From the NCBI GenBank assembly GCA_022823605.1, contig JAJEHS010000005.1, forward strand, positions 62,001-126,000: a DNA stretch of 64,000 nt, given 5' to 3'. The DNA is from Paracoccaceae bacterium (GTDB lineage Bacteria > Pseudomonadota > Alphaproteobacteria > Rhodobacterales > Rhodobacteraceae). Below, in pieces: positions 1 to 64,000 of the stretch. Each line of letters begins with the position of its first letter. The stretch's first letter is position 1. The position numbers and the translations under genes are program-made. The notes under the pieces were generated by a model. The model saw only the letters and a list, made by a program, of their open reading frames with translations. It was not told the DNA's origin and made no database searches.

Positions 1-1
1 A

Positions 2-523
2 ATTAAAGCGGCAGAAAATGCAGTCCTGGCCTGGGAGAGACTTGCCCTGATCATGAGCAGGCAGGAAAAACCCTGGGAACGGCATGAATTCTTCCGATTG
101 AGGATGAGGGCCAAACGCCATGCTGATCGTAGGTCAATTTCAATTTCATCAAGTGCAAACTGGTTATTCGATAAAATGTCGGATTATGGCTGGGGGATAG
201 GCCGTTCATTCACTTGGTGGTTCGGACATATTGTACTATTTGGGGTAATCCTGACAGTAACTGCCGATTACCAAATCCATGAAAATGGTGGTCAATCGGA
301 TTGGAGGATACCACGTAATGGATTTCTTGTCAGCTTATCCAACTCCCTTTCATTTCTACGCCTTCAAGGTGGTTATCTCAACAGTTATTTCGAAGACCTT
401 AAAACGAATCTGGATCAGGTGATGTGGCTATTTTCAACGGTGGGAACCATTCAGGCAATACTGGGACCAATCCTGCTGTTTCTAGTTTTGTTGACCCTTC
501 GAAACCGTTTCCGGATCGGGTAA
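2..523 (+). CDS. C-terminal part of a membrane protein (partial)
   Basis: The reading frame is open to the left edge of the window, so the gene starts upstream; an internal ATG at 53 is unlikely to be the true start. The visible 173 residues hold a basic, Trp-rich stretch, then a membrane segment around the FGHIVLFGVILTV run, an amphipathic loop, and a last membrane segment near the C-terminus (ILGPILLFLVLLTL). The arrangement resembles the conserved two-helix tail of alphaproteobacterial pentapeptide-repeat membrane proteins. That match is from memory, and the repeat part itself would lie outside the window. Function unknown. Confidence 0.6.
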   Translation: MKAAENAVLAWERLALIMSRQEKPWERHEFFRLRMRAKRHADRRSISISSSANWLFDKMSDYGWGIGRSFTWWFGHIVLFGVILTVTADYQIHENGGQSDWRIPRNGFLVSLSNSLSFLRLQGGYLNSYFEDLKTNLDQVMWLFSTVGTIQAILGPILLFLVLLTLRNRFRIG

Positions 524-1073
524 ATTCAATTACCAAAGACCATCACGGCATCATTCCCGACCTGTTGTGCCTTCAGATGACGGGCTGCAGTTCCCGGTTC
601 ACCAAACCAGAGATCCAGCCAGGGGAGCAGATTCCGGGTCCTCAACCGAATACCCCCTGAATTGCCCATTCCCTCGATTGCCAATGGTCCCATCCGACTT
701 ACCGGTAATCTAGGACATCAAGGGGAGGTACTGGCAGAAAACGATTGCAGGAGCCGGGACCGAAACGGTCGATGAAGCAGGCATAAGGAATTTCAACGCC
801 AAGTTTACCAACATTAGGGACCGGCGGGAATTCAAGGGAACAAGAATGTGGATTCTGTCGGTCCTGGCACTGGTGCTGGTATTTTTGGGCTTTTTTACCT
901 TCCCGATCTGGGGAACATTTGCCATCTTCAGTTTTGTACGGGGCATTTGCCGGTGGGTCAAACGGTTTGCCTGAACTTCTCCTTTACGACATCTTACCAA
1001 AATTTAGGTGATGGCTCTAGGTTGTGGTTCATTTTCAAATTGACAAAAAATACTCAATTAATAATACAATACA
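524..1073. other. Gene-poor stretch with protein fragments
   Basis: No complete gene is convincing here. Two pieces look like remnants. On the minus strand (about 660 to 530) a frame reads RTRNLLPWLDLWFGEPGTAA and ends at a stop, but I cannot name it. On the plus strand a frame open from 714 and ending with TGA at 974 has coding-like composition and a hydrophobic segment (MWILSVLALVLVFLGFF from 846), but has no start codon before that Met. The stretch lies directly before a decayed transposon gene and is best read as debris. Confidence 0.4.
846..974 (+). pseudogene. Fragment with one membrane segment
   Basis: From the ATG at 846 the frame codes for 42 residues: one hydrophobic helix followed by a basic tail (RGICRWVKRFA). 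The same frame stays open back to 714 without a start codon and reads like ordinary protein upstream of the Met. It is therefore probably the 3' remainder of a larger gene, though a free-standing small membrane protein is possible. Family not recognised. Confidence 0.25.
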
Positions 1074-1556
1074 ATGCTCCTGACATTCATATATCGTTTG
1101 TTGACAAGCCGTAAGTGCATACTTGTGTTGGATGAACTGGTGGAAACCCGGCGTGTACTCTACAATGATGTCCTTTGGGAGTGTATTGAATGTTACAAGC
1201 GAACTGTCAAGACAATCAGTTATTTAGACCTATGCAAGTCAATGACGGAATGTCGCAGGGATATTCCTGAATTGGCAGCCATTCCTGTACAGTTGAAACG
1301 GGGAACCCTGAAACGACTCGATGAAACCTTCAAGGCATTCTTTCACCGGGTAAGGTCGGGTCAAGAACCGGGCTTTCCACGTTTCAAGGTCAGGGGTTGG
1401 TTAGATACCCTGGAAGTTGCTAAAATGAAAATCATCAAGTCGATGGTTGGACTTGATGTCGGCTTGGAGAATCTTGCCACATTGAGCACCGGGGAGCATA
1501 AGGTAGGGGATTGCCTCAAGCCTGTTCCCGGAAATGTCAGTTTGGTTTCAATGTGA
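1074..1556 (+). pseudogene. tnpB: TnpB (IS200/IS605 OrfB) remnant with internal deletion
   Basis: TnpB is the RNA-guided nuclease carried by IS200/IS605-type elements. The N-terminal part is clear: after MLLTFIYRL comes VLDELVETRRVLYNDVL, then YKRTVKTISYLDL, LKRLDETFKAFF and the hallmark GFPRFK near residue 102. A normal TnpB would then have a long middle section. Here the frame passes in about 20 residues to GLDVGLENLATLSTGE, which is the RuvC-I motif with its catalytic Asp. The RuvC-II and zinc-finger parts are missing and the frame runs into the mutY upstream region. No TnpA is nearby. The protein cannot be an active nuclease. Confidence 0.75.
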
Positions 1557-1578
1557 CACACTACCGAACAATAACCTA

Positions 1579-2667
1579 GTGACAAACAGACCCTCAGACA
1601 AATTGCTTGCCTGGTATGATAATTTCGGCAGGACACTCCCCTGGCGCATGAAAAAGGGAAGTGATTGTACTTCAAAACCAGACCCCTACAGGATTTGGAT
1701 ATCGGAAATCATGCTTCAGCAAACGACAGTTCCTGTTGTCACAAAATATTACAACAAATTCCTTGATCTCTGGCCGACCGTGGAGGACCTCGCCAATGGG
1801 GATCATGACGAAGTGATGGCATGTTGGGCTGGTCTGGGCTATTATTCCAGGGCAAGAAACCTGATACCCTGCGCCAAAAGAATCGTCAGGGACCATGATG
1901 GAAATTTCCCTTCCACATCCGGGGAACTGCTTGCATTACCGGGTATTGGACCATATACGGCAAGTGCAATTCAGGCTATTGCCTTTGATTTGCCGGTGCC
2001 GGTTGTCGATGGCAATGCCGAAAGGGTTTATTCTAGGGCCAAGGGATTGACCACACCACTACCTCAGTCAAAACCGGAAATCAAAAGAATTGCCGAACAG
2101 ATGACTCCTGCAAGAAGATCAGGTGATTATGCACAGGCCATAATGGATCTGGGATCAACTGTTTGCAAGCCGAAAATGCCGAACTGCCTCCATTGTCCAT
2201 GGAACGGTGTATGCCAAAGTTATCGATTGGGGTTGCAAAACGAGATTCCCTACCGGCAACCCAAAGCCTCCAAACCAACCCGCATCGGTATCATGTTTGT
2301 CTGCCTGAATGAAAACAATCACTTCATGTTGGAAAGACGTCCCCAGAGTGGATTATTGGGTGGCACCCTCGGGTGGCCCGGATTTGGTTGGGACAAGAGG
2401 TCAGGGGGCAAGTTTCCGGAACTGACAGGGGGGATTGAACTTCCAGGAGAAATAAATCATGTTTTTACCCACTTTAAAACGTCAATTGCCGTCCGGGCTG
2501 GAGTAGTGGAATCATCGGAATTTTCATCTCTGGATATCGTATGGGTTGACCGGGAAGAGTTTGATGTTACCAAATTACCAACCCTGATGAGAAAGGTATT
2601 TACCCATACTGTCACAAATTTTGATTTTGGGAAGCGGATTGAATCGATGAAAATCACCAGGTGTTGA
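1579..2667 (+). CDS. mutY: Adenine DNA glycosylase MutY
   Basis: MutY removes adenine mispaired with 8-oxoguanine in base-excision repair. The sequence shows the family opening LLAWYDNFGRTLPWR, the EIMLQQTTVPVV segment, the catalytic HhH hairpin LPGIGPYTASAI followed by VVDGNAERV with the catalytic Asp, and the cluster ligands C-x6-C-x2-C-x5-C. A C-terminal NUDIX-like domain for 8-oxoG recognition follows. I chose GTG at 1579 because the family similarity begins just after it. An in-frame ATG at 1534 lies inside the TnpB remnant and would add 15 unrelated residues. Neither has a clear ribosome site. The stop is one base from the tRNA-Arg gene on the other strand. Confidence 0.9.
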   Translation: MTNRPSDKLLAWYDNFGRTLPWRMKKGSDCTSKPDPYRIWISEIMLQQTTVPVVTKYYNKFLDLWPTVEDLANGDHDEVMACWAGLGYYSRARNLIPCAKRIVRDHDGNFPSTSGELLALPGIGPYTASAIQAIAFDLPVPVVDGNAERVYSRAKGLTTPLPQSKPEIKRIAEQMTPARRSGDYAQAIMDLGSTVCKPKMPNCLHCPWNGVCQSYRLGLQNEIPYRQPKASKPTRIGIMFVCLNENNHFMLERRPQSGLLGGTLGWPGFGWDKRSGGKFPELTGGIELPGEINHVFTHFKTSIAVRAGVVESSEFSSLDIVWVDREEFDVTKLPTLMRKVFTHTVTNFDFGKRIESMKITRC

Positions 2668-2668
2668 A

Positions 2669-2745
2669 TGGCGGCCTCGACAGGATTCGAACCTGTGGCC
2701 TACCGCTTAGGAGGCGGTCGCTCTATCCTGCTGAGCTACGAGGCC
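2669..2745 (-). tRNA. tRNA-Arg (anticodon CCT)
   Basis: Read on the minus strand, a full cloverleaf can be drawn: 7-bp acceptor stem GGCCTCG/CGAGGCC, D arm with GCTCAGC...GAGC, anticodon stem ACCGC/GCGGT around the loop CTCCTAA (anticodon CCT, reading AGG), and TTCGAAT in the T loop. CCA is encoded (plus-strand TGG at 2669-2671). It lies tail-to-tail with mutY. Confidence 0.95.
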
Positions 2746-2839
2746 GAATTCATTACACAAACACCATATATTTATACATTAAAGAGTTGCAAACCAATAA
2801 ATTTTTTCAGGCGCTACAAGTCACCATAATCAGAAATCC

Positions 2840-3895
2840 ATGCTTCATCCCATTATTACCAAACTTGAACTGAAATCCTTGGCTGATCTGGAATTCGGCA
2901 ATTTTGACGAGATAATTGATGTTCGCTCACCTGCCGAATACAATGAAGATCATATACCTGGTGCAATAAACCTGCCTGTTCTTGATGATCAACAACGACA
3001 TCAGGTAGGGCTGGAACACAAGTTGGGGGGTCCTTTTTCTGCCCGTCGCAAGGGGGCTCAAATCATTTCCGAAAACATTGCGGCCATTCTGAAGGAGCAT
3101 CTGGCTACGAGGGATAAGGACTTCAAACCGCTGATTTACTGCTGGCGGGGAGGTAAAAGATCTGGGGCCCTGGCTGAAATTTGCCGCCAGATCGGCTGGC
3201 AAACCACCGTTCTGCATGGTGGATACAAAAGTTATCGGAACCTTGTGGTCAATTCTCTCTACCAGAACACTTATCAAATTAAAATTATTTTGCTTGGCGG
3301 ATATACCGCCACCGGCAAAACAGAAATTCTTGAGACACTAGAATCCAATGGCATGCAGGTGTTGAATCTTGAATACCTTGCTGAACACCGAGGTTCCGTT
3401 TTTGGTGAAACCCATTCAATCCAACCATCGCAAAAACAGTTCGAAAGCAGGATCAATGAGGTGCTCAGATGTCTGGATTCTTCACGCCCCATAATTGTCG
3501 AAGCGGAATCAAACAAAATTGGTCAAGTATCTATTCCCCCTGCCTTATGGGGAAGCATGAAGAATGCAAGTAGAATCAATGTTCAAGCTCCATTGGAGGC
3601 AAGAGTGCAATATTGTCTGCAAAAATACAGTAACCTGGTTCGTAATAATGAAGATTTGAATTTATTGTTGGCCAGACTGTCTCCCTTTCATTCCAAAACC
3701 AGAATTGAGGAATGGAATGCATTGGTCAAGAGCAATAATTTTGAAGAGTTGGTGTCCCAACTCCTGCATTATCATTATGATCCCAGATATGGTTCCAAGG
3801 ATTGTATTGATACGATTACGATGAAAGATCTGACGAAAGTCTCAATCCAAAAGGCCTCAAAAAACATAGCCGATATCATCAACGGGAAATATTGA
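2840..3895 (+). CDS. mnmH: tRNA 2-selenouridine synthase MnmH (SelU)
   Basis: MnmH replaces the sulfur of wobble 2-thiouridine with selenium from selenophosphate in the tRNAs for Lys, Glu and Gln, by way of a geranylated intermediate. An N-terminal rhodanese domain starts at about residue 8 (DVRSPAEYNEDHIPGA) and carries the catalytic Cys101 in YCWRGGKRSG. A P-loop domain follows with GGYTATGKT at about 153-161. Length (351 aa) is normal. The gene ends one base before the stop of the selD fusion on the opposite strand, so the selenium donor and user are convergent neighbours. I see no selA, selB or selC in the window. Confidence 0.93.
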   Translation: MLHPIITKLELKSLADLEFGNFDEIIDVRSPAEYNEDHIPGAINLPVLDDQQRHQVGLEHKLGGPFSARRKGAQIISENIAAILKEHLATRDKDFKPLIYCWRGGKRSGALAEICRQIGWQTTVLHGGYKSYRNLVVNSLYQNTYQIKIILLGGYTATGKTEILETLESNGMQVLNLEYLAEHRGSVFGETHSIQPSQKQFESRINEVLRCLDSSRPIIVEAESNKIGQVSIPPALWGSMKNASRINVQAPLEARVQYCLQKYSNLVRNNEDLNLLLARLSPFHSKTRIEEWNALVKSNNFEELVSQLLHYHYDPRYGSKDCIDTITMKDLTKVSIQKASKNIADIINGKY

Positions 3896-6070
3896 TCAAG
3901 AGATTTCAATCAGAGAAGGACCTTCGGTTATTTTCCCGATGGGATGGATATCCGAAGCAATTTCATCGTCCCTTGACTGTAAAAGGGCAAGATTTTCCTC
4001 GGAAATCGTAGCCAACAATCCCCCGGAAGTTTGAGGGTCAAACAACAAATTGACCGCTGCCGAATTGTTGATAACTTTCAAGGGGATATTTGAATTGGCT
4101 TTCCAAAGAGATGATCTTACCCCGTCGGCAGAAAGTTCCATGGCTCCTTCAATCATGGGAATGGATTCACTTTGCAAGGTAACCCCAACCCGGGAACTCA
4201 CCAAGATGTTTTGAAGATGTCCGGCCAATCCAAAACCAGTAACATCCGTCATGGTGGATACGTAATGTTTAAGGGTTTGAGATATCTCTTCAGAACTTCT
4301 TGTCATCAAGTCAAGGCATCTGTAGAGCGTTTCTCCATTGACTTTCCCTAGCATCAATCCTGCCAGGATTACCCCTGTACCTAAGGGTTTTGTCAGAACA
4401 AGAACATGTCCCGGTTGTGCACCCTGATGGGAGATATATGGATCTGATGAATCTCCCAATACGGTAAATCCGATTGTCAATTCTGCCCCTTGGGTGGTAT
4501 GCCCTCCTATGATTTCAACTCCACTTTCCTTGAAGGTTTGAGCGGATGATTCCATTATTTCCCTGAGTGTTTCCCTCTGCAAAGTTTCAGACATTCTTGG
4601 AAGGGTAATGGAAGCCAGTGCATGCCGGGGCTTGGCGCCTTTCGCCCAAATATCACTCATGGCATGAAGGGCGGTAATTCTGGCAAAAAGGGAATGGTCA
4701 CTGATGAAACTCCTAAGGTGATCTGTTGAAATGACCATTGTATTGGAGCCGATGTTTATTTCGGCAGCATCTGGGTTCAATTCGGAATGCCCGTTGGTAA
4801 AACCATGTAATGCAGATTGAAGACTTGTGTGGGTGACCTTTGCACCGCAGCCACCACAAAGCATTTTGGAATCCCGCAGGATTTCATTGCTGCCCTTCGC
4901 AGCTTCGAGTGGCAATTCGATTTTTGGCATGGGCATCTCCTGTTCAAATTTGCCCATGAATTTTCGATCAATATAATCCTTTAATTTCCAGATGGAGCCA
5001 CCTTCAAAGGTGATCCCGTTCTTCAGCCCTACAGCATGTTTTCTGCCGGTGGAAATCAATTTCAGGAAATCCGCCTGTGGTCTGTAAGGTACAAGTTTTT
5101 TGCCAGTGAGGCTGGCTTTGAGGTTTTGATACAATATCGGTGCCTGTCGAACCGCGTAAACACCTGCCTTTGGCAAGGGATTATCCTGAAAAGCGGCACA
5201 ATCTCCCACTGCAAATACCGAAGGGTAGGACGGAGATTTCAAATATCGGTCAACAACAATAAATCCCTTGTCACAGGGAACACCAATTTCCTGTACCCAC
5301 CCGAAGGGTTTGGCCCCTGCAGTACCTACGACAAAATTGGCTTGGAGAGACTTGCCTGTTGACAATTCAACCCTTTCTGGAAGGATACTTGTGGCAGTAG
5401 TATTGCAAATCAACTCAATTCCAAAGCGATTCAGATGACGCTTGAGTTTGTTTCTGGCAGGTATGGGGATTTCCTTTAGAATGTCATTTTCCTGTTCCAC
5501 AATGACAACCTTGGAATGAACCCCACTGAATTCTTGGAGTTTGTATTTCATGGCCATTGCCAACTCCACACCACCTACCCCACCACCCAAAACGACAATA
5601 TTGGGTGCAATTATTTTATCCCTAACCTTTTCAAGGAACTGGTTCCACCTTTGGGCAAACATAGGCATGGGTTTTGCAGGTGTGGCAAAATCATCAAACC
5701 CGGTCAGTTTTCCCATTGTTAAGGTAATTCCAATATCAAGCGACAAGATATCGTAATAAATGTCAGGTCCGTTTTTTCTTATAACCCGTTGCTTCAGCAG
5801 GTCAACATTGATGACTTCATCAAGGACAAATTTCACTCCTGCTAATTGTGATAAACGTACCAGATCAATGTTGACTTCATCAAGTTGGTAATGACCTGCT
5901 ACATGACCAGGTAACATTCCAGTATAGGGACTTGCGGGATTGAGGTTGATCAGGGTTACCCTGGCTCCAGGTAATGGTTCCATGGCCCATTTATGCAATA
6001 CAAGTGCGTGGGTATGCCCACCACCGACCAAAACCAGATCTTTAGATTGAGGATGTGAGTTTTCCCTCAT
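3896..6070 (-). CDS. selD: Selenide, water dikinase fused to an NADH-dehydrogenase-like FAD domain
   Basis: This is a two-domain protein of 724 residues. Residues 1 to about 370 are a pyridine-nucleotide-disulfide oxidoreductase fold: FAD-binding VLVGGGHTHALVL near 13, a second dinucleotide site VVLGGGVGGVEL near 159, and FAVGDCAAF near 286. From about 400 the chain is SelD, which makes selenophosphate from selenide and ATP. CGGCGAK supplies Cys408 and Lys411, matching the E. coli Cys17/Lys20 pair, and MTDVTGFGLAGH and DPQTSGGLL are ATP-site motifs. The fusion is known in several bacteria. The N-terminal domain may reduce a selenium compound for the kinase, but that is inference. The active residue is Cys, not selenocysteine. 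Confidence 0.92.
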   Translation of the reverse strand: MRENSHPQSKDLVLVGGGHTHALVLHKWAMEPLPGARVTLINLNPASPYTGMLPGHVAGHYQLDEVNIDLVRLSQLAGVKFVLDEVINVDLLKQRVIRKNGPDIYYDILSLDIGITLTMGKLTGFDDFATPAKPMPMFAQRWNQFLEKVRDKIIAPNIVVLGGGVGGVELAMAMKYKLQEFSGVHSKVVIVEQENDILKEIPIPARNKLKRHLNRFGIELICNTTATSILPERVELSTGKSLQANFVVGTAGAKPFGWVQEIGVPCDKGFIVVDRYLKSPSYPSVFAVGDCAAFQDNPLPKAGVYAVRQAPILYQNLKASLTGKKLVPYRPQADFLKLISTGRKHAVGLKNGITFEGGSIWKLKDYIDRKFMGKFEQEMPMPKIELPLEAAKGSNEILRDSKMLCGGCGAKVTHTSLQSALHGFTNGHSELNPDAAEINIGSNTMVISTDHLRSFISDHSLFARITALHAMSDIWAKGAKPRHALASITLPRMSETLQRETLREIMESSAQTFKESGVEIIGGHTTQGAELTIGFTVLGDSSDPYISHQGAQPGHVLVLTKPLGTGVILAGLMLGKVNGETLYRCLDLMTRSSEEISQTLKHYVSTMTDVTGFGLAGHLQNILVSSRVGVTLQSESIPMIEGAMELSADGVRSSLWKANSNIPLKVINNSAAVNLLFDPQTSGGLLATISEENLALLQSRDDEIASDIHPIGKITEGPSLIEIS

Positions 6071-6231
6071 GGTTGATAAACAAATAAATTTACGGCTACA
6101 AATTAATGGAAATTATTGTAATCGTTTGGTTGGGTCAACAGGATGTGGGTGATATTGTTTGGATTAATTATTGTCCCAATTACATACTATATTCGTCTTG
6201 ACAGTACATGAAACCGGGATTGGAATCCATC

Positions 6232-6567
6232 TCAGGAGTGTACGGTATGTTTACTGGATTCAATTATTTCAATCCTGATACCTTCGTGCTTTTTCAGAAA
6301 ATTGATTATTGATGTCAGGTTTTTAGCTTGGGGATTTCCATTTGCAGACAGCATCCGCATAAGGCTTTTTGGATGCTTGCCGAGGTTTTCGCCAAGCTTT
6401 TGAAAACCGATCGTGGCATTGATATAGGTACGCAGCATGGACTTACTGGTTGCAAGGTCATCATTGATCAGGGCTTCAATTGCCTCAAGCAAAAGCACAG
6501 TTCTGAAAGCAGGATCCCTTTCTGCCCGTTGCCTGACCAATTCTTGGAATTTACCTGTTAAGGCCAT
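6232..6567 (-). CDS. Antitoxin-type DNA-binding protein (HigA/HI1420-like)
   Basis: A 111-residue protein with a helix-turn-helix in the C-terminal half (IGFQKLGENLGKHPKSLMRMLSANGNPQAKNL) and an N-terminal helical part (FQELVRQRAERDPAFRTVLLLEAIEAL). This layout is typical of the putative antitoxins paired with RelE/ParE-like toxins of the Gp49 type, where it represses the operon and neutralises the toxin. The start overlaps the end of the toxin frame (stop at 6551-6553), as in an intact operon. The toxin is broken, so this is an orphan antitoxin or repressor. A GGAG-like site lies just before the ATG. Confidence 0.75.
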   Translation of the reverse strand: MALTGKFQELVRQRAERDPAFRTVLLLEAIEALINDDLATSKSMLRTYINATIGFQKLGENLGKHPKSLMRMLSANGNPQAKNLTSIINFLKKHEGIRIEIIESSKHTVHS

Positions 6568-6897
6568 CCTTTGTCTCCTTTCTTTTGCAATAATCGGCCC
6601 AGTATTCTTGGGCTAGAGCAATATCCCTTGATTGCCACTTTTTTGTTCCACTGGTCAATAAAATCACAACCTTGTTGCCATCCTTCCCAAAATAAATCCT
6701 GTAACCGGGGCCATAAAAGATCCTCCGTTCTCAAATACCCTTTCCTAGGAATTTGACATCACCGGGGTTTCCTTTTCCATTCTTGAAATTGCCGCAGTCA
6801 CTTTCCTTGCTGCATTAATTTCAAGATTATCAAACCATTCTTTAAATGGGGATGTATCTTCTCCGGTTTTGTAATATTCAATTTCCAATTTTACCAT
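6551..6897 (-). pseudogene. RelE/ParE-family (HigB/Gp49-like) toxin, frameshifted
   Basis: From the ATG at 6897 the frame reads MVKLEIEYYKTGEDTSPFKE and runs to an early TAG after about 46 codons. The family sequence continues in a shifted frame (GDVKFLGKG), meets a TGA, and after a second shift resumes as RIFYGPGYRIYFGKDGNKVV with the typical LLTSGTKKWQSRDIALAQEY ending at the TAA that overlaps the antitoxin start. All toxin segments are still readable, so decay is recent. No functional toxin can be made without two frame changes. Confidence 0.75.
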
Positions 6898-7161
6898 GCA
6901 TGGTAGCATATAAGGTACCATCATTCAATTTCTAGAACAGGATTGAATACATACATGCATCAAAAAATATTGTTCAAACATTTTATTTCTGATATTTGAT
7001 AAGTAATCGTCCTATGGGTATAGTTTTCATAAGAACAAAAATAGGGAATTTACAGAATCCAAAAAAAGGCAGGTTTTCAAGTGAATTTTATAGATATGAA
7101 ATATATAACCGTAAGGGGTTTCCAGCATGATGGTAAAAATCCCACTAATAGACGTAAATCC

Positions 7162-7992
7162 ATGGCTCAACTAATTTTGCAGAGGCTAGTATCTCCTGGC
7201 AGATTGGGTATTGCACTTTTTATTGTACCATTTCTTATTGCCACAGCTTCGGTGCAAGGAGTAAATGCGCAATCAGAGGTTGAGAAAGGTTTGGAGATAG
7301 CCCAGAAAGCTAGAGATGCCGATAGAGGATTTGAAAATTTCATTGCCGAAATGGTCATGATTCTTAGAAACAAACAGGGCCAGGAAAACAAGCGTTCCCT
7401 TAGGATCAAGGTAATGGAAGTTTCAGGGGATGGTAACATGTCCCTTTTTGTCTTCGATAATCCTCGTGATGTAAAAGGTACTGCATTGTTGATACATGGG
7501 CATTTGGACAAGTCGGATGATCAGTGGCTTTATCTTCCAGCACTAAAGAGGGTCAAGCGTATCAGTTCATCAAATCGTTCAGGTTCCTTTGTAGGAAGTG
7601 AGTTCGCTTATGAGGATTTGGGTAGCCTGGAAGTTGAAAAATATACCTATAAATGGCTGCGTGATGAAAAATGTGGTGATCTGGACTGTACGGTAACTGA
7701 ATATAAACCTTCTGAAAAGGGTTCAGGTTACACCCGAATGTTGTTATGGCATGACAAGGATGAATTACGGGTTTGGAAAATAGAATATTATGATCGAAAA
7801 AATGCCCATCTTAAAACGCTGGTTCATGAAGATTACGAACAATATCTTGATCAATATTGGCGATCAAAGCGTTCGAATATGGTCAATCATATAACGGGGA
7901 AATCCACAGAAATACTGTGGGACCAGATTCAATTTCGAACTGATTTGAACGAGGGTGAATTTACAAAGACAGGACTGAGAAGGGTCCGTTAA
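7162..7992 (+). CDS. LolA-like periplasmic lipid-carrier protein (outer-membrane lipoprotein-sorting family)
   Basis: The frame opens at 7081, but the ATG at 7162 gives a good Sec signal peptide (basic start, hydrophobic core IALFIVPFLIATASV, cleavage near NAQSE), so I place the start there; the protein is then 276 aa. The rest resembles the LolA-like family that accompanies MMPL-type RND transporters: DNPRDVKGTALLIH, DDQWLYLPALKRVKRI, a region around GSEFAYEDL, and WKIEYYDRK. These proteins are thought to carry lipid or lipoprotein between membranes. First gene of a five-gene run that ends with the MMPL transporter, 21 nt before the beta-barrel gene. Confidence 0.8.
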   Translation: MAQLILQRLVSPGRLGIALFIVPFLIATASVQGVNAQSEVEKGLEIAQKARDADRGFENFIAEMVMILRNKQGQENKRSLRIKVMEVSGDGNMSLFVFDNPRDVKGTALLIHGHLDKSDDQWLYLPALKRVKRISSSNRSGSFVGSEFAYEDLGSLEVEKYTYKWLRDEKCGDLDCTVTEYKPSEKGSGYTRMLLWHDKDELRVWKIEYYDRKNAHLKTLVHEDYEQYLDQYWRSKRSNMVNHITGKSTEILWDQIQFRTDLNEGEFTKTGLRRVR

Positions 7993-8013
7993 ATTACTTG
8001 GCTCAAAATTTCC

Positions 8014-9270
8014 ATGGCAAAGTATTGTATTGCGATTTTTACATACTTGCTACTGATAGCAAATCCGGGATTGACCGAAGAGCATCAGGATTGGTCGGTA
8101 GAACATTGGGGTAAGGTAACATTCGGTACCAGGATTTTTCTTGATGACCCTGCACACCAAGGGCAGAAAGGAGATAACTTTAGCCTAACCTTTGAGCCCA
8201 CGATTTATTCTGAATCGGCTGAAGGTAACAGTTTTACATTCACCCCCTTTATCATGATCGACAGCGTTGATAGCGAACGTACGCATGTTGACATCAGGGA
8301 AGCCTATTATCTGACTTTTGGGTCTATGGGAGAATCTGAATGGGAACTTCGAATCGGTATAGATCAGGTATTTTGGGGCACTGCCGAATCCCATAATCCG
8401 GTGAATGTCATCAACCAGACCGATTATGTTGTTCATCCCAATGGTGAAAGTAAATTGGGCCAACCCATGATACATGGAACCCTCGCTGGGGATTGGGGTA
8501 TGCTTGATGCCTTTATATTGCCCTATCATCGCCCCCGGACTTTCCCGGGTATCAAGGGACGATTTCGAACAGCCCTACCTGTTCAGACTTCTCGAAAAAC
8601 GATACGATATGCTTCCTCCAAAGGAAGAAACCATATTGATCTGGCAGCCAGATACAGTAACAGTCTTGGGGCTTTGGACTTCGGTGTGAGCTATTTCGAT
8701 GGAACAAGCCGAGATCCACGTTTGGTACCAAACCCGCTTCCACTTCCACCTGACTTTAATGAACCTGTACCGAGAGAGTGGATTCAGCATTATGATTTGA
8801 TCAAGCAGTTCGGATTGGATTTGCAACTGACCTTGGGAGCATTCTTGGGCAAGGCTGAGTGGATAACCAGAGAGGAAATCAAAGCCGATAATACCCGGTC
8901 AAGATCCCATGTATCCGTTTTGGGTGGGGAATATGCCATCTATGGCATATTCGAGTCAGAAGCTGACCTTACCTTGTTTGCCGAGTGGAATCATGATACT
9001 GGTGGGCAATCGCTATTGCAGGATGATCTGTTTTTTGCAGCCCGCTACTCCTTTAACGATATTCTGGATACGGATATTACAGTTGCCTTGATAGATGATC
9101 GTGATTTTGACACCAAAACACTGAATATTGAATTTAATCGCCGATTGTCGGATTCATTTTCATTGACAGTTGAAGCGTTTAAATTTCTTGAGGATGACCC
9201 AGGGGATATTACAAGCCAGCAAATTGTCAATGATGAATATGTTGCCCTTGACCTGAGTTTCAGTTATTAG
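8014..9270 (+). CDS. Outer-membrane beta-barrel protein of the lipid-export locus
   Basis: A 418-residue secreted protein: a short signal peptide (IAIFTYLLLIANPGLTEE), then alternating polar/hydrophobic strands throughout, many Asp/Arg-ended turns, and a terminal strand ending in Tyr (VALDLSFSY), as expected for recognition by the BAM complex. No named family is certain; the general look is of the large barrels that sit beside LolA-like and MMPL genes. In this context it could receive or release the lipid at the outer membrane. That role comes from its neighbours, not from motifs. Confidence 0.7.
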   Translation: MAKYCIAIFTYLLLIANPGLTEEHQDWSVEHWGKVTFGTRIFLDDPAHQGQKGDNFSLTFEPTIYSESAEGNSFTFTPFIMIDSVDSERTHVDIREAYYLTFGSMGESEWELRIGIDQVFWGTAESHNPVNVINQTDYVVHPNGESKLGQPMIHGTLAGDWGMLDAFILPYHRPRTFPGIKGRFRTALPVQTSRKTIRYASSKGRNHIDLAARYSNSLGALDFGVSYFDGTSRDPRLVPNPLPLPPDFNEPVPREWIQHYDLIKQFGLDLQLTLGAFLGKAEWITREEIKADNTRSRSHVSVLGGEYAIYGIFESEADLTLFAEWNHDTGGQSLLQDDLFFAARYSFNDILDTDITVALIDDRDFDTKTLNIEFNRRLSDSFSLTVEAFKFLEDDPGDITSQQIVNDEYVALDLSFSY

Positions 9271-9374
9271 GTAAGAAATGAGTTGTTGAGACCGCCATGG
9301 GGCAAGAAGACTCATCACAGGAAGCCAGGGGATATTACGATAAGACCTTTCAACAAGTATCAGATGATGGTTAA

Positions 9375-10442
9375 ATGACTGTAACACATGTTCCCAATCC
9401 AACTGGCACAACGCTGTCCCATGATGAGTGCATTGCATTTCAGGACAGGTTCCTTGAGGATGTTTCCAGGACCTTTGCCCTGACCATACCACAGCTTCCG
9501 CCACCTTTGTACCTGGCTGTTGGCAATGCCTATCTGCTATGTCGCATTGCCGATACGATTGAAGACGAGCCAGAGTTGCCCCCTGAGCAGAAAACAGTCT
9601 TTTCCGAATGGTTCAACGAGGTAGTCAAGGGGACAAGGGAACCTGACGAGTTTGCCGATAAACTAGCCGGGGAGCTATCATCTGCAACAAAACAGGGTGA
9701 AAAGGAACTGATTGCCAGTTCCAGCAAGGTGATACAAATTACTCATGGGTTTACACCAGCCCAAAGACAGGCGATTGAGCGTTGTGTTGAGATCATGACC
9801 AAGGGAATGGGACAATTTCAGCAAAATGCAGGTATAGCCGGGTTGAAGGATTTATCCGAGCTGGACCATTACTGTTATTGCGTAGCTGGTGTTGTGGGTG
9901 AAATGTTGACCGATTTGTTTTGTGAGTATTCACCCGAAATAGCGAATAACAGGGAAGAATTGCTTGATCTTGCAATACAGTTTGGGCAGGGTTTGCAAAT
10001 GACCAACATTTTGAAGGATGTCTGGGATGACCGTCAAAGGGGAATATGCTGGTTGCCGAGAGAAGTTTTTGAAAAATATGGAATTGAACTGGATACCGTG
10101 AAACCCACCGAGCCTGGTTTAAGCTCGGGTATTCATGATCTTGTGGCAATAGCCCATCGGCATTTGCAAGGTGCTTTAAGGTATATATTGACCATCCCAT
10201 CAAATGAGACAGGTATCAGGCAACACTGTCTGTCTGCTTTGGGAATGGCAGTACTTACACTCAAGAGGGTAAAAAACAACCCTGAATTTACAAATGGTAA
10301 TGAAGTTAAAATTTCTCGCAGAAGTGTTAAACTGATACTTTTCGTTACCCAATTGTTGGTGAGATCCAATCTGGGTTTGAAACTGCTTTTTACAGTTTTG
10401 ATGTTTGATTTTCGTGGTTTGCAACAGCCAAATAAAACTTGA
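9375..10442 (+). CDS. Squalene/phytoene synthase family enzyme (head-to-head prenyl synthase)
   Basis: This family joins two prenyl diphosphates head-to-head, for instance two farnesyl-PP to squalene. Visible motifs: the first Asp-rich site in LLCRIADTIEDE (residues 54-65), the active-site helix YCYCVAGVVGEMLTDLF (166-182) and the second Asp-rich site NILKDVWDDR (211-220). The layout is closer to the eukaryotic-type squalene synthase than to the HpnC/HpnD pair of hopanoid makers. The 355-residue length fits. There is no obvious C-terminal membrane anchor, though the tail is hydrophobic (LLFTVLMFDF). No cyclase is in the window, so the end product is unknown. Confidence 0.85.
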   Translation: MTVTHVPNPTGTTLSHDECIAFQDRFLEDVSRTFALTIPQLPPPLYLAVGNAYLLCRIADTIEDEPELPPEQKTVFSEWFNEVVKGTREPDEFADKLAGELSSATKQGEKELIASSSKVIQITHGFTPAQRQAIERCVEIMTKGMGQFQQNAGIAGLKDLSELDHYCYCVAGVVGEMLTDLFCEYSPEIANNREELLDLAIQFGQGLQMTNILKDVWDDRQRGICWLPREVFEKYGIELDTVKPTEPGLSSGIHDLVAIAHRHLQGALRYILTIPSNETGIRQHCLSALGMAVLTLKRVKNNPEFTNGNEVKISRRSVKLILFVTQLLVRSNLGLKLLFTVLMFDFRGLQQPNKT

Positions 10443-10624
10443 ATTTTTCTGAACTTATTGATAGTGCCATAGAAAAAAACTACGGGTAGAATTCAACAAA
10501 ATTTGCATTTATCGAGGTCTAATGGTTAAATTGGAGAGTTTGTTGTTTTGAATAGGTCTAATTTTGTTTCTTAACTCCCTATATTTACTTTACGGGCTGA
10601 ATTGCATCAGGAAATATTAACTTT

Positions 10625-11800
10625 ATGACGATGAATATACCTACATCCTATATTGAGGGGTATGACAAGGCTCTGAAGGAAAATCCAGCGATTGCCAAAA
10701 ATTATATAGCCCATACCACTATTGGTGACCCTTTGGCTGATGACCTCATAAGGGATACCATATCTCTGGAGCCAAAACAATTCCAAAGATATATTCGATT
10801 GGGCATGGTTGGAGAAACGAATCTGGAAGAATTCAAGAGTGCCCCCAAAACCATCAGGGATTTTTTTGAAGCCAATGCAACAACTCCAGATTGGGTTGAT
10901 ATCGATGCTTATAAACCTGGTATAAAGATGTTTCACAACAATACCCGTCTTGTGCTGGCAAGTATGGTTGGTGGTACGTTGGTTGAGGGATTCGCGACAA
11001 ATATCGCTAAATCCTTTTTTCTTACCGGTCGGTTAGTTGACAAGGGTATCAGGAGGTTGAAACAGAATAACCGTCACATGCTTGAAATTTTCATGCCCAA
11101 TGGAATGGATAGGCATAATGATGGCTGGGTTTTATCAATCCGAATACGATTGGTTCATGCCAAAATCAGATGGTTGTTGTCACAATCCCCTGAATGGGAC
11201 CATGAAGTATTGGGTATGCCCCTGAGCAGTGCCAATTTGGGTTTTGCCATTGCCTCATTTTCTGCAAGGACTCTCTATTTCCTTGAAAAGCTGGGCGCTA
11301 CAATGACTGAAGAGGAGAAAGCCAGTTTCATGCAAGTGTGGAGATATTCAGGATATTTGATGGGTATCCCGGAATCGATACTTTACACCAACGAGCTGGA
11401 TGCAGTGGGATTGAACCGGATTGCACGTATATGTGAACCTCCTCCATCAATGGAATCAATAATTTTGGCTTCGGCACTCATCAATTCAGCACCATTGTTT
11501 GCTGGCATCACCCAGCGAAAGGAACGAAAAGAATTGGCTGGTTACATTTCAAAATTATCACGTGCCATGATAGGGAATGAGCTTGCAGATAGCTTGCAGT
11601 ATGAACCATCAAGTACAATCGGGGTTATTTTGAGGTTTAAATTGGTGAACAAGATACAAGATTTAATTGGATTTTTCAGCACTGGTAACCACAATACCAA
11701 GAACATGATGACAGCTTTGGAGGTATCAATGTATGACGATAGAGGGATACCCTTCAATTTGCCAGATCACTACATTTCCGAAAGTTCATCCCATTGGTGA
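10625..11800 (+). CDS. MpaB/rubber-oxygenase-like (DUF2236) oxygenase
   Basis: The 391-residue protein matches the MpaB / latex-clearing-protein family, heme-b enzymes that oxidise isoprenoid chains (rubber, meroterpenoid tails). Family-like segments are TPDWVDIDAY, LVEGFATNIAKSFFLTGRL, and the conserved Arg/His helix GWVLSIRIRLVHAKIRW around residue 170, where the heme-ligand His is expected, then YLMGIPESILY. No signal peptide is visible. It sits 182 nt after the squalene-synthase-type gene, suggesting it acts on that product (for example oxidative cleavage of an isoprenoid double bond). That substrate link is inference. Confidence 0.78.
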   Translation: MTMNIPTSYIEGYDKALKENPAIAKNYIAHTTIGDPLADDLIRDTISLEPKQFQRYIRLGMVGETNLEEFKSAPKTIRDFFEANATTPDWVDIDAYKPGIKMFHNNTRLVLASMVGGTLVEGFATNIAKSFFLTGRLVDKGIRRLKQNNRHMLEIFMPNGMDRHNDGWVLSIRIRLVHAKIRWLLSQSPEWDHEVLGMPLSSANLGFAIASFSARTLYFLEKLGATMTEEEKASFMQVWRYSGYLMGIPESILYTNELDAVGLNRIARICEPPPSMESIILASALINSAPLFAGITQRKERKELAGYISKLSRAMIGNELADSLQYEPSSTIGVILRFKLVNKIQDLIGFFSTGNHNTKNMMTALEVSMYDDRGIPFNLPDHYISESSSHW

Positions 11801-11896
11801 TATTATCGTTTACCTCCAGTCAAGATCCAGCAGAAGTGATATTGAGACTGGCCTGATGGGTTTTTTGAATGAAATATTGTAGCGTTTCAGATTGAC

Positions 11897-14203
11897 ATGA
11901 AAATTAACGCATTCACCGAATTCCTGTTCCGCTTTCGATGGATAGTCATAGCAAGCACATTGATTGTGATGCTTGGAACATCTGTCGGGATCGGTTTTCT
12001 CGGAGTTACGAATGATTACCGCAGTTTGTTTGATGATGATAATCCACAGTTGGTTTTGTTGGATGCACTGGAAAATATCTATGGTAAATCTGAAAGCAGT
12101 ATAATCGCCATAGAACCCAAAGGTCAATCGGTCTTCCAAAGAGATGTATTGGCAGCAGTGGAGTCACTGACAGATTCAGCTTGGCAAGTACCATATTCAA
12201 CCCGTGTGGATTCACTTACCAATTATCTTCACAGTTGGGCAGAGGAAGACGACCTAATTGTTGAGGAACTGGTAATTAATGCTCCTTCTCTGTCAGATGA
12301 GGAGCTGATGAGAATCAATGAAATTGCCATGACTGACAATGATGTTGCAGGTCGGCTTGTTTCGATGGATGGAAGGGTTGCCGGATTGGTAATTACTCAC
12401 TCCCTCCCGGAAGGCAATTCGGATGATGCTGTATTTGAAATTACCGATTATTTGGGGAGGATGCTTGAGCAAGCTCACGCAGAGAATCCTGATATTAACT
12501 ATTACCTGACCGGAGACATTCCACTCAATAGGGCGTTCTCCGATGCCACAAGGGATGATCAGCAAACCCTGATACCGATTGTCTTTCTAGTAATAGCCGT
12601 CATTGCCACCCTTTTATTGCGATCATTCTTGGCTATGGCTGCATTGATGGTCGTTGTGGTTTTTTCCGTGAACATGGTCATGGGTTTTGCCGGATGGTTG
12701 GGTGTCGTGTTCAATCCTGCTAATGGCGGTGTACCTATTATTGTTATGACCGTAGCGGTGGCACATGCTGTACATATTGTGGAATCCACACTTGCCGGGT
12801 TAAGTCGTGGCCTTGATCGACGGGTGGCAATTGTGGAAGCCATGCAACATAATGTGTGGCCGGTATTCCTTACCACTTTGACAACCATGATCGGGTTTCT
12901 CAGCCTGAATGCTTCCGATTCACCACCATTTCGAGTGCTCGGCAATCTAGTGGCTTTTGGCGTGTTCTGGACATTACTGTTTTCCCTGACCCTGTTGCCG
13001 GCCTTACTTGCCGTCATGCCACTGAAATCCCGCAAAAGAATTAGTCTTTCATCCAAATATTTTGATTGGTTCAGTTCATTCGTAATTGTTCGAAAGAAAA
13101 TCCTGCTGGTGATTACGTCCCTGGTAACCATATTCCTGGCCAGTGGGATATTCCAACTAGAATTAACTGATAACTGGTTGAAATATTTTGATAAACGTTA
13201 CCAATTCCGTCTGGATACCGATTTTGTGGCAGACAATCTGACAGGGATCTTGACTCTGGAATATTCACTTGATTCCGGATCGGAGAATGGCATTACAGAC
13301 CCAGATTATCTGCTGAAAGTGGAGCAATTTGCCGAATGGTTCAGGGAACAGCCAGAGGTTCTACAGGTACAGTCCTTTACGGACATAATGAAACGTCTTA
13401 ACAAAAACATGAATGGCGATGACCCTTCCTTTTTCAAACTTCCCGATTCTTCGGAACTAGCTGCTCAGTACCTCTTGCTTTATGAATTGTCCCTACCTTT
13501 TGGAAGGGACCTGAACAACAGGATTGATATCGGTAAGACCTCAACTCGTTTGACAGTCTCACTCAGTACACTCACAGCAAACCAGCAGCAGGTTCTGGAC
13601 ACTCGTGCCCAATCCTGGTTGAACGAAAATGCACCTGAAATGGTTACGGAAGCATCAGGTGTAAGTATCGTTTTTGCCCATTTGTCGCAGCGCAATATCA
13701 AGAGTATGCTCAGTGGAACAATAATTGCCATGGCTCTCATTTCCCTGATTTTAATCATTGTGTTCAGAAACCTTCGAATTGGTCTGATAAGCCTTATTCC
13801 AAATTTCATACCGGCAATGCTAAGTCTGGGACTTTGGGGATATCTGGTAGGCAGGGTTGGGCTTGCAGGTTCGGTAATGACGGCATTTGCCTTTGGAATT
13901 ATTGTTGATGATACAATTCATTTCTTAACAAGTTATCTCAAGGCACGGCGTAACAACGATGACCCCGAGGAAGCCATAAGGAAAACATTCAGGAACGTTG
14001 GACACGCCTTGTGGACAACATCCATGATCTTGTCATTGGGATTTCTGGTCTTTGCATCGTCAGGTTTTGAAGTAAGTTGGACCCTTGGGCTGCTTGTCAT
14101 GTTAACGATCTGGTTTGCCTTACTTGCAGATTTTCTGCTTTTACCCTCATTGTTGCTGGTTCTAGACAAAAAAGGTCCTGAATCGAAATACTTGGATAAA
14201 TAA
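11897..14203 (+). CDS. MMPL/RND-family lipid transporter
   Basis: An inner-membrane transporter of 768 residues with the RND two-half layout: TM1 near 13-35, a large periplasmic loop, a TM bundle near 210-365 (including the HAVHIVESTL segment), a second TM and loop from about 400, and a final bundle from about 610. The helix FAFGIIVDDTIHFLTSY with its paired Asp is the proton-relay position of MMPL proteins. Relatives include HpnN, which moves hopanoids to the outer membrane. Coming last after the LolA-like, barrel, synthase and oxygenase genes, it is probably the pump of the same pathway. Confidence 0.88.
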   Translation: MKINAFTEFLFRFRWIVIASTLIVMLGTSVGIGFLGVTNDYRSLFDDDNPQLVLLDALENIYGKSESSIIAIEPKGQSVFQRDVLAAVESLTDSAWQVPYSTRVDSLTNYLHSWAEEDDLIVEELVINAPSLSDEELMRINEIAMTDNDVAGRLVSMDGRVAGLVITHSLPEGNSDDAVFEITDYLGRMLEQAHAENPDINYYLTGDIPLNRAFSDATRDDQQTLIPIVFLVIAVIATLLLRSFLAMAALMVVVVFSVNMVMGFAGWLGVVFNPANGGVPIIVMTVAVAHAVHIVESTLAGLSRGLDRRVAIVEAMQHNVWPVFLTTLTTMIGFLSLNASDSPPFRVLGNLVAFGVFWTLLFSLTLLPALLAVMPLKSRKRISLSSKYFDWFSSFVIVRKKILLVITSLVTIFLASGIFQLELTDNWLKYFDKRYQFRLDTDFVADNLTGILTLEYSLDSGSENGITDPDYLLKVEQFAEWFREQPEVLQVQSFTDIMKRLNKNMNGDDPSFFKLPDSSELAAQYLLLYELSLPFGRDLNNRIDIGKTSTRLTVSLSTLTANQQQVLDTRAQSWLNENAPEMVTEASGVSIVFAHLSQRNIKSMLSGTIIAMALISLILIIVFRNLRIGLISLIPNFIPAMLSLGLWGYLVGRVGLAGSVMTAFAFGIIVDDTIHFLTSYLKARRNNDDPEEAIRKTFRNVGHALWTTSMILSLGFLVFASSGFEVSWTLGLLVMLTIWFALLADFLLLPSLLLVLDKKGPESKYLDK

Positions 14204-14345
14204 GCCCACTCTGATTATGAGGTTCAGCGATTTACCCAATCCTCTTCATCAGTAATTCACATCTGACTTCACCTGAACACTTGAAATTTAAATTTCCTTC
14301 TACAAATCAATACCCCATCAGCGAACAGAAAAAGGTATAAAACTC

Positions 14346-14612
14346 ATGGCCAACTCTCGCCAAGCAAAAAAAAGGGCACGACAATCTGTAGTCCGCTTCA
14401 GGGTAAATCACTCCCGAATCATGCGGGTAAGAACCTTTATCAGAAAGGTTGAAGAGGCAGTTGCCGGGGGTAACTATGAGGAGGCCAGATCAGCTCTACG
14501 CCAGGCACAAAGTGAAATAATGCGCAGTGTCTCAAAAGGGATTATGCATAAAAATACCGCTAGTCGTAAGGTTTCTAGGCTATCACGCAAGGTAAAACTG
14601 CTTGCTGCCTGA
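14346..14612 (+). CDS. rpsT: 30S ribosomal protein S20
   Basis: The small basic protein (88 aa) opens [13 protein letters not shown] and has the S20 three-helix pattern with [17 protein letters not shown] near the end. It binds 16S rRNA early in small-subunit assembly. In many alphaproteobacteria rpsT stands next to dnaA; here a GC-rich oxidoreductase gene and a long AT-rich gap separate them. Confidence 0.97.
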
Positions 14613-14853
14613 TTGATCCCCTTCAAAACCAACGATAGTTTCGGAAACAAAATTGCCCAACTTTCCATTGCCCAATGACTGGAACGGAGTTCCAATACCC
14701 GTTACCCACCCTAGGAAGAAAATGAAAGCCTCTACAGGATTATTCGCCACTGCTAAGCAGCAAAAGAGGATGTTCAACCATAAGACGCCGTGGTACCCCC
14801 CCCCACACGATGCTACATGGTAGGCCACTCGTCGGAGGCATGCAGGACTCACA

Positions 14854-16179
14854 ATGAGCACACAACCACGTGTTATCGTTATAGGAGGGGGAGCCTCGGG
14901 ACTGAGCGCGGCATACACACTGATGAAACGTGGACTGCGCCCCCTCCTGCTGGAGGCAACCGATCAGATCGGCGGGCGGATGGGTGGCGACCGGATCGAT
15001 GGCTTTTCGACCGACAAGGGCGCGGATTTTTTCCCGGGCTCCTACGACACGACGTTCCGCCTGTGCGAAGAGTTGGATGTACCGCTGAGACGCCTCAGCA
15101 TGGACATCGGCTGGCATAGGTGCGGACGCTGGGCCGTCACGACACCAATCACCTCTGCGGGCACGCTCTTGAGGAATATCCGGGCCGCGCGGACTCTGGA
15201 TCTCCAGTCGCTGCAGGGTACATGGGCGATCCTCAAGCTGGTCAGGAGCCTTAAAGCCGACGCGAAGTACCTGAACTATGCGAGCTCGCACCGCATCGCG
15301 GAGATGGATACGGATGAGACATACGGTGCGTATCTGGACAGGCTCGGCGTGCCCGAACCATTGCGGTTGACGCTGGACGGATTTCTGGGATTGACCATGG
15401 GAAATCCCGAGGAATTCGGCTCCACCTGGATCCGGGCCTTCCTCGCTGAGGTTCTGTTCAAACCGGACAAATTGTTCACACCGGTGGGCGGGTGCAGCCA
15501 TCTAACAGAGGTGCTGGCCGACAGACTGGGCGGTACTGTTCACGTCTCAACTCCGGTGAGGCGGGTTGTCATCGAGAACGGAAAGGCCACGGGCGTTGTG
15601 ACTGACGACGGCTTCATGGAGGCCGACGCCATCATTTCCAGCATACCAGCAACGAAGGCGTTGGCGATCATGCCGGATCTGCCGGAGAGGATTCGCGATG
15701 CACTGGACAGGGTGCAATATTCGTTCGGCATCCGTGTGGTGATGGGTCTTGACCACCCGCCGCTTCCTCCGGGCTGGAGTGTTGCGCTCTATCCCGGGGA
15801 CGATACCCCGTCACTGATGGACCGTACCGTCAACCTGCCGGAATGCGCGCCATCCGGCAAAAGCCTGCTTGACCTTTGGGTCGGAGAACGACGCGCCAAG
15901 GATCTGATGACCCTCGACGACGAAGCGGTTGTCCGCGCGCTTCTGGCCGATGCTCATCGAAACGCTCCCCCCGGTTCGACGCTTCCCCAGTATGAAGAAG
16001 CGGTCTGCAAGGGATTGCCAGGGATGTTCACGGCCATAAATCAAATGCGGCAGAACATTGGGTCGGACCTGCTGAACCTCCGTATCGCGGGCGATTTCAT
16101 GCGCGCGCCGATCGTGAACGGTGCGATCACAAGTGGTATTGAAACCGCCAACGAGGTTGCCGATTTTCTGGAGGCTTAG
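14854..16179 (+). CDS. FAD-dependent oxidoreductase (protoporphyrinogen-oxidase/amine-oxidase-like), GC-rich
   Basis: The N-terminus is a standard FAD-binding Rossmann fold, VIVIGGGASGLSAAYTL, with the glutamate-bearing second strand LLLEATDQIGGRM. The C-terminus has the second FAD contact RIAGDFMRAPIVNGAITSGI. The whole resembles the protoporphyrinogen oxidase / phytoene desaturase / monoamine oxidase superfamily; the substrate cannot be told. It is clearly GC-richer than the surrounding genes and uses codons such as GCG, CGC and GGC that are rare next door. The unusual composition starts close to 14790 and stops at about 16190. A link to the isoprenoid run upstream is possible but unsupported. 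Confidence 0.75.
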   Translation: MSTQPRVIVIGGGASGLSAAYTLMKRGLRPLLLEATDQIGGRMGGDRIDGFSTDKGADFFPGSYDTTFRLCEELDVPLRRLSMDIGWHRCGRWAVTTPITSAGTLLRNIRAARTLDLQSLQGTWAILKLVRSLKADAKYLNYASSHRIAEMDTDETYGAYLDRLGVPEPLRLTLDGFLGLTMGNPEEFGSTWIRAFLAEVLFKPDKLFTPVGGCSHLTEVLADRLGGTVHVSTPVRRVVIENGKATGVVTDDGFMEADAIISSIPATKALAIMPDLPERIRDALDRVQYSFGIRVVMGLDHPPLPPGWSVALYPGDDTPSLMDRTVNLPECAPSGKSLLDLWVGERRAKDLMTLDDEAVVRALLADAHRNAPPGSTLPQYEEAVCKGLPGMFTAINQMRQNIGSDLLNLRIAGDFMRAPIVNGAITSGIETANEVADFLEA

Positions 16180-16998
16180 AGCCAAGATTTGCCGACACGC
16201 ATCTTTGTGACCGGCTCAATACCGATGAAATGAACCGCTATCTTTAAGCGATAGTGCCGTCGTACAGAAAGGTCACCATAGCGTGGTTGTCCTTAATTGG
16301 GCAACTTGGAGCAGGTCCAGGACATTGAAGATTCCGGCCAACCTTTCCCTTTTGGCATGCCTCCCTATTGACCAGATATTATTTCTTAGAATATAATTAT
16401 TTCGTACACATATAAGAGTCTTGTACAATAGACAGTCTGTGTAAGTGAACAAGTAAGAACAAGACAAGGAGCCAAATCTAAGGTTTTAGGCATAAATAAC
16501 CTATCAAGGTTGGTACTAGAAAAGTTCGTAAATTTTCACTTGGTTGGATTAATTTACCCATCTGTATCCAATCAGGGCTAGATGAATGCAAAATTGATTG
16601 AATCAGATCATTACTTTCAAGAATTCTCTACTTGGAAAATTTTAGAACTAACGCAATTTTTATCATTGATTGGTGATTCGGTTTTAAGGATTTGGGCTAT
16701 TTCAAATTCGCAAAATTTAATTTGAATCGCTTAAAACTCCCTTTTTGCTTGGGTTTCAGTCGTGACTGGTTAAAAACTTGACGGATTGTCATGTCTCAAA
16801 AGTGAATTCTGGAAAATTATTTTTTACAGAAAAAATTGTTACCAATTCCAATGGTTCAATGTTCCCATTTCAAAAAGAAAACAGGGTAATTCGGGGCATC
16901 GAATCCTGATCAAGCCAAGTAAGAATTTATAGAATACGATTTACTTTGTAGGATTGAAAACATTAGAATTCAAACCATAAAAAAGGATAAGAAAATTT
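16180..16998. other. AT-rich intergenic region upstream of the dnaA cluster
   Basis: About 820 bases hold no convincing gene. Composition drops to AT-rich just after the oxidoreductase. I looked for an origin: there are A/T runs but no cluster of DnaA-box sequences (TTATCCACA or close variants), so I do not call oriC. Promoters for the rhodanese-dnaA genes must lie in the right part, but no consensus pair stands out. Confidence 0.5.
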
Positions 16999-17448
16999 AT
17001 GGTTGAATTGCCAAAAAGGGATGTGGTTGATCAGGGTCCAAAGACAGTTTGGGACGGGCTGACAAACAATCCGGATTCCGCCTTGATAGATGTCAGAACC
17101 CAGTCGGAATGGGCTTTTGTCGGTGTTCCAGACCTGACTGAATTGGGACGGAAACAAATAATGGTTGAATGGTTGACATTCCCTTCCATGCAAATTAACC
17201 AGGATTTTTTTCACCAAGTGGAAGATCGATTCCAAGGTGAAATTCCTTCAACATTGTATTTTATTTGCCGATCTGGTTCCCGATCCAGAAGTGCTGCAGG
17301 TTTTATTGAAAATGAATTGGTCCAACGGGGAAAAAACGTGAACTGTATAAATGTTTCCGAAGGTTTTGAGGGAGATCTCAATCATGAAGGGCATCGGGGT
17401 ACAGTCAATGGATGGAAAGTTAAGGGTTTACCATGGAAACAGTCCTAG
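16999..17448 (+). CDS. Rhodanese-like domain protein
   Basis: A single rhodanese domain (149 aa) with DVRTQSEWAFVGVP near residue 31 and the active-site loop FICRSGSRSRSAA, with the persulfide-forming Cys90. It may carry sulfane sulfur, but the acceptor is unknown. The C-terminus (RGTVNGWKVKGLPW) is typical of alphaproteobacterial homologues. It ends 29 nt before dnaA on the same strand and probably shares its transcript. Confidence 0.85.
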   Translation: MVELPKRDVVDQGPKTVWDGLTNNPDSALIDVRTQSEWAFVGVPDLTELGRKQIMVEWLTFPSMQINQDFFHQVEDRFQGEIPSTLYFICRSGSRSRSAAGFIENELVQRGKNVNCINVSEGFEGDLNHEGHRGTVNGWKVKGLPWKQS

Positions 17449-17477
17449 GGTTGAAAATCCGGAAAGGATTTTCGTAG

Positions 17478-18818
17478 GTGCAAAAAGATTGGGAACAGGT
17501 CAGAGCCAAGCTCAAGTATTCCTTGGGATTGAACGTATTCAATAACTGGATTGAGGATATCAATCTCATATCCATAGATGGAGGCAGGGTCATCATTTCG
17601 GTTCCCAGTCGGTTTACGGGCGAATATATAACCGAAAACTTCGGCAAGGAAATAATCGAGAGTTTCAAGAATGTCGGGCGAGTTGTAACCTCAGTAAAAT
17701 ATCAGGTTCGGCCATCGGACAGTTCCGGCCGCAAATCCATGGAAACCAACACCAAAACTGCCCAGGGCAGTACAACGAAGTCAGGGATGAAGCCCGACAA
17801 ACGGTATACCTTTGAAAGATTTGTCGTTGGAGATGCCAACGGCAAGGCCCATATTGCCTCGTGGCAAATTGCCAATGAACATGAGGAAAATTCCAATTCC
17901 CTTTATTTGCATGGCAATGTGGGTTTGGGCAAAACACATTTGCTGCATGCCATTTTCTGGATGAAATTGTCAAAAAACACGAAACTCAAGCATAGCTTGC
18001 TTACCGGACAGCAATTTTCGGATTACTTCGTGGCTGCCACTAAGCATGGCAAACTATTGGAATTCAGGGAACGCATTCGATCGGTGGATGCAATATTTAT
18101 TGATGACATTCAGTTGATTCATGGCAAAAGGGGAACAACCCAGGAACTGGATCTAACACTTGATACATTCCTCAGCGAGGGTAAACTTGTTGTTGCCACC
18201 GGATTGAATACCATCGATGAAATGGACGAATTCGGCCCCAGAATAAAATCCCGATTGCAACATGGATTTGTAGAAAAACTTGAACCTCCGGATTATGACC
18301 TTCGTCTGAGGATTCTGAAGCAGAAGTTGAAGGACCGACGGAGCAACAATTTTGATCTTCGCTTTGCGGAAGGTGTACTTGAGTTTGTTGCCGATAACAT
18401 CTCGGGTGACATTCGAAAAATGGAAGGTGCCCTACAAAGGCTGATCGTAACGGCCGGTTATCTCAATTGCAAGACGATTACACTTGATCTGGCAGAGGAA
18501 GCGATTACGGATCTGGTCAAATTTACCAAACCGCCAACTGTTGAAGAGATTATGAAAGCCGTTGCCGATTATCACGGGCTGAACCTGACTGACCTTACAG
18601 GCCCGAAACGGGTTAGCAATGTGGTACGAGCTAGGCAAATCGGTATTTACCTGTCAAGTGAATTGACTTCCAAGTCATTGCCAGATATTGGAAGTTGTTT
18701 TGACAGGGATCGAACAACAATAATTCATTCTATTAACAAGATAGAATCGCTAAAAAGCAGGGATAAGGAATTGGAATATTCCCTTGTAAAATTGCGTAGG
18801 GAATTGTTGCAGGGTTAA
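17478..18818 (+). CDS. dnaA: Chromosomal replication initiator DnaA
   Basis: DnaA opens the replication origin. Start is GTG at 17478. Domain I covers about residues 1-75, with a short linker to 110. The AAA+ module has Walker A GNVGLGKT (146-153) and Walker B FIDD (207-210). The C-terminal DNA-binding domain contains GPKRVSNVVRARQIGIYL and DRDRTTIIHSINKI, the DnaA signature. The 446-residue length is usual. dnaN and recF follow directly. A hairpin lies between dnaA and dnaN. Confidence 0.96.
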   Translation: MQKDWEQVRAKLKYSLGLNVFNNWIEDINLISIDGGRVIISVPSRFTGEYITENFGKEIIESFKNVGRVVTSVKYQVRPSDSSGRKSMETNTKTAQGSTTKSGMKPDKRYTFERFVVGDANGKAHIASWQIANEHEENSNSLYLHGNVGLGKTHLLHAIFWMKLSKNTKLKHSLLTGQQFSDYFVAATKHGKLLEFRERIRSVDAIFIDDIQLIHGKRGTTQELDLTLDTFLSEGKLVVATGLNTIDEMDEFGPRIKSRLQHGFVEKLEPPDYDLRLRILKQKLKDRRSNNFDLRFAEGVLEFVADNISGDIRKMEGALQRLIVTAGYLNCKTITLDLAEEAITDLVKFTKPPTVEEIMKAVADYHGLNLTDLTGPKRVSNVVRARQIGIYLSSELTSKSLPDIGSCFDRDRTTIIHSINKIESLKSRDKELEYSLVKLRRELLQG

Positions 18819-18847
18819 AAATCATTATTTATTGAAAATAGTGATTT
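18819..18847 (+). other. Stem-loop between dnaA and dnaN
   Basis: The arms AAATCATTATTT (18819-18830) and AAATAGTGATTT (18836-18847) can form a 12-bp stem with one G-U pair and a 5-base loop. There is no T run after it, so it is not a classic terminator. It could be an attenuator or RNA-processing site, or chance in AT-rich DNA. Confidence 0.3.
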
Positions 18848-18867
18848 AATAACTGGAGAGCAAAAAG

Positions 18868-19983
18868 ATGAAATTTAGTATGGGGGTAGATGTATTGGAC
18901 CAGGTGGCAACCCAGGTTCAATCGATAACTATCCAAAACGCAGTATCCCCTATTGATTCATTTGTACGTATTGAGGTGGGGACCTCAACGGCTAAATTTA
19001 CAACAACTGACAGAACTTGTGAACTTCAGGTTACGGCCCCCATATATGCCGAGCAAGAGGGATCGCTAACCGTTTCGGCCAAAACGCTTTCACAAATTGC
19101 CAAGGCACTTGATAAATCCGAAACATGCAGTTTGAAATTTGATGCCGTAACCCTGAAACTGACTGTTACTTCCGGTTCTTCCTATTACGAGCTGCAAACA
19201 TTGCCCGCCGAGGACTTCCCTGAATTGACTAACGAGGAATTTGACGGTTCCTTCAGCATGGATGCCAATGATCTTATCAAACTACTCGATACGACAAAAT
19301 TTGCGATTTCCAGGGCTGACCAAAGAAAATATCTGAAAGGTGTTTTTCTAAATGTCGCCAAGAAAAAGGAAGAGGAATGTTTTGATGCCGTAGCGACCGA
19401 TGGTTTCAAGATGGCACTTTATTCAGCTCCCAAACCGGAAAATATTGGTGATTTCAAGGGGGTGATCATTCCTGAAAAAACGGTCAATACAATTACCAGG
19501 TATTTTGAACATAAGGGATTGGTAACCATCTATTACACGGAGCAGAAAATACGGTTTGTCAGTGATGGCAAGCAGTTGACGTCGCTTCTCATCAGTGGAG
19601 ATTTTCCCTCTTACCACAGGTTGATTCCGCAGGATACCAATCTTGTTATGTCCTTGAATATCGAAGAGCTGTTACAGTCTTTAAGGAAAGTCCTTACCGT
19701 ATCGTCGGATCCAAATGAGGCTGTCGTCCTGACCCTGACCCCAGACAAGCTCAAACTCAAGGTTACATCCATGGGAAGAGGCATAGCCGAAACGGAGATG
19801 CCTGTATCGTATCCAGGTGATACCCTTGTCCTGAAGTTTGTATCCAGCCATCTCAGTGGTGCTTTGGAGGTGTTGGGCAGTGGAATGGCTGTATTCACCA
19901 TAAATGACGGAAGCACGGCAATCAAATTACGCAAGGAAGGTGATAACAATGCCTTGTTTGTAATTATGCCTCAAACCGTCTGA
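18868..19983 (+). CDS. dnaN: DNA polymerase III beta subunit (sliding clamp)
   Basis: DnaN forms the ring that holds polymerase III on DNA. The 371-residue protein has the threefold clamp pattern: VSAKTLSQIAKAL in the first domain, FAISRADQRKYLKGVFLN at the start of the second, a third domain with VSYPGDTLVLKF, and the ending FVIMPQTV. AGGAG-like bases lie in front of the ATG. It follows dnaA by 49 nt. Confidence 0.96.
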   Translation: MKFSMGVDVLDQVATQVQSITIQNAVSPIDSFVRIEVGTSTAKFTTTDRTCELQVTAPIYAEQEGSLTVSAKTLSQIAKALDKSETCSLKFDAVTLKLTVTSGSSYYELQTLPAEDFPELTNEEFDGSFSMDANDLIKLLDTTKFAISRADQRKYLKGVFLNVAKKKEEECFDAVATDGFKMALYSAPKPENIGDFKGVIIPEKTVNTITRYFEHKGLVTIYYTEQKIRFVSDGKQLTSLLISGDFPSYHRLIPQDTNLVMSLNIEELLQSLRKVLTVSSDPNEAVVLTLTPDKLKLKVTSMGRGIAETEMPVSYPGDTLVLKFVSSHLSGALEVLGSGMAVFTINDGSTAIKLRKEGDNNALFVIMPQTV

Positions 19984-20046
19984 CACATAGTCCTGATTTT
20001 ACATAGGTTTGCTTGCTTGAACCTTTTGCAATTTACATAACAAGAT

Positions 20047-21147
20047 TTGACTCCCTTCAATATCTCCAATTTAGGTTTACGAAATTTTCGCTGCTTTGAT
20101 AGCCTGGATCTTGAAGACCTGAGACAGGTTGTAATTCTTGTTGGCAAAAATGGTTCCGGCAAGACGACCATTCTTGAGGCCCTGTCACTATTCTCGCCCG
20201 GCAAGGGGTTGAGGAGTGCCCAATCTGAAGACCTGAAACCATACGGTTTGTCAGTTCCATGGCGGGTAAAAGCATCATTTGAAATCAATCCTGCCGAAAT
20301 ATTATGGCTGGAAACCCATCTTGGCGAGGAAAAGACAAGAAAAGTCCTGATCAATGACAAGCCATCACGTCAGATCGAATTAAACAAAATCCTGAAGGTC
20401 ATCTGGATTACTCCCTTGATGGATCGCTTGTGGGTCGAGGGACCGGAAGGTCGCAGGAAGTTTCTGGATCGCCTGGTCATGGGATTTTATCCCGAACACC
20501 CGACTTTGATCAACAAATATACCAGAGCCTTGCGGGAAAGAAACCTTTTGCTGAGGGAGCGAAACAATGAGCAATCATGGTTCAATGCCGTAGAAGCCCA
20601 AATGGCTAGTTTAGCAGTTCAAATTACCAAACACCGTCTGGCGACCCTGGAACATCTCAATCATTTTCAATCCTTCAATTCGAACCTTTTTCCAGCTGCC
20701 AATCTAACCCTGTTTCACACCTACCCTAAAAACGAGGTTCTGGACCTGACCAATGAAGATATCATGCGGGAATGGTGGGCACGGAACAGAAACAGAGATT
20801 TGACCATCGGCAAGACGTTGGAGGGGCCTCACAAGGCTGATTTGAAGGTTGTTCACTCACTTTCCGGTCGGCCTGCCCAATCCTGCTCTACCGGTGAACA
20901 GAAACTGGTTCTTCTTTCAATTGTAATCGGGAATGCACGGGCCATTGCCGAATCCTTTGGCAAACCACCCATATTGCTGTTTGATGAAGTGGTTGCACAC
21001 CTTGATCCCAAGCATCGGGCTGTCCTCATTGCCGAAATTACAAACCTGCAATCCCAAATATTCATGACTGGAACTGAGGCTGACCTGTTTCCGGAAGTCG
21101 GGACGGATGCCTATATTATCAATACGACAGACCTGATAAAAAACTGA
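20047..21147 (+). CDS. recF: DNA replication and repair protein RecF
   Basis: RecF helps load RecA at single-strand gaps. Start is TTG at 20047. Walker A is VGKNGSGKTTILEAL (around residues 35-49), the ABC-type signature is STGEQKLVLLSIVI, and Walker B is PILLFDEVVAHLD. The N-terminal LRNFRCFDSLDL motif is also typical. The 366-residue length is normal. gyrB, often next in line, is absent; the next genes run on the opposite strand. Confidence 0.95.
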   Translation: MTPFNISNLGLRNFRCFDSLDLEDLRQVVILVGKNGSGKTTILEALSLFSPGKGLRSAQSEDLKPYGLSVPWRVKASFEINPAEILWLETHLGEEKTRKVLINDKPSRQIELNKILKVIWITPLMDRLWVEGPEGRRKFLDRLVMGFYPEHPTLINKYTRALRERNLLLRERNNEQSWFNAVEAQMASLAVQITKHRLATLEHLNHFQSFNSNLFPAANLTLFHTYPKNEVLDLTNEDIMREWWARNRNRDLTIGKTLEGPHKADLKVVHSLSGRPAQSCSTGEQKLVLLSIVIGNARAIAESFGKPPILLFDEVVAHLDPKHRAVLIAEITNLQSQIFMTGTEADLFPEVGTDAYIINTTDLIKN

Positions 21148-21229
21148 CCGTAATTAACCAATCAGGTCTCCAAAAATAGTTAAGGAAACATAAAAATTGT
21201 AAATTTTTGAAATATACTGAACGATAAAT

Positions 21230-21871
21230 CTACTCGTAAGGTGGTTGTGGCACCCTTCTGGCAACAAACAGACCGATCACTTCAATATGTGGAAAGATCC
21301 TTTGTAAGGCAATCTCCATACCTTTAAAATGACTACCGGTAGTCAATACGTCATCAACAATTATTGCTCTTGTGGTATTATCTGGAATCATGTTTGAGTT
21401 AACAGCATAATTTTCTGCCCTTTGTTCAGGATTTGGTCTTTGTTCCTGAGTTTGGTGATCTGCTTCTCTATTTTCATTTTGGGTAATACAGTTGCAAATA
21501 TTTGTGTCTGTATGGGATATTTCCTTTGCAATATTCAAGGCATCTTCAATTCTTGAATCATAGTTTGGATCTGTCTTGACTTTTGAAGGTGGGGTAGGAA
21601 CCCAAATACAATTACTTCGACAACGTTTCATGTATGGGGCAATTAATTTTCCAACCTTTTTAATTGCCTTAATCTTGTATTTCCATTGGGGAGTTCCTTT
21701 GGTAGACATATCCTTTTTGAAGTTGAGGATGAGTTGATTTGTATCACTAAAATTCCAGTCCTCTTTAGCTGTATATTCTCCAAAATAAAAACATTTGTCA
21801 TTTTCCCTAAGATAGGAATGATCTTCTATGCTCTCCTTATCAATTTTGCTTAGGCGAGGTTTTAGGGACAA
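21230..21871 (-). CDS. Phosphoribosyltransferase-like toxin (PsyrT/ShosT-like)
   Basis: This is a 213-residue protein with a TTG start whose first codons overlap the end of the DprA-like gene by 10 nt. It has a type I phosphoribosyltransferase signature, AIIVDDVLTTGSH, with the PRPP loop DDVLTTG at 173-179, and WVPTPPSKVKTDPNYDSRIED near 90-110, typical of a PRTase clade found beside DprA-like genes. It lacks the N-terminal zinc finger of competence ComFC. In the PsyrTA/ShosTA systems the PRTase is a toxin that upsets nucleotide metabolism and the DprA-like partner is the antitoxin. Assignment rests on the pairing and motifs. Confidence 0.72.
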   Translation of the reverse strand: MSLKPRLSKIDKESIEDHSYLRENDKCFYFGEYTAKEDWNFSDTNQLILNFKKDMSTKGTPQWKYKIKAIKKVGKLIAPYMKRCRSNCIWVPTPPSKVKTDPNYDSRIEDALNIAKEISHTDTNICNCITQNENREADHQTQEQRPNPEQRAENYAVNSNMIPDNTTRAIIVDDVLTTGSHFKGMEIALQRIFPHIEVIGLFVARRVPQPPYE

Positions 21872-22749
21872 AGGACTTCCCTGATTTCGTCATAATTTTT
21901 TACCCTTAATGCTCCCAATTCGGCGAATTTCCTCGGCCAAGTGAGATTTGGGTTCCGAAAACAGTTGTCCAGAATGAACAATTTTCTTTTTTGTGCTATT
22001 GCTGCACGTGCCTGAACCAAAGTACCTGAAGTTTCCCCGGCTTCTACAATTATTGTAGCTTGGGACATGGCTGACATGAGTTTGTTCCTTTCAGGAAAAA
22101 ACCATTTGTTTTGTCTAGGGTTTTGCTTGGAGTATCTGACAAAAGGAACCTGACTGACAATCAAGAAATATTTCCTTAAATGTTCTTGCAGCTTTTTATT
22201 TTCTTTGGGGTAATTTTCTGACAAGGGCGTACCAATGACGGCCATGGTTCTTCCATTGTTATCCAAAGCGGTTAGGTGGGCTTCGGTATCAATTCCCTTT
22301 GCCAAACCCGAGATGATCGTGAAATCATCTTTGATCAGGTGCTTTACTAGCTTTCGGGCTCTCAGTTTGCCTTCCTCGGTGGGTTGTCTGGTTCCAACTA
22401 TTGCCACAGATGGGGAACTGGCAAGTTCCCAGTTTCCTTGAAAATATAATAACTCTACAGGATGTACGGCATCCCTGAGTTTTTCGGGATAATCAAGTGT
22501 TCCATAAATCCTGATACCAAACCTGCCTATTTCTGCTTTGTTTGCTATTGAAGTGGCTTTGGCTTCATATTCCTCCGCAGTTTCCGAATTGACAAAGTCG
22601 GAGGGGACAGAATTAGGTGAGAATTGGAATTTTTTGGCCAAGCTTTTGAAACTTGTACCCCATTTATCCCATAAGGCTTCATAAGCTCCCATTTCCCTCA
22701 TTGGGCGGATATAGGGAAGGAAATCATCGAACAAGGAGTTATGGGTCAC
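21862..22749 (-). CDS. DprA-like protein (PsyrA/ShosA-like antitoxin)
   Basis: This 295-residue protein has the DprA Rossmann-type core: VAIVGTRQPTEEG (115-127), IISGLAKGIDTEAHLTAL (145-162), AVIGTPLSENYPKEN, FFPERNKLMSAMS (217-229) and IIVEAGETSGTL. A helical N-terminal segment of about 70 residues replaces the SAM domain seen in many housekeeping DprA proteins, and the C-terminal DML1 domain is missing. It overlaps and precedes the PRTase gene, the arrangement expected of a two-gene toxin-antitoxin or defence unit (PsyrTA/ShosTA). A housekeeping DprA could lie elsewhere in the genome; this copy is probably not it. Confidence 0.75.
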   Translation of the reverse strand: MTHNSLFDDFLPYIRPMREMGAYEALWDKWGTSFKSLAKKFQFSPNSVPSDFVNSETAEEYEAKATSIANKAEIGRFGIRIYGTLDYPEKLRDAVHPVELLYFQGNWELASSPSVAIVGTRQPTEEGKLRARKLVKHLIKDDFTIISGLAKGIDTEAHLTALDNNGRTMAVIGTPLSENYPKENKKLQEHLRKYFLIVSQVPFVRYSKQNPRQNKWFFPERNKLMSAMSQATIIVEAGETSGTLVQARAAIAQKRKLFILDNCFRNPNLTWPRKFAELGALRVKNYDEIREVLCP

Positions 22750-22943
22750 AATACCACGAAATTAATTTAACTTTTCAGATACCAAATCTTTGGCTTATTT
22801 TACCACTATAATTTTTTGGTTTTCATGATCAAGTCATGAGATCTGATCATGAGTCAAGGTAATAATCGATTTAGTGTACAAGTCACCAAATTTAGACCAA
22901 TTTATATAACTTAATTTTTACGATCAGGTCTGGAATTCATTGG

Positions 22944-25382
22944 CTAGAGTTGCCGCAAAACCCCGTTTGTAGCCTTGGTAACCCGCTGCTCTATATCATT
23001 GGTCAACTGGCTGATGAAATTTTCCTGATCCTTGGATTCTTCGGGATAGAATTTAATCCTGAAGGCAAGTGATTTATGGCCACTGGAAAACTGCTTTTCA
23101 GCTTGCGGGCCACTGAATTCATCAAAGATATGAACGGAATGGATTTGGTTGCGATAGGAAGAACCATTGATCGCCCTAGTAATGTCTGAAGCTTCAACCT
23201 GATCGACCACAATAAATGAAAAATCCCTTTCGATGGGTTGGAGATCATTGATCCTAATCGGGTCCCTGGTTATTTTGGATTTCCTGGAGAAAGGTATTTT
23301 CTCAAGGAGTAGCGAAAAGCATACCACCTTGCCACTGATTTTGAGTTTTCTCTTGACCTTTGGATGGAGTTCACCATACCATCCCAGCGGATCACCGGGC
23401 TTCAGAAAGACACCCCCTGTTCTGGCTGGGTGATGTCCAGCTTGCTGATGCCTTTCCAATCGAAACCGTGTTCCCTTTCCAATCGCATTGAGCAGCAGTT
23501 CCAAATCCGCCTTGGCATCAAACAAATCCACATCCCTGTTCTGGGCATGGGGAGAAAGGGAATCTACTGACCCTACCAAAACGCCACACACCTGAATATT
23601 TTGCTGCTCTGGGTCTGGACCATGAAATACCGGTCCGATTTCAAACAGGGCCAAATCATTGTTTCCCCGGGCCTGATTCTTGACCACAGCTTTCAAAAGG
23701 CCTGGCAACAGATCTGGACGCATGACATCCATTTCCGATGATATCGGATTTTCGAGGTTTACAAGTGGGGTACTCCCTTGAAAATATTCAGCTGTTTCGC
23801 GATCAACGAAGGAATAGGTTACACATTCATTATAGCCCAAATTAGCCATGGTTCTGCGGGCAATCTGCTCACGTTTCTGCAATTGGGTCAGGGTTGAACT
23901 GGTAATTTTAATTGTCGGTGAGGGGAGAGGTGAACCCATTAGCCTGGTGAGTGAAGCCAATCTTCCAATCTCCTCGACAAGATCAATTTCACCACCAATA
24001 TCCGGTCTCCAGCTTGGTATCTCGGCATTTATGTAATCACCATCCAGCACAGGCTTGAATCCAAGCTTTTCTAGAAATTCCACCTGATCGGTAACTTCAA
24101 TTCCCATGCCAATAAGTTTTTCGGTACGATCCTTGTGAATTCTGAGACTTCTCGCAACAGTGGGTTCCTTGCCATCGTATATGATATCGGATGGAACACC
24201 TCCACAAAGATCAAGAATCATACTTGTTGCCAAATCCAGACCAACTTGGGTAAAGGCAGGATCCACTCCCCTTTCAAACCTGTATCGGGCATCAGAAGTA
24301 ATTTTCAATTTCCGGCCTGTTTCGGCAACCAGGATTGGGTCCCAAAGGGCACTCTCGACAAATACGTTGACAGTTTCGTCAGTACACCCAGTTGCCTCAC
24401 CACCCATGATACCTGCAATGCTTTCCGGGCCCTCGTCATCAGAAATAATCATCATTCCTTTCTGGAATTCATGGGTTTCACCATCAAGGGCGGTTATGGT
24501 TTCACCACCTTTGGCAAAATGAATTCTCAGATTACCCTGAACCTTGTCGGCATCAAAGGCATGGAGTGGGCGATTGTGTTCATAAGTGATGTAGTTGGTA
24601 ATATCGACCAATATTGAAATCGGTCGCAATCCGATTACCTTCAAGCGCTTTTGCAACCACTGGGGTGAAGGGCCATTCTTCACTCCCCTGATCATTCGAC
24701 CCATGAATAATGGACATCCTGCCATCTGGGTATCATTATCGATATTGATACCGATGGAAGATTCAAATTCACCATTTATGGTGGGAAAATCCACATCCTT
24801 GAGTGTACCCATCCCACGTGCTGCCAAGTCCCGGGCAATACCTCTTATACCAAGGGCATCGGGTCGATTTGGCGTAACGGCAATTTCAACGACGGTTTCA
24901 TTCAAGCCGAAGATATCCGAGAATTTTGTACCAAGAGGAGTATCAGAAGGTAAGTCAATTATTCCGTCATGCTCATCTGAGATTTCCATTTCCCTTTCCG
25001 AACAAAGCATGCCATAACTTTCAACACCTCGAATAACTCCCTTTTTCAATTCAATACCTGAACCAGGAATAAAGGAGCCCAGGGGTGCATAAATACCAAT
25101 CAGACCGGTTCGGGCATTGGGTGCACCACAAACCGCCTGGACAAATTCGGATTTACCATCGGTTCCATCGGGCCAAACTTCCAGTGTACAGACCTTGAGC
25201 CGGTCAGCATTCGGGTGCTGTTTTGCTTCCTTGACCCTACAAACAGTAAAGTCCTTGTACACATCGCCCGGATTCTCGACACTTTCCACCTCAAGACCAA
25301 GATCAGTCAGTGCATCGGTTATTTCGTCCAGAGTACATTCCGTATCTAGGTGATCCTTGAGCCATCCAAGTGAAAATTTCAT
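22944..25382 (-). CDS. pheT: Phenylalanyl-tRNA synthetase beta subunit
   Basis: PheT pairs with PheS to charge tRNA-Phe. The 812-residue chain opens MKFSLGWLKDHLDTECTLDE and contains the tRNA-binding OB fold (CRVKEAKQHPNADRLKVC), the B3/B4 editing region, B5 (LVEEIGRL area) and the C-terminal anticodon-binding FDX-ACB domain (LQPIERDFSFIVVDQV to the end). Unusually, no pheS precedes it: the upstream side is an intergenic region and then pyk on the other strand. pheS must be elsewhere. Confidence 0.96.
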   Translation of the reverse strand: MKFSLGWLKDHLDTECTLDEITDALTDLGLEVESVENPGDVYKDFTVCRVKEAKQHPNADRLKVCTLEVWPDGTDGKSEFVQAVCGAPNARTGLIGIYAPLGSFIPGSGIELKKGVIRGVESYGMLCSEREMEISDEHDGIIDLPSDTPLGTKFSDIFGLNETVVEIAVTPNRPDALGIRGIARDLAARGMGTLKDVDFPTINGEFESSIGINIDNDTQMAGCPLFMGRMIRGVKNGPSPQWLQKRLKVIGLRPISILVDITNYITYEHNRPLHAFDADKVQGNLRIHFAKGGETITALDGETHEFQKGMMIISDDEGPESIAGIMGGEATGCTDETVNVFVESALWDPILVAETGRKLKITSDARYRFERGVDPAFTQVGLDLATSMILDLCGGVPSDIIYDGKEPTVARSLRIHKDRTEKLIGMGIEVTDQVEFLEKLGFKPVLDGDYINAEIPSWRPDIGGEIDLVEEIGRLASLTRLMGSPLPSPTIKITSSTLTQLQKREQIARRTMANLGYNECVTYSFVDRETAEYFQGSTPLVNLENPISSEMDVMRPDLLPGLLKAVVKNQARGNNDLALFEIGPVFHGPDPEQQNIQVCGVLVGSVDSLSPHAQNRDVDLFDAKADLELLLNAIGKGTRFRLERHQQAGHHPARTGGVFLKPGDPLGWYGELHPKVKRKLKISGKVVCFSLLLEKIPFSRKSKITRDPIRINDLQPIERDFSFIVVDQVEASDITRAINGSSYRNQIHSVHIFDEFSGPQAEKQFSSGHKSLAFRIKFYPEESKDQENFISQLTNDIEQRVTKATNGVLRQL

Positions 25383-25620
25383 TTTGCCTTAACCCTGCCC
25401 ATCTTCCACGAATCCCATGAGGCAATTTGTACCTGGAATTCAATCAAGTGAAAATTGCTCAAAATAGATAGTGCGAATTGTTGAAAAAGTAAGGTTGAAA
25501 ATGGAATTGGCAGATTTTAATTCCATTACAAGACAATTTAGCAGCAGTTGACACTCTTATGTTGTGGTGACATGTTGCAATAGTATCCCGATAAATCTAG
25601 AATACCCGTAAATTTATATA

Positions 25621-25639
25621 ATGCCCTCCTGTTGGGCAT
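25621..25639 (+). promoter_or_regulatory. Small hairpin in the pyk leader
   Basis: ATGCCC and GGGCAT (25621-25626 and 25634-25639) form a 6-bp stem with a 7-base loop, 18 nt before the TTG start of pyk. There is no T run. It may affect translation, but the stem is short and could be chance. Confidence 0.2.
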
Positions 25640-25657
25640 TCCTGTAAGGAAAACACA

Positions 25658-27079
25658 TTGAAAAGATCACGTAATCTGAAAATAGTGGCCACTCTTGGTC
25701 CGGCCTCAAGCAGTTATTCTGCAATAAAGGAGATGTTTGTAGCCGGTGCCGACGTATTCCGTTTGAACATGAGCCATGGGGATCACAAAACAATCACGAA
25801 ATTGCATGGCGTCATCAGGGACATTGAAAGCGAGTTCAAGAGACCGATTGGGATACTTGCCGACCTGCAAGGCCCAAAACTCAGAATAGGAACCTTCAGC
25901 AAGGGCAAGGAAATACTTGAGGAGGGTGATCGGTTTCGTCTTGATTTGGACCCCTCCGAAGGTGATAAAACCAGGGTTTGCCTGCCACATCCGGAGATTT
26001 TCAAGGCCATCAGACCCAATTCCACCCTGCTCGTCAATGATGGTAAAATCAGGCTTGAAGTCATGTCTTGCGGCAAGGATTTCGCCGAGGTAAAAGTTGT
26101 TGAGGGAGGAGAGATCTCAGGTCACAAGGGGGTAAATGTACCCGATGTCATACTCCCTCTGGCAGCCCTTTCAAGTAAAGACCGCAGTGATTTGCAATTT
26201 GCCTGTGAATTGGGAGTGGATTGGCTGGCCTTGTCTTTTGTTCAAAGCAGCGCGGATGTAAAGGAAGCCAGAGCTCTCGTCAAGGGTAGGGCGGCGATTA
26301 TGACCAAGGTGGAGAAACCGGCTGCAATCGACCAGTTTGATGAAATTCTTGATGCTTCCGATGGGATCATGATTGCTCGGGGTGATTTGGGTGTAGAATT
26401 GCCAATCCATACCGTGCCTCCCATCCAGAAACGCCTTATCAGGAAATGCCGAGGGGAAGCCAAACCTGTAATCGTGGCCACGCAGATGCTGGAAAGCATG
26501 ATAAATAGTTCCACACCGACAAGGGCCGAAGTATCGGATGTCGCAACAGCAATTTATGAAGGGGCTGATGCCGTGATGTTGTCAGCAGAATCTGCAGTTG
26601 GCAAATATCCGGTCGAATCCATTCAGACCATGAACAATGTTGCCATATCTGTCGAGAAGGATCCCACCTACTGGCAAGTCCTTGAGGCTTCTCGAACCGG
26701 AATTAGGAAAACGATTCCAGATGCGATAACCCTCGCTGCCCGGCAAATTGCCGAAACCACAGATGTCAAGGCCATTTGCTGTTTTACCCACTCAGGTACC
26801 ACGGCCAGATTGGTATCTCGGGAAAAACCCAAGGTTCCAATTATTATCATGACGCCATTTGAAAAATATGCCAGGAGATTATGCTTGGTTTGGGGTGGTC
26901 ATTGTGAAATTACCGACAAGGCGTTGGGATTTGATGATGCCGTGGAAATAGCTACTTCAGTGGCAAGGTTTGCAGATTTTGGCCAGGGAGATGACCAGAT
27001 CATCATTACAGCCGGTGTGCCGTTTAATGTATCGGGTTCCACCAATATAGTTCAGGTCGCCAAAATCGGCTTGAGTTGA
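25658..27079 (+). CDS. pyk: Pyruvate kinase
   Basis: The enzyme makes ATP and pyruvate from phosphoenolpyruvate, the last step of glycolysis. The TTG start at 25658 follows GTAAGGAAA. Motifs: KIVATLGPASSS at the N-terminus, FRLNMSHGD, the metal/substrate site IMTKVEKPAAI, MIARGDLGVELP, and TRAEVSDVATAIYEGADAVMLSAESAVGKYP. The 473-residue length is usual for the alphaproteobacterial form. It is convergent with galU, with only 10 nt between the stops. Confidence 0.96.
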   Translation: MKRSRNLKIVATLGPASSSYSAIKEMFVAGADVFRLNMSHGDHKTITKLHGVIRDIESEFKRPIGILADLQGPKLRIGTFSKGKEILEEGDRFRLDLDPSEGDKTRVCLPHPEIFKAIRPNSTLLVNDGKIRLEVMSCGKDFAEVKVVEGGEISGHKGVNVPDVILPLAALSSKDRSDLQFACELGVDWLALSFVQSSADVKEARALVKGRAAIMTKVEKPAAIDQFDEILDASDGIMIARGDLGVELPIHTVPPIQKRLIRKCRGEAKPVIVATQMLESMINSSTPTRAEVSDVATAIYEGADAVMLSAESAVGKYPVESIQTMNNVAISVEKDPTYWQVLEASRTGIRKTIPDAITLAARQIAETTDVKAICCFTHSGTTARLVSREKPKVPIIIMTPFEKYARRLCLVWGGHCEITDKALGFDDAVEIATSVARFADFGQGDDQIIITAGVPFNVSGSTNIVQVAKIGLS

Positions 27080-27089
27080 GCAGGAGGAA

Positions 27090-27968
27090 TCAGGTTAAAT
27101 CTAGGGATTTAAGAAATTCCTGCAGATTGTCCTTGAGTTCAGGTCGTTGGAGGGCCAACGAGATTCCAGCCTGCAGGAATCCCAGTTTGCTACCACAATC
27201 AAACCTTTGACCTTCGAAGACAAAGCCGAAAACACCTGGATTGGTGCTTGCTTCACTGGCGATGGCCTCGGTAATCTGGATTTCTCCCTTGGTATCGGGT
27301 TGCGTCTTCGCCAGCACATCAAAAATTCTGGGAGTAAGAATATACCGTCCAATAATGGCCAGATCAGAGGGAGCCTCTTCCTTGGCGGGCTTTTCGACCA
27401 TCCCCTTCAGGCGAAGGACTTTGCCCTCGGAAGTTTCAGGTTCAACGATACCGTAATTCGAAACCTTGTCCCAGGAAACCCTGGAGAGACCAACCATGGT
27501 ACCACCAAGGTGCTCATATGCAGCAATCATCTGGCCGAGGACAGGTTCTTCCGAAATTATCACATCATCAGTCAGTATGACCGCAAAGGGTTCATCGCCG
27601 ATCAAATGCTTGGCACACCAAATTGCATGCCCCAGCCCCTTGGGATAATGTTGTCTGACATAGGCAATCGTTCCACTGTCAAGTGTGGTTTCTTGTACGA
27701 TACTGAGTAAATCCGGATTACCTTTCTCCCGAAGGTGGTTTTCCAGAATGGGTGAGTGATCGAAGTAATCTTCCAGTGCTCCTTTCCCTCTGGAAGTTAC
27801 AAAAATGAATTCCTCGATACCCGAGGTTCTTGCCTCGTCCAATGTATATTGGATCAGCGGTCGATCCACAAGTGTCATGATCTCTTTGGGAATGGATTTC
27901 GTCGCAGGCAAAAACCTTGTTCCAAGCCCGGCAACCGGGAAGATGGCCTTTTTGACTTTTGTCATCAT
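27090..27968 (-). CDS. galU: UTP-glucose-1-phosphate uridylyltransferase
   Basis: GalU makes UDP-glucose for envelope polysaccharides. The N-terminus carries the nucleotidyltransferase motif FPVAGLGTRFLPATKSIPKE, then PLIQYTLDEARTSGI, FAVILTDDVI with the metal Asp, and MVEKPAKEEAPSDLAIIGRYIL. The 292-residue length is normal. Confidence 0.95.
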   Translation of the reverse strand: MMTKVKKAIFPVAGLGTRFLPATKSIPKEIMTLVDRPLIQYTLDEARTSGIEEFIFVTSRGKGALEDYFDHSPILENHLREKGNPDLLSIVQETTLDSGTIAYVRQHYPKGLGHAIWCAKHLIGDEPFAVILTDDVIISEEPVLGQMIAAYEHLGGTMVGLSRVSWDKVSNYGIVEPETSEGKVLRLKGMVEKPAKEEAPSDLAIIGRYILTPRIFDVLAKTQPDTKGEIQITEAIASEASTNPGVFGFVFEGQRFDCGSKLGFLQAGISLALQRPELKDNLQEFLKSLDLT

Positions 27969-28055
27969 TAAACGTATCCTTTACCCTGCAACGGAGTTAT
28001 CAAATTTCTGCCAGTACCGAAACAATATTTTGAACAACTGTTTATTCCTCAACCC

Positions 28056-28634
28056 ATGTCTCCCAAAGTTCCCCTGCTGTTTTTGATTTCCGGCTTGCCA
28101 AGAACCGGTAAAAACAGGGCAGGAGCAATTTTATCAAAATATTTCAAAGGGGATCACTTTGCCCTTTCCGATATATTGAAGAAAGAAACCCACAAATATT
28201 ACGGATTATCCGAAGATTTATCCATCTTTCACTTTGAGAATAACAAGGATGTACCGAACGAAGCATTTGATGGATTAACCCCCAGAGAGGCATATATAAA
28301 TTACAGTGAAACGATAATCAAACCCAAATTTGGTAAATCCCATCTCGGGGAACTTGTACTCAAAAGGGTCATCAACAACAAGAATAAACGGAAACCTTCG
28401 ATAATTTCCGGAGTGGGTTTTATTGAGGAGGTTTTGCCCTTGATTAATTGTACCGGACCGGAACATACTATTCATTTGATCATAACCAGGGATGATTATC
28501 AGCAACCCCAGCTGGTCGATAGTCGTCAAACCCTAGGCTTGAAGGGCAAGGGTGTAGCTGAATTGACAATAGGACCGGCAGATGAAATTGATTTTATAGC
28601 CAGGGTTGAACGTTTCATCAGTCAACACTTTTGA
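28056..28634 (+). CDS. P-loop kinase resembling deoxynucleoside-monophosphate kinase
   Basis: A 192-residue protein with an N-terminal nucleotide-binding loop LISGLPRTGKNRAG (around 9-22) and the segment GLTPREAYINYSETIIKPKFG, which recalls phage-type dNMP kinases, where the Asp/Glu-Arg patch binds the nucleotide. These convert dNMPs to dNDPs. It is a possible phage or plasmid-derived gene at the left edge of the accessory region, next to a primase gene. Function not certain. Confidence 0.55.
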   Translation: MSPKVPLLFLISGLPRTGKNRAGAILSKYFKGDHFALSDILKKETHKYYGLSEDLSIFHFENNKDVPNEAFDGLTPREAYINYSETIIKPKFGKSHLGELVLKRVINNKNKRKPSIISGVGFIEEVLPLINCTGPEHTIHLIITRDDYQQPQLVDSRQTLGLKGKGVAELTIGPADEIDFIARVERFISQHF

Positions 28635-28636
28635 TG

Positions 28637-29809
28637 TCAATTATCTTGAACATTCCCATCATCTGATATCAGGGAGCTGTTGTTCAGATACCATTTGAAA
28701 AAATCAGCTTCTTTCCAGCCCACCTCCAGTGAGTCGGCCAGGTCCCAGCCTGACTTTCTATCAGTTTCAGGATAAACCCGTCTGAAGTTGATTGTATCCT
28801 GATCAAGCCTGTATTTTACCATTGCCTTGCGTATCTCGGATTGCCACTGGGAAACAAACTTGTCCTGAGGATTCATGCTTGAGCCATCAAATCTTTCGAG
28901 AATCGCATCAGCATCCGGCCACAGGATGATATTTACCGGGGAGAAGGAGGATGCAGATTTCTGTAGGGCTTCCATCAACCATGACCAATCAATCTTGTTG
29001 ATTGCTCCCGTGCTTCCGAGATTGCATAGGACCAGCACGCCCAAGCGATCAAGTGGCAGCATCTTGGCTGCAGCGTCTCTGGTTTTTTCACCCTCTACAA
29101 TCAGAATATAACGTGCCGCCTTCTGTTGCCAATGTGGTATATCTTCCATTCCGTAAAGAGGTCTTTGACGATTGGGTTCAAAGGCTATTTGGTACCAATG
29201 GCCCTGCAATTTCGGATTGGAGGGGATTCCTCCTTTTTTCCAGGTAACCTGATGAAAATATTTGCCACCCTTTTCCGTTGCAAAGCGAAGTACAATCAGC
29301 AAGGGTTCCCCATCCGTATTCCGGTAAATGTGGACGTGAGAAGGGGTGTTTATATGGGTTGTTCCCTTTCCGGGATTATGGATAAGAACCGGTTTTCCAA
29401 CTGTAGGCAATTCTACATCGGGAGTGATGGCTGGCAAATCCCAGGGTATGGGTTTTTCTGATCGGACTGTTGCTCCTGCCGGTCGGTTGATGGCAGGTGA
29501 ATACTCATCCAGTGGTATGTTTGCCAACTCCCGTGCACAGTTAAAGGCCTCCCTGAAACCCAGGCCCTTCCACTTCATGAGGAAGGTAATCACATTCCCC
29601 TTTTCACCACAACCGGCCCCAAAGCAGATATAATTTGGTCGGTAAGAATTGTAGATCACGAAAGAGGGAGTTTTTTCCTGATGGAATGGGCACAGACCCT
29701 TGTAACCCTCCTGACTTGGCTTGAATATTGTACCAGCTTCCCTGGAGATCACTTCGTGAAGGGGTACTTTGCTAATAACCTCGTCAATAAGGGCTTGGTC
29801 TATTTTCAT
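28637..29809 (-). CDS. DnaG-like primase with CHC2 zinc finger and TOPRIM domain
   Basis: From the ATG at 29809 (MKIDQALIDEVISKVPLHEV) the protein has 390 residues. An upstream Met at 29950 would add 47 residues unlike the family, so I prefer the later start. The CHC2 zinc-binding domain shows CPFHQEKTPSF (Cys40, His43) and ICFGAGCGEKG (Cys62, Cys67). A TOPRIM-like strand follows at YILIVEGEKTRDAA (about 234-247). It lacks the length of chromosomal DnaG and resembles plasmid- or phage-borne primases that make RNA primers after DNA transfer. It faces away from the Dot/Icm-like operon but lies in the same accessory block. Confidence 0.75.
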   Translation of the reverse strand: MKIDQALIDEVISKVPLHEVISREAGTIFKPSQEGYKGLCPFHQEKTPSFVIYNSYRPNYICFGAGCGEKGNVITFLMKWKGLGFREAFNCARELANIPLDEYSPAINRPAGATVRSEKPIPWDLPAITPDVELPTVGKPVLIHNPGKGTTHINTPSHVHIYRNTDGEPLLIVLRFATEKGGKYFHQVTWKKGGIPSNPKLQGHWYQIAFEPNRQRPLYGMEDIPHWQQKAARYILIVEGEKTRDAAAKMLPLDRLGVLVLCNLGSTGAINKIDWSWLMEALQKSASSFSPVNIILWPDADAILERFDGSSMNPQDKFVSQWQSEIRKAMVKYRLDQDTINFRRVYPETDRKSGWDLADSLEVGWKEADFFKWYLNNSSLISDDGNVQDN

Positions 29810-29855
29810 GAGGGACCGGTTCTGAAAAATGACACATACTAACCCCTTTCGGTGA

Positions 29856-30248
29856 CTAATCCAAGTTAATTTCCTCCAAGGCCAAGTGAAGGTCGGTACC
29901 CGATCGCCAACTGGGATGTTCCTTGCAATTGGTACAAATACGATTTCCAATACCCATCGAAAAAAAGAGACTCATGCAGTTGAGGCAGGGTCTTACCTTG
30001 GCTTTCTGCCCCTTGGCATTGCGAACAAGCTTCAACTCGCTTCTCCGTGGTGCCAAGCCCAAGCGCAAAGCCTTTACTTCTATGGCATTTCCCGACCTTT
30101 TCAGAACCTTGGAAATATATGCCGCCGGCACATCCTGAAGCCAAAGATCGGTTAAGATCTTGACTTCATCATTGCTCCAAAATTCGTGCCTTGACTTAAA
30201 TTCAGCCAAGCGTTTTTTTCTGTTTTCAACCATTTCCGAGTCCTCCAA
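29856..30248 (-). CDS. GcrA-like DNA-binding protein with zinc ribbon
   Basis: A 130-residue basic protein. Residues about 23-65 form a GcrA/Myb-like helix-turn-helix (FWSNDEVKILTDLWLQDVPA, then SGNAIEVKALRLGLAP). A C-terminal four-Cys motif, CLNCMSLFFSMGIGNRICTNC, would bind zinc. GcrA proteins work with sigma-70 polymerase at methylated promoters in alphaproteobacteria; this one differs by the zinc ribbon and may be a local regulator of the neighbouring operons. It is divergent from icmD across a 310-bp gap. Confidence 0.65.
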   Translation of the reverse strand: MEDSEMVENRKKRLAEFKSRHEFWSNDEVKILTDLWLQDVPAAYISKVLKRSGNAIEVKALRLGLAPRRSELKLVRNAKGQKAKVRPCLNCMSLFFSMGIGNRICTNCKEHPSWRSGTDLHLALEEINLD

Positions 30249-30558
30249 TAATTAAAGCCTGAGGATAAATTTCCGATGGTGAAAAATATTTCAAGAAGCC
30301 TCCAGAAAGGGAAATGACACAAAAATGGGAGGCAAAAATACCAACCGAAATAGTTGAAGGATTTTGGGAATGTCCTATTCGAAGTACTCTTGGAATCCAA
30401 GGGCAAAAATCACAAGCCGGAAAATGGCATCCGATTTATCCACAAGAATATTTTTCTCAACCGGAAAAAAGTCTGCAACTTACACCAAACTGTGCATGTT
30501 CGGCATTAGGGCATCATAACCTGTTCCGACGTAAATCCATTTTGTCAAAGGAAAAAAC
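30249..30558. other. Divergent intergenic region between the GcrA-like gene and icmD
   Basis: The region should hold the promoters of both transcription units. It contains one sequence identical to the E. coli DnaA box consensus, TTATCCACA, at 30436-30444. A single copy is expected by chance about once in two such windows, so this is weak. An 87-codon plus-strand frame (30314-30577) overlaps icmD and has no coding-like features. Confidence 0.4.
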
Positions 30559-30930
30559 ATGCATCTATTACCAGTAATTTTTTTAGTATCGATTTATCCT
30601 TTCTGGGTAAATCCGGCGGCAGCCCAGGTCAACAATATTGGCGACATGGCCTCGGAGTTACAAAGTCAGGTAGGTGATATCGCTGACCTGATCGGTGCAG
30701 CTGCCTTCCTGTTGGGGATTGGCATTGCCCTTCTGGGTCTCCTTAAATTCAGACAGCACGCAATCAATCCCAATGATCCCTCTGCTCGATTATCAACAGC
30801 ATTTACACTGGTATTTGTAGGAGCGGCCATGGTTGCCATACCCACCACTCTGGGTGTTGGCATCGGATCCCTGTTTGGTAACGGTACCGCCAATGTTTCG
30901 GTTGACGGTTCCCTGAGGACCATCAATTAG
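30559..30930 (+). CDS. icmD: IcmD/DotP-like small inner-membrane protein (MPF_I type IV secretion)
   Basis: A 123-residue protein with a signal peptide (LLPVIFLVSIYPFWVNPAAAQ) and two membrane helices, IADLIGAAAFLLGIGIALLGLLKF and FTLVFVGAAMVAIPTTLGVGIGSLFG, joined by the short basic loop RQHAINPNDPSARLS. This matches IcmD of the Dot/Icm system and TraQ of IncI plasmids in length, topology and loop pattern. It is followed 5 nt later by icmJ, as in Legionella. Confidence 0.68.
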   Translation: MHLLPVIFLVSIYPFWVNPAAAQVNNIGDMASELQSQVGDIADLIGAAAFLLGIGIALLGLLKFRQHAINPNDPSARLSTAFTLVFVGAAMVAIPTTLGVGIGSLFGNGTANVSVDGSLRTIN

Positions 30931-30935
30931 CAGCC

Positions 30936-31706
30936 ATGGCGGGCTTGTTGAAGGAAATGCTTCAAATCAGTCCAGAGGAGGCCTCATTCGGCTCAAGGTT
31001 TCATGCTCAATTGAATTACGACTCTGTTGCTGGCATCAGGGAAGCATTCAATCGGGATGACTGGACCTGTCAAACATGCAAGGTCAGAATTCCTGGTTAT
31101 ATGGAAGTAGATCACCAGATACACAAACCATTCTGCCATGCTCATGAATTAACCACGATTTGTCAATTCTGTCACAATTTGAAGCATCCGGTCTGGGCCT
31201 CCTTGAGAGGACGGTTGAGGCTTATCTGGTTACCAAAAATACCTCAGGAAATGGTTACCAGAATGGCTTGGGCAGTATATTTTTCTTCATATCACGAAAA
31301 CATTCCCCTCTATCACGAAGCAACGGAGAATATTCTTGCAGTAGTTGGTCGGAGAGAAGCGATTTTGGCGGAACTTTTGGGTAGTTCTGATCCCGAAGGA
31401 TTATTCGAATCCCTCTATATTGCACGTCGTTTTGCTGATGCGGATAGATTTGAGGAGAAAATCAGGAAGATTGACGAATTTCTCCGCATTTGGCCAGGTG
31501 CAGCAAATGGTTCCTTCGATCATGCGACAAGGGTGTCGGCTTCATTAAGCTATTGGTCCGAGGGTAAATTTATTGACCTGACTGAAAAATCCAAAATAGA
31601 ATTTTGGCAGGATGTAGAAAATCCTGACGAATATATGGAAGGGTTAATAGGTACAGGAAATGCAACCGTGACAATGTTCTGGAATTCATGGGAGGACAGT
31701 GAATGA
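30936..31706 (+). CDS. icmJ: IcmJ/DotN-like protein (HNH-type zinc domain)
   Basis: This 256-residue protein carries two CxxC pairs, CQTCK (Cys45/Cys48) and CQFC (Cys76/Cys79), with DHQIHKPFCHAHEL between them. This is an HNH-like zinc fold, as in DotN/IcmJ, which binds the DotL coupling protein complex in Legionella; in IncI plasmids the homologue is TraT. The nuclease His pair may not be functional. It has about 50 residues more at the C-terminus than Legionella DotN. Its stop overlaps the next ATG by 4 bases, implying coupled translation. Confidence 0.68.
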   Translation: MAGLLKEMLQISPEEASFGSRFHAQLNYDSVAGIREAFNRDDWTCQTCKVRIPGYMEVDHQIHKPFCHAHELTTICQFCHNLKHPVWASLRGRLRLIWLPKIPQEMVTRMAWAVYFSSYHENIPLYHEATENILAVVGRREAILAELLGSSDPEGLFESLYIARRFADADRFEEKIRKIDEFLRIWPGAANGSFDHATRVSASLSYWSEGKFIDLTEKSKIEFWQDVENPDEYMEGLIGTGNATVTMFWNSWEDSE

Positions 31707-33169
31707 CCGGAACTAATTCCAGCACGGCAATTATTTCCGATCCGGGGATATTATACAGAACCCATGATGGTTCCGTGATTGCTTTGCGGGACAAATGGTT
31801 CAGGGAATTTAATCCACAGTCTGGGGAGTTGAAACTCCCGACAGGAATTTGGTTTACTTGGGGTTTGGAACCTGGGAACTCGTTGTTTAAACCAACCATT
31901 GACCACATTTTGCTGGCAGATGGCTGGTTTGGAATTACGATAGGGGAAATTGCCTCTGAATGGGGTTTGTACCCCACCAGGGAAAAACATCACTTACAAT
32001 TGATTCTCTGGATTTTCAAACGAATCTTGTTCTTGTCGTTTCTGGTGATTAATACCAGTTCCCAAAAACGAATTGATAGGGAATTTCTGTTGGATGACAT
32101 TCAATGTTTCTTGATGAGTCCAAGCCTCTACAAGGTAATAAACCAACATCGGAAAGGATTGCAAAGACAAGAAAAAAAACTGCATCGCATAAATCCGCTA
32201 AAGAAGGTTGATCCGGTTCTGTTTAGGCCGGTCGTCAACAGGTCTTCAAATGAAAGATGCTCTGAGCAACCCATTTCTTGTGCGAGTTTTCCCAGACTTG
32301 CATATGTATCGGAATTGGCACGTTTACCCTTGCCACGTGAAGGTAGCTGGAAGAAAATCCAGTTTGTTGAACCGGGTAGGAATTTGACCTCGGATTATAT
32401 ATCGAACCTCTCCAAAATTGATCTACCGATTTTATGCTATGGAAAATTCATACCAAAGACCCTGGGTACCTATCCATGGGATTTGACTTGGCTCAAGGGA
32501 AAGGGCAGGCAAGTTGCATATACCTTCAAGGAAGTAGAATTTCTGATGGGATACGGGTCATTCAGGATTGAATCGTTTTTTACAGGTCCCGGTTGGGATA
32601 AATCAACATCGGCCAATTCGCATCTGCTACGCTCACTTGATGAACTGGCAAGGATTTGTGGTGGTACTAAGTTTGCCAATTTGTCATGGTCTGCGAACAT
32701 TGTTGCCCAGTCGCTTTTCCATGGTTCCATTGTTTATTCCTGTATGCTGAATCCACTTTCGTACTGTAAATATGCTTGGTTGGCTGCCGAGGATCGCATC
32801 AGAATGATGCCGTTAATAAAACTGCTGATCCAGAAGGGTGCTTCCATCCTTTCGGCTTGTGGTGGTGAGGTCAGGTTTCAACTGCCCTTGGAAAGCACGG
32901 AAATGAAGAAGATTGCAAGTGAATTTTCAGCGCTGGGAGTTACCCTTTCAGTTTGCCAAAAAGACAATGGCGGGGAACAACGATGGGATTACCGAAATGA
33001 GGTTGGCAAATTCATGGGTCCTTTGGGCAGGCAAAACGTGCAATACCTTATTCATCACCGATTGGGAAAATGGCTCTGGAGGTATGATTCCCTAATTGGA
33101 TTGCCTCCCGAGGAAAAAGAGGCACAGTTCAATGCATTGTGTGCCGATTTGGACAATCATCATGCTTAG
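31703..33169 (+). CDS. Unknown protein embedded in the Dot/Icm-like operon
   Basis: I do not recognise this 488-residue protein. Its first 130 residues include ADGWFGITIGEIASEWGLYP and a hydrophobic helix LILWIFKRILFLSFLVI (about 96-112). A basic stretch near 145-170 (HRKGLQRQEKKLHRINP) follows, and the C-terminal half is rich in Trp and Gly (FFTGPGWDKSTSANSHLLRS, PLGRQNVQYLIHHRLGKWLW). No nucleotide-binding loop or zinc motif is visible. It overlaps icmJ by 4 nt and the ATPase gene by 8 nt, so it is translated with them and probably belongs to the same machine. It is not one of the standard icm genes I can name. Confidence 0.6.
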   Translation: MTGTNSSTAIISDPGILYRTHDGSVIALRDKWFREFNPQSGELKLPTGIWFTWGLEPGNSLFKPTIDHILLADGWFGITIGEIASEWGLYPTREKHHLQLILWIFKRILFLSFLVINTSSQKRIDREFLLDDIQCFLMSPSLYKVINQHRKGLQRQEKKLHRINPLKKVDPVLFRPVVNRSSNERCSEQPISCASFPRLAYVSELARLPLPREGSWKKIQFVEPGRNLTSDYISNLSKIDLPILCYGKFIPKTLGTYPWDLTWLKGKGRQVAYTFKEVEFLMGYGSFRIESFFTGPGWDKSTSANSHLLRSLDELARICGGTKFANLSWSANIVAQSLFHGSIVYSCMLNPLSYCKYAWLAAEDRIRMMPLIKLLIQKGASILSACGGEVRFQLPLESTEMKKIASEFSALGVTLSVCQKDNGGEQRWDYRNEVGKFMGPLGRQNVQYLIHHRLGKWLWRYDSLIGLPPEEKEAQFNALCADLDNHHA

Positions 33170-36143
33170 TTTCATGGCCGGCTTGACTGATGGATTGGCC
33201 AAATTGGCAGGTGAAATAGCCAACCCATCGCTCAAGGAAATGATTCCCTTGGAAACAATCGAGGACAATAGAACACTTTGTCTCAAGGATGGGACTCTTG
33301 CTTCGATGATATGGTTGAGATCAAAAAATGATACCTTGGAAGAAAGCTCTGCTATTGATTGTCTTTCCAGGTTGAGATTTTGCTTCATTCCCTTTTTGAA
33401 ACGCCATCAGCATTCCTTTGAAGTTTCATTCATCAGAAACCCTGGACCTCTTGGGGATAAACTGGAGCTAGACAGAAAAATCAAAAGTGAAAAATGCCTG
33501 CAGATGGGGTTGGACATGGAGGATTTGCTTGAAGAACAATGCTGGTTTCAGACTGGGGAACTTACCGAGGAAATGGTTATTCTGACCCTTTATACATGGA
33601 GCCCCATGGTAAAAGGGAGAAAACAACATGGAAGGGAAGAAGGCCAAGGCTCTGAAGCAGTGCAGCATGAGTACGATTCCTATGAAAGGCACATTGCGAT
33701 GGCGGATTGCCTTGCACGGGATTTAACCACCAAAGGTTATGTGATCAATCAATTGAATGTTGATCAGTATCTTCATCATGTCAGGATGGGATTGTATCCA
33801 CAGCAAATACCCAAAGCAGTGAAGTGGTTTGAACAGCCGGAGCGCATCGAAAATCATGTAACAAGATATCGTAATTCGCTTGATGACGAGTTATCAAGGG
33901 AGGATATTCACATTCTGGATGACGACCTTGTTAAAATTGGGAATCAACTGTTTGGGGGATTTGATATAACCCTGTTTCCCGAATTTATTGTTCCGTTCAA
34001 TGAATTGATCCGGTCGGTTGCGGATTCTCATCCCGAAATACCCTTCAGATGTTCGTTCAAATTCGATGGAATCAAACCGAATGTCATGAAGGTAAAGGAA
34101 CAGTATGTAAAATTCTTTGGCTTCACCAATCCATTGAGACACAAAAACATCAGATCAGCATTCGAGCAACTGAAGGAGGATGAAGGAATTGCCGACGACT
34201 TGATCAGACTTCGAATTGGTTTTGCCACATGGTTTGCCAGTACGGAAATCAAGCAATTCCGACATAATCTGTCCTTTCTGAGAAATTCTACCGAACAATG
34301 GGGCAATATCACCACCGACAGGAATAGTGGTGATCCCCTGTCGACGATGTTGTGCACCGTACCGGGATTTGGACCCATCAGTACTGCTCCGGAAGTACTG
34401 GTACCCTTGGGGGATGCATTGAAGATGTTTCCACTGGCAAGGCAGACGAGTCCTTGGACAAGGGGAGAAATAATGTTTCGTTCCACCGATGGTGTTGCCT
34501 GGCCCTATCAAAGGGGATCAATGCTCCAGAGCAGTTGGTTGGAAATCCTGGTCGGTTCTTCCGGTTCAGGCAAATCCGTTGCTTTGAACGCCTTGAATCT
34601 GGGCAGTGTACTAGACGGTTCTGCCCTTGATTTGGCAAGAGTGGAACTTCCCAAGGTGGTAATTGTTGACGTTGGTAATTCTTCAGCGGGACTAATCAGG
34701 GTATTGCAGGAAGCACTGCCTCCCGAAAGAAAAAATGAAGCTGTTCATCTGGAATTCAAATTGCTACCGGAATATACAATCAATCCCTTTGATACTCCCT
34801 TGGGGTTTCGCAAGCCACTAGGCAGCCACCGGAATTTTCTGATCAATTTCCTATCCATTCTTGTCAGGGAACCATCATTCGATACCGCCATTGATCTGGC
34901 AGGCATCTTGGGGATATTGATAGAAAAGACCTATGAACGATTTGCAGACTGGGGGTCTCCCAAGAGATATTATCGTGGAGAAGAGGAGAATATTGATTGC
35001 CTTTTGGATCAAACCCGCTTTGACTTTAGTGAGCATACCTCATGGTGGGAAGTAACCGATTGGCTTTTTGCACAAGGGTGTCCACGGGAAGCCAACCTTG
35101 CCCAAACCAAGGCCGTTCCAATTCTGACGGACCTGATACAAGTTCTTTTTTCTCCCAATTTTACTGCAAGTACTGGAGGTCAGGATGATAGTAATGACAA
35201 GGCAATGGGAGATTTGATTTCCTATCTGCAAATCAGGTTTTCAGAGGCTGTGAGAGATTTTCCCATTATTGGAGGTACGACCAAATTCGATATTGGTGTG
35301 GCCAGGGTGATGAGCATGGATGTTGGTGAAGTGCTTGACAAGTTAAAGGGGTTCGATTCACAACGAGGCTCTTCCCTGATGTACATGCTGGCACGTCATG
35401 TGGCCATAGGCAATTGGGAGGTTGATGAGAAAGAGGTTCTATCGATGATTGAGAAGGAGAATGTTCCGGAAGCATACAAAGGGTATCATTTGCAAAGGGT
35501 CCAATCGTACCGGGGACAACCCAAGGTCTTGTGTATTGATGAATACCATCGGGCAAGTGGTGTCAGGGAAATCAACAACCAGTTGATCAGGGATGCACGG
35601 GAAGGGAGAAAACGCAATTATCGAATTACCCTGGCGTCTCAATTTGTAAATGATTTCAATGGGGAAATTTTGAACCTTGCCTCAACGATTTTGGTTTTTG
35701 GTAATCAATTGCCCAATGAGGTAAGGAACTTGACGGAGTGGTTTCCATTATCCAGGGATGCCGAAGAAATCATGACCCGGGAATTGACGGGTCCAACAAG
35801 GGATGGCTCTCCATTACTGGGTATATTCCGCACGAAGGAGGGTACCATCATACAAAAATTGATTCTGAAACTGTGCCCTAGTGTTTTATGGGAGTTTTCG
35901 ACCACTGCCGAAGATGTGATGTTGCGGGAAAGTGCCTATAAAGCATTTGGGATTACTGATGGAAGAAAAAAATTGAGTCGAAGATTTCCTGCTGGTACAG
36001 CAAGGAACAAAATTCTGAACCTGAGTCATTCCACCGAGTGTCTCCAGGGTGAGGGTTATCAACAAGATGGGCAATCGACCGTGATTGAAAAAATAATCAA
36101 GGAACTCTATGCCCTTGATATCTTGGGAATATCGAAAACCTGA
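33162..36143 (+). CDS. icmB: IcmB/DotO-like (VirB4-class) ATPase of type IV secretion
   Basis: The frame is open from 33096, but ATG 33162 (MLSFMAGLTDGLAKLAGEIA) gives the expected N-terminus and the usual short overlap with the preceding stop, so the protein has 993 residues, like DotO. The C-terminal half is a VirB4-type ATPase: Walker A LVGSSGSGKSVALNAL near 464-471, Walker B VLCIDEYHRASG near 788, and ITLASQFVNDF after it. DotO powers the secretion channel on the cytoplasmic side; in IncI plasmids it is TraU. It is the last gene of the visible operon. A weak 6-bp hairpin with T-rich trailing bases lies at 36159-36181. Confidence 0.8.
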   Translation: MLSFMAGLTDGLAKLAGEIANPSLKEMIPLETIEDNRTLCLKDGTLASMIWLRSKNDTLEESSAIDCLSRLRFCFIPFLKRHQHSFEVSFIRNPGPLGDKLELDRKIKSEKCLQMGLDMEDLLEEQCWFQTGELTEEMVILTLYTWSPMVKGRKQHGREEGQGSEAVQHEYDSYERHIAMADCLARDLTTKGYVINQLNVDQYLHHVRMGLYPQQIPKAVKWFEQPERIENHVTRYRNSLDDELSREDIHILDDDLVKIGNQLFGGFDITLFPEFIVPFNELIRSVADSHPEIPFRCSFKFDGIKPNVMKVKEQYVKFFGFTNPLRHKNIRSAFEQLKEDEGIADDLIRLRIGFATWFASTEIKQFRHNLSFLRNSTEQWGNITTDRNSGDPLSTMLCTVPGFGPISTAPEVLVPLGDALKMFPLARQTSPWTRGEIMFRSTDGVAWPYQRGSMLQSSWLEILVGSSGSGKSVALNALNLGSVLDGSALDLARVELPKVVIVDVGNSSAGLIRVLQEALPPERKNEAVHLEFKLLPEYTINPFDTPLGFRKPLGSHRNFLINFLSILVREPSFDTAIDLAGILGILIEKTYERFADWGSPKRYYRGEEENIDCLLDQTRFDFSEHTSWWEVTDWLFAQGCPREANLAQTKAVPILTDLIQVLFSPNFTASTGGQDDSNDKAMGDLISYLQIRFSEAVRDFPIIGGTTKFDIGVARVMSMDVGEVLDKLKGFDSQRGSSLMYMLARHVAIGNWEVDEKEVLSMIEKENVPEAYKGYHLQRVQSYRGQPKVLCIDEYHRASGVREINNQLIRDAREGRKRNYRITLASQFVNDFNGEILNLASTILVFGNQLPNEVRNLTEWFPLSRDAEEIMTRELTGPTRDGSPLLGIFRTKEGTIIQKLILKLCPSVLWEFSTTAEDVMLRESAYKAFGITDGRKKLSRRFPAGTARNKILNLSHSTECLQGEGYQQDGQSTVIEKIIKELYALDILGISKT

Positions 36144-36158
36144 CCTTTTTCACATTGT

Positions 36159-36181
36159 CGGGGAAACTTGTTACATCCCCG
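36159..36181 (+). terminator. Weak hairpin after the icmB-like gene
   Basis: CGGGGA (36159-36164) and TCCCCG (36176-36181) pair around an 11-base loop, followed by TGATTTTA. The stem is short and the T run poor, so this is only a possible terminator for the operon. Confidence 0.3.
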
Positions 36182-36334
36182 TGATTTTATACCAAATGTG
36201 ATTGTAGGAATTGCCAAATTCATGGTAAAGACAAAAATGAAAAGAGAACCGGTCGAATCAATTCAATAAAGTTCAAAAAAACACTTTTGGAAATCATTTT
36301 CGTTGAATAGGGTATTATGGCAATACCTGGAAAA

Positions 36335-36781
36335 CTAAGTCAGAATTGACAGCATTTCCTTTGGTTCGTTAGTTGAACGCAGAAACTGTTGTGTTTCTTC
36401 CTCCCTAAGTTTTCTGGCAACCCCACTCAAGGATTTCAAATACTCTATGCTGGAATTGTTGGGGGCAAACATTCCAAACACAAGATCAACTGGTTTGCGA
36501 TCAATGGAATCAAATTCGATCGGGGATTCAAGCCTGATAAATATTCCCACGATTTGTTCATAATCATCAGATCTTGCATGTGGCAATGCTATGCCCTGCC
36601 CCATGCCGGTAGAGGATGCCATTTCCCGTGCTTCAAGGGCTGCACAGGAGCTTTCCAGATCCAAACCATAAACTTTACTGGCAATTTCGGCCACCAAACG
36701 AAGCAAATCCTTTTTTGAAGGTGTGTTTTCCTTCGGTATAAATACCACTGCTTCAGATGAAAGAAACTCCTTAATTTCCAT
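36335..36781 (-). CDS. ptsN: PTS-Ntr IIA component PtsN
   Basis: PtsN (EIIA-Ntr) is the end phosphate acceptor of the nitrogen-related PTS, a regulator rather than a transporter. The 148-residue protein has the active-site motif GIALPHAR with His68 and the usual ending segment. It closes the conserved lptA-lptB-(rpoN)-hpf-ptsN row. rpoN is missing here, so any sigma-54 link must be through a copy elsewhere. Confidence 0.93.
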   Translation of the reverse strand: MEIKEFLSSEAVVFIPKENTPSKKDLLRLVAEIASKVYGLDLESSCAALEAREMASSTGMGQGIALPHARSDDYEQIVGIFIRLESPIEFDSIDRKPVDLVFGMFAPNNSSIEYLKSLSGVARKLREEETQQFLRSTNEPKEMLSILT

Positions 36782-36992
36782 TTACCATCTCGTCACTTTT
36801 TCCAACTTTTGAAAAAAATACATAAATCCTCAAACGTTCAACGCGACATTAAAGTATGTCGCACCTATTATTGATCAAGCGAAAATATGTGGCCTTTTGG
36901 AAGGGGCCGTGCTTCAGCCCATCCAATTTGTAGTGATACAGGCGGGAAGGATATATTGCAATTCCATCTCAATAACAACCACAAATTATTGT

Positions 36993-37289
36993 TTAGTGAT
37001 GGTCTTTCAATTTTCTTTTGTATCTTCGCAGCTGCTTTTCCATTTTCGCATAGGATTTATTGAATGAAGCATAAATATCATGCGATTCAGCTCTTGCCAG
37101 GGTCGATACGCCTGTGGACAAATGCATATTTACCTCACATTCGTAATTATTTCCATTTCTGGTAAAAGTAACCTTTGCTTCCGTTGGGCGTTCTGCATAT
37201 TTGGCTTCTGCATTGTTGATATACTCGTTGACATATTCGGTTAAGGCATCACCAACATCAAGGTGACGTCCGCTAATCAATATTTGCAT
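36993..37289 (-). CDS. hpf: Ribosome hibernation promoting factor, short form
   Basis: HPF binds the 30S subunit in resting cells. The 98-residue chain (MQILISGRHLDVGDALTEYV, then KVTFTRNGNNYECEVNMHL and ending in basic RRYKRKLKD) contains only the N-terminal HPF/RaiA domain. Most alphaproteobacterial homologues are long (about 190 aa) with a C-terminal dimerisation domain. I looked downstream in all three frames and did not find that domain, so it is absent rather than frameshifted. It sits in the usual place between lptB and ptsN. Confidence 0.9.
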   Translation of the reverse strand: MQILISGRHLDVGDALTEYVNEYINNAEAKYAERPTEAKVTFTRNGNNYECEVNMHLSTGVSTLARAESHDIYASFNKSYAKMEKQLRRYKRKLKDHH

Positions 37290-37749
37290 AATTTTTCCTA
37301 CTCGAACAAAGAACCAAACAACTCCACATTCATTCAGGTAAAAGTAGGGGAATGAAAGGATTTCCCAATCTGGATTACCCCAATCATTAATACCATGGAT
37401 TTGTACGGAAGTTATTCATACTGATGTTCAATCATTCTAGCGAATTTCAAATCAAATTTAAAATGATTTTAGATAATTTTGTAGCCATTCCCATGTTTGA
37501 ACAACCTCAACCAAATTGCCAGCACTCTCCATTGACACAGATTCTATTTACATGCACTCAAAATGCTTTCATATCTCATCTAAAGAAAATTCATTCCACT
37601 GCAGCGAGATTATCAATCTGGAGGCGGAAACTATCCTCAAAAAACATAAGGTCCCGATAAATACCGAGGCGTTTTGCCGACCGGGTATTCCCAGTCCCTT
37701 ACTAAAAATAAGGAAAGTATATACTTCCCAAAATTTTTGAGAAATGATA
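37290..37749. other. Gap where rpoN is expected
   Basis: 460 bases between hpf and lptB hold no supported gene. In most alphaproteobacteria rpoN (about 1.5 kb) stands here. No RpoN box (ARRTVAKYR) or other sigma-54 motif is readable on the minus strand. A near-palindrome GGAAAGTATATACTTCC lies at 37712-37728. Confidence 0.5.
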
Positions 37750-38562
37750 TCAGGTTCCCCGATATCCCTGATACTGGATTTGGTAATCCAATTTGAAGTC
37801 TGTACCGAGATAATGTTCCCTGACAACCTGATTGGAACTAACTTCATCAGGAGTACCATGAGTAATTATTTTCCCGTCCAGAAGGATATATACATGGTCA
37901 ACCACTGCCAAGGTTGCCAGGATATTATGATCTATGATCATGATTCCCACCCCGAATTCCACGAGAGTGCGAATATTCTTGGTTATTTCCTTTATGATGA
38001 TCGGGTCAAGGCCAGCAAAGGGTTCATCCAGTAGGATATATCTAGGATTGCATGCAAAACATCTGGCAAATTCAACCCTCCTTCTCTGTCCACCTGACAA
38101 ATTCGAGCCCTTGGATGTACGTATCTCCTCGATGGCAAACGTTGTCAGAAGGTTTTCCAGATATTGCCGGCACTTTGACCTGTCTTTGTATTTGACCTCA
38201 AGGGCTGCCATGATGTTTTGCTCAACAGTCAATCCTTGAAAAATCGAAGATTCCTGAGGTAACAACCCCAAACCTTGTTGCGCCCTAAGATAAAGGGGTA
38301 AATTTGAAACATCAATTCCATCTATGATAACATTACCCCTGGTGGGGAATTTCAATCCGGATATGGTATTGAACAGGGTGGATTTTCCAGCTCCATTGGG
38401 ACCTAACAAACCAACTATCTCACCTGGATAAACCTCTAGTGAAACGTCCCTGACAATCTCTCTTTTGTGTATTCTTGAGGTGAGATTGTTAACCGATAGA
38501 CATTGCGACTGATTTCGATCTTTCTGTAAGGCTTCTTCCACCGTATATTGTTTTCCCAGCAA
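37750..38562 (-). CDS. lptB: Lipopolysaccharide export ATPase LptB
   Basis: The ABC ATPase drives LPS transport to the outer membrane with LptFG. Walker A is GLLGPNGAGKST (about 51-62), the signature is NLSGGQRRRVEFAR, Walker B is YILLDEPFAGLDP, and the switch His sits in IIDHN. The 270-residue length includes about 20 extra N-terminal residues compared with E. coli. Its start lies 12 nt after lptA, so the two form one operon. Confidence 0.93.
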   Translation of the reverse strand: MLGKQYTVEEALQKDRNQSQCLSVNNLTSRIHKREIVRDVSLEVYPGEIVGLLGPNGAGKSTLFNTISGLKFPTRGNVIIDGIDVSNLPLYLRAQQGLGLLPQESSIFQGLTVEQNIMAALEVKYKDRSKCRQYLENLLTTFAIEEIRTSKGSNLSGGQRRRVEFARCFACNPRYILLDEPFAGLDPIIIKEITKNIRTLVEFGVGIMIIDHNILATLAVVDHVYILLDGKIITHGTPDEVSSNQVVREHYLGTDFKLDYQIQYQGYRGT

Positions 38563-38574
38563 AGGAATTCAAAA

Positions 38575-39321
38575 TTATTCTGAATTCCAGTTATATACCA
38601 GCCGGTCACGACCGGAAAATTGGTTGGGGCCATAAAACCCTGAAACGTTATTTAAAAGAATCATGGTTTTACTATCAAAATAAAACTCCGCCATATCGGA
38701 ATTTATCTCGGTTTGTTGATTCGGTTCCTTATTGACCAAATTTACTTGGTCATTGAATATTATCAAATTGTCGTTTGAGGAATAGTCAGCCTGTGCGGAT
38801 TCAACCTCGATTGTATCGATTTCCAGCATTACATTACCCTTCAGGGTAAAATTATCAGTTGAAACAAAATATTCCCCTTCATCTGCATTGATTAGTTCGT
38901 TATTGCCCTGATAAAAATTGATTATTTCCAAGTCACCGCTGAAAAAGAATTTATTGGCTTCCTCAAAAAATTTACCTTGATTTGCATTGATTTGGGTTTG
39001 TTTATCCTTGGCCAGGATCAGGTTAAATGGCCCAAGGATTTCAAATTCATCTATTTCAGATGGGTTATTCTCGTCAGTTATGATAATTACCTTACTATCG
39101 GTTGAGAAACAATATTCCTCACTGGTTACATAAATGTTGCCCTCCAATTGAAAGGTCATTGTTTTTTGATCCAGGTTGATATTGTCGGAAGTTACATTCA
39201 ATTCTTCGCTTCCCTCACATGGTTCCAAACCATTTTGAGTAGAAGTTTCCTGAGCGTACCCCAAGGTATAAATCAACAAAAATAAGGAAAGGCTAACTAG
39301 GCGGTGAGTATATGAAAACAA
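38575..39321 (-). CDS. lptA: LptA/OstA-like periplasmic LPS-transport protein
   Basis: LptA bridges the inner and outer membrane parts of the Lpt system. A signal peptide (VSLSLFLLIYTLGYAQE) is followed by repeated OstA-type beta segments: NINLDQKTMTFQLEGNIYVT, EGEYFVSTDNFTLKGNVML, AEFYFDSKTMILLNNVSGFY. At 248 residues it is longer than usual (about 180), so it may have extra repeats. The protein is strongly acidic. lptC, normally just upstream, is not present. Confidence 0.8.
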   Translation of the reverse strand: MFSYTHRLVSLSLFLLIYTLGYAQETSTQNGLEPCEGSEELNVTSDNINLDQKTMTFQLEGNIYVTSEEYCFSTDSKVIIITDENNPSEIDEFEILGPFNLILAKDKQTQINANQGKFFEEANKFFFSGDLEIINFYQGNNELINADEGEYFVSTDNFTLKGNVMLEIDTIEVESAQADYSSNDNLIIFNDQVNLVNKEPNQQTEINSDMAEFYFDSKTMILLNNVSGFYGPNQFSGRDRLVYNWNSE

Positions 39322-39648
39322 TTGGTACTCCTAATTTATGTAAACCAAAAAAGGGCTAACTGAAATATAAATGAAATAACGAAACTAATGATTAAAGATA
39401 TATTCGAGTCAACACAATATCCAAATCGGATGTTAATGGGTTGAAATAACAAAAGTGACTAGAATTAGAATTAAAATTTCTGAAATGAATAAATATTCGC
39501 AGAGATCTTGAGGAAAAGATATCCCTTTGTTTTTAGTATACAAATTGCCATTTGGGACAGGTATTATTAGCCCCGATTCCACTAACGGATTACTGGCAAA
39601 AACAGGTAATTATTTTGGGCAACGGATTGTTACCAAAAATATCCCTGA
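39322..39648. other. AT-rich gap where lptC is expected
   Basis: 327 bases between kdsD and lptA. All frames on the minus strand are interrupted and no LptC-like sequence (about 200 residues, one N-terminal TM) is present. Besides likely promoter DNA I see nothing else here. Confidence 0.5.
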
Positions 39649-40632
39649 CTAAACCACACCCAATCTGAGACAATCATGAATATGGAGAATTCCAACAACC
39701 TTTGAGTTGCTTTTTTGGTTAACAACGAACAAGCAGGTTACCCCTTTTTCATTCATCAGTGCCAATGCTTCTTCTGCCAGGGAATCCGGTGAAATTGTTA
39801 TGGGCTTTGGTGTCATGACGTCACCAGCAGTATGACCCAGTAACCCATCCATATGCCTGCGCAAGTCACCGTCAGTAATTATGCCAATTAAATTTCCATC
39901 TGAAGAAACAATGCCGGCTACTCCAAACCCCTTTTTTGTCATTTTTATTAGTGTTTCATCCATGGGGGTTATCATTTCAACCAGTGGGATTTCAGATCCG
40001 CTATGCATGATTGCCTCGACTTTGGTAAGCCTTGCTCCCAGTTTTCCTCCCGGGTGAAACTCACGAAAGGAATCAACCGAGAAATTTTTGGATTTCATTA
40101 GGGTTATGGCCAGTGCATCACCCAAGGCAAGCAACATGGTAGTGGAATTGGATGGTACAACTCCTGTTTCACAAGCCTCTCCGGTATTGGGCAGGATGAT
40201 ACCAATGGTTGAATTCTTGATCAGGGTGCTGTCTGAGACACTCGCAACTCCTATGGTTGGTATGGAAAACCTTTTGACATGGGATATCAAATGGGCAAGT
40301 TCGGGAGTTTCACCGGAATTTGATAGAATTAAGACGGTATCACCCTTCGCCAGCACACCCAAATCACCATGACTGGCTTCTGCCGGATGAACAAAGTGTG
40401 CCGGATTTCCCGTCGAAGACAAGGTGGCTGCAATTTTCCTTCCGATATGGCCGGATTTTCCCATACCAGCTACAATAATCTTGCCTTCGGTATTTATGAG
40501 AAGTTCAATTGCTCTGGAAAAATCCTCCCCAAGATGATCAAGCAATTGTGTCAGTGCCCGAATCTCACTTTTGATTACCGACCTGCCTTGTTCAAGGAAT
40601 TTCATTCCTGCAGGTTTCCTTTCACTCGTCAT
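39649..40632 (-). CDS. kdsD: Arabinose-5-phosphate isomerase KdsD/KpsF
   Basis: The enzyme makes arabinose-5-phosphate for Kdo, the inner sugar of LPS. The N-terminal SIS domain has VAGMGKSGHIGRKIAATLSSTG near 54-75 and HPAEASHGDLG; two CBS domains follow (from about residue 210, GIITDGDLRRHMDG and the final one with VVGILHIHDCLR). The 327-residue length is standard. It belongs to the Kdo/LPS row with lptA and lptB. Confidence 0.95.
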   Translation of the reverse strand: MTSERKPAGMKFLEQGRSVIKSEIRALTQLLDHLGEDFSRAIELLINTEGKIIVAGMGKSGHIGRKIAATLSSTGNPAHFVHPAEASHGDLGVLAKGDTVLILSNSGETPELAHLISHVKRFSIPTIGVASVSDSTLIKNSTIGIILPNTGEACETGVVPSNSTTMLLALGDALAITLMKSKNFSVDSFREFHPGGKLGARLTKVEAIMHSGSEIPLVEMITPMDETLIKMTKKGFGVAGIVSSDGNLIGIITDGDLRRHMDGLLGHTAGDVMTPKPITISPDSLAEEALALMNEKGVTCLFVVNQKSNSKVVGILHIHDCLRLGVV

Positions 40633-40661
40633 GAAATCAACTTACCCCGTGATGTAAAAGG

Positions 40662-41330
40662 TTAGTGTGCAAATATATCACCTTTCCATCCCTCGATATC
40701 CATGGCGGTGATCGTGGGAAGAAATTTGAAACAACTTTCGGCAAGATGTGTTCTTCCATCCCGCTTTAGCCTTTGATCAAGAATTTCCTTGAGGGAATGT
40801 AGATAAAGTACATCGGAAGCTGCATATTCCAACTGCTCCCGTGAAAGCTCTTCTGCTCCCCAATCCGAGACTTGTTTTTCTTTTGACAGTTCAATTCCCA
40901 ATAAATCCTCCACCAGGGATTTCAAACCGTGAGATTGGGTATTCGTACGGCACAAACGGGAAGCAATCTTCGTACAGTAGACAGGAGCAACATCAACCCC
41001 AAGGTTAAATTTCAACATCGCCATGTCAGCACGGGCAAAGTGGAAAATCTTTAAAACCTTCGGGTCTGACAACATGTTGGTCAAATTGGGTGCCTCACTT
41101 TGGCCGACGTGGATTTGAACCATGGCTATCTGTCCAGCTTCGTTTCTCATTTGTATCAGGCACAAACGGTCTCTATGGATAGTCAGCCCCATGGTTTCAG
41201 TATCAATAGCCAGTATGGAACCTGGATCAAAACTGTCAGGTAGATCCTTTTGGTATAGTTCAAATTCCAATTTGTTTTTTCCAGTCGCTTGAAAATGACA
41301 AGTCACAGAATAGCAATTCCGAACCATCAC
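40662..41330 (-). CDS. RNase D-like 3'-5' exonuclease
   Basis: A DEDD exonuclease domain only (222 aa): Exo I AIDTETMGL, Exo II FHFARADMAML, Exo III YAASDVLYLHSL. RNase D trims tRNA and other small RNA 3' ends. This short form, lacking the HRDC domains of E. coli Rnd, is the usual alphaproteobacterial one beside kdsD. The ATG at 41330 adds about 18 residues before the conserved part; a TTG at KLEFELY is an alternative start. Confidence 0.88.
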   Translation of the reverse strand: MMVRNCYSVTCHFQATGKNKLEFELYQKDLPDSFDPGSILAIDTETMGLTIHRDRLCLIQMRNEAGQIAMVQIHVGQSEAPNLTNMLSDPKVLKIFHFARADMAMLKFNLGVDVAPVYCTKIASRLCRTNTQSHGLKSLVEDLLGIELSKEKQVSDWGAEELSREQLEYAASDVLYLHSLKEILDQRLKRDGRTHLAESCFKFLPTITAMDIEGWKGDIFAH

Positions 41331-41337
41331 CTATGGT

Positions 41338-41424
41338 TGGTGCCCAGAAGAGGACTCGAACCTCCACACCCTTTCGAGTACTAGTACCTGAAACTAGCGC
41401 GTCTACCAATTCCGCCATCTGGGC
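41338..41424 (-). tRNA. tRNA-Leu (anticodon CAG)
   Basis: On the minus strand the 87-nt sequence starts GCCCAGATGGCGGAATTGGT, a class II tRNA opening with long variable arm. The anticodon arm is CTAGT-TTCAGGT-ACTAG (anticodon CAG). The T arm contains GGTTCGAGTCC, the acceptor stem GCCCAGA pairs with TCTGGGC, and CCA is encoded at 41338-41340. Confidence 0.95.
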
Positions 41425-41646
41425 AATAAGAGTATGCAATAATTGATTGGGGAATAATTTCCAAGTATAAAATTGAAAAAAACCACAATTGTACTTCGGT
41501 AGTCTGAATTCGGGAATTTAAACTAAAATATATTCCAGAATATTGAAACATAAATGGTTCTGGATAAATCTTTATCAAGCATATAATATGATGTGATTGC
41601 AGGTAAGTAATTCCTTTCCTGCAGTATGAATAATTTAAGAGGAAAG

Positions 41647-42642
41647 ATGACCAACGTTGCTACAATTTTTGGCGGTTCCGGATTTTTGGGTAGATATATT
41701 ACCCAGAGATTGGCTGCGAGGGGTTTTCGGATCAGGGTAGCTGTCAGAAGACCAAATGAAGCCGGTTTCGTCAGAGTTTATGGTCCACCGGGGCAGATTG
41801 AACCTTATCTGGCCAATGTCAGGTATGACAATTCGGTTCGGGAAGCCATTCAGGGTTCGGATACGGTTATCAATTGTGTGGGAATTCTAAATCAGGTCGG
41901 CAAACAGAAATTCAATAATATCCATGTTAATGCCGCTGAAAGAATTGCCCGATTTGCCACTGAATCGGGTGTTTTAAACCTTGTCCATATTTCTTCATTG
42001 GGCTCAGGCCCTGAGAGTGAAAGTGTCTATTCCCGAACCAAGGCACTTGGAGAGGAAGCAATCTTGAGGGATTATCCCGATTGTACGATTTTCCGACCCT
42101 CGGTTGTTTTTGGCAACGAGGATGAGTTCTTCAACAAGTTTGCCTCGATGGCAAGACTTTCTCCCGTTCTTCCTCTTCCTGGAGCCAATGCCCGTTTTCA
42201 GCCTGTATATGTCGATGATGTTGCCAAGGCCGTGGAACAGGCGGTGTTTTCCAAGGATATCAGGGGAATTTATGAGTTGGGTGGAAATGAAATACTGACC
42301 CTGAGGGAACTGATTGACCTGATGCTTGAGGTGATCCGCAGAAAAAGACTGGTTATCCCCTTGCCACCTGAAATCTGTTCTCCATTGGGATGGGCATTGG
42401 ACATGGTTCAGATATTCAGTGGTGGTTTGGTAAAAAACAACCTTCTTACAAGGGATCAGATCATCCAGTTGGGAAGTGACAATGTCGTTTCAGGTGATTA
42501 TCCCACATTGCAGGATTTGAAGATTGCACCAACTTCGCTGGAAAGCGTATTGGAGGATTATCTCTACAGCTATCGACCGGCAGGTCAATTCACGGCTATT
42601 CATGAATCATCAGGTGGACTTGGAAAGAATCAGGACGTCTAG
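41647..42642 (+). CDS. NDUFA9-like NAD(P)-binding epimerase-family protein
   Basis: An atypical short-chain dehydrogenase related to the NDUFA9 subunit of complex I. The Rossmann motif TIFGGSGFLGRYITQRLAARG is at the very N-terminus, supporting ATG 41647 over the ATG at 41626. YSRTKALGEEAI holds a YxxxK-like pair, and FRPSVVFGNEDEFFNKF is typical of the family. The homologue in alphaproteobacteria is conserved next to uppP but its role is unclear (quinone or complex I related). Convergent with uppP. Confidence 0.88.
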   Translation: MTNVATIFGGSGFLGRYITQRLAARGFRIRVAVRRPNEAGFVRVYGPPGQIEPYLANVRYDNSVREAIQGSDTVINCVGILNQVGKQKFNNIHVNAAERIARFATESGVLNLVHISSLGSGPESESVYSRTKALGEEAILRDYPDCTIFRPSVVFGNEDEFFNKFASMARLSPVLPLPGANARFQPVYVDDVAKAVEQAVFSKDIRGIYELGGNEILTLRELIDLMLEVIRRKRLVIPLPPEICSPLGWALDMVQIFSGGLVKNNLLTRDQIIQLGSDNVVSGDYPTLQDLKIAPTSLESVLEDYLYSYRPAGQFTAIHESSGGLGKNQDV

Positions 42643-42663
42643 AATACTTTTTGGTTAGTCATT

Positions 42664-43467
42664 TCATCCAAAGGCCAGGTACAGCAATACCAAACCAAGA
42701 ATAATGCGATAGATCACGTAAGGTGTAAAACTTACAAAGTTCAACAACCGCATCATTAGGCCAAGTGCCCCTAGGGCTGATAAAAACGAAATAAAGACAA
42801 CAATCAGACTATCGGTCAGTTTCCCGGGATTCGAATTGCCGATCAAGTCCAGGCCCGTCAAAGTTCCTGCAGCAATAATTGTCGGTATGGACATTAACAT
42901 GGCAATTCTTGCAGCTTCCCTGCGTGAATAACCTAGAAGCCTGGCACCGGAAATCACAATACCAGACCTTGAGGTTCCGGGTACCAGCGACAGGACTTGA
43001 AAGAGACCAAGGATGAAGGCATGCCTGACTGAAAAGTTGCCAAGGGTCAGATTGTTTTTTTTCACTCGGTCACATGCATATAGCACTAACCCGAAAAACA
43101 GGGTGGTCGATCCGATAACCGCCATACTTCGGAAAAGGATGCTCAGATCCAGCAGGAATATTATGAAACCGATTATGATCACGGGTATGGTTGCTATCAC
43201 CAGACCAAAGAACAACATGGAATCTGGTGTCTGGAATTGGCCCTTGCAAACATCAATCGCTCCCAGAAGAAGTCTGACCACTTCCTTCCGAAAGTAGACA
43301 ACAACAGCCAACAGGGTTCCTATGTGTGCTGCTACATCGATGACCAGACTTTGATCTTCCCAATCGGTCAACAGGGGTATCAGGACGAGATGACCCGAGG
43401 AAGAAACGGGTAGAAACTCGGTTATTCCCTGGATGATGGCAACAAGGATAATGTGAAAAACCAACAT
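42664..43467 (-). CDS. uppP: Undecaprenyl-diphosphatase UppP (BacA)
   Basis: UppP recycles the lipid carrier for peptidoglycan by removing one phosphate. The 267-residue membrane protein has the two catalytic motifs GITEFLPVSSSGHLVL near residue 14 and LVPGTSRSGIVISGA near 165, and about eight hydrophobic helices. Length is standard. Confidence 0.95.
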   Translation of the reverse strand: MLVFHIILVAIIQGITEFLPVSSSGHLVLIPLLTDWEDQSLVIDVAAHIGTLLAVVVYFRKEVVRLLLGAIDVCKGQFQTPDSMLFFGLVIATIPVIIIGFIIFLLDLSILFRSMAVIGSTTLFFGLVLYACDRVKKNNLTLGNFSVRHAFILGLFQVLSLVPGTSRSGIVISGARLLGYSRREAARIAMLMSIPTIIAAGTLTGLDLIGNSNPGKLTDSLIVVFISFLSALGALGLMMRLLNFVSFTPYVIYRIILGLVLLYLAFG

Positions 43468-43794
43468 GCTGGGTATGTTCTCCCGTTTATTGTCATTTGG
43501 TACCCGAAGTATGGGTTATTTACTGACCAGATAGTTTCCGTCTGGTAATTTATACTGCAATTGCGTTCTTCTATCATTAGAGATTATTGTAAAAAAAGAA
43601 ACCTCGCTGATAGTGAATTACTTGCAATTCGAATTTATAAAAGGTAATAATATATGACCTATAAAATGAAATTTGTTTGTCCATGTTTTCAAAAGGAGTG
43701 TTGATTTATATAATTTAGGTCATAAATACTGCCTTTATTTTCTTGGCTGGATGCTTTATATGGTATCTCCCTTAAATATTGTTTGGTAATAATC
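43468..43794. other. Divergent gap between uppP and gltD
   Basis: The region should hold both promoters. A 9-bp inverted repeat, TATGACCTA (43653-43661) and TAGGTCATA (43716-43724), spaced by 54 bases, could be a regulator site upstream of gltD, but it matches no consensus I know. Nothing else is visible. Confidence 0.35.
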
Positions 43795-45231
43795 ATGTCC
43801 AAATTGGAAATGTTGAGTTTTGTCGAGGTCCCCTCGGAAATGCCTGATAAGAGGTTATGGGGTGAGAGAGTCGGGGATTTTGATGAAATATACCGGGATT
43901 ATCCTCCCGAAACGGCTGCTGTCCAAGCCAGCCGGTGTTCACAATGTGGAGTTCCGTATTGTCAAACACATTGCCCATTGCACAACAACATACCGGATTG
44001 GCTGAAATTGTCGGCAGAGGGGCGATTGAAGGAGGCTTATTACCTAAGTCAGGAAACGAATACATTCCCCGAAATCTGTGGACGGATTTGTCCTCAGGAC
44101 CGACTGTGTGAGGGTAATTGTGTCATTGAACAAGCCGGGCATGGTACGGTTACCATTGGTTCCATCGAAAAGTACCTGACCGACCTCGCATGGGAAAAGG
44201 GATGGGTGGAAGCAATTGCTCCATCCTTGGAACATGAATATTCTGTGGCCATAATCGGAGCTGGACCGGCAGGTCTTGCCGCTGCAGATGTCTTGCGGCG
44301 AAATGGAATCAAGGTTGTTATCTATGATCAGCACGATCGACCTGGTGGCTTGCTGACCTATGGAATACCAGGCTTCAAACTGGAAAAACCCGTGGTCATG
44401 AAAAGGATAGACCAGCTGGTTGACGGAGGGGTTGAGTTTCAGTTGAACTGCCGTGTGGGGAGAGATATATCCTTCCATGAAATCAGGGAGAGATTCGATT
44501 CAGTCCTGGTTGCAACTGGTGTGTACAAATCCCGTGATATCAAATGTCCTGGTATTGGTCTGGACGGGATTGTCCAGGCCATTGATTACCTAACCGCATC
44601 CAATCGCAAGAGTTTCGGGGATAAGGTTGCCGAATTCGATTCGGGAACCCTCAATGCCAACGGCAAAAGGGTTGTCGTCATTGGCGGTGGTGATACGGCC
44701 ATGGATTGTGTTCGTACTGCCGTGCGACAGGGAGCAAAGTCAGTAAGATGCTATTACCGTAGAGACCGGGAAAATATGCCAGGTTCCAGAAGGGAAGTAC
44801 AAAATGCCGAAGAGGAGGGTGTAGAGTTCATTTGGCTTACGGCACCCAAGGGTTTTGCGGGCAAGGATGCTGTTTCCATGGTATTGGCAAATAAAATGAG
44901 ACTTTCCGACCGTGATGCCACCGGAAGGAGAACACCGGTGCCAGTCGAAGGTGGAGATTTTGACGAGGAGGCCGATCTTGTCATCAAGGCTCTGGGTTTC
45001 GAACCAGAGAATTTGCCCCAGGAATGGGAAGAACCGGATTTGCAGGTAACCGGATGGGGAACATTGAAAACCAACTTCCGGACACACGAAACAAATCTTT
45101 CCGGTGTCTATGCTGGTGGAGATATAGTCAGGGGTGCAAGTCTGGTGGTATGGGCCATTCGAGATGGGCGTGAAGCTGCTGAAACCATTTTGAAGCAATT
45201 TAGAAACACGTTGTTGGATCGTGCCGCCTAG
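43795..45231 (+). CDS. gltD: Glutamate synthase small subunit
   Basis: GltD feeds NADPH electrons to GltB. The N-terminal iron-sulfur region has CSQCGVPYCQTHCPLHNNIPDW and ICGRICPQDRLCEGNC; FAD site AIIGAGPAGLAAADVLRRNG; NADPH site VVVIGGGDTAMDCVRTAV; C-terminal GVYAGGDIVRGASLVV. I use the ATG at 43795 (MSKLEML), as the upstream ATG at 43783 adds only four residues. gltB follows 50 nt later. Confidence 0.95.
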   Translation: MSKLEMLSFVEVPSEMPDKRLWGERVGDFDEIYRDYPPETAAVQASRCSQCGVPYCQTHCPLHNNIPDWLKLSAEGRLKEAYYLSQETNTFPEICGRICPQDRLCEGNCVIEQAGHGTVTIGSIEKYLTDLAWEKGWVEAIAPSLEHEYSVAIIGAGPAGLAAADVLRRNGIKVVIYDQHDRPGGLLTYGIPGFKLEKPVVMKRIDQLVDGGVEFQLNCRVGRDISFHEIRERFDSVLVATGVYKSRDIKCPGIGLDGIVQAIDYLTASNRKSFGDKVAEFDSGTLNANGKRVVVIGGGDTAMDCVRTAVRQGAKSVRCYYRRDRENMPGSRREVQNAEEEGVEFIWLTAPKGFAGKDAVSMVLANKMRLSDRDATGRRTPVPVEGGDFDEEADLVIKALGFEPENLPQEWEEPDLQVTGWGTLKTNFRTHETNLSGVYAGGDIVRGASLVVWAIRDGREAAETILKQFRNTLLDRAA

Positions 45232-45281
45232 GACAAGTTGAGGATTGGCAGGAAAAGAGAAAAAGTTCAAATCTTGGATAG

Positions 45282-48200
45282 ATGATGATGAAAGAACATG
45301 AGGAATTGTATCTGCAAGACAGGGCTGTGAAGGAACAAAGGGCTCTGAGCGGATTGTATCGTAAAGAGGATGAGCATGACGCCTGTGGTGTCGGTCTTGT
45401 TGTTTCAATGGATGCCATACCTTCCAGAAGGGTTGTGGAATACGGGATCATGTCCCTGCAAGCCGTCTGGCACAGGGGTGCCGTGGATGCCGATGGCAAA
45501 ACCGGTGATGGAGCAGGTATAGGAACACAAATCCCAAGGGAGTTTTTTCGCAAGCAAATCAAGCGAACCGGCCATGAAATAGGGGATGACAAACGACTGG
45601 CCGTAGGAATGGTATTTCTGCCAAGAACCGATTTTGGGGCACAGGAAACCTGCCGAACCATCGTTGAAGCGGAAATTCTGAACATGGGTCATACCATCTA
45701 CGGATGGCGTCATGTCCCGGTCAATACCAATGTCTTGGGAGAAAAGGCCGGTGCTACCAGACCGGAAATCGAACAGATTCTCATTTCGGATGGCCGCAAT
45801 TTGACCGAAGACGAGTTTGAGCGGAACCTCTATATCATTCGTCGTCGAATCGAACGGGCCGTGAACCAGGCACAAATCAATGGCATGTACATCTGCTCGC
45901 TCTCCGCCAAGACAATTGTCTACAAGGGCATGATGCTGGCCGAGCAGGTTGCTGAATTCTATCCCGATCTGAAGGATCCTGACTTTAAATCCGCCTTTGC
46001 CCTCTATCATCAAAGATATTCAACCAATACGTTCCCCCAATGGTGGCTTGCCCAACCCTTTCGCATGATGGCTCACAATGGAGAAATCAACACACTCAAG
46101 GGTAACCTGAACTGGTTGAAGAGCCATGAAATCAAAATGGTATCCGACAGTTTCGGTGGTTTTGAAGAGGATATAAAGCCAATCGTCTCGCAAGGATCGT
46201 CAGATTCCGCAGCTTTGGATGCTGTCTTTGAAGTCATGGTGAGAGCCGGCCGGAATGCCCCCATGACCAAGTCAATCCTTGTTCCCGAAGCCTGGTCCAA
46301 GAAACAGGATTCGATGTCTGAGGAATTGCGGGATATGTACCATTATTGCAATGCCATCATGGAGCCTTGGGATGGACCGGCAGCCCTGGCCATGACAGAT
46401 GGCCAATGGGTGGTCGCCGGGGTTGACCGGAATGGATTAAGACCGTTCAGATATATGGTAACCAGCGACAATCTTCTGATTGCCGGTTCGGAAACGGGAA
46501 TGGTTCCCATTGAGGAAGTGAATATCATCGAAAAGGGTGCACTTGGACCAGGACAAATGGTTGCAGTGGATTTACATGCAAAAAAGCTTTACCGGGATGA
46601 TGAACTCAAGACAAAACTGTCTTCCAGTCAAGCTTTTGGGGAATTGACGAACAAGATTGTCAAACTCGATGAACATTTGGATGAGGTGTCAGAGAAAACA
46701 CTTTATTCCGGTGAGGAATTAAGACAGAGACAAAGCATGGCAGGCTTGACCCTGGAGGACATAGAGGTAATTCTGATACCGATGGCCGAACAGGGAAAGG
46801 AGGCAGTCGCCTCCATGGGAGATGATACACCACCTGCGGTATTGTCCGATCAGTATCGACCGATGAGTCATTACTTCCGGCAGAATTTCAGTCAGGTGAC
46901 CAATCCGCCGATAGATTCCCTCAGGGAAAGTCGGGTAATGAGTCTGATAACCCGATTTGGCAATTTGAACAATGTTCTTGATGAAAAGACGGATTCGGTT
47001 GCGACAGCCTATCTGGAATCGCCATTTCTGAGTAATTCGATGTTTGATGCAACCATGGAATTTTTCGGTGATGGAGTTGCCGAAATCGATTGTACCTTCG
47101 ACCTCTATGATGGTTCCAAGGTCCTGAAAAAGAATTTGCACAGGGTTCTTAAGGAGGCCGAGGAAAAGGTATGTTCGGGGTTTTCACATCTAGTCCTGAC
47201 TGACCAGAATCAGGGGCCTGATCGTATACCATTGCCCATGATACTTGCGACCAGTGCCGTTCACAGCTGGTTGACCAGAAAGGGTTTGAGAACTTTCACC
47301 ACCATCAATGTTCGATCAGGCGAATGTCTTGATGCCCATTATTTCGCGGTTCTCATCGCTTGTGGAGCCACTACAGTCAATGCCTATCTTGCCCAGGATA
47401 CACTATCTGACAGAATTGAGAGGGGGCTTCTTGATGATACTCTGGAAGGAGCTGTCGATAAATTCAGGGAAGCCATCAACCAGGGATTGCTCAAGATCAT
47501 GTCAAAAATGGGTATTTCCGTTATTTCATCCTATCGGGGCGGGTTGAACTTTGAGGCAATTGGCTTGTCCCGGGCCATGGTTTCCAGGTATTTTCCCGGC
47601 ATGCCAAGCAGAATATCAGGTATTGGACTGAGGGGACTTTACAAGAAACTGGTTGAACAGCACGGGAAAAGCTGGTCATCTACTGTAGGCATACTTCCCG
47701 TAGGAGGCTTTTACAAGCAGCGCAATTCCGGGGAGGCACATGCCTGGCAGGCTAGAGGCATGCGATTGCTCCAGACGGCCTGCAATCAGGATCGGTATGA
47801 TCTTTGGCGTGAGTATTCAAGGACAATGAACGGTGGACCTCCCTTGAATTTAAGGGACCTGCTCAAGATTTCCGTAGATGAGCATGGGGTAAATCTGGAT
47901 GAAGTAGAATCCATAACATCAATCAGGAAGCGGTTTGTAACTCCAGGTATGTCGCTGGGAGCACTTAGTCCCGAGGCACACAGGACCTTGAACGTGGCCA
48001 TGAACAGGATTGGTGCCAAGTCGGATTCCGGTGAAGGAGGTGAAGACCCGGCTCATGCCACCCCTGATGCCAATGGTGATAATCCTTCCGCCAGAATCAA
48101 GCAGGTTGCCAGTGGAAGATTTGGGGTAACTGCAGAATACCTCAATAACTGCGATGAGCTGGAAATCAAAATTGCCCAGGGTGCCAAGCCGGGAGAGGGC

Positions 48201-49820
48201 GGCCAACTTCCGGGTATGAAAGTAACGGCATTGATTGCCAGGCTGAGGCATTCAACCCAAGGTGTTTCATTGATTTCCCCACCACCTCATCATGATATCT
48301 ATTCGATTGAAGATCTTTCCCAATTGATTTATGACCTCAAGCAAATCAACCCCTTGGCAAAGGTGTGTGTGAAACTGGTTTCCTCATCGGGGATCGGAAC
48401 CATTGCCGCTGGTGTTGCCAAGGCCAAGGCCGATGTAATTCTGGTTTCAGGTCACTCTGGTGGAACGGGGGCATCGCCCGCAACTTCCATCAAATATGCC
48501 GGTCTGCCCTGGGAAATAGGTCTGGCCGAGACCCACCAGGTACTTACCCTCAACAACCTTCGGGATCGGGTAATTCTTCGTACCGATGGCGGATTGCGTA
48601 CAGGTAGGGATATTGTGATTGCAGCCATATTGGGTGCCGAGGAATTTGGCATTGGTACTGCAGCTCTGATAGCCATGGGTTGCTTGATGGTCCGTCAATG
48701 CCAGTCCAATACTTGTCCTGTTGGGGTGTGTACGCAAGACGAAAGGTTACGGGAAAAATTCACCGGTGAAGTATACAAGGTTGTTAATTTGATTACCTTT
48801 TATGCCCGTGAGGTAAGGGAAATTCTTGCCGATTTGGGCCTGAGGTCCCTTGATGAGGTTATTGGTCGTACGGACCTGCTGTATCAGGTTTCCAAGGGGT
48901 CGGACTATCTGGTCGATCTGGACCTCAATCCGCTATTGGTCAAGGTTGATGACAATATCAGGGTTGGTAAGCGATCTCAAAAGGTCAGAAACGAGGTTCA
49001 GGAGTCCCTGGATGAGGAAATTAGAACGGATGCAAAAGCCTTCCTTGAAGAAGGAGAAAAAATGCAGCTTTCATATGACGTTCAGAATACCCAGCGAACA
49101 ATCGGGGCAAAAACCTCTCATCGAATTGTAAAGCGCTTCGGGATGAACAATTCATTACAGCCGGATCATCTTACCATTAAACTTACCGGGTCTGCCGGAC
49201 AATCATTGGGGGCATTTATTGTCAATGGTCTTAAAATCGTCATATTTGGTGACGCCAATGATTATGTCGGAAAAGGCTTGTCAGGGGGAACAATCGTGGT
49301 GAGACCGCCCAATTCCTCCAAGTTGGTTGCTGCTGAAAATACCATAATCGGCAATACCGTCCTTTATGGTGCTACAAAAGGTAAAATGTTTGTGGCAGGA
49401 AGGGCCGGCGAACGTTTCTGTGTCAGAAATTCAGGGGCGATAGTTGTTGTAGAGGGATGTGGAGCCAACGGTTGTGAATACATGACTGGTGGAACAGCGG
49501 TTATACTAGGATCAGCCGGTATCAATTTTGGAGCAGGCATGACGGGAGGAATGGCGTATCTATACAATCCTGACGGTAAGGTTCAACAAATGATCAATTA
49601 TGATTCCCTTGTTTCCTGTCCAGTTTCCGTTCCCTATTGGAAAGATCAGCTGTTTGAACTTATCAATGAACATGTTCGTGAAACAGGAAGCGTATTGGGT
49701 AATAGAATATTGAACAATTGGGAAGTCGAAGGTGATAAATTCCTTCAGGTATGCCCCAAGGAAATGCTGTCCAGAATCCCGGTACCCATTACCGAATTTG
49801 AAAGCCAGTTAATTGCCTAG
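45282..49820 (+). CDS. gltB: Glutamate synthase large subunit
   Basis: GltB moves the amide nitrogen of glutamine to 2-oxoglutarate. The 1512-residue chain has the class II amidotransferase N-terminus with the nucleophile Cys35 (DEHDACGVGLV), which becomes residue 1 after removal of the propeptide. The central region and FMN-binding synthase barrel follow (GLRTGRDIVIAAILGAEEFGIG, with the cluster Cys in MGCLMVRQCQSNTCPVGVC), then a C-terminal beta-helix (GSAGQSLGAF, GGTIVVRPP, GCGANGCEYMTGGTAVILG). Length and order are normal. Confidence 0.97.
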   Translation: MMMKEHEELYLQDRAVKEQRALSGLYRKEDEHDACGVGLVVSMDAIPSRRVVEYGIMSLQAVWHRGAVDADGKTGDGAGIGTQIPREFFRKQIKRTGHEIGDDKRLAVGMVFLPRTDFGAQETCRTIVEAEILNMGHTIYGWRHVPVNTNVLGEKAGATRPEIEQILISDGRNLTEDEFERNLYIIRRRIERAVNQAQINGMYICSLSAKTIVYKGMMLAEQVAEFYPDLKDPDFKSAFALYHQRYSTNTFPQWWLAQPFRMMAHNGEINTLKGNLNWLKSHEIKMVSDSFGGFEEDIKPIVSQGSSDSAALDAVFEVMVRAGRNAPMTKSILVPEAWSKKQDSMSEELRDMYHYCNAIMEPWDGPAALAMTDGQWVVAGVDRNGLRPFRYMVTSDNLLIAGSETGMVPIEEVNIIEKGALGPGQMVAVDLHAKKLYRDDELKTKLSSSQAFGELTNKIVKLDEHLDEVSEKTLYSGEELRQRQSMAGLTLEDIEVILIPMAEQGKEAVASMGDDTPPAVLSDQYRPMSHYFRQNFSQVTNPPIDSLRESRVMSLITRFGNLNNVLDEKTDSVATAYLESPFLSNSMFDATMEFFGDGVAEIDCTFDLYDGSKVLKKNLHRVLKEAEEKVCSGFSHLVLTDQNQGPDRIPLPMILATSAVHSWLTRKGLRTFTTINVRSGECLDAHYFAVLIACGATTVNAYLAQDTLSDRIERGLLDDTLEGAVDKFREAINQGLLKIMSKMGISVISSYRGGLNFEAIGLSRAMVSRYFPGMPSRISGIGLRGLYKKLVEQHGKSWSSTVGILPVGGFYKQRNSGEAHAWQARGMRLLQTACNQDRYDLWREYSRTMNGGPPLNLRDLLKISVDEHGVNLDEVESITSIRKRFVTPGMSLGALSPEAHRTLNVAMNRIGAKSDSGEGGEDPAHATPDANGDNPSARIKQVASGRFGVTAEYLNNCDELEIKIAQGAKPGEGGQLPGMKVTALIARLRHSTQGVSLISPPPHHDIYSIEDLSQLIYDLKQINPLAKVCVKLVSSSGIGTIAAGVAKAKADVILVSGHSGGTGASPATSIKYAGLPWEIGLAETHQVLTLNNLRDRVILRTDGGLRTGRDIVIAAILGAEEFGIGTAALIAMGCLMVRQCQSNTCPVGVCTQDERLREKFTGEVYKVVNLITFYAREVREILADLGLRSLDEVIGRTDLLYQVSKGSDYLVDLDLNPLLVKVDDNIRVGKRSQKVRNEVQESLDEEIRTDAKAFLEEGEKMQLSYDVQNTQRTIGAKTSHRIVKRFGMNNSLQPDHLTIKLTGSAGQSLGAFIVNGLKIVIFGDANDYVGKGLSGGTIVVRPPNSSKLVAAENTIIGNTVLYGATKGKMFVAGRAGERFCVRNSGAIVVVEGCGANGCEYMTGGTAVILGSAGINFGAGMTGGMAYLYNPDGKVQQMINYDSLVSCPVSVPYWKDQLFELINEHVRETGSVLGNRILNNWEVEGDKFLQVCPKEMLSRIPVPITEFESQLIA

Positions 49821-49919
49821 ATTAAATAGGACGGTTCCCCTTTCAAGAGATTAAAATATTCGACATGGTCGTCAATGTTTGCTGGACAAACGAAACTGTC
49901 TATTGGCTTTATTGCTGTT

Positions 49920-49954
49920 AAAGTTTGGGGGAGTATATACTTTATTAGCCAAAA
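49920..49954 (+). repeat. Left copy of an imperfect inverted repeat
   Basis: The 35 bases starting AAAGTTTGGGGGAGTATATA match the reverse complement of 51487-51520 in about 31 positions with one gap. The pair flanks a region of unusual genes and could be the ends of a transposable element. Confidence 0.55.
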
Positions 49955-50031
49955 GGAAAATGAAATGAAACTGGACAAAGATAAGTATAAACCGATTATA
50001 GATATAAGCATTTTACATCAAAGAAAATGTT

Positions 50032-50655
50032 ATGGGAACTGCAATGCTTATTACAGATAGGGGTTCCAAGCTGAAGTCTGCCAGTCTGCTCATCTTAGGG
50101 ATTGAAGCCCTTCAACCTGGCAATATTATCCCGGTATCGACAGCGGCCGTTAGCGCTGCGAGTTCGACAAATGATGCTTTGGATCGACAGAGACTCGGGA
50201 TGGCTCTCACCGGTACTGTCCTCTATCCGATCGTGGTTGAGTTGGTCCTAAAGCACATATGGGAGCAGGAGCGAGGAAGAATCGCCCCACACACCCACAA
50301 CGTGTACAATCTTTTCACGGATTTGAGACAGGAGATTCAACATGAAGTGAAATGTCTTTTTGACCAGTGCTGCCAGAAGTACATGGTGGCAGTAAACGAA
50401 GGTCAGAAACAACTCGGTGCTACTGTCGTGGAAGTCGACATGGCGAACCTTGTTGAAGCCTTGCAGTGGAACGAAGACGCCGTGAAAAACCTCAAATATG
50501 AGTTGACTCCAAGTGGCAAAAGCGTGCCGACTGGAATAATTTGGAATTCCCAGACTTTATGGGTTTTACCCGGTACATTTCCGAACTTTGCTATCGAACT
50601 AACACGCTGGGCAACTGACCGATACCCTCACCGAGGTCATCCAGGCCGACGCTAG
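50032..50655 (+). CDS. Unknown protein, possibly HEPN-like
   Basis: A 207-residue protein that is somewhat GC-richer than its surroundings. The central part, VLYPIVVELVLKHIWEQERG then HTHNVYNLFTDLRQEI, has the look of HEPN-domain helices (a hydrophobic ExxLK helix, then a His-containing helix before LF). RGRIAPH could be read as an Rx5H motif, but this is not decisive. HEPN proteins are often toxins or RNases. No partner antitoxin gene is seen. It lies between inverted repeats beside a broken parA, suggesting it came with a plasmid or mobile element. Confidence 0.4.
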   Translation: MGTAMLITDRGSKLKSASLLILGIEALQPGNIIPVSTAAVSAASSTNDALDRQRLGMALTGTVLYPIVVELVLKHIWEQERGRIAPHTHNVYNLFTDLRQEIQHEVKCLFDQCCQKYMVAVNEGQKQLGATVVEVDMANLVEALQWNEDAVKNLKYELTPSGKSVPTGIIWNSQTLWVLPGTFPNFAIELTRWATDRYPHRGHPGRR

Positions 50656-50901
50656 GGTCTCGGCATTCATTTCGGGGGCGACTCCAGCCCATCCTATTCA
50701 CTCATCCCGTCCGCAACTGCTAGGTCTGCGAATCAGCCAAGCGTGTGAAAATCGAAGCGGCTGCGTGTCCAGCAGCCTCACTGGAAGATATCCCTAACTG
50801 ATTCAGAGCTTGGATCAGATACTCTGAACAAGTAATCGCATATGGTATTGTGTTTATGTTCATAGGTGATATTGTACATTTGAATTCGTGATGCATTGGA
50901 A

Positions 50902-51062
50902 ATGAGAACAATATCGATAATCAACCAGCAGGACGTGGAGTGGGAAAGACAACGCTCGCGTTGCATCTTGCGGGTACCTGAAGCTTGTCTGGCCGCAATA
51001 CCGCCGTTCTTGATCTTGACCCGCACGCTTCCGCCGCGAAATGGTCCGACCTTCGGGACTCT
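50902..51062 (+). pseudogene. parA: ParA-family partition ATPase remnant
   Basis: The frame begins MRTISIINQQ. After a one-base shift it continues as GRGVGKTTLALHLAGT, a clear deviant Walker A, meets a stop, and then resumes as NTAVLDLDPHASAAKWSDLR, the ParA Walker A' region. The rest of the protein is missing. Plasmid-type ParA proteins contain exactly these two segments, so this is the 5' fragment of a lost partition gene. Confidence 0.7.
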
Positions 51063-51486
51063 TATACTACTCAATACAATATTTGGAATAATATTTACCA
51101 AAAACCTCGTTTTGAAGATCTAATCCTTTATCATCCAATTAAATTCCCTAAAGAACTAGTTTTACAATGTAATCGGCAGTCTTCTGGTGGTAGTGTAGAT
51201 GAAAAGTATCCTTTTGAAGTATTGAGTATTGCATATAATTAGTTAGATACAATCATTATTCTTGATGTGTGATGGTGCTCTGTGGGTGCCAAAGATTGGC
51301 TAATAAATCAAGCTGGTAAGAACAATCTGAAGTATGTTTTCAATAAAGGTGAGTTTATAAGATTTGTAAAAAAAAGTACTTTAAGAATTATCAAGTGTAT
51401 AAACCCTAATTGTCACTTAATGATCAGGGGGAAGCTCTGAAAATCATTAAAATAGAGGTGCCCTATAATTTTAAGAATGCAAGATT

Positions 51487-51520
51487 TTTTGGCTAATACA
51501 GTTTATACTCCCCAAAGTTT
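51487..51520 (-). repeat. Right copy of an imperfect inverted repeat
   Basis: Pairs with 49920-49954: the reverse complement reads AAACTTTGGGGAGTATAAAC, then CTGTATTAGCCAAAA-type sequence. The repeats are about 1.5 kb apart. I found no target-site duplication. Confidence 0.55.
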
Positions 51521-51646
51521 GACTATGGTGCAAAGTCGGGATCTGGTATCCAAGTGACTTAACGACAAGCAAACAACGGCTTGGCCCATTTGATCTAGAA
51601 ATGGCCTGAGATGCACCAATTCGGAGCGGAAAGTATGACCCACTTT

Positions 51647-52810
51647 TCACAGTGGCTCGGTACCTTGGCTCAATAAGGCAAAATAGCGGTCATAAACAAA
51701 AACCTTGTTACGTTCCTTCCCGGTAATTTCTCTGGCTATGCCTATTGCCTCCAATGTTATCAGGCTTCTCAAGACGGTAGGTAATGATAATTTACACTTA
51801 TCACGTATAATGGTTGTGGAGGAGATCGGATGGTCTTGTAGAAAATTATAAATGCTTTGCACTGCAGCAGTGGACTTTCCTGAATTCCTAATTTTAGCCC
51901 TATCTTCATCAAACAAGGCAACTATTGCTTGTATTGTTTTTGCCCCTTGTTCGGCGGTCTCAATAATCCCGGTTAGGAAAAACTCAATCCATGATTCCCA
52001 ATCACCTGTTTCAGGTATGGATTGGAGATGGTCATAATACTGTTGCCGATTTAATTTCAAATACATGCTCAGATAAAGGAGTGGGCGAATTAACAAACCT
52101 TCATGTCGAAGAATCAAGGTAATGAGCAATCGTCCAAGTCTACCGTTACCATCGTGAAATGGAAGGATTGTTTCAAAATGAGCATGGGCTAAAGCCGCTT
52201 TTACAAGCGCAGGCATTTTTATGTTTGATTGGTATAGGAATTTCTCAAAATTGTCTAATGTTTCTATTAGGTATTCTGGCGGAGGGGGTACGAAACTTGC
52301 GTTTCCAGGTCTGGAACCTCCAACCCAGTTTTGTGATGAACGAAACTCACCCGGAAGCTTTTCACCATCATATTCATTGTTCATTAATATTTTGTGGATT
52401 TCTCTTATAAGTCGGAGCGAAAGAGGAAAAAACTCCAACCGCTCAAGCCCATAATTCATGGCGTTTACATAACAAGAAACCTCAGTTAAATCGTCTATTT
52501 GGGCTCGAGGAACTTCACCATTCTCAAATAGGAGGAAGTCAGAAAAGGAAGTTTGTTTGCCTTCAATTTGTGAGGATAAAACGGCTTCTTTTCTGATGTA
52601 CATGTATAAGAATAAATTGGCATCTGGTAAAACCATGCACATGCCATCTAGCCGTCCGATAGCAGTATTGGCCTTGTCAAGCAATGGGTAAAGATATGAC
52701 AAATCCAGTGGGGGTGATGGCGGGAGAGGCTTGGGGATATAAGCTTTATATGTTTCTCCTGCTATTATAGGACTTTGTTTAAAGCTACCGATTCGTTCCA
52801 ATTTATCCAT
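51647..52810 (-). CDS. Fic-domain protein with variant active-site motif
   Basis: Fic enzymes add AMP or related groups to proteins. The 387-residue protein has a Fic_N-type start (ERIGSFKQSPIIAGETYKAY), a class II inhibitory motif SSQIEG (79-84), the Fic core with LPFHDGNGRLGR (216-227), and a C-terminal winged-helix region (STTIIRDKCKLSLPTVLRSL) common in this subfamily. The canonical motif is HPFx[D/E]GNGRxxR; here the first residue is Leu (codon CTT) instead of the catalytic His, while a His sits three residues later. Activity is therefore doubtful. The gene stands alone between accessory DNA and a small-RNA candidate. Confidence 0.85.
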   Translation of the reverse strand: MDKLERIGSFKQSPIIAGETYKAYIPKPLPPSPPLDLSYLYPLLDKANTAIGRLDGMCMVLPDANLFLYMYIRKEAVLSSQIEGKQTSFSDFLLFENGEVPRAQIDDLTEVSCYVNAMNYGLERLEFFPLSLRLIREIHKILMNNEYDGEKLPGEFRSSQNWVGGSRPGNASFVPPPPEYLIETLDNFEKFLYQSNIKMPALVKAALAHAHFETILPFHDGNGRLGRLLITLILRHEGLLIRPLLYLSMYLKLNRQQYYDHLQSIPETGDWESWIEFFLTGIIETAEQGAKTIQAIVALFDEDRAKIRNSGKSTAAVQSIYNFLQDHPISSTTIIRDKCKLSLPTVLRSLITLEAIGIAREITGKERNKVFVYDRYFALLSQGTEPL

Positions 52811-53039
52811 TTTTTGTTCTTTAAATAAACTTATTTAAAAATTATGTTACTTAGAATGAATTAAACAGCATGGATGATAATTGTAATATAATAAGTAACA
52901 ATAATTATATAATATATTATTATAAGTAATTTAAGTAACATGAATAATCATTTATTTAATCAATTCATTAATTGTTACCCAGAATTTTTACAGTTTTAGT
53001 TGATTTCAGGCTATCCAAACAGTGATATTATTGAATTTT

Positions 53040-53179
53040 TTGTTACAATCGGCTTCTATAAGAAATATTATCCTTGTAATTAGTGGTACTTATTTTTATA
53101 TTGGACCTGATCGCCTTACCTCCTCCCTTTTTGGTGATTACACTTCGACCTTTCTATTTGATGGAAAGGTCGTTTTTTT
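53040..53179 (+). ncRNA. Candidate trans-acting small RNA with anti-Shine-Dalgarno loop
   Basis: Two structures stand in a row. First, TGATCGCC (53108-53115) pairs with GGTGATTA (53133-53140), with two G-U pairs, and presents TTACCTCCTCCC in its loop. Second comes a strong intrinsic terminator. Small RNAs with CCUCCUCCC loops (the cuckoo RNA families) are common in alphaproteobacteria and bind the ribosome-binding sites of mRNAs. The 5' end is not known; 53040 is a guess, as no promoter is certain. Confidence 0.45.
53146..53179 (+). terminator. Strong intrinsic terminator
   Basis: CGACCTTTC (53146-53154) pairs perfectly with GAAAGGTCG (53164-53172) around a 9-base loop, and seven T follow. 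No plus-strand gene ends here, which supports a small RNA upstream. Confidence 0.85.
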
Positions 53180-53222
53180 GTTTGGTAGAAGTTGTTGGAT
53201 AAGATGAGATCAGAACGTCGGA

Positions 53223-54152
53223 TCAGTTTTCATTTCGATAATAAAGCATGGTGGTGTGACGTGATTCAGCAAAAAACAGCCATCTTGATATAAAGATACC
53301 GGAAAGAACAAAGCAGAATAGCAATATCCGCGAAACATTGGCGAACCCTGAATCCTGATAAATGAAAACAATACAATAAAGAAGAATCGGAATTATAAGG
53401 CCTAATGCAACTGCGAGTCCCCTTAACTGGGTGGATTTGCTTTTTGATAGTCGGTATCCCATTTCCCTGGTAAGGTAATTCGGTCCCATATGAGGAGGTT
53501 CAAAGGGCTTGACCGTGCCCAATTTACCCAATTGGGTGGCTGTTTCAACACTTGACGCTCCCATTCCTATACGGTCTCTTCTTAAACTCCATAAAATCCA
53601 TATTACCCAGCCTCCAACCAGCAATATAAGAATGATAAACTCAAAGTCCCGGCTGAGAAACTCTGGCAGAAAGGAAAAGTAGAAGGTGCCTCCACCAAGT
53701 AGGGAAAAACCAATAAAGATAAGGGGTGTCAGAACCGTGTTCCAAGCAGGTACAGCCTTTAATTGGGTATAGATCATGGCTGTCGAATACACCGTCGCCA
53801 ACGAAAGCAGGGAAATAATCCAGGCCAATACCAGCACGCCTGGACCATGGATATTGAAAAGCCGAAGTACGATGTAGAGGAAAATGCAACCCAGGGTCAG
53901 AATGGCAAGTATTCCTTCCCTTGATAGCCAGGAGGAACGCCATTGTGAGAAGGCACGAATGGCCCGTGCTGGTCTTCGTAGATGAAAGACGGAACTGATC
54001 AATCCAACACTGGCCCAAACCAGTGCTAGGAGACCTGTAATGACAACGGCTGGTGATTGGTTTCCATTGCCCAAAATTCCCAACCAGAAACCAATGCCAA
54101 ATCCGACACCGGAAAAGGTGGAAAACACAATGATGGATATAGCTGGATGCAA
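53223..54152 (-). CDS. soeC: Sulfite dehydrogenase membrane anchor SoeC (DmsC-like)
   Basis: The quinone-reactive anchor of the SoeABC complex. The 309-residue protein opens MHPAISIIVFSTFSGVGFGI and has about eight hydrophobic helices in the NrfD/DmsC pattern. A His-containing region (SVFHLRRPARAIRAFSQWRSSWLSREG) lies in the third loop, typical of DmsC. It starts 8 nt after soeB. Confidence 0.85.
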   Translation of the reverse strand: MHPAISIIVFSTFSGVGFGIGFWLGILGNGNQSPAVVITGLLALVWASVGLISSVFHLRRPARAIRAFSQWRSSWLSREGILAILTLGCIFLYIVLRLFNIHGPGVLVLAWIISLLSLATVYSTAMIYTQLKAVPAWNTVLTPLIFIGFSLLGGGTFYFSFLPEFLSRDFEFIILILLVGGWVIWILWSLRRDRIGMGASSVETATQLGKLGTVKPFEPPHMGPNYLTREMGYRLSKSKSTQLRGLAVALGLIIPILLYCIVFIYQDSGFANVSRILLFCFVLSGIFISRWLFFAESRHTTMLYYRNEN

Positions 54153-54160
54153 TTCAGGTC

Positions 54161-54916
54161 CTAATTTCCATTAAGAAGGTTATCAACCCAGGAAAGGATT
54201 CCTCCGGATTTTCGGGATGCAAGCGAAGCAAGGTTGAAATCCGGACTGGCAAGCTCGTCGGTACCATATCTTTCTATGGGTAGTAGGTATTGATTTACTG
54301 GACTTGTTTCCTGCTCCGGCATCAAATCGGCTGATTCCCTGCGAGCTACCAGTTGGGAAACTTCTGAATCAGGATCTGATAGATCACCGAAGAATCTTGC
54401 GTTCGTAGGACAGGTTCTGACACAAGCCGGTTCCCTGTCTTCTTCAGGCAGGTTTTCATTGTAGATTCGATCAACACACAAGGTGCATTTTTTCATAACA
54501 CCTGCAACCGGGTCCATTTCTCGTGCACCATAGGGGCATGCCCACGCACATAATCCACACCCCATGCATTTTGATTCATCAACCAGCACTATACCATCGG
54601 AAACACGTTTGTATGAAGCACCGGTTGGGCACACCGTAACACAGGGGGCATCATCACAATGCAAACAACTTTTGGGAAAATGTACGAGTGCACTCATATT
54701 ATTTTGTTCAGTTTCAAAACTGTGAATCCTGTTTAACCAGACACCTGAGGGGTCATGTCCATAAGGGGATTCATCAGCCAGGGGGGCACCGTACCCACTG
54801 GTGTTCCAGGCTTTGCAATTGGTTACACAAGCATGACAGCCAACACATACATCCAAGTCTATGACAAGACCGAGTTTACGATCAGTGCTTTTTGGAAGGG
54901 AGGTCATTCGGTCCAC
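54161..54916 (-). CDS. soeB: Sulfite dehydrogenase iron-sulfur subunit SoeB
   Basis: The electron-transfer subunit (251 aa) has four [4Fe-4S] sites from Cys motifs: CVGCHACVTNCKAWN, CLHCDDAPCVTVCPTGA, CMGCGLCAWACPYGA with KKCTLC, and CVRTCPTNARF. It passes electrons from SoeA to SoeC. Its start overlaps the soeA stop by 13 nt. No Tat signal is visible, as expected for a cytoplasmic complex. Confidence 0.9.
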   Translation of the reverse strand: MDRMTSLPKSTDRKLGLVIDLDVCVGCHACVTNCKAWNTSGYGAPLADESPYGHDPSGVWLNRIHSFETEQNNMSALVHFPKSCLHCDDAPCVTVCPTGASYKRVSDGIVLVDESKCMGCGLCAWACPYGAREMDPVAGVMKKCTLCVDRIYNENLPEEDREPACVRTCPTNARFFGDLSDPDSEVSQLVARRESADLMPEQETSPVNQYLLPIERYGTDELASPDFNLASLASRKSGGILSWVDNLLNGN

Positions 54917-57729
54917 TCCTTCCCATATTGAAGGGTTGATGGCCTTCGTCTTGAATCTGGCGGTTCATGCTGGGGCTTGAATTCAGGATATATACCTTCT
55001 TCACCTGCCTTGGCTTTTTTTATTCTTACCTTGAGATCATACCAGGCTGCCTGACCGGTGATGGGGTCGGAATTGGCCCAGCGCATTCCGTCGGGTTGTA
55101 CTGGCAGCAATTCGGAAATCAGATGGTTAAGTAAAAATCCCTTTGTTGTTTCCGGTGAGTTGGGAGAAAGGTTCCACGCTCCCGAACGCTTGCCAATAGC
55201 ATTCCAGGTCCAGAGTGTATTCGAATTTACTGCCTTCATGGGCTTAATCTGAACCCGGATTCGGTTCGTGGGTGATTCCACCCAAACCCAGTCATCTTCT
55301 TTCAGGTTTTCCTTTTGACAAATTGATTCTGGTACAAACAATCTGTTTTCTGAATGGATTTGCCGAAGCCAGGGATTAAAGGAACCCCAGGAGTGGTACA
55401 TGGCCATAGGCCTTTGGGTTATGGCCGAATAAGGAAAGTCTTCCTCCGATATATTCCCGGGAGGATACCAACTCGGGAAAGGATCAAATGCCTCGGCTAT
55501 TCTTGTTCTCAATTCCTCAGGCGGCTGGTTGGGACCATGCCCTTCACCAGCCAATTGAAACTTGCGCAGTGTTTCAGAATAAATTTCCAGCTTGAAGGGG
55601 TTGGGAGAATCATAAAATCCCATGTTCATTGCCCATTCCTGATAATCCTGATTGACATTTTTCAAATAGAGAGCCCGTTCGGGTATTTCGGCTGACCAGA
55701 AGCTTCCATTTTCAATATACTTATCGATTTGACCAGGGTTTGGCTCCCCCTTGCCAGATACATCACCTTTCTTGCCTCGCCAACCAGCAAGGGGACCAAC
55801 ACCCTTTTTTCTTTCATGAGTGGCCAGATAATGGGCATAATTCTTCCATTTCGGTTCATTGATCTCATCAACAAATCCGGGAAGTTTCAAACGACCTCCC
55901 AGTTCCAGCAGAACATCCTGAAACGGTCTGACATTTCTAGTCACCTCGACGACCGGGTATCTGATGGCATCAGCAACCAGATCGGGCTCGCCGATCGGAC
56001 GATCAAGTAATGAAATGCCATCATATCTTTCGAAATAAGTCGTGTCAGGCAAGACAAGATCGGCAAATGAAGTCATCTCTGAAGAGAAAGCGTCGGACAC
56101 GATAATCTTGGGAATCTTGTAATTTCCATCCTGATCTTTGGCCTTCAGGTCGTTCATTGCCGAAGGAGTGTTCATCGAGGAATTCCAAGCCATGTTGGCC
56201 ATATACAGGAATAGAACTTCAATCGGGTAGGGATCCTCTGCCGCAGCATTGGAAATAACCGAATGCATCATGCCATGTGCTGCCAGGGGAGCTTCCCAGG
56301 AATAGGCCTTGTCAATTCTTTGAGGAGTTCCATCAGGTTCGATCAAAAGATCTTCAGGACCTTTGGGATAGCCTAGGGGGGAACCTGACAATGGGGTATC
56401 CGGACCTGCATATCTTGCAGGTGAAGGATGAATATTATAGGGTTTGGGGTAAGGGGGTTTATAGCGTGTTCCACCAGGAGTATCTATGGTACCAAGTAAT
56501 ATTTGTAGCAAATGAAGGGCTCGGCAGGATTGGAAGCCATTGGAATGGGCCGAAATCCCCCGCATGGCATGAAGTGCAACCGGCCGCTTTTTTATGGTCT
56601 TGTGTTCCCGGCCGTAAATATCCCGCCAGGAATGATTGATTTCATCTGAATGTTCGATTGCAACCTGATAGAGTTCACGAGCCAAACCCTCAATGATCGA
56701 TGCTGGTACGCCGGTTTTTTCACTGACATTAGCCGGCAGAAACTCCGGTTGAAGATACTTTTCGACCATTAGACTGAAAACGGTAGCAATCTCTTGACCT
56801 TCAGGTGTGGTAATTGTTTTTGACAACAGTGGTTGAGCGTTAGGATCCATATGGGAAACCAGCTTGCCGTTCTGACTGTCAACTACCATGGGATTATCTT
56901 GGTCATCCCTGATGATCAGCCCCTTTTCCGGCCCCTCTGACAAATTGACCAGCCAGGGGGCATTGGTATGGTATCGCAAACTATCAACATCTATACAGCC
57001 GGATCGGAGCAATTCGCCAATTATGGAAAGAACAAGCAAGCCATCAGTACCCGGATTGATTCCAATCCAGGTATCGGCTACAGCCGAATATCCCGTTCTG
57101 ACTGGATTGACAGAGATGATCTTGCCTCCGTTTCTGCGAACTGCTGACAGTCCCATTTTAATCGGATTTGAATCATGATCCTCCGCAACGCCAAAAAGCA
57201 TGACCAGTTTACATTCTTCCCAATCAGGTTGTCCAAACTCCCAAAACGATCCTCCTATGGAATAAATCCCTCCAGCAGCCATGTTCACCGAACAAAATCC
57301 ACCGTGAGCAGCATGATTGGGTGTACCGTATTGTTGAGCCCACCATCCGGTCAGGGATTGACTTTGGTCTCTTCCGGTAAAAAAGGCCAGCTTTCTGGGA
57401 TCTTCGGATCGAACTTCCCCCAACCAGCCTGTAGCAATGGACAAAGCCTCATCCCATGAAATTGACTTGAATTTGCCTTCACCCCTTTCACCTGTTCTAA
57501 GCAGCGGGGAATTCAATCTTGAAGGTGCTTCCAGATGAAGCATACCCGTAGAGCCTTTGGCACAAAGCACGCCACGGTTGACCGGATGCTTTCTGTTACC
57601 CTGAATATACCTTACTCTTCCATCCCTGAGATGGACATCTATTCCACATCGACACGCACACATGTAACATGTGGTTTGCTTAACTTCATCCGAGACTTTT
57701 GGTGATGGATTCGGGAGTGTTTCCGGCAT
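54904..57729 (-). CDS. soeA: Sulfite dehydrogenase molybdopterin subunit SoeA
   Basis: SoeA is a cytoplasm-facing molybdoenzyme that oxidises sulfite to sulfate and sends electrons to quinone. The 941-residue chain opens with the iron-sulfur motif TTCYMCACRCGIDVHLRDGR ... GVLCAKG and carries the molybdopterin-guanine-dinucleotide domains (CSVNMAAGGIYSIGGSFWEF, LFGVAEDHDSNPIKMGL, ISVNPVRTGYSAVADTWIGI). No twin-arginine signal precedes the Cys cluster, which fits SoeA rather than periplasmic relatives. The soeA-soeB-soeC order and the lengths match the Soe complex. DMSO or polysulfide reductase is the main alternative. Confidence 0.85.
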   Translation of the reverse strand: MPETLPNPSPKVSDEVKQTTCYMCACRCGIDVHLRDGRVRYIQGNRKHPVNRGVLCAKGSTGMLHLEAPSRLNSPLLRTGERGEGKFKSISWDEALSIATGWLGEVRSEDPRKLAFFTGRDQSQSLTGWWAQQYGTPNHAAHGGFCSVNMAAGGIYSIGGSFWEFGQPDWEECKLVMLFGVAEDHDSNPIKMGLSAVRRNGGKIISVNPVRTGYSAVADTWIGINPGTDGLLVLSIIGELLRSGCIDVDSLRYHTNAPWLVNLSEGPEKGLIIRDDQDNPMVVDSQNGKLVSHMDPNAQPLLSKTITTPEGQEIATVFSLMVEKYLQPEFLPANVSEKTGVPASIIEGLARELYQVAIEHSDEINHSWRDIYGREHKTIKKRPVALHAMRGISAHSNGFQSCRALHLLQILLGTIDTPGGTRYKPPYPKPYNIHPSPARYAGPDTPLSGSPLGYPKGPEDLLIEPDGTPQRIDKAYSWEAPLAAHGMMHSVISNAAAEDPYPIEVLFLYMANMAWNSSMNTPSAMNDLKAKDQDGNYKIPKIIVSDAFSSEMTSFADLVLPDTTYFERYDGISLLDRPIGEPDLVADAIRYPVVEVTRNVRPFQDVLLELGGRLKLPGFVDEINEPKWKNYAHYLATHERKKGVGPLAGWRGKKGDVSGKGEPNPGQIDKYIENGSFWSAEIPERALYLKNVNQDYQEWAMNMGFYDSPNPFKLEIYSETLRKFQLAGEGHGPNQPPEELRTRIAEAFDPFPSWYPPGNISEEDFPYSAITQRPMAMYHSWGSFNPWLRQIHSENRLFVPESICQKENLKEDDWVWVESPTNRIRVQIKPMKAVNSNTLWTWNAIGKRSGAWNLSPNSPETTKGFLLNHLISELLPVQPDGMRWANSDPITGQAAWYDLKVRIKKAKAGEEGIYPEFKPQHEPPDSRRRPSTLQYGKEWTE

Positions 57730-57814
57730 TTTTGTCCTAATTTATTTTGTTGCCGTATTTAAATATTTTATTTCGAATAAATTAAAACATATAAATTTTT
57801 GAAGGGCAAAAAAA

Positions 57815-57848
57815 GCAGAAATTCAATCCATGAACATTGAAATTCTGC
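57815..57848 (+). repeat. Imperfect hairpin upstream of the phasin gene
   Basis: GCAGAAATTCAAT (57815-57827) and ATTGAAATTCTGC (57836-57848) pair over 13 positions with one mismatch and an 8-base loop. It may be part of the regulatory region or a terminator-like element between soeA and the phasin promoter. Confidence 0.35.
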
Positions 57849-57855
57849 ATTGCAG
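57845..57855 (+). promoter_or_regulatory. PhaR-type operator
   Basis: CTGCATTGCAG fits the CTGC-N3-GCAG site bound by PhaR, the repressor of phasin genes that releases DNA when polyhydroxyalkanoate granules form. It lies 66 nt before the phasin start, on the expected side. Confidence 0.55.
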
Positions 57856-57920
57856 CATTAAATGGGTTTCATCATGTTTCATCATGAATTTCAAGTTAAA
57901 CAAGTCAATAAGGACATAGC

Positions 57921-58325
57921 ATGACAGATAATTACACCCTGACACAAATCACGGAAAACATGGATAAGACAGCAGATCTGAACAAGAATCTCGTCAAGAT
58001 TTCACTGACTCTGGCAGAAAACAACGTGGAATATTCAAGAAAGTTTAACCAGGACATGGTTGATGGCTGGATGAAACTTGTTTCCGAATTCAAAAACCCC
58101 GAACAATTTTCCAAAACCATGTTCAACATCGTTTCAGCATCGGGTGAAACAACAACGAATTATTTCATGAATTCAGCAGATTTAATCAAAAATGCCCAGA
58201 AGGAAACACTGGACATTTTTCTGGCAAAATCAGAAATGGAAGCCACGCCTGAAATTGAAACTCCCGAACCCAAGGCACCGGCCAAAAAAGTCAAGAAGGC
58301 TGTCAAGGAAACTCCTGTCGCCTAA
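57921..58325 (+). CDS. Phasin-family protein
   Basis: Phasins coat polyhydroxyalkanoate granules. The 134-residue protein is mainly amphipathic helix (TENMDKTADLNKNLVKISLT, KLVSEFKNPEQFSKTMFNIV) with a Lys/Pro/Ala-rich tail (PEPKAPAKKVKKAVKETPVA), as in phasin 2 families. The PhaR-like operator upstream supports this. No PHA synthase is in the window. Confidence 0.75.
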   Translation: MTDNYTLTQITENMDKTADLNKNLVKISLTLAENNVEYSRKFNQDMVDGWMKLVSEFKNPEQFSKTMFNIVSASGETTTNYFMNSADLIKNAQKETLDIFLAKSEMEATPEIETPEPKAPAKKVKKAVKETPVA

Positions 58326-58347
58326 TTGATCAATTAGCATGCAAAAT

Positions 58348-58378
58348 ATTCCCCCTTTCAGTTCATGAAAGGGGGAAT
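58348..58378 (+). terminator. Hairpin terminator after the phasin gene
   Basis: ATTCCCCCTTTCA (58348-58360) pairs perfectly with TGAAAGGGGGAAT (58366-58378) around a 5-base loop. The trailing sequence TAACAAAAATAAT is not T-rich, so termination may be imperfect, but the 13-bp stem is far too long for chance. Confidence 0.65.
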
Positions 58379-58532
58379 TAACAAAAATAATATTTTTGAC
58401 AACCGTCTGAAATGGCTTGAAATACACTTCCATAAATCTTTAATTTATTTACTTTAATCCACCGATGAATCTGGTAAGGAAAAACCAGTTCACCAGTTGA
58501 TTATAATCCATTTGAATTGAATTAAGTGATTA

Positions 58533-59222
58533 ATGGAAAATTCTTATATTCTTTATCATTACCCCCTTTCTCCCTTTTGTCGCAAGGTTCGCCTGGTTCT
58601 GGCAGAAAAGAAGATTGATTTTACCCTCAGAGAGGAAAGATACTGGGAAAAAAGGGTTGCCTTCCAAAAATTGAATCCCGCAGGCAAGGTTCCGGCCCTT
58701 AGAAACGGCAAGGAAGTATTTGCTGATAGTCAGGCCATATGCGAATATATTGAAGCCATAGCTCCTGATGATACAATACGGCTGATCCCCGAAGACCCGA
58801 GAGAGCAATGTGAAATGAGGAGGTTGATATCCTTTTTTGACGAAAAATTTAATCAGGAAGTAACTTCCGTTTTGGTTTTTGAACGAATGTTGCGTAGAAT
58901 ACAGCAGAAGGGATCACCTGATGAAAGAAAGGTAAAATTCGGGTTGGAACAGCTGAAAAATCATACCAAGTACCTACAGTTCCTGATCATGCACAGGAGG
59001 TGGATAGCCGGCGACCGGCTGACCTTGGCGGATTTCACCGTGGCGGCCCATCTCTCATGTCTTGACTATGTGGGAATGATAAATTGGAAAAAAGAAGAAT
59101 ATGCCGAAATCAAGGGATGGTATTCCAGAATGAAATCCAGACGCGCATTCAAGCCAATTCTTTCCGATCATGTTCCCGGATATTTTCCAGCCGTTCATTA
59201 TGCGAATGTAGATTTTGATTGA
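58533..59222 (+). CDS. Glutathione S-transferase family protein
   Basis: The 229-residue chain has an N-terminal thioredoxin-like domain (YILYHYPLSPFCRKVRLVLAEK, then KLNPAGKVPALRNG and FADSQAICEYIEA, the glutathione-contact segment) and a helical C-terminal domain (WIAGDRLTLADFTVAAHLSC). The substrate is unknown. It forms an operon with queG, overlapping it by 8 nt; this order is common in alphaproteobacteria. Confidence 0.9.
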   Translation: MENSYILYHYPLSPFCRKVRLVLAEKKIDFTLREERYWEKRVAFQKLNPAGKVPALRNGKEVFADSQAICEYIEAIAPDDTIRLIPEDPREQCEMRRLISFFDEKFNQEVTSVLVFERMLRRIQQKGSPDERKVKFGLEQLKNHTKYLQFLIMHRRWIAGDRLTLADFTVAAHLSCLDYVGMINWKKEEYAEIKGWYSRMKSRRAFKPILSDHVPGYFPAVHYANVDFD

Positions 59223-60255
59223 TTTAAAGCTTGAACTAAAACAACAGGCCTTGAATGAAGGGTTTGATGCAGTAGGTATTTGTTCTCCGTCTGCCATTCC
59301 CGAAGCAAATTCCAGATTACACCATTTCCTTTCCTCAAAATACCATGGAACCATGGTCTGGATGGAAAACAGATCTGAGTGGAGAGGCAATCCAACAAGT
59401 TTGTGGCCTGAAGCACGTTCAGTTATCATGCTTGCAGATTCCTATTCACAAAGAGCAAATTCGCTGGAAAACCTTAAGCATGTGGACAAGGGAACAATAG
59501 CTCTTTATGCCCGTAACAGGGACTATCACGATTTGATCAAAAAAAGACTCAAGCGAATTGGTCGATGGCTCATTCAGCAGCAACCACAGTCAGAAATCAA
59601 GGTTTTTGTCGATACGGCACCTGTTATGGAGAAACCATTGGGGCAGGCTGCAGGCATTGGGTGGCAGGGCAAGCATACGAACCTGATCAATAGAAAAATA
59701 GGTAACTGGTTTTTTCTGGGTGCAATATTTACCACGATCGAACTTCCACCTGATGAACAGGAAAGTGACCATTGTGGCAGTTGTCGAAGATGTCTGGATA
59801 TTTGTCCCACCAACGCATTCCCCGAACCATACCAACTGGATGCGACAAAATGTATTTCCTATCTGACCATTGAACACAAGGGACCGGTACCGGAGAACCT
59901 CCGCAAAAGTCTTGGTAACAGAATCTTCGGTTGTGATGATTGTCTGCAGATTTGTCCCTGGAACAAATTCGCCAAATTGGGGAAAGAAACAAGGTATCAT
60001 GCCAGAAAAGAGCTGGAATCACCCTCCCTGAAGCAATTGGCCTGCTTGGATGATCGCCAATTCAGGGAAATGTTCCGAGGAGGCCCAATCACCCGCATTG
60101 GCCGAAACCGCTTTGTAAGGAATGTACTTTATGCCATTGGCAATTCCAATCTAGAGGAATTCCTGCCAGTTGTCCAAAAACTGAAGACTGATCCGGAACC
60201 AATAGTTGCAGATGCCGCGTGTTGGGCCGAGAAACAATTGGCCGGTGACGATTAG
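59215..60255 (+). CDS. queG: Epoxyqueuosine reductase QueG
   Basis: QueG performs the last step of queuosine synthesis in tRNA, reducing epoxyqueuosine with a cobalamin cofactor. The TTG at 59215 starts inside the GST stop. Two [4Fe-4S] motifs are visible, HCGSCRRCLDICPTNAF and CDDCLQICPWNKF. FVDTAPVMEKPLGQAAGIGW is the family active-site segment, and a HEAT-like tail follows. The 346-residue length is normal. Confidence 0.93.
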   Translation: MIDLKLELKQQALNEGFDAVGICSPSAIPEANSRLHHFLSSKYHGTMVWMENRSEWRGNPTSLWPEARSVIMLADSYSQRANSLENLKHVDKGTIALYARNRDYHDLIKKRLKRIGRWLIQQQPQSEIKVFVDTAPVMEKPLGQAAGIGWQGKHTNLINRKIGNWFFLGAIFTTIELPPDEQESDHCGSCRRCLDICPTNAFPEPYQLDATKCISYLTIEHKGPVPENLRKSLGNRIFGCDDCLQICPWNKFAKLGKETRYHARKELESPSLKQLACLDDRQFREMFRGGPITRIGRNRFVRNVLYAIGNSNLEEFLPVVQKLKTDPEPIVADAACWAEKQLAGDD

Positions 60256-60302
60256 ATTTGGAACTCCATTCAAATTGAAACTTAACAGAAACAGGTCGGT
60301 TT

Positions 60303-61169
60303 ATGAAACATATGCTTTGTTTTGGTTGTGGATACAGCTCAACCCAAACTGCCAAAGAACTATTAAAGTCTGGCAAATGGAGAATAACCGGTACAACCAG
60401 ATCACTGGATACAAGCAATTCTCTGGAAAAAATCGGTATTGGTGCAAAACTTTGGCCTGGAACCCCTCTTGAAGATGTACTCAGGTTGGCAACCCATTGG
60501 TTGATTTCGATCCCTCCAAAACAGGGAAAGGACATTGTCATAGAGTATTTGAATCAGCAGCCAGATGACCAATTTGTCAATCTTCAATGGATCGGTTATT
60601 TCTCGACAACGGCTGTTTATGGTGATCATGATGGCAATTGGGTTGATGAAAGCACTCCTGTGAATCCAACCACCCAAAGGGGTAAGTTCAGGGTAATGGC
60701 CGAAGATGCCTGGGAGAAATTGGCAGGCAGACTGGGGATACCACTCTGCATTTTTCGACTGGCTGGAATTTATGGACCTGATAGAGGGCCAATGGAACAA
60801 CTTAGAAAAGGAAACAGAAGAAAAATCCTCAAGCCTGATCAATATTTCAATCGTATTCATGTCGAGGACATTGCCGGGATAGTAAACAAGGCCATATCCA
60901 CACCGGCAGCCAGCGGTATTTTCAACCTTTGCGACAACCTTCCCGAAAGATCGGATAAGGTCATTGATTATGCAGCGGATCTCCTCGAAATACCCAAACC
61001 TGCAGGTACTAATTTTGAGGATGCTGAACTAAGTGAAATGGCGAGAAGTTTTTATTCCGAATCCAAAAGGGTCAGGAATCAAAGAATAAAAACAGTACTG
61101 GGATATGAACTTGCATATCCCGATTACAAAACAGGGCTAAGGATACAAGTTCAGTCGTTGAACTGCTAA
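60303..61169 (+). CDS. NAD(P)-dependent epimerase/SDR-like protein (YeeZ-type)
   Basis: A 288-residue protein with an N-terminal LCFGCGYSSTQTAKELLKSG Rossmann start and the segments YFSTTAVYGDHDGNWVDE, FRLAGIYGPDRGPMEQLR and FNRIHVEDIAGIV. Its family often follows queG. Substrate unknown. A strong terminator follows. Confidence 0.85.
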   Translation: MKHMLCFGCGYSSTQTAKELLKSGKWRITGTTRSLDTSNSLEKIGIGAKLWPGTPLEDVLRLATHWLISIPPKQGKDIVIEYLNQQPDDQFVNLQWIGYFSTTAVYGDHDGNWVDESTPVNPTTQRGKFRVMAEDAWEKLAGRLGIPLCIFRLAGIYGPDRGPMEQLRKGNRRKILKPDQYFNRIHVEDIAGIVNKAISTPAASGIFNLCDNLPERSDKVIDYAADLLEIPKPAGTNFEDAELSEMARSFYSESKRVRNQRIKTVLGYELAYPDYKTGLRIQVQSLNC

Positions 61170-61178
61170 CCCCATGGA

Positions 61179-61210
61179 AATTACCTGGACAAAATACTGT
61201 CCAGGTAATT
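61179..61210 (+). terminator. Bidirectional terminator
   Basis: AATTACCTGGACA (61179-61191) pairs perfectly with TGTCCAGGTAATT (61198-61210) around a 6-base loop and is followed by TTATATTGTTTTT. It ends the GST-queG-epimerase operon and can serve the convergent small gene at 61222-61428. Confidence 0.85.
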
Positions 61211-61221
61211 TTATATTGTTT

Positions 61222-61428
61222 TTACTTAAATGCGACTGCAAGCAAAGCAACCAAAAGGAGGGTGAGCATGTTAAAACCGCCACCTCCTTCAGAGGGTTCT
61301 TCTACCTCAGGTTCCATCATTTCAGGATCAGCAGCCATTTCATCCGAAGTATCGGCTTCATCCAAACCTCCGGCATTGGCACCAAATGCCAACCCTGCAA
61401 ACGCAACTGCAAGAACCAGTTTCTTCAT
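61222..61428 (-). CDS. Small acidic exported protein with C-terminal membrane helix
   Basis: The start at 61428 (MKKLVLAVAFAGLAFGANA) gives a clean signal peptide and has GGAGGA in front; an upstream in-frame ATG at 61440 is less likely. The mature part is very acidic (Asp/Glu/Met-rich), then SEGGGG and a C-terminal hydrophobic helix MLTLLLVALLAVAF. It is 68 residues long. No family recognised; this layout occurs in several alphaproteobacterial exported proteins. Confidence 0.65.
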   Translation of the reverse strand: MKKLVLAVAFAGLAFGANAGGLDEADTSDEMAADPEMMEPEVEEPSEGGGGFNMLTLLLVALLAVAFK

Positions 61429-61671
61429 ACAATCCTCCAAATTTTATTTTAACGAATAGTAAACAAATGCCATTATGTAATTTGTTTGTCTAACATAAAC
61501 TCAAGATTACAGATTTAAATAAGAAAAATCAAATTACCTATCAAATTTTTTTTGGTCACTAGTCCCTCCCGTGAATCCGTGAAACATTTTGAGCATAGAA
61601 TTGATACCAGACTGCATAAATGTCATTCAAAAAGTCAAATTGTGGAAAAACGGCAGTTAAATCCCGACAGA

Positions 61672-62232
61672 TTAAACCAACAGGACTTGTGTGCCAACTT
61701 CTGCCAAATCGAAAAGCGTGGCAATATCTTCGTTATATAGTCCAATGCATCCCTGCGAAGCACGTCTTCCAATCTTTCTGGTGTCATGAGTTCCATGGAT
61801 ACGGTAATATTGCCAGGAAAGATAGAGGGCATGTGTTCCCATCGGATTATCAGGTCCCGGAGGCATATATGCTGGCCAATCGGGGTTTCTTCGTAACATG
61901 TCTTGTGTAGGGGTCCAGCTGGGATTTTCTTTTTTATTTATGACTTCAGTATATCCCAACCTGGTTAGCTCGGGTGTCAAGGGAACACTTACGGGATATA
62001 AATGATAGATTGACTCATCCTCGGACCAATAATGCAAAACTCTGTTCTTGGTATCAGCCAGAATGGCACCATGCTTCAGAGTGTTGAAGTAATCTTCCCA
62101 AACTTCATATCGAAAACCGGAGATGTTTCTCAGCCTTTTCTGGGCAAGAACACTGTTTCCACCCAGCAAGGCAACACCGAGTCCGGCACCGAGTGATTTT
62201 CCAAAATTTCTTCTGCTAATCAAACTGCTCAT
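61672..62232 (-). CDS. L,D-transpeptidase with Tat-like signal
   Basis: The 186-residue protein begins with SRRNFGKSLGAGLGVALLGG, a twin-arginine-type signal. The YkuD-type active site is HGTHDTRKIGRRASQGCIGL, with His146 and catalytic Cys162. Such enzymes form 3-3 peptidoglycan cross-links or attach proteins to the wall. A second L,D-transpeptidase is nearby (63133-63624). Confidence 0.88.
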   Translation of the reverse strand: MSSLISRRNFGKSLGAGLGVALLGGNSVLAQKRLRNISGFRYEVWEDYFNTLKHGAILADTKNRVLHYWSEDESIYHLYPVSVPLTPELTRLGYTEVINKKENPSWTPTQDMLRRNPDWPAYMPPGPDNPMGTHALYLSWQYYRIHGTHDTRKIGRRASQGCIGLYNEDIATLFDLAEVGTQVLLV

Positions 62233-62416
62233 AAGGTTTACCCATTAAATTTGAACGATCTAAGATACAATTAACTCAATTTTTACAATAAATGTAACCC
62301 ATTGATCGGGTAAAATTTCTGTTAATTGTTTATGTATTGCACATTTACAATTTTTTGTGGATATTTACAAGAAAACTAAAACAATCAATCATTAAACAAT
62401 TCGCCGGACTCCAAAA

Positions 62417-62938
62417 TTGAAAAAAACATACTCCAGAATCGTATTATTTTTAGTGACACTCGGTTTTCTCGCAGCCTGTACGGCTGACCTTGACAACCTT
62501 CCAAGAGACGATAGTAATTACAATCCCAAGATTTATCGAATTGACAACAGGCAGGCAAGGTTGATTCCGGGACGAATGCTTGAAGCAATCAACAACATCA
62601 GGACATCCACGGATGCTTCCAGGTTGAGGTATTCATCCGAACTTAATGCAGCGGCATTTACGCATGCAAGAGACATGAGTTTGCAAAATCGCCCCTGGCA
62701 TTTCGGGTCAGACCGATCTTCACCGATAACAAGGGTTGCCAGAGCTGGTTATGAGGGAGAATTGATTGGTGAGAATATTGCCGAATCCTTTGAAGTTCCG
62801 CTTGATATTTTGGGTGCTTGGCTAAATGAAGAGGAAGCCCGCCAAAATATCTTGGACCCCCAGGCGAGGAGAATGGGGATAGGGTGGAAACAGGATAGCG
62901 ATGGAAGGATTTGGTGGGTAATGCTGGTTGGCACCTAA
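62417..62938 (+). CDS. CAP-domain (SCP-like) lipoprotein
   Basis: The TTG start at 62417 precedes KKTYSRIVLFLVTLGFLAAC, a lipoprotein signal with lipobox Cys21. The CAP domain follows: LNAAAFTHARDMSLQNRPWHFG, then ELIGENIAESFEVPLDILGAWLNEEEARQNILDPQARRMGIG, matching the family (SSELN.AA..HA..M, GENIA...W..S..H..NIL). Role unknown; it may bind ligands or act as a protease-like fold in the envelope. Confidence 0.8.
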   Translation: MKKTYSRIVLFLVTLGFLAACTADLDNLPRDDSNYNPKIYRIDNRQARLIPGRMLEAINNIRTSTDASRLRYSSELNAAAFTHARDMSLQNRPWHFGSDRSSPITRVARAGYEGELIGENIAESFEVPLDILGAWLNEEEARQNILDPQARRMGIGWKQDSDGRIWWVMLVGT

Positions 62939-63132
62939 TAACCTTGTTTATTTCAAGCTACTGCTACCAAGAAACTTCGGCAATGAAATCAGGTTTTTCG
63001 AAACCGGGTTTACAGATTTCGAAGTATTGCAATGGTTGATCACTCAGAAAGTAAAAAACACGGAACAAAAAAGGGGCAAAGCGTTGGTTATTGCCTAACA
63101 ATTCTTCAATTGCAAACAGTTTGGATCAGGGG

Positions 63133-63624
63133 CTATTCGTAGATGATTATGGGTGTACCTACATCCACTACCTTGTAAAGGTATTCAATCTCTGCGTTGG
63201 TAACGGCTATACAACCTCTCGTCCAATCCCTACTCGAAGGGATATCTCCATTACTGGGAAGACCATGGATCATGATATCACCACCTGGCGAATATCCCCT
63301 TTTCCAGGCCTGCCTCTTGTCGCTGGCATTGGGATACGAAATACCCAAGGACAAATGGAATGAACTGAAGGGGTTCTTTCGGTCGATGTAATAACGACCA
63401 TGTGGGGTTTTTCCGTCACCTTCCCTTTTCTTGTGGCCCTGAGGACTGAAACCCAATCCAATATCAAAGGTACGAATGACATCCGGGCCGTTGTAAACCC
63501 GAAGTTCACGATCGGATTTATCAACCTCCAATTTGGTCACTCTTTGCGACTTGTATGCAGGTTGTTTTTCAGAGCAAGAAGCGATTACCATGATGCAAAC
63601 CAGAAATATCGTACCCAGTTTCAT
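63133..63624 (-). CDS. L,D-transpeptidase family lipoprotein
   Basis: From MKLGTIFLVCIMVIASCSEK (start 63624) the protein is a lipoprotein of 163 residues; an upstream Met at 63693 adds 23 unusual residues. The active-site region is IMIHGLPSNGDIPSSRDWTRGCIAVTNAEI, with His and the Cys of the YkuD domain. A GDGKTPHGRYYI segment is typical of the YafK/L,D-transpeptidase group. Confidence 0.87.
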   Translation of the reverse strand: MKLGTIFLVCIMVIASCSEKQPAYKSQRVTKLEVDKSDRELRVYNGPDVIRTFDIGLGFSPQGHKKREGDGKTPHGRYYIDRKNPFSSFHLSLGISYPNASDKRQAWKRGYSPGGDIMIHGLPSNGDIPSSRDWTRGCIAVTNAEIEYLYKVVDVGTPIIIYE

Positions 63625-63722
63625 TTTTGACAAAAAAGCCCGCCAAAATAATAAAATCGCCCTGTTCCCTCTGAAATTTGTAATTGTCTGCATCTGAACG
63701 CCAACTCATTAATTTATTTTTT

Positions 63723-64000
63723 CTAATTTACAGAAATTCTTTTCCGCCGCAAGCGGGAAGTCTCAGATTTTAATTGCCCACAGGCAGCCAAAATATCTTC
63801 CCCTCTGGGAGTTCTGACTGGAGATGGGTAACCTGAATTATATATGATTCTGGCAAAATTTGAAATTTTTTCCGGGGTGGATCGTTCGAATTGTGCTCCG
63901 GGCCAGGAGTTGAAGGGTATCAGATTGACCTTGGCAGGTATGTTTCTGATGAGGGAAACAAGACGACGTGCATCCTCCTCACTGTCATTTAGGTCTTTCA
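63723..64000 (-). CDS. rlmN: Dual-specificity RNA methyltransferase RlmN, C-terminal part (partial)
   Basis: On the minus strand the frame open at the right edge reads [20 protein letters not shown], then [16 protein letters not shown] and [21 protein letters not shown] before the stop at 63723-63725. These are the final segments of RlmN, the radical-SAM enzyme that methylates A2503 of 23S rRNA and A37 of some tRNAs; the Cys in AACGQL is the methyl-carrying Cys. The N-terminal part lies outside the window. Confidence 0.9.

Follow-up and report, generated by a model that had tools for sequence, protein, structure and literature searches.

Organization of the locus

Five open reading frames lie on the same (+) strand at positions 7162-14203 of the window, the 64,000-nucleotide stretch of a Paracoccaceae contig that was analysed. 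All are open and intact where the initial annotation had placed them, and the gaps between them are, in order, 21, 104, 182 and 96 bases. The run begins with a LolA_like carrier (7162-7992; PF17131, 202.8 bits; PF07044, 36.9 bits) and continues with a DUF1302-type, AmeA-like outer-membrane beta-barrel (8014-9270; PF06980, 26.6 bits), a squalene-synthase-type (SQS_PSY) head-to-head prenyltransferase of the single-enzyme kind (9375-10442; PF00494, 191.3 bits), an MpaB/Lcp-family b-type haem oxygenase (MPAB_Lcp_cat; 10625-11800; PF09995, 45.1 bits) and an HAE3/MMPL-type RND inner-membrane lipid transporter that is AmeD/HpnN-like (11897-14203; PF03176, 138.8 bits; PF12349, 32.4 bits). These family profile scores bear out the five gene identities that had been proposed.

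A SelD-fusion gene is found upstream of the cassette. Downstream are rpsT (ribosomal protein S20; about 14340-14606, + strand; PF01649, 92.1 bits), which is outside the cassette, an accessory gene for an HpnE/CrtI-like FAD enzyme of the amine-oxidase family (14854-16179, + strand; PF01593, 140.8 bits), a rhodanese gene and dnaA-dnaN-recF, the last three named from their translations. The initial annotation had left rpsT and the FAD oxidase unmentioned. Promoter and terminator scans gave background levels.

The squalene synthase and its context

The squalene-synthase-type enzyme (SQS) is the sole SQS_PSY family member in the window genome, which also encodes two polyprenyl synthases. Its best NCBIfam model is TIGR01559, at 114.9 bits against a cut-off of 286.75 that is not reached; the HpnD, CrtB and HpnC models score 74.9, 46.9 and 45.7 bits, with HpnD and HpnC under cut-off. 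The enzyme is closest to the one-enzyme type and to eukaryotic structures. Both Asp-rich motifs, DTIED and DVWDD, are present, and residues D60, E63, D64, D215 and D219 are invariant in seven aligned sequences and align with human SQS. The C-terminal region also aligns with the human enzyme (VKISRR versus VKIRKG), with NADPH-site residues kept only partly; the human residues, presumably R317 and F288, are not strictly retained. The product is likely, judged from sequence, to be a C30 hydrocarbon, most probably squalene as opposed to dehydrosqualene or presqualene, a likely rather than certain assignment because the NADPH-site region is only partly conserved.

What class of lipid do the neighbouring genes suggest? 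IspH is present near SQS in 12 loci, and in Porisulfidus-like genomes an FPP synthase and IspG (recognised from sequence only) are also close by. IspH, conserved gene c5 of the comparison, was rejected as a cassette member: it is a housekeeping gene of isoprenoid synthesis that also accompanies SQS where the cassette is lacking, and thus supports the context but not membership. Sterol genes appear beside the same transporter family. In genome G425 (locus L034), the MpaB, MMPL, LolA and barrel genes occur without SQS, and a PF08498 sterol methyltransferase and a Rieske enzyme of the KshA type are ~7 kb away. G223 (L109) has a paralogous MMPL-LolA pair whose neighbours are a sterol methyltransferase, a Rieske enzyme and an enzyme resembling 3-beta-HSD, and in G432, G509 and G425 more MMPL relatives are close to PF08498 genes. 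The isoprenoid and sterol contexts both point to squalene-derived lipids as the common class, and they lend support to the isoprenoid setting first suggested for the locus. That suggestion was to fall if the barrel and LolA-like proteins belonged to an unrelated pathway in relatives. The sterol-modifying neighbours indicate a related pathway; it is not an identical one, however, and the module is looser than a single pathway.

The statement that no cyclase is present extends beyond the locus, as squalene/oxidosqualene cyclase (PF13243) has no match in the window genome, which is 97% complete, or in eight genus relatives. Squalene epoxidase (PF08491) likewise has no match in the window genome. 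Could SQS still feed a sterol or hopanoid pathway, the cyclase being missed by assembly gaps or supplied by a partner, with the cyclised triterpenoid exported in an Hpn- or Bst-like manner? A squalene epoxidase-cyclase fusion gene in a family relative (G563), a cyclase match in G511 and the transporter relatives that adjoin sterol-modifying genes would fit such a scheme, but the lack of cyclase and epoxidase matches just described, together with HpnN and BstA scores far under cut-off, makes it very improbable. A hopanoid (hpn) cluster was rejected, as HpnC, HpnD and the cyclase are missing. The cassette resembles the HpnCDE/HpnF/HpnN system in squalene-type synthesis, in the HpnE-like FAD enzyme nearby and in the HAE3/MMPL transporter; it differs in having a single SQS instead of HpnC plus HpnD, no squalene-hopene cyclase, a transporter far under the HpnN cut-off, and an added carrier and barrel.

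The MpaB/Lcp-type enzyme

The PF09995 score of the putative oxygenase is above threshold (45.1 bits, cut-off 23). By sequence the protein matches the Lcp structures 5o1l/5o1m at E 1e-8. Foldseek pairs its predicted fold with the same structures (E about 1e-8, TM 0.62-0.70), at 19% identity in the fold alignment. Next by fold comes t-anethole oxygenase; both nearest solved folds are thus alkene oxygenases. In Lcp, R164, T168 and H198 of the haem site (K30 numbering) are near-invariant (PMC6311187). The corresponding residues here are R144, N148 and H178. Among 23 sequences the haem ligand H178 is invariant and R144 and N148 are nearly so, the Thr168 position being consistently replaced in this subfamily, mostly by Asn. 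The enzyme therefore has the fold, the haem-ligand His and the DUF2236-motif Arg in common with a family whose members oxidise isoprenoid C=C bonds, and departs from Lcp in the T168 replacement, because of which it is not filed as an Lcp rubber oxygenase proper. Sequence and model together suggest that it is probably a haem oxygenase of the superfamily and not Lcp in the narrow sense. It shows no obvious signal peptide or other secretion signal, in which it also differs from Lcp, and is probably cytosolic.

Among 150 genomes sampled from the order, MpaB was detected in the window genome only, a misleading result since the sample held no genus members; a genus-level search found it in genus relatives. 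Plasmids carry distant MpaB relatives only.

The envelope proteins

The LolA-like protein has a hydrophobic, signal-peptide-like N-terminus, and an alternative GTG start upstream, at 7081, is also open. Its co-located relatives elsewhere are 56-80% identical. The predicted product is a periplasmic lipid carrier of the LolA_like/DUF1329 family and is AmeB-like. The barrel is the weakest of the five sequence calls, its PF06980 (DUF1302) score being near the threshold of 23.2 bits. An AlphaFold2 model built with nine sequences has 18 strands, at a modest pLDDT of 69, and its Foldseek matches are porins and AlgE (E 1e-9 to 1e-7). For the transporter, the PF12349 match represents a sterol-sensing-domain similarity; the best NCBIfam model is TIGR00921 (HAE3), with a score under its cut-off, and the HpnN and BstA models give 99.4 bits, far under cut-off, and 19.6 bits (cut-off 1400), respectively.

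DUF1302, LolA/DUF1329 and HAE3 RND genes thus occur together at the locus, as in an AmeABCD-type cassette. AmeABCD of Castellaniella defragrans is an efflux system for apolar monoterpenes, and its deletion makes cells less tolerant of monoterpenes; its AmeA, AmeB and AmeD represent the same three families, grouped in an isoprenoid-metabolism island (PMC6394551). Differences are the missing fourth envelope gene, since no AmeC (COG4447) is in the list of open reading frames between 7162 and 14203, and the presence of SQS and MpaB, which gives a biosynthetic context as opposed to the degradative one of AmeABCD. An outward direction of transport may be presumed from this homology. BstABC of Methylococcus capsulatus (PMC10942540) is similar in that an RND/MMPL protein acts on a squalene-derived lipid with partners in the periplasm and outer membrane; BstB, however, is a PF12974-type binding protein whereas the cassette carrier is LolA, and the window genome has no sterol cyclase.

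Triterpenoid synthesis coupled with RND lipid transport is already a known kind of system. Is the five-gene set itself new? Literature searches with combinations of MpaB/DUF2236, DUF1302, DUF1329, MMPL and SQS, and on sponge symbionts, found no published description of it. The initial remark that no such system had been described holds for the complete set within the searches made, but not for the envelope part, which has a described relative in AmeABCD (PMC6394551).

Distribution and probable horizontal transfer

A scan of GTDB representatives with the SQS alignment gave 80 named SQS loci. All five genes are together in 6 of these: L127 and L136 (Opitutales/Opitutia, Verrucomicrobiota), L129 and L130 (Gammaproteobacteria, the latter named Porisulfidus), L135 (Rhodobacter, Alphaproteobacteria) and L148 (Acidobacteria, Acidobacteriota). 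Partial sets accompany SQS in L128, L131, L141 and L193, an SQS-MpaB pair is found in L134 and L137 (Rhodothermales, Rhodothermota), and weaker MpaB matches (36%) are beside SQS in L153 and L159. In total, MpaB is within about 10 kb of SQS in 14 of the 80 loci. No strong match to the cassette genes is near the SQS loci of Thiotrichaceae, Nitrosomonas, Methylococcales and Halomonas. Gene order is shuffled between lineages. The search for this neighbourhood in other genomes, proposed with the initial annotation, therefore finds SQS, MpaB, MMPL, LolA and barrel co-conserved in four phyla/classes, and recurrence in other phyla shows that the genes are not together merely by chance.

One 32-row branch of the SQS tree (support 86/92, which is not strong) contains 22 of the 23 rows associated with the cassette and has the phyla interleaved, and the cassette label changes 8 times, as against a mean of 20.6 when shuffled. 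Verrucomicrobial and gammaproteobacterial SQS proteins are up to 74-77% identical. This mixing of phyla in the tree implies horizontal transfer. Protein distances are strongly correlated among SQS, LolA and barrel (r 0.84-0.95) and less so between MpaB and these three (r 0.52-0.73); for MpaB and MMPL, r is only 0.22. Such values suggest that cassette parts were partly co-transferred and partly swapped.

The sources of several genomes are of interest. L127 belongs to the metagenome-assembled genome jk18x7bins.13, from the sponge Ircinia cf. reteplana according to PMC9531527. The record title of L128 contains ‘lac_sponge’. The CAR, COS, RHO, APA and SB genome series are also presumably sponge-derived. 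Several cassette-bearing genomes are thus sponge-associated.

Do SQS and the remaining genes act in one pathway, or do two functions merely adjoin? In the main rival explanation, SQS makes squalene for the cell's own membranes or for host or neighbours, while MpaB, MMPL, LolA and barrel take up or detoxify host sterols or terpenes, and proximity reflects shared lipid chemistry. The parts do occur separately: the MpaB-MMPL-LolA-barrel module is found without SQS, near sterol methyltransferase and Rieske enzymes, in f65/g138 genomes, SQS is alone in G563, and G434 has SQS with the barrel. AmeABCD, moreover, confers terpene tolerance (PMC6394551). Repeated co-location of SQS with the module in four phyla/classes despite shuffling, and the strongly correlated divergence of SQS, LolA and barrel, argue instead for a shared role, and two independent functions are considered possible but rather unlikely.

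The FAD oxidase and dynamics of the locus

The FAD oxidase gene starts 650 bases past MMPL, with rpsT in between. Its product scores 69 bits with the HpnE model, under cut-off, and is over the cut-off of no CrtI or CrtN equivalog. The gene has a GC of 60% and a GC3 of 70%, compared with a GC3 of about 36-48% in its neighbours. In four other genomes an FAD-type gene lies close to MMPL or MpaB, and it is absent from several that have the five-gene set (G530, G535 and G537). It is a recurrent accessory member which, in the window, is probably a separate recent import, as the intervening rpsT and deviant composition suggest; because of these two features and its absence from several five-gene-set genomes, the idea that it is a constant sixth member of the operon was rejected.

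Linkage of this HpnE/CrtI-related enzyme in five genomes, that of the window included, raises the prospect of a C30 carotenoid. SQS would then be a dehydrosqualene/squalene synthase, the FAD enzyme a desaturase and MpaB or a P450 the oxidase, with a pigment delivered to the outer membrane. The three genomes lacking the FAD gene and the equivalog scores speak against a pigment, and HAE3/MMPL export is not known as a usual carotenoid route. A carotenoid product is accordingly judged improbable.

The closest named record is the metagenome-assembled genome ‘Rhodobacteraceae bacterium isolate SB0678_bin_1’ (SQS 96% identical), of a series presumably assembled from sponge metagenomes. In genus relatives the cassette occupies the same site, adjacent to the SelD-fusion gene and, on contigs that are long enough, to the rhodanese gene and dnaA. 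G535 has all five genes at 66-80% identity to the window. In G530 and G537 the cassette genes are 87-99% identical, G537 being partial on that contig with its MpaB on another. Two genus members, G532 and G536, lack both SQS and MpaB. At the same site in G531 are an SQS remnant with stops, MpaB and an MMPL remnant, then LolA, barrel and a second, intact SQS, followed by a cytochrome P450, a different MMPL (43-46% identical) and an FAD enzyme (40%). G533 carries SQS-MpaB-MMPL twice, on different contigs and in one case with FAD; as contamination of this genome is estimated at 6%, a strain mixture is possible. In G563, of another genus in the family, P450, MMPL, FAD and MpaB genes share one locus and SQS is elsewhere. 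Its P450 is 69% identical to that of G531, and the P450 of these relatives resembles terpene oxygenases. The locus is dynamic among relatives.

Proposed function and significance

The reading that we favour, at somewhat better than even chances, is a cassette that makes and transports an oxidised C30 isoprenoid with an open chain and that is mobile among bacteria of sponges. Points against it are the replacement of T168, which is near-essential in Lcp, an SQS score under the TIGR01559 cut-off with a partly kept NADPH site, the poor fit between MMPL and MpaB distances, and the occurrence of SQS and of the MpaB-MMPL-LolA-barrel module apart from each other. In this reading SQS would join farnesyl diphosphate, supplied by the polyprenyl synthases of the cell itself, head to head into a C30 chain, most likely squalene, which would stay open because the genome has no cyclase. 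The MpaB/Lcp-type haem enzyme, from family chemistry and linkage, may then attack a C=C bond of the chain, oxidising or cleaving it, and the HpnE/CrtI-like FAD enzyme and the P450 may tailor it further in some relatives. By homology to AmeABCD, the HAE3/MMPL protein would extract the lipid from the inner membrane, the carrier of LolA type would take it across the periplasm and the DUF1302 barrel would insert it in the outer membrane or let it pass through. As the gene set appears to move horizontally between remote bacteria of sponges, the lipid probably serves sponge association, perhaps by lipid supply to host or neighbours, by envelope protection or in defence. A more specific and doubtful proposal is that of a mobile symbiosis cassette, with which unrelated sponge bacteria would make the C30 lipid, oxidise or cleave it and pass it outward to the host or to neighbouring bacteria equipped with cyclases and sterol-modifying genes, so that supplying triterpenoids and sterols inside the sponge would be a shared task.

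A multi-phylum cassette that combines C30 synthesis with an envelope-crossing route is a candidate, open to testing, for a part in the exchange of lipids within sponges. If the proposal is true, the MpaB/Lcp family would extend to a probable new substrate class, and HAE3/MMPL-LolA-DUF1302 systems, for which few substrates are known, would gain a concrete lipid to test. Whether the triterpenoids and sterols of sponges come from the host or from its symbionts is still debated, and the answer bears on the reading of 24-isopropylcholestane biomarkers (PMC10070321). The portions available of PMC9531527 and PMC10070321 do not mention the cassette. The sponge-symbiont CSGs that they describe hold lanosterol synthase, CYP51 and ERG24, none of which is in the cassette; they are alike in that genes for squalene-derived lipids recur in many symbiont phyla. 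The same portions of these papers (PMC9531527, PMC10070321) report that squalene synthase (FDFT1) is enriched in Ircinia genomes.

Gene replacement and probable import at the cassette locus

Replacement of genes at the cassette locus within the genus is visible at locus L118, where a squalene synthase (SQS) remnant with internal stops (positions 6295-6692) and a remnant of the MMPL transporter gene (12741-12836) lie alongside newer copies. The HpnE/CrtI-like FAD oxidase gene of the window (14854-16179), located between rpsT and dnaA, was probably imported recently from a high-GC donor, as its GC3 is 70% vs about 36-48% in the surrounding region.

Joined frames, tandem copies and contig ends

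A single open frame of 1128 aa is found at L237:9803-13186 in G563, a genome from another genus of the same family as the window genome. Its N-terminal part matches squalene epoxidase (PF08491) and its C-terminal part both squalene cyclase domains (PF13249 and PF13243); judged by these domain matches, it represents an apparent fusion of the epoxidase with a cyclase.

At L113:7881-9983, a 701-aa frame joins a GPP34 (Golgi phosphoprotein 3) domain to a cytochrome P450, and it adjoins an MMPL gene from the same family as the cassette transporter.

An Acidobacteria genome carries a tandem pair of SQS genes (L148:9995-12081), each of the one-enzyme type. MpaB paralogues of the same subfamily as the window MpaB are also paired in tandem, at L044 and L049 (genomes G181 and G406), with identities to the window protein of 37% and 43-47% and no transporter nearby.

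Both ends of the 6646-base contig G502:C23 (L032) fall within the LolA gene and overlap briefly at residues 117-132, a pattern that would fit a circular contig or a collapsed tandem repeat. The start of the 6804-base contig G332:C131 (L033) likewise lies within LolA.
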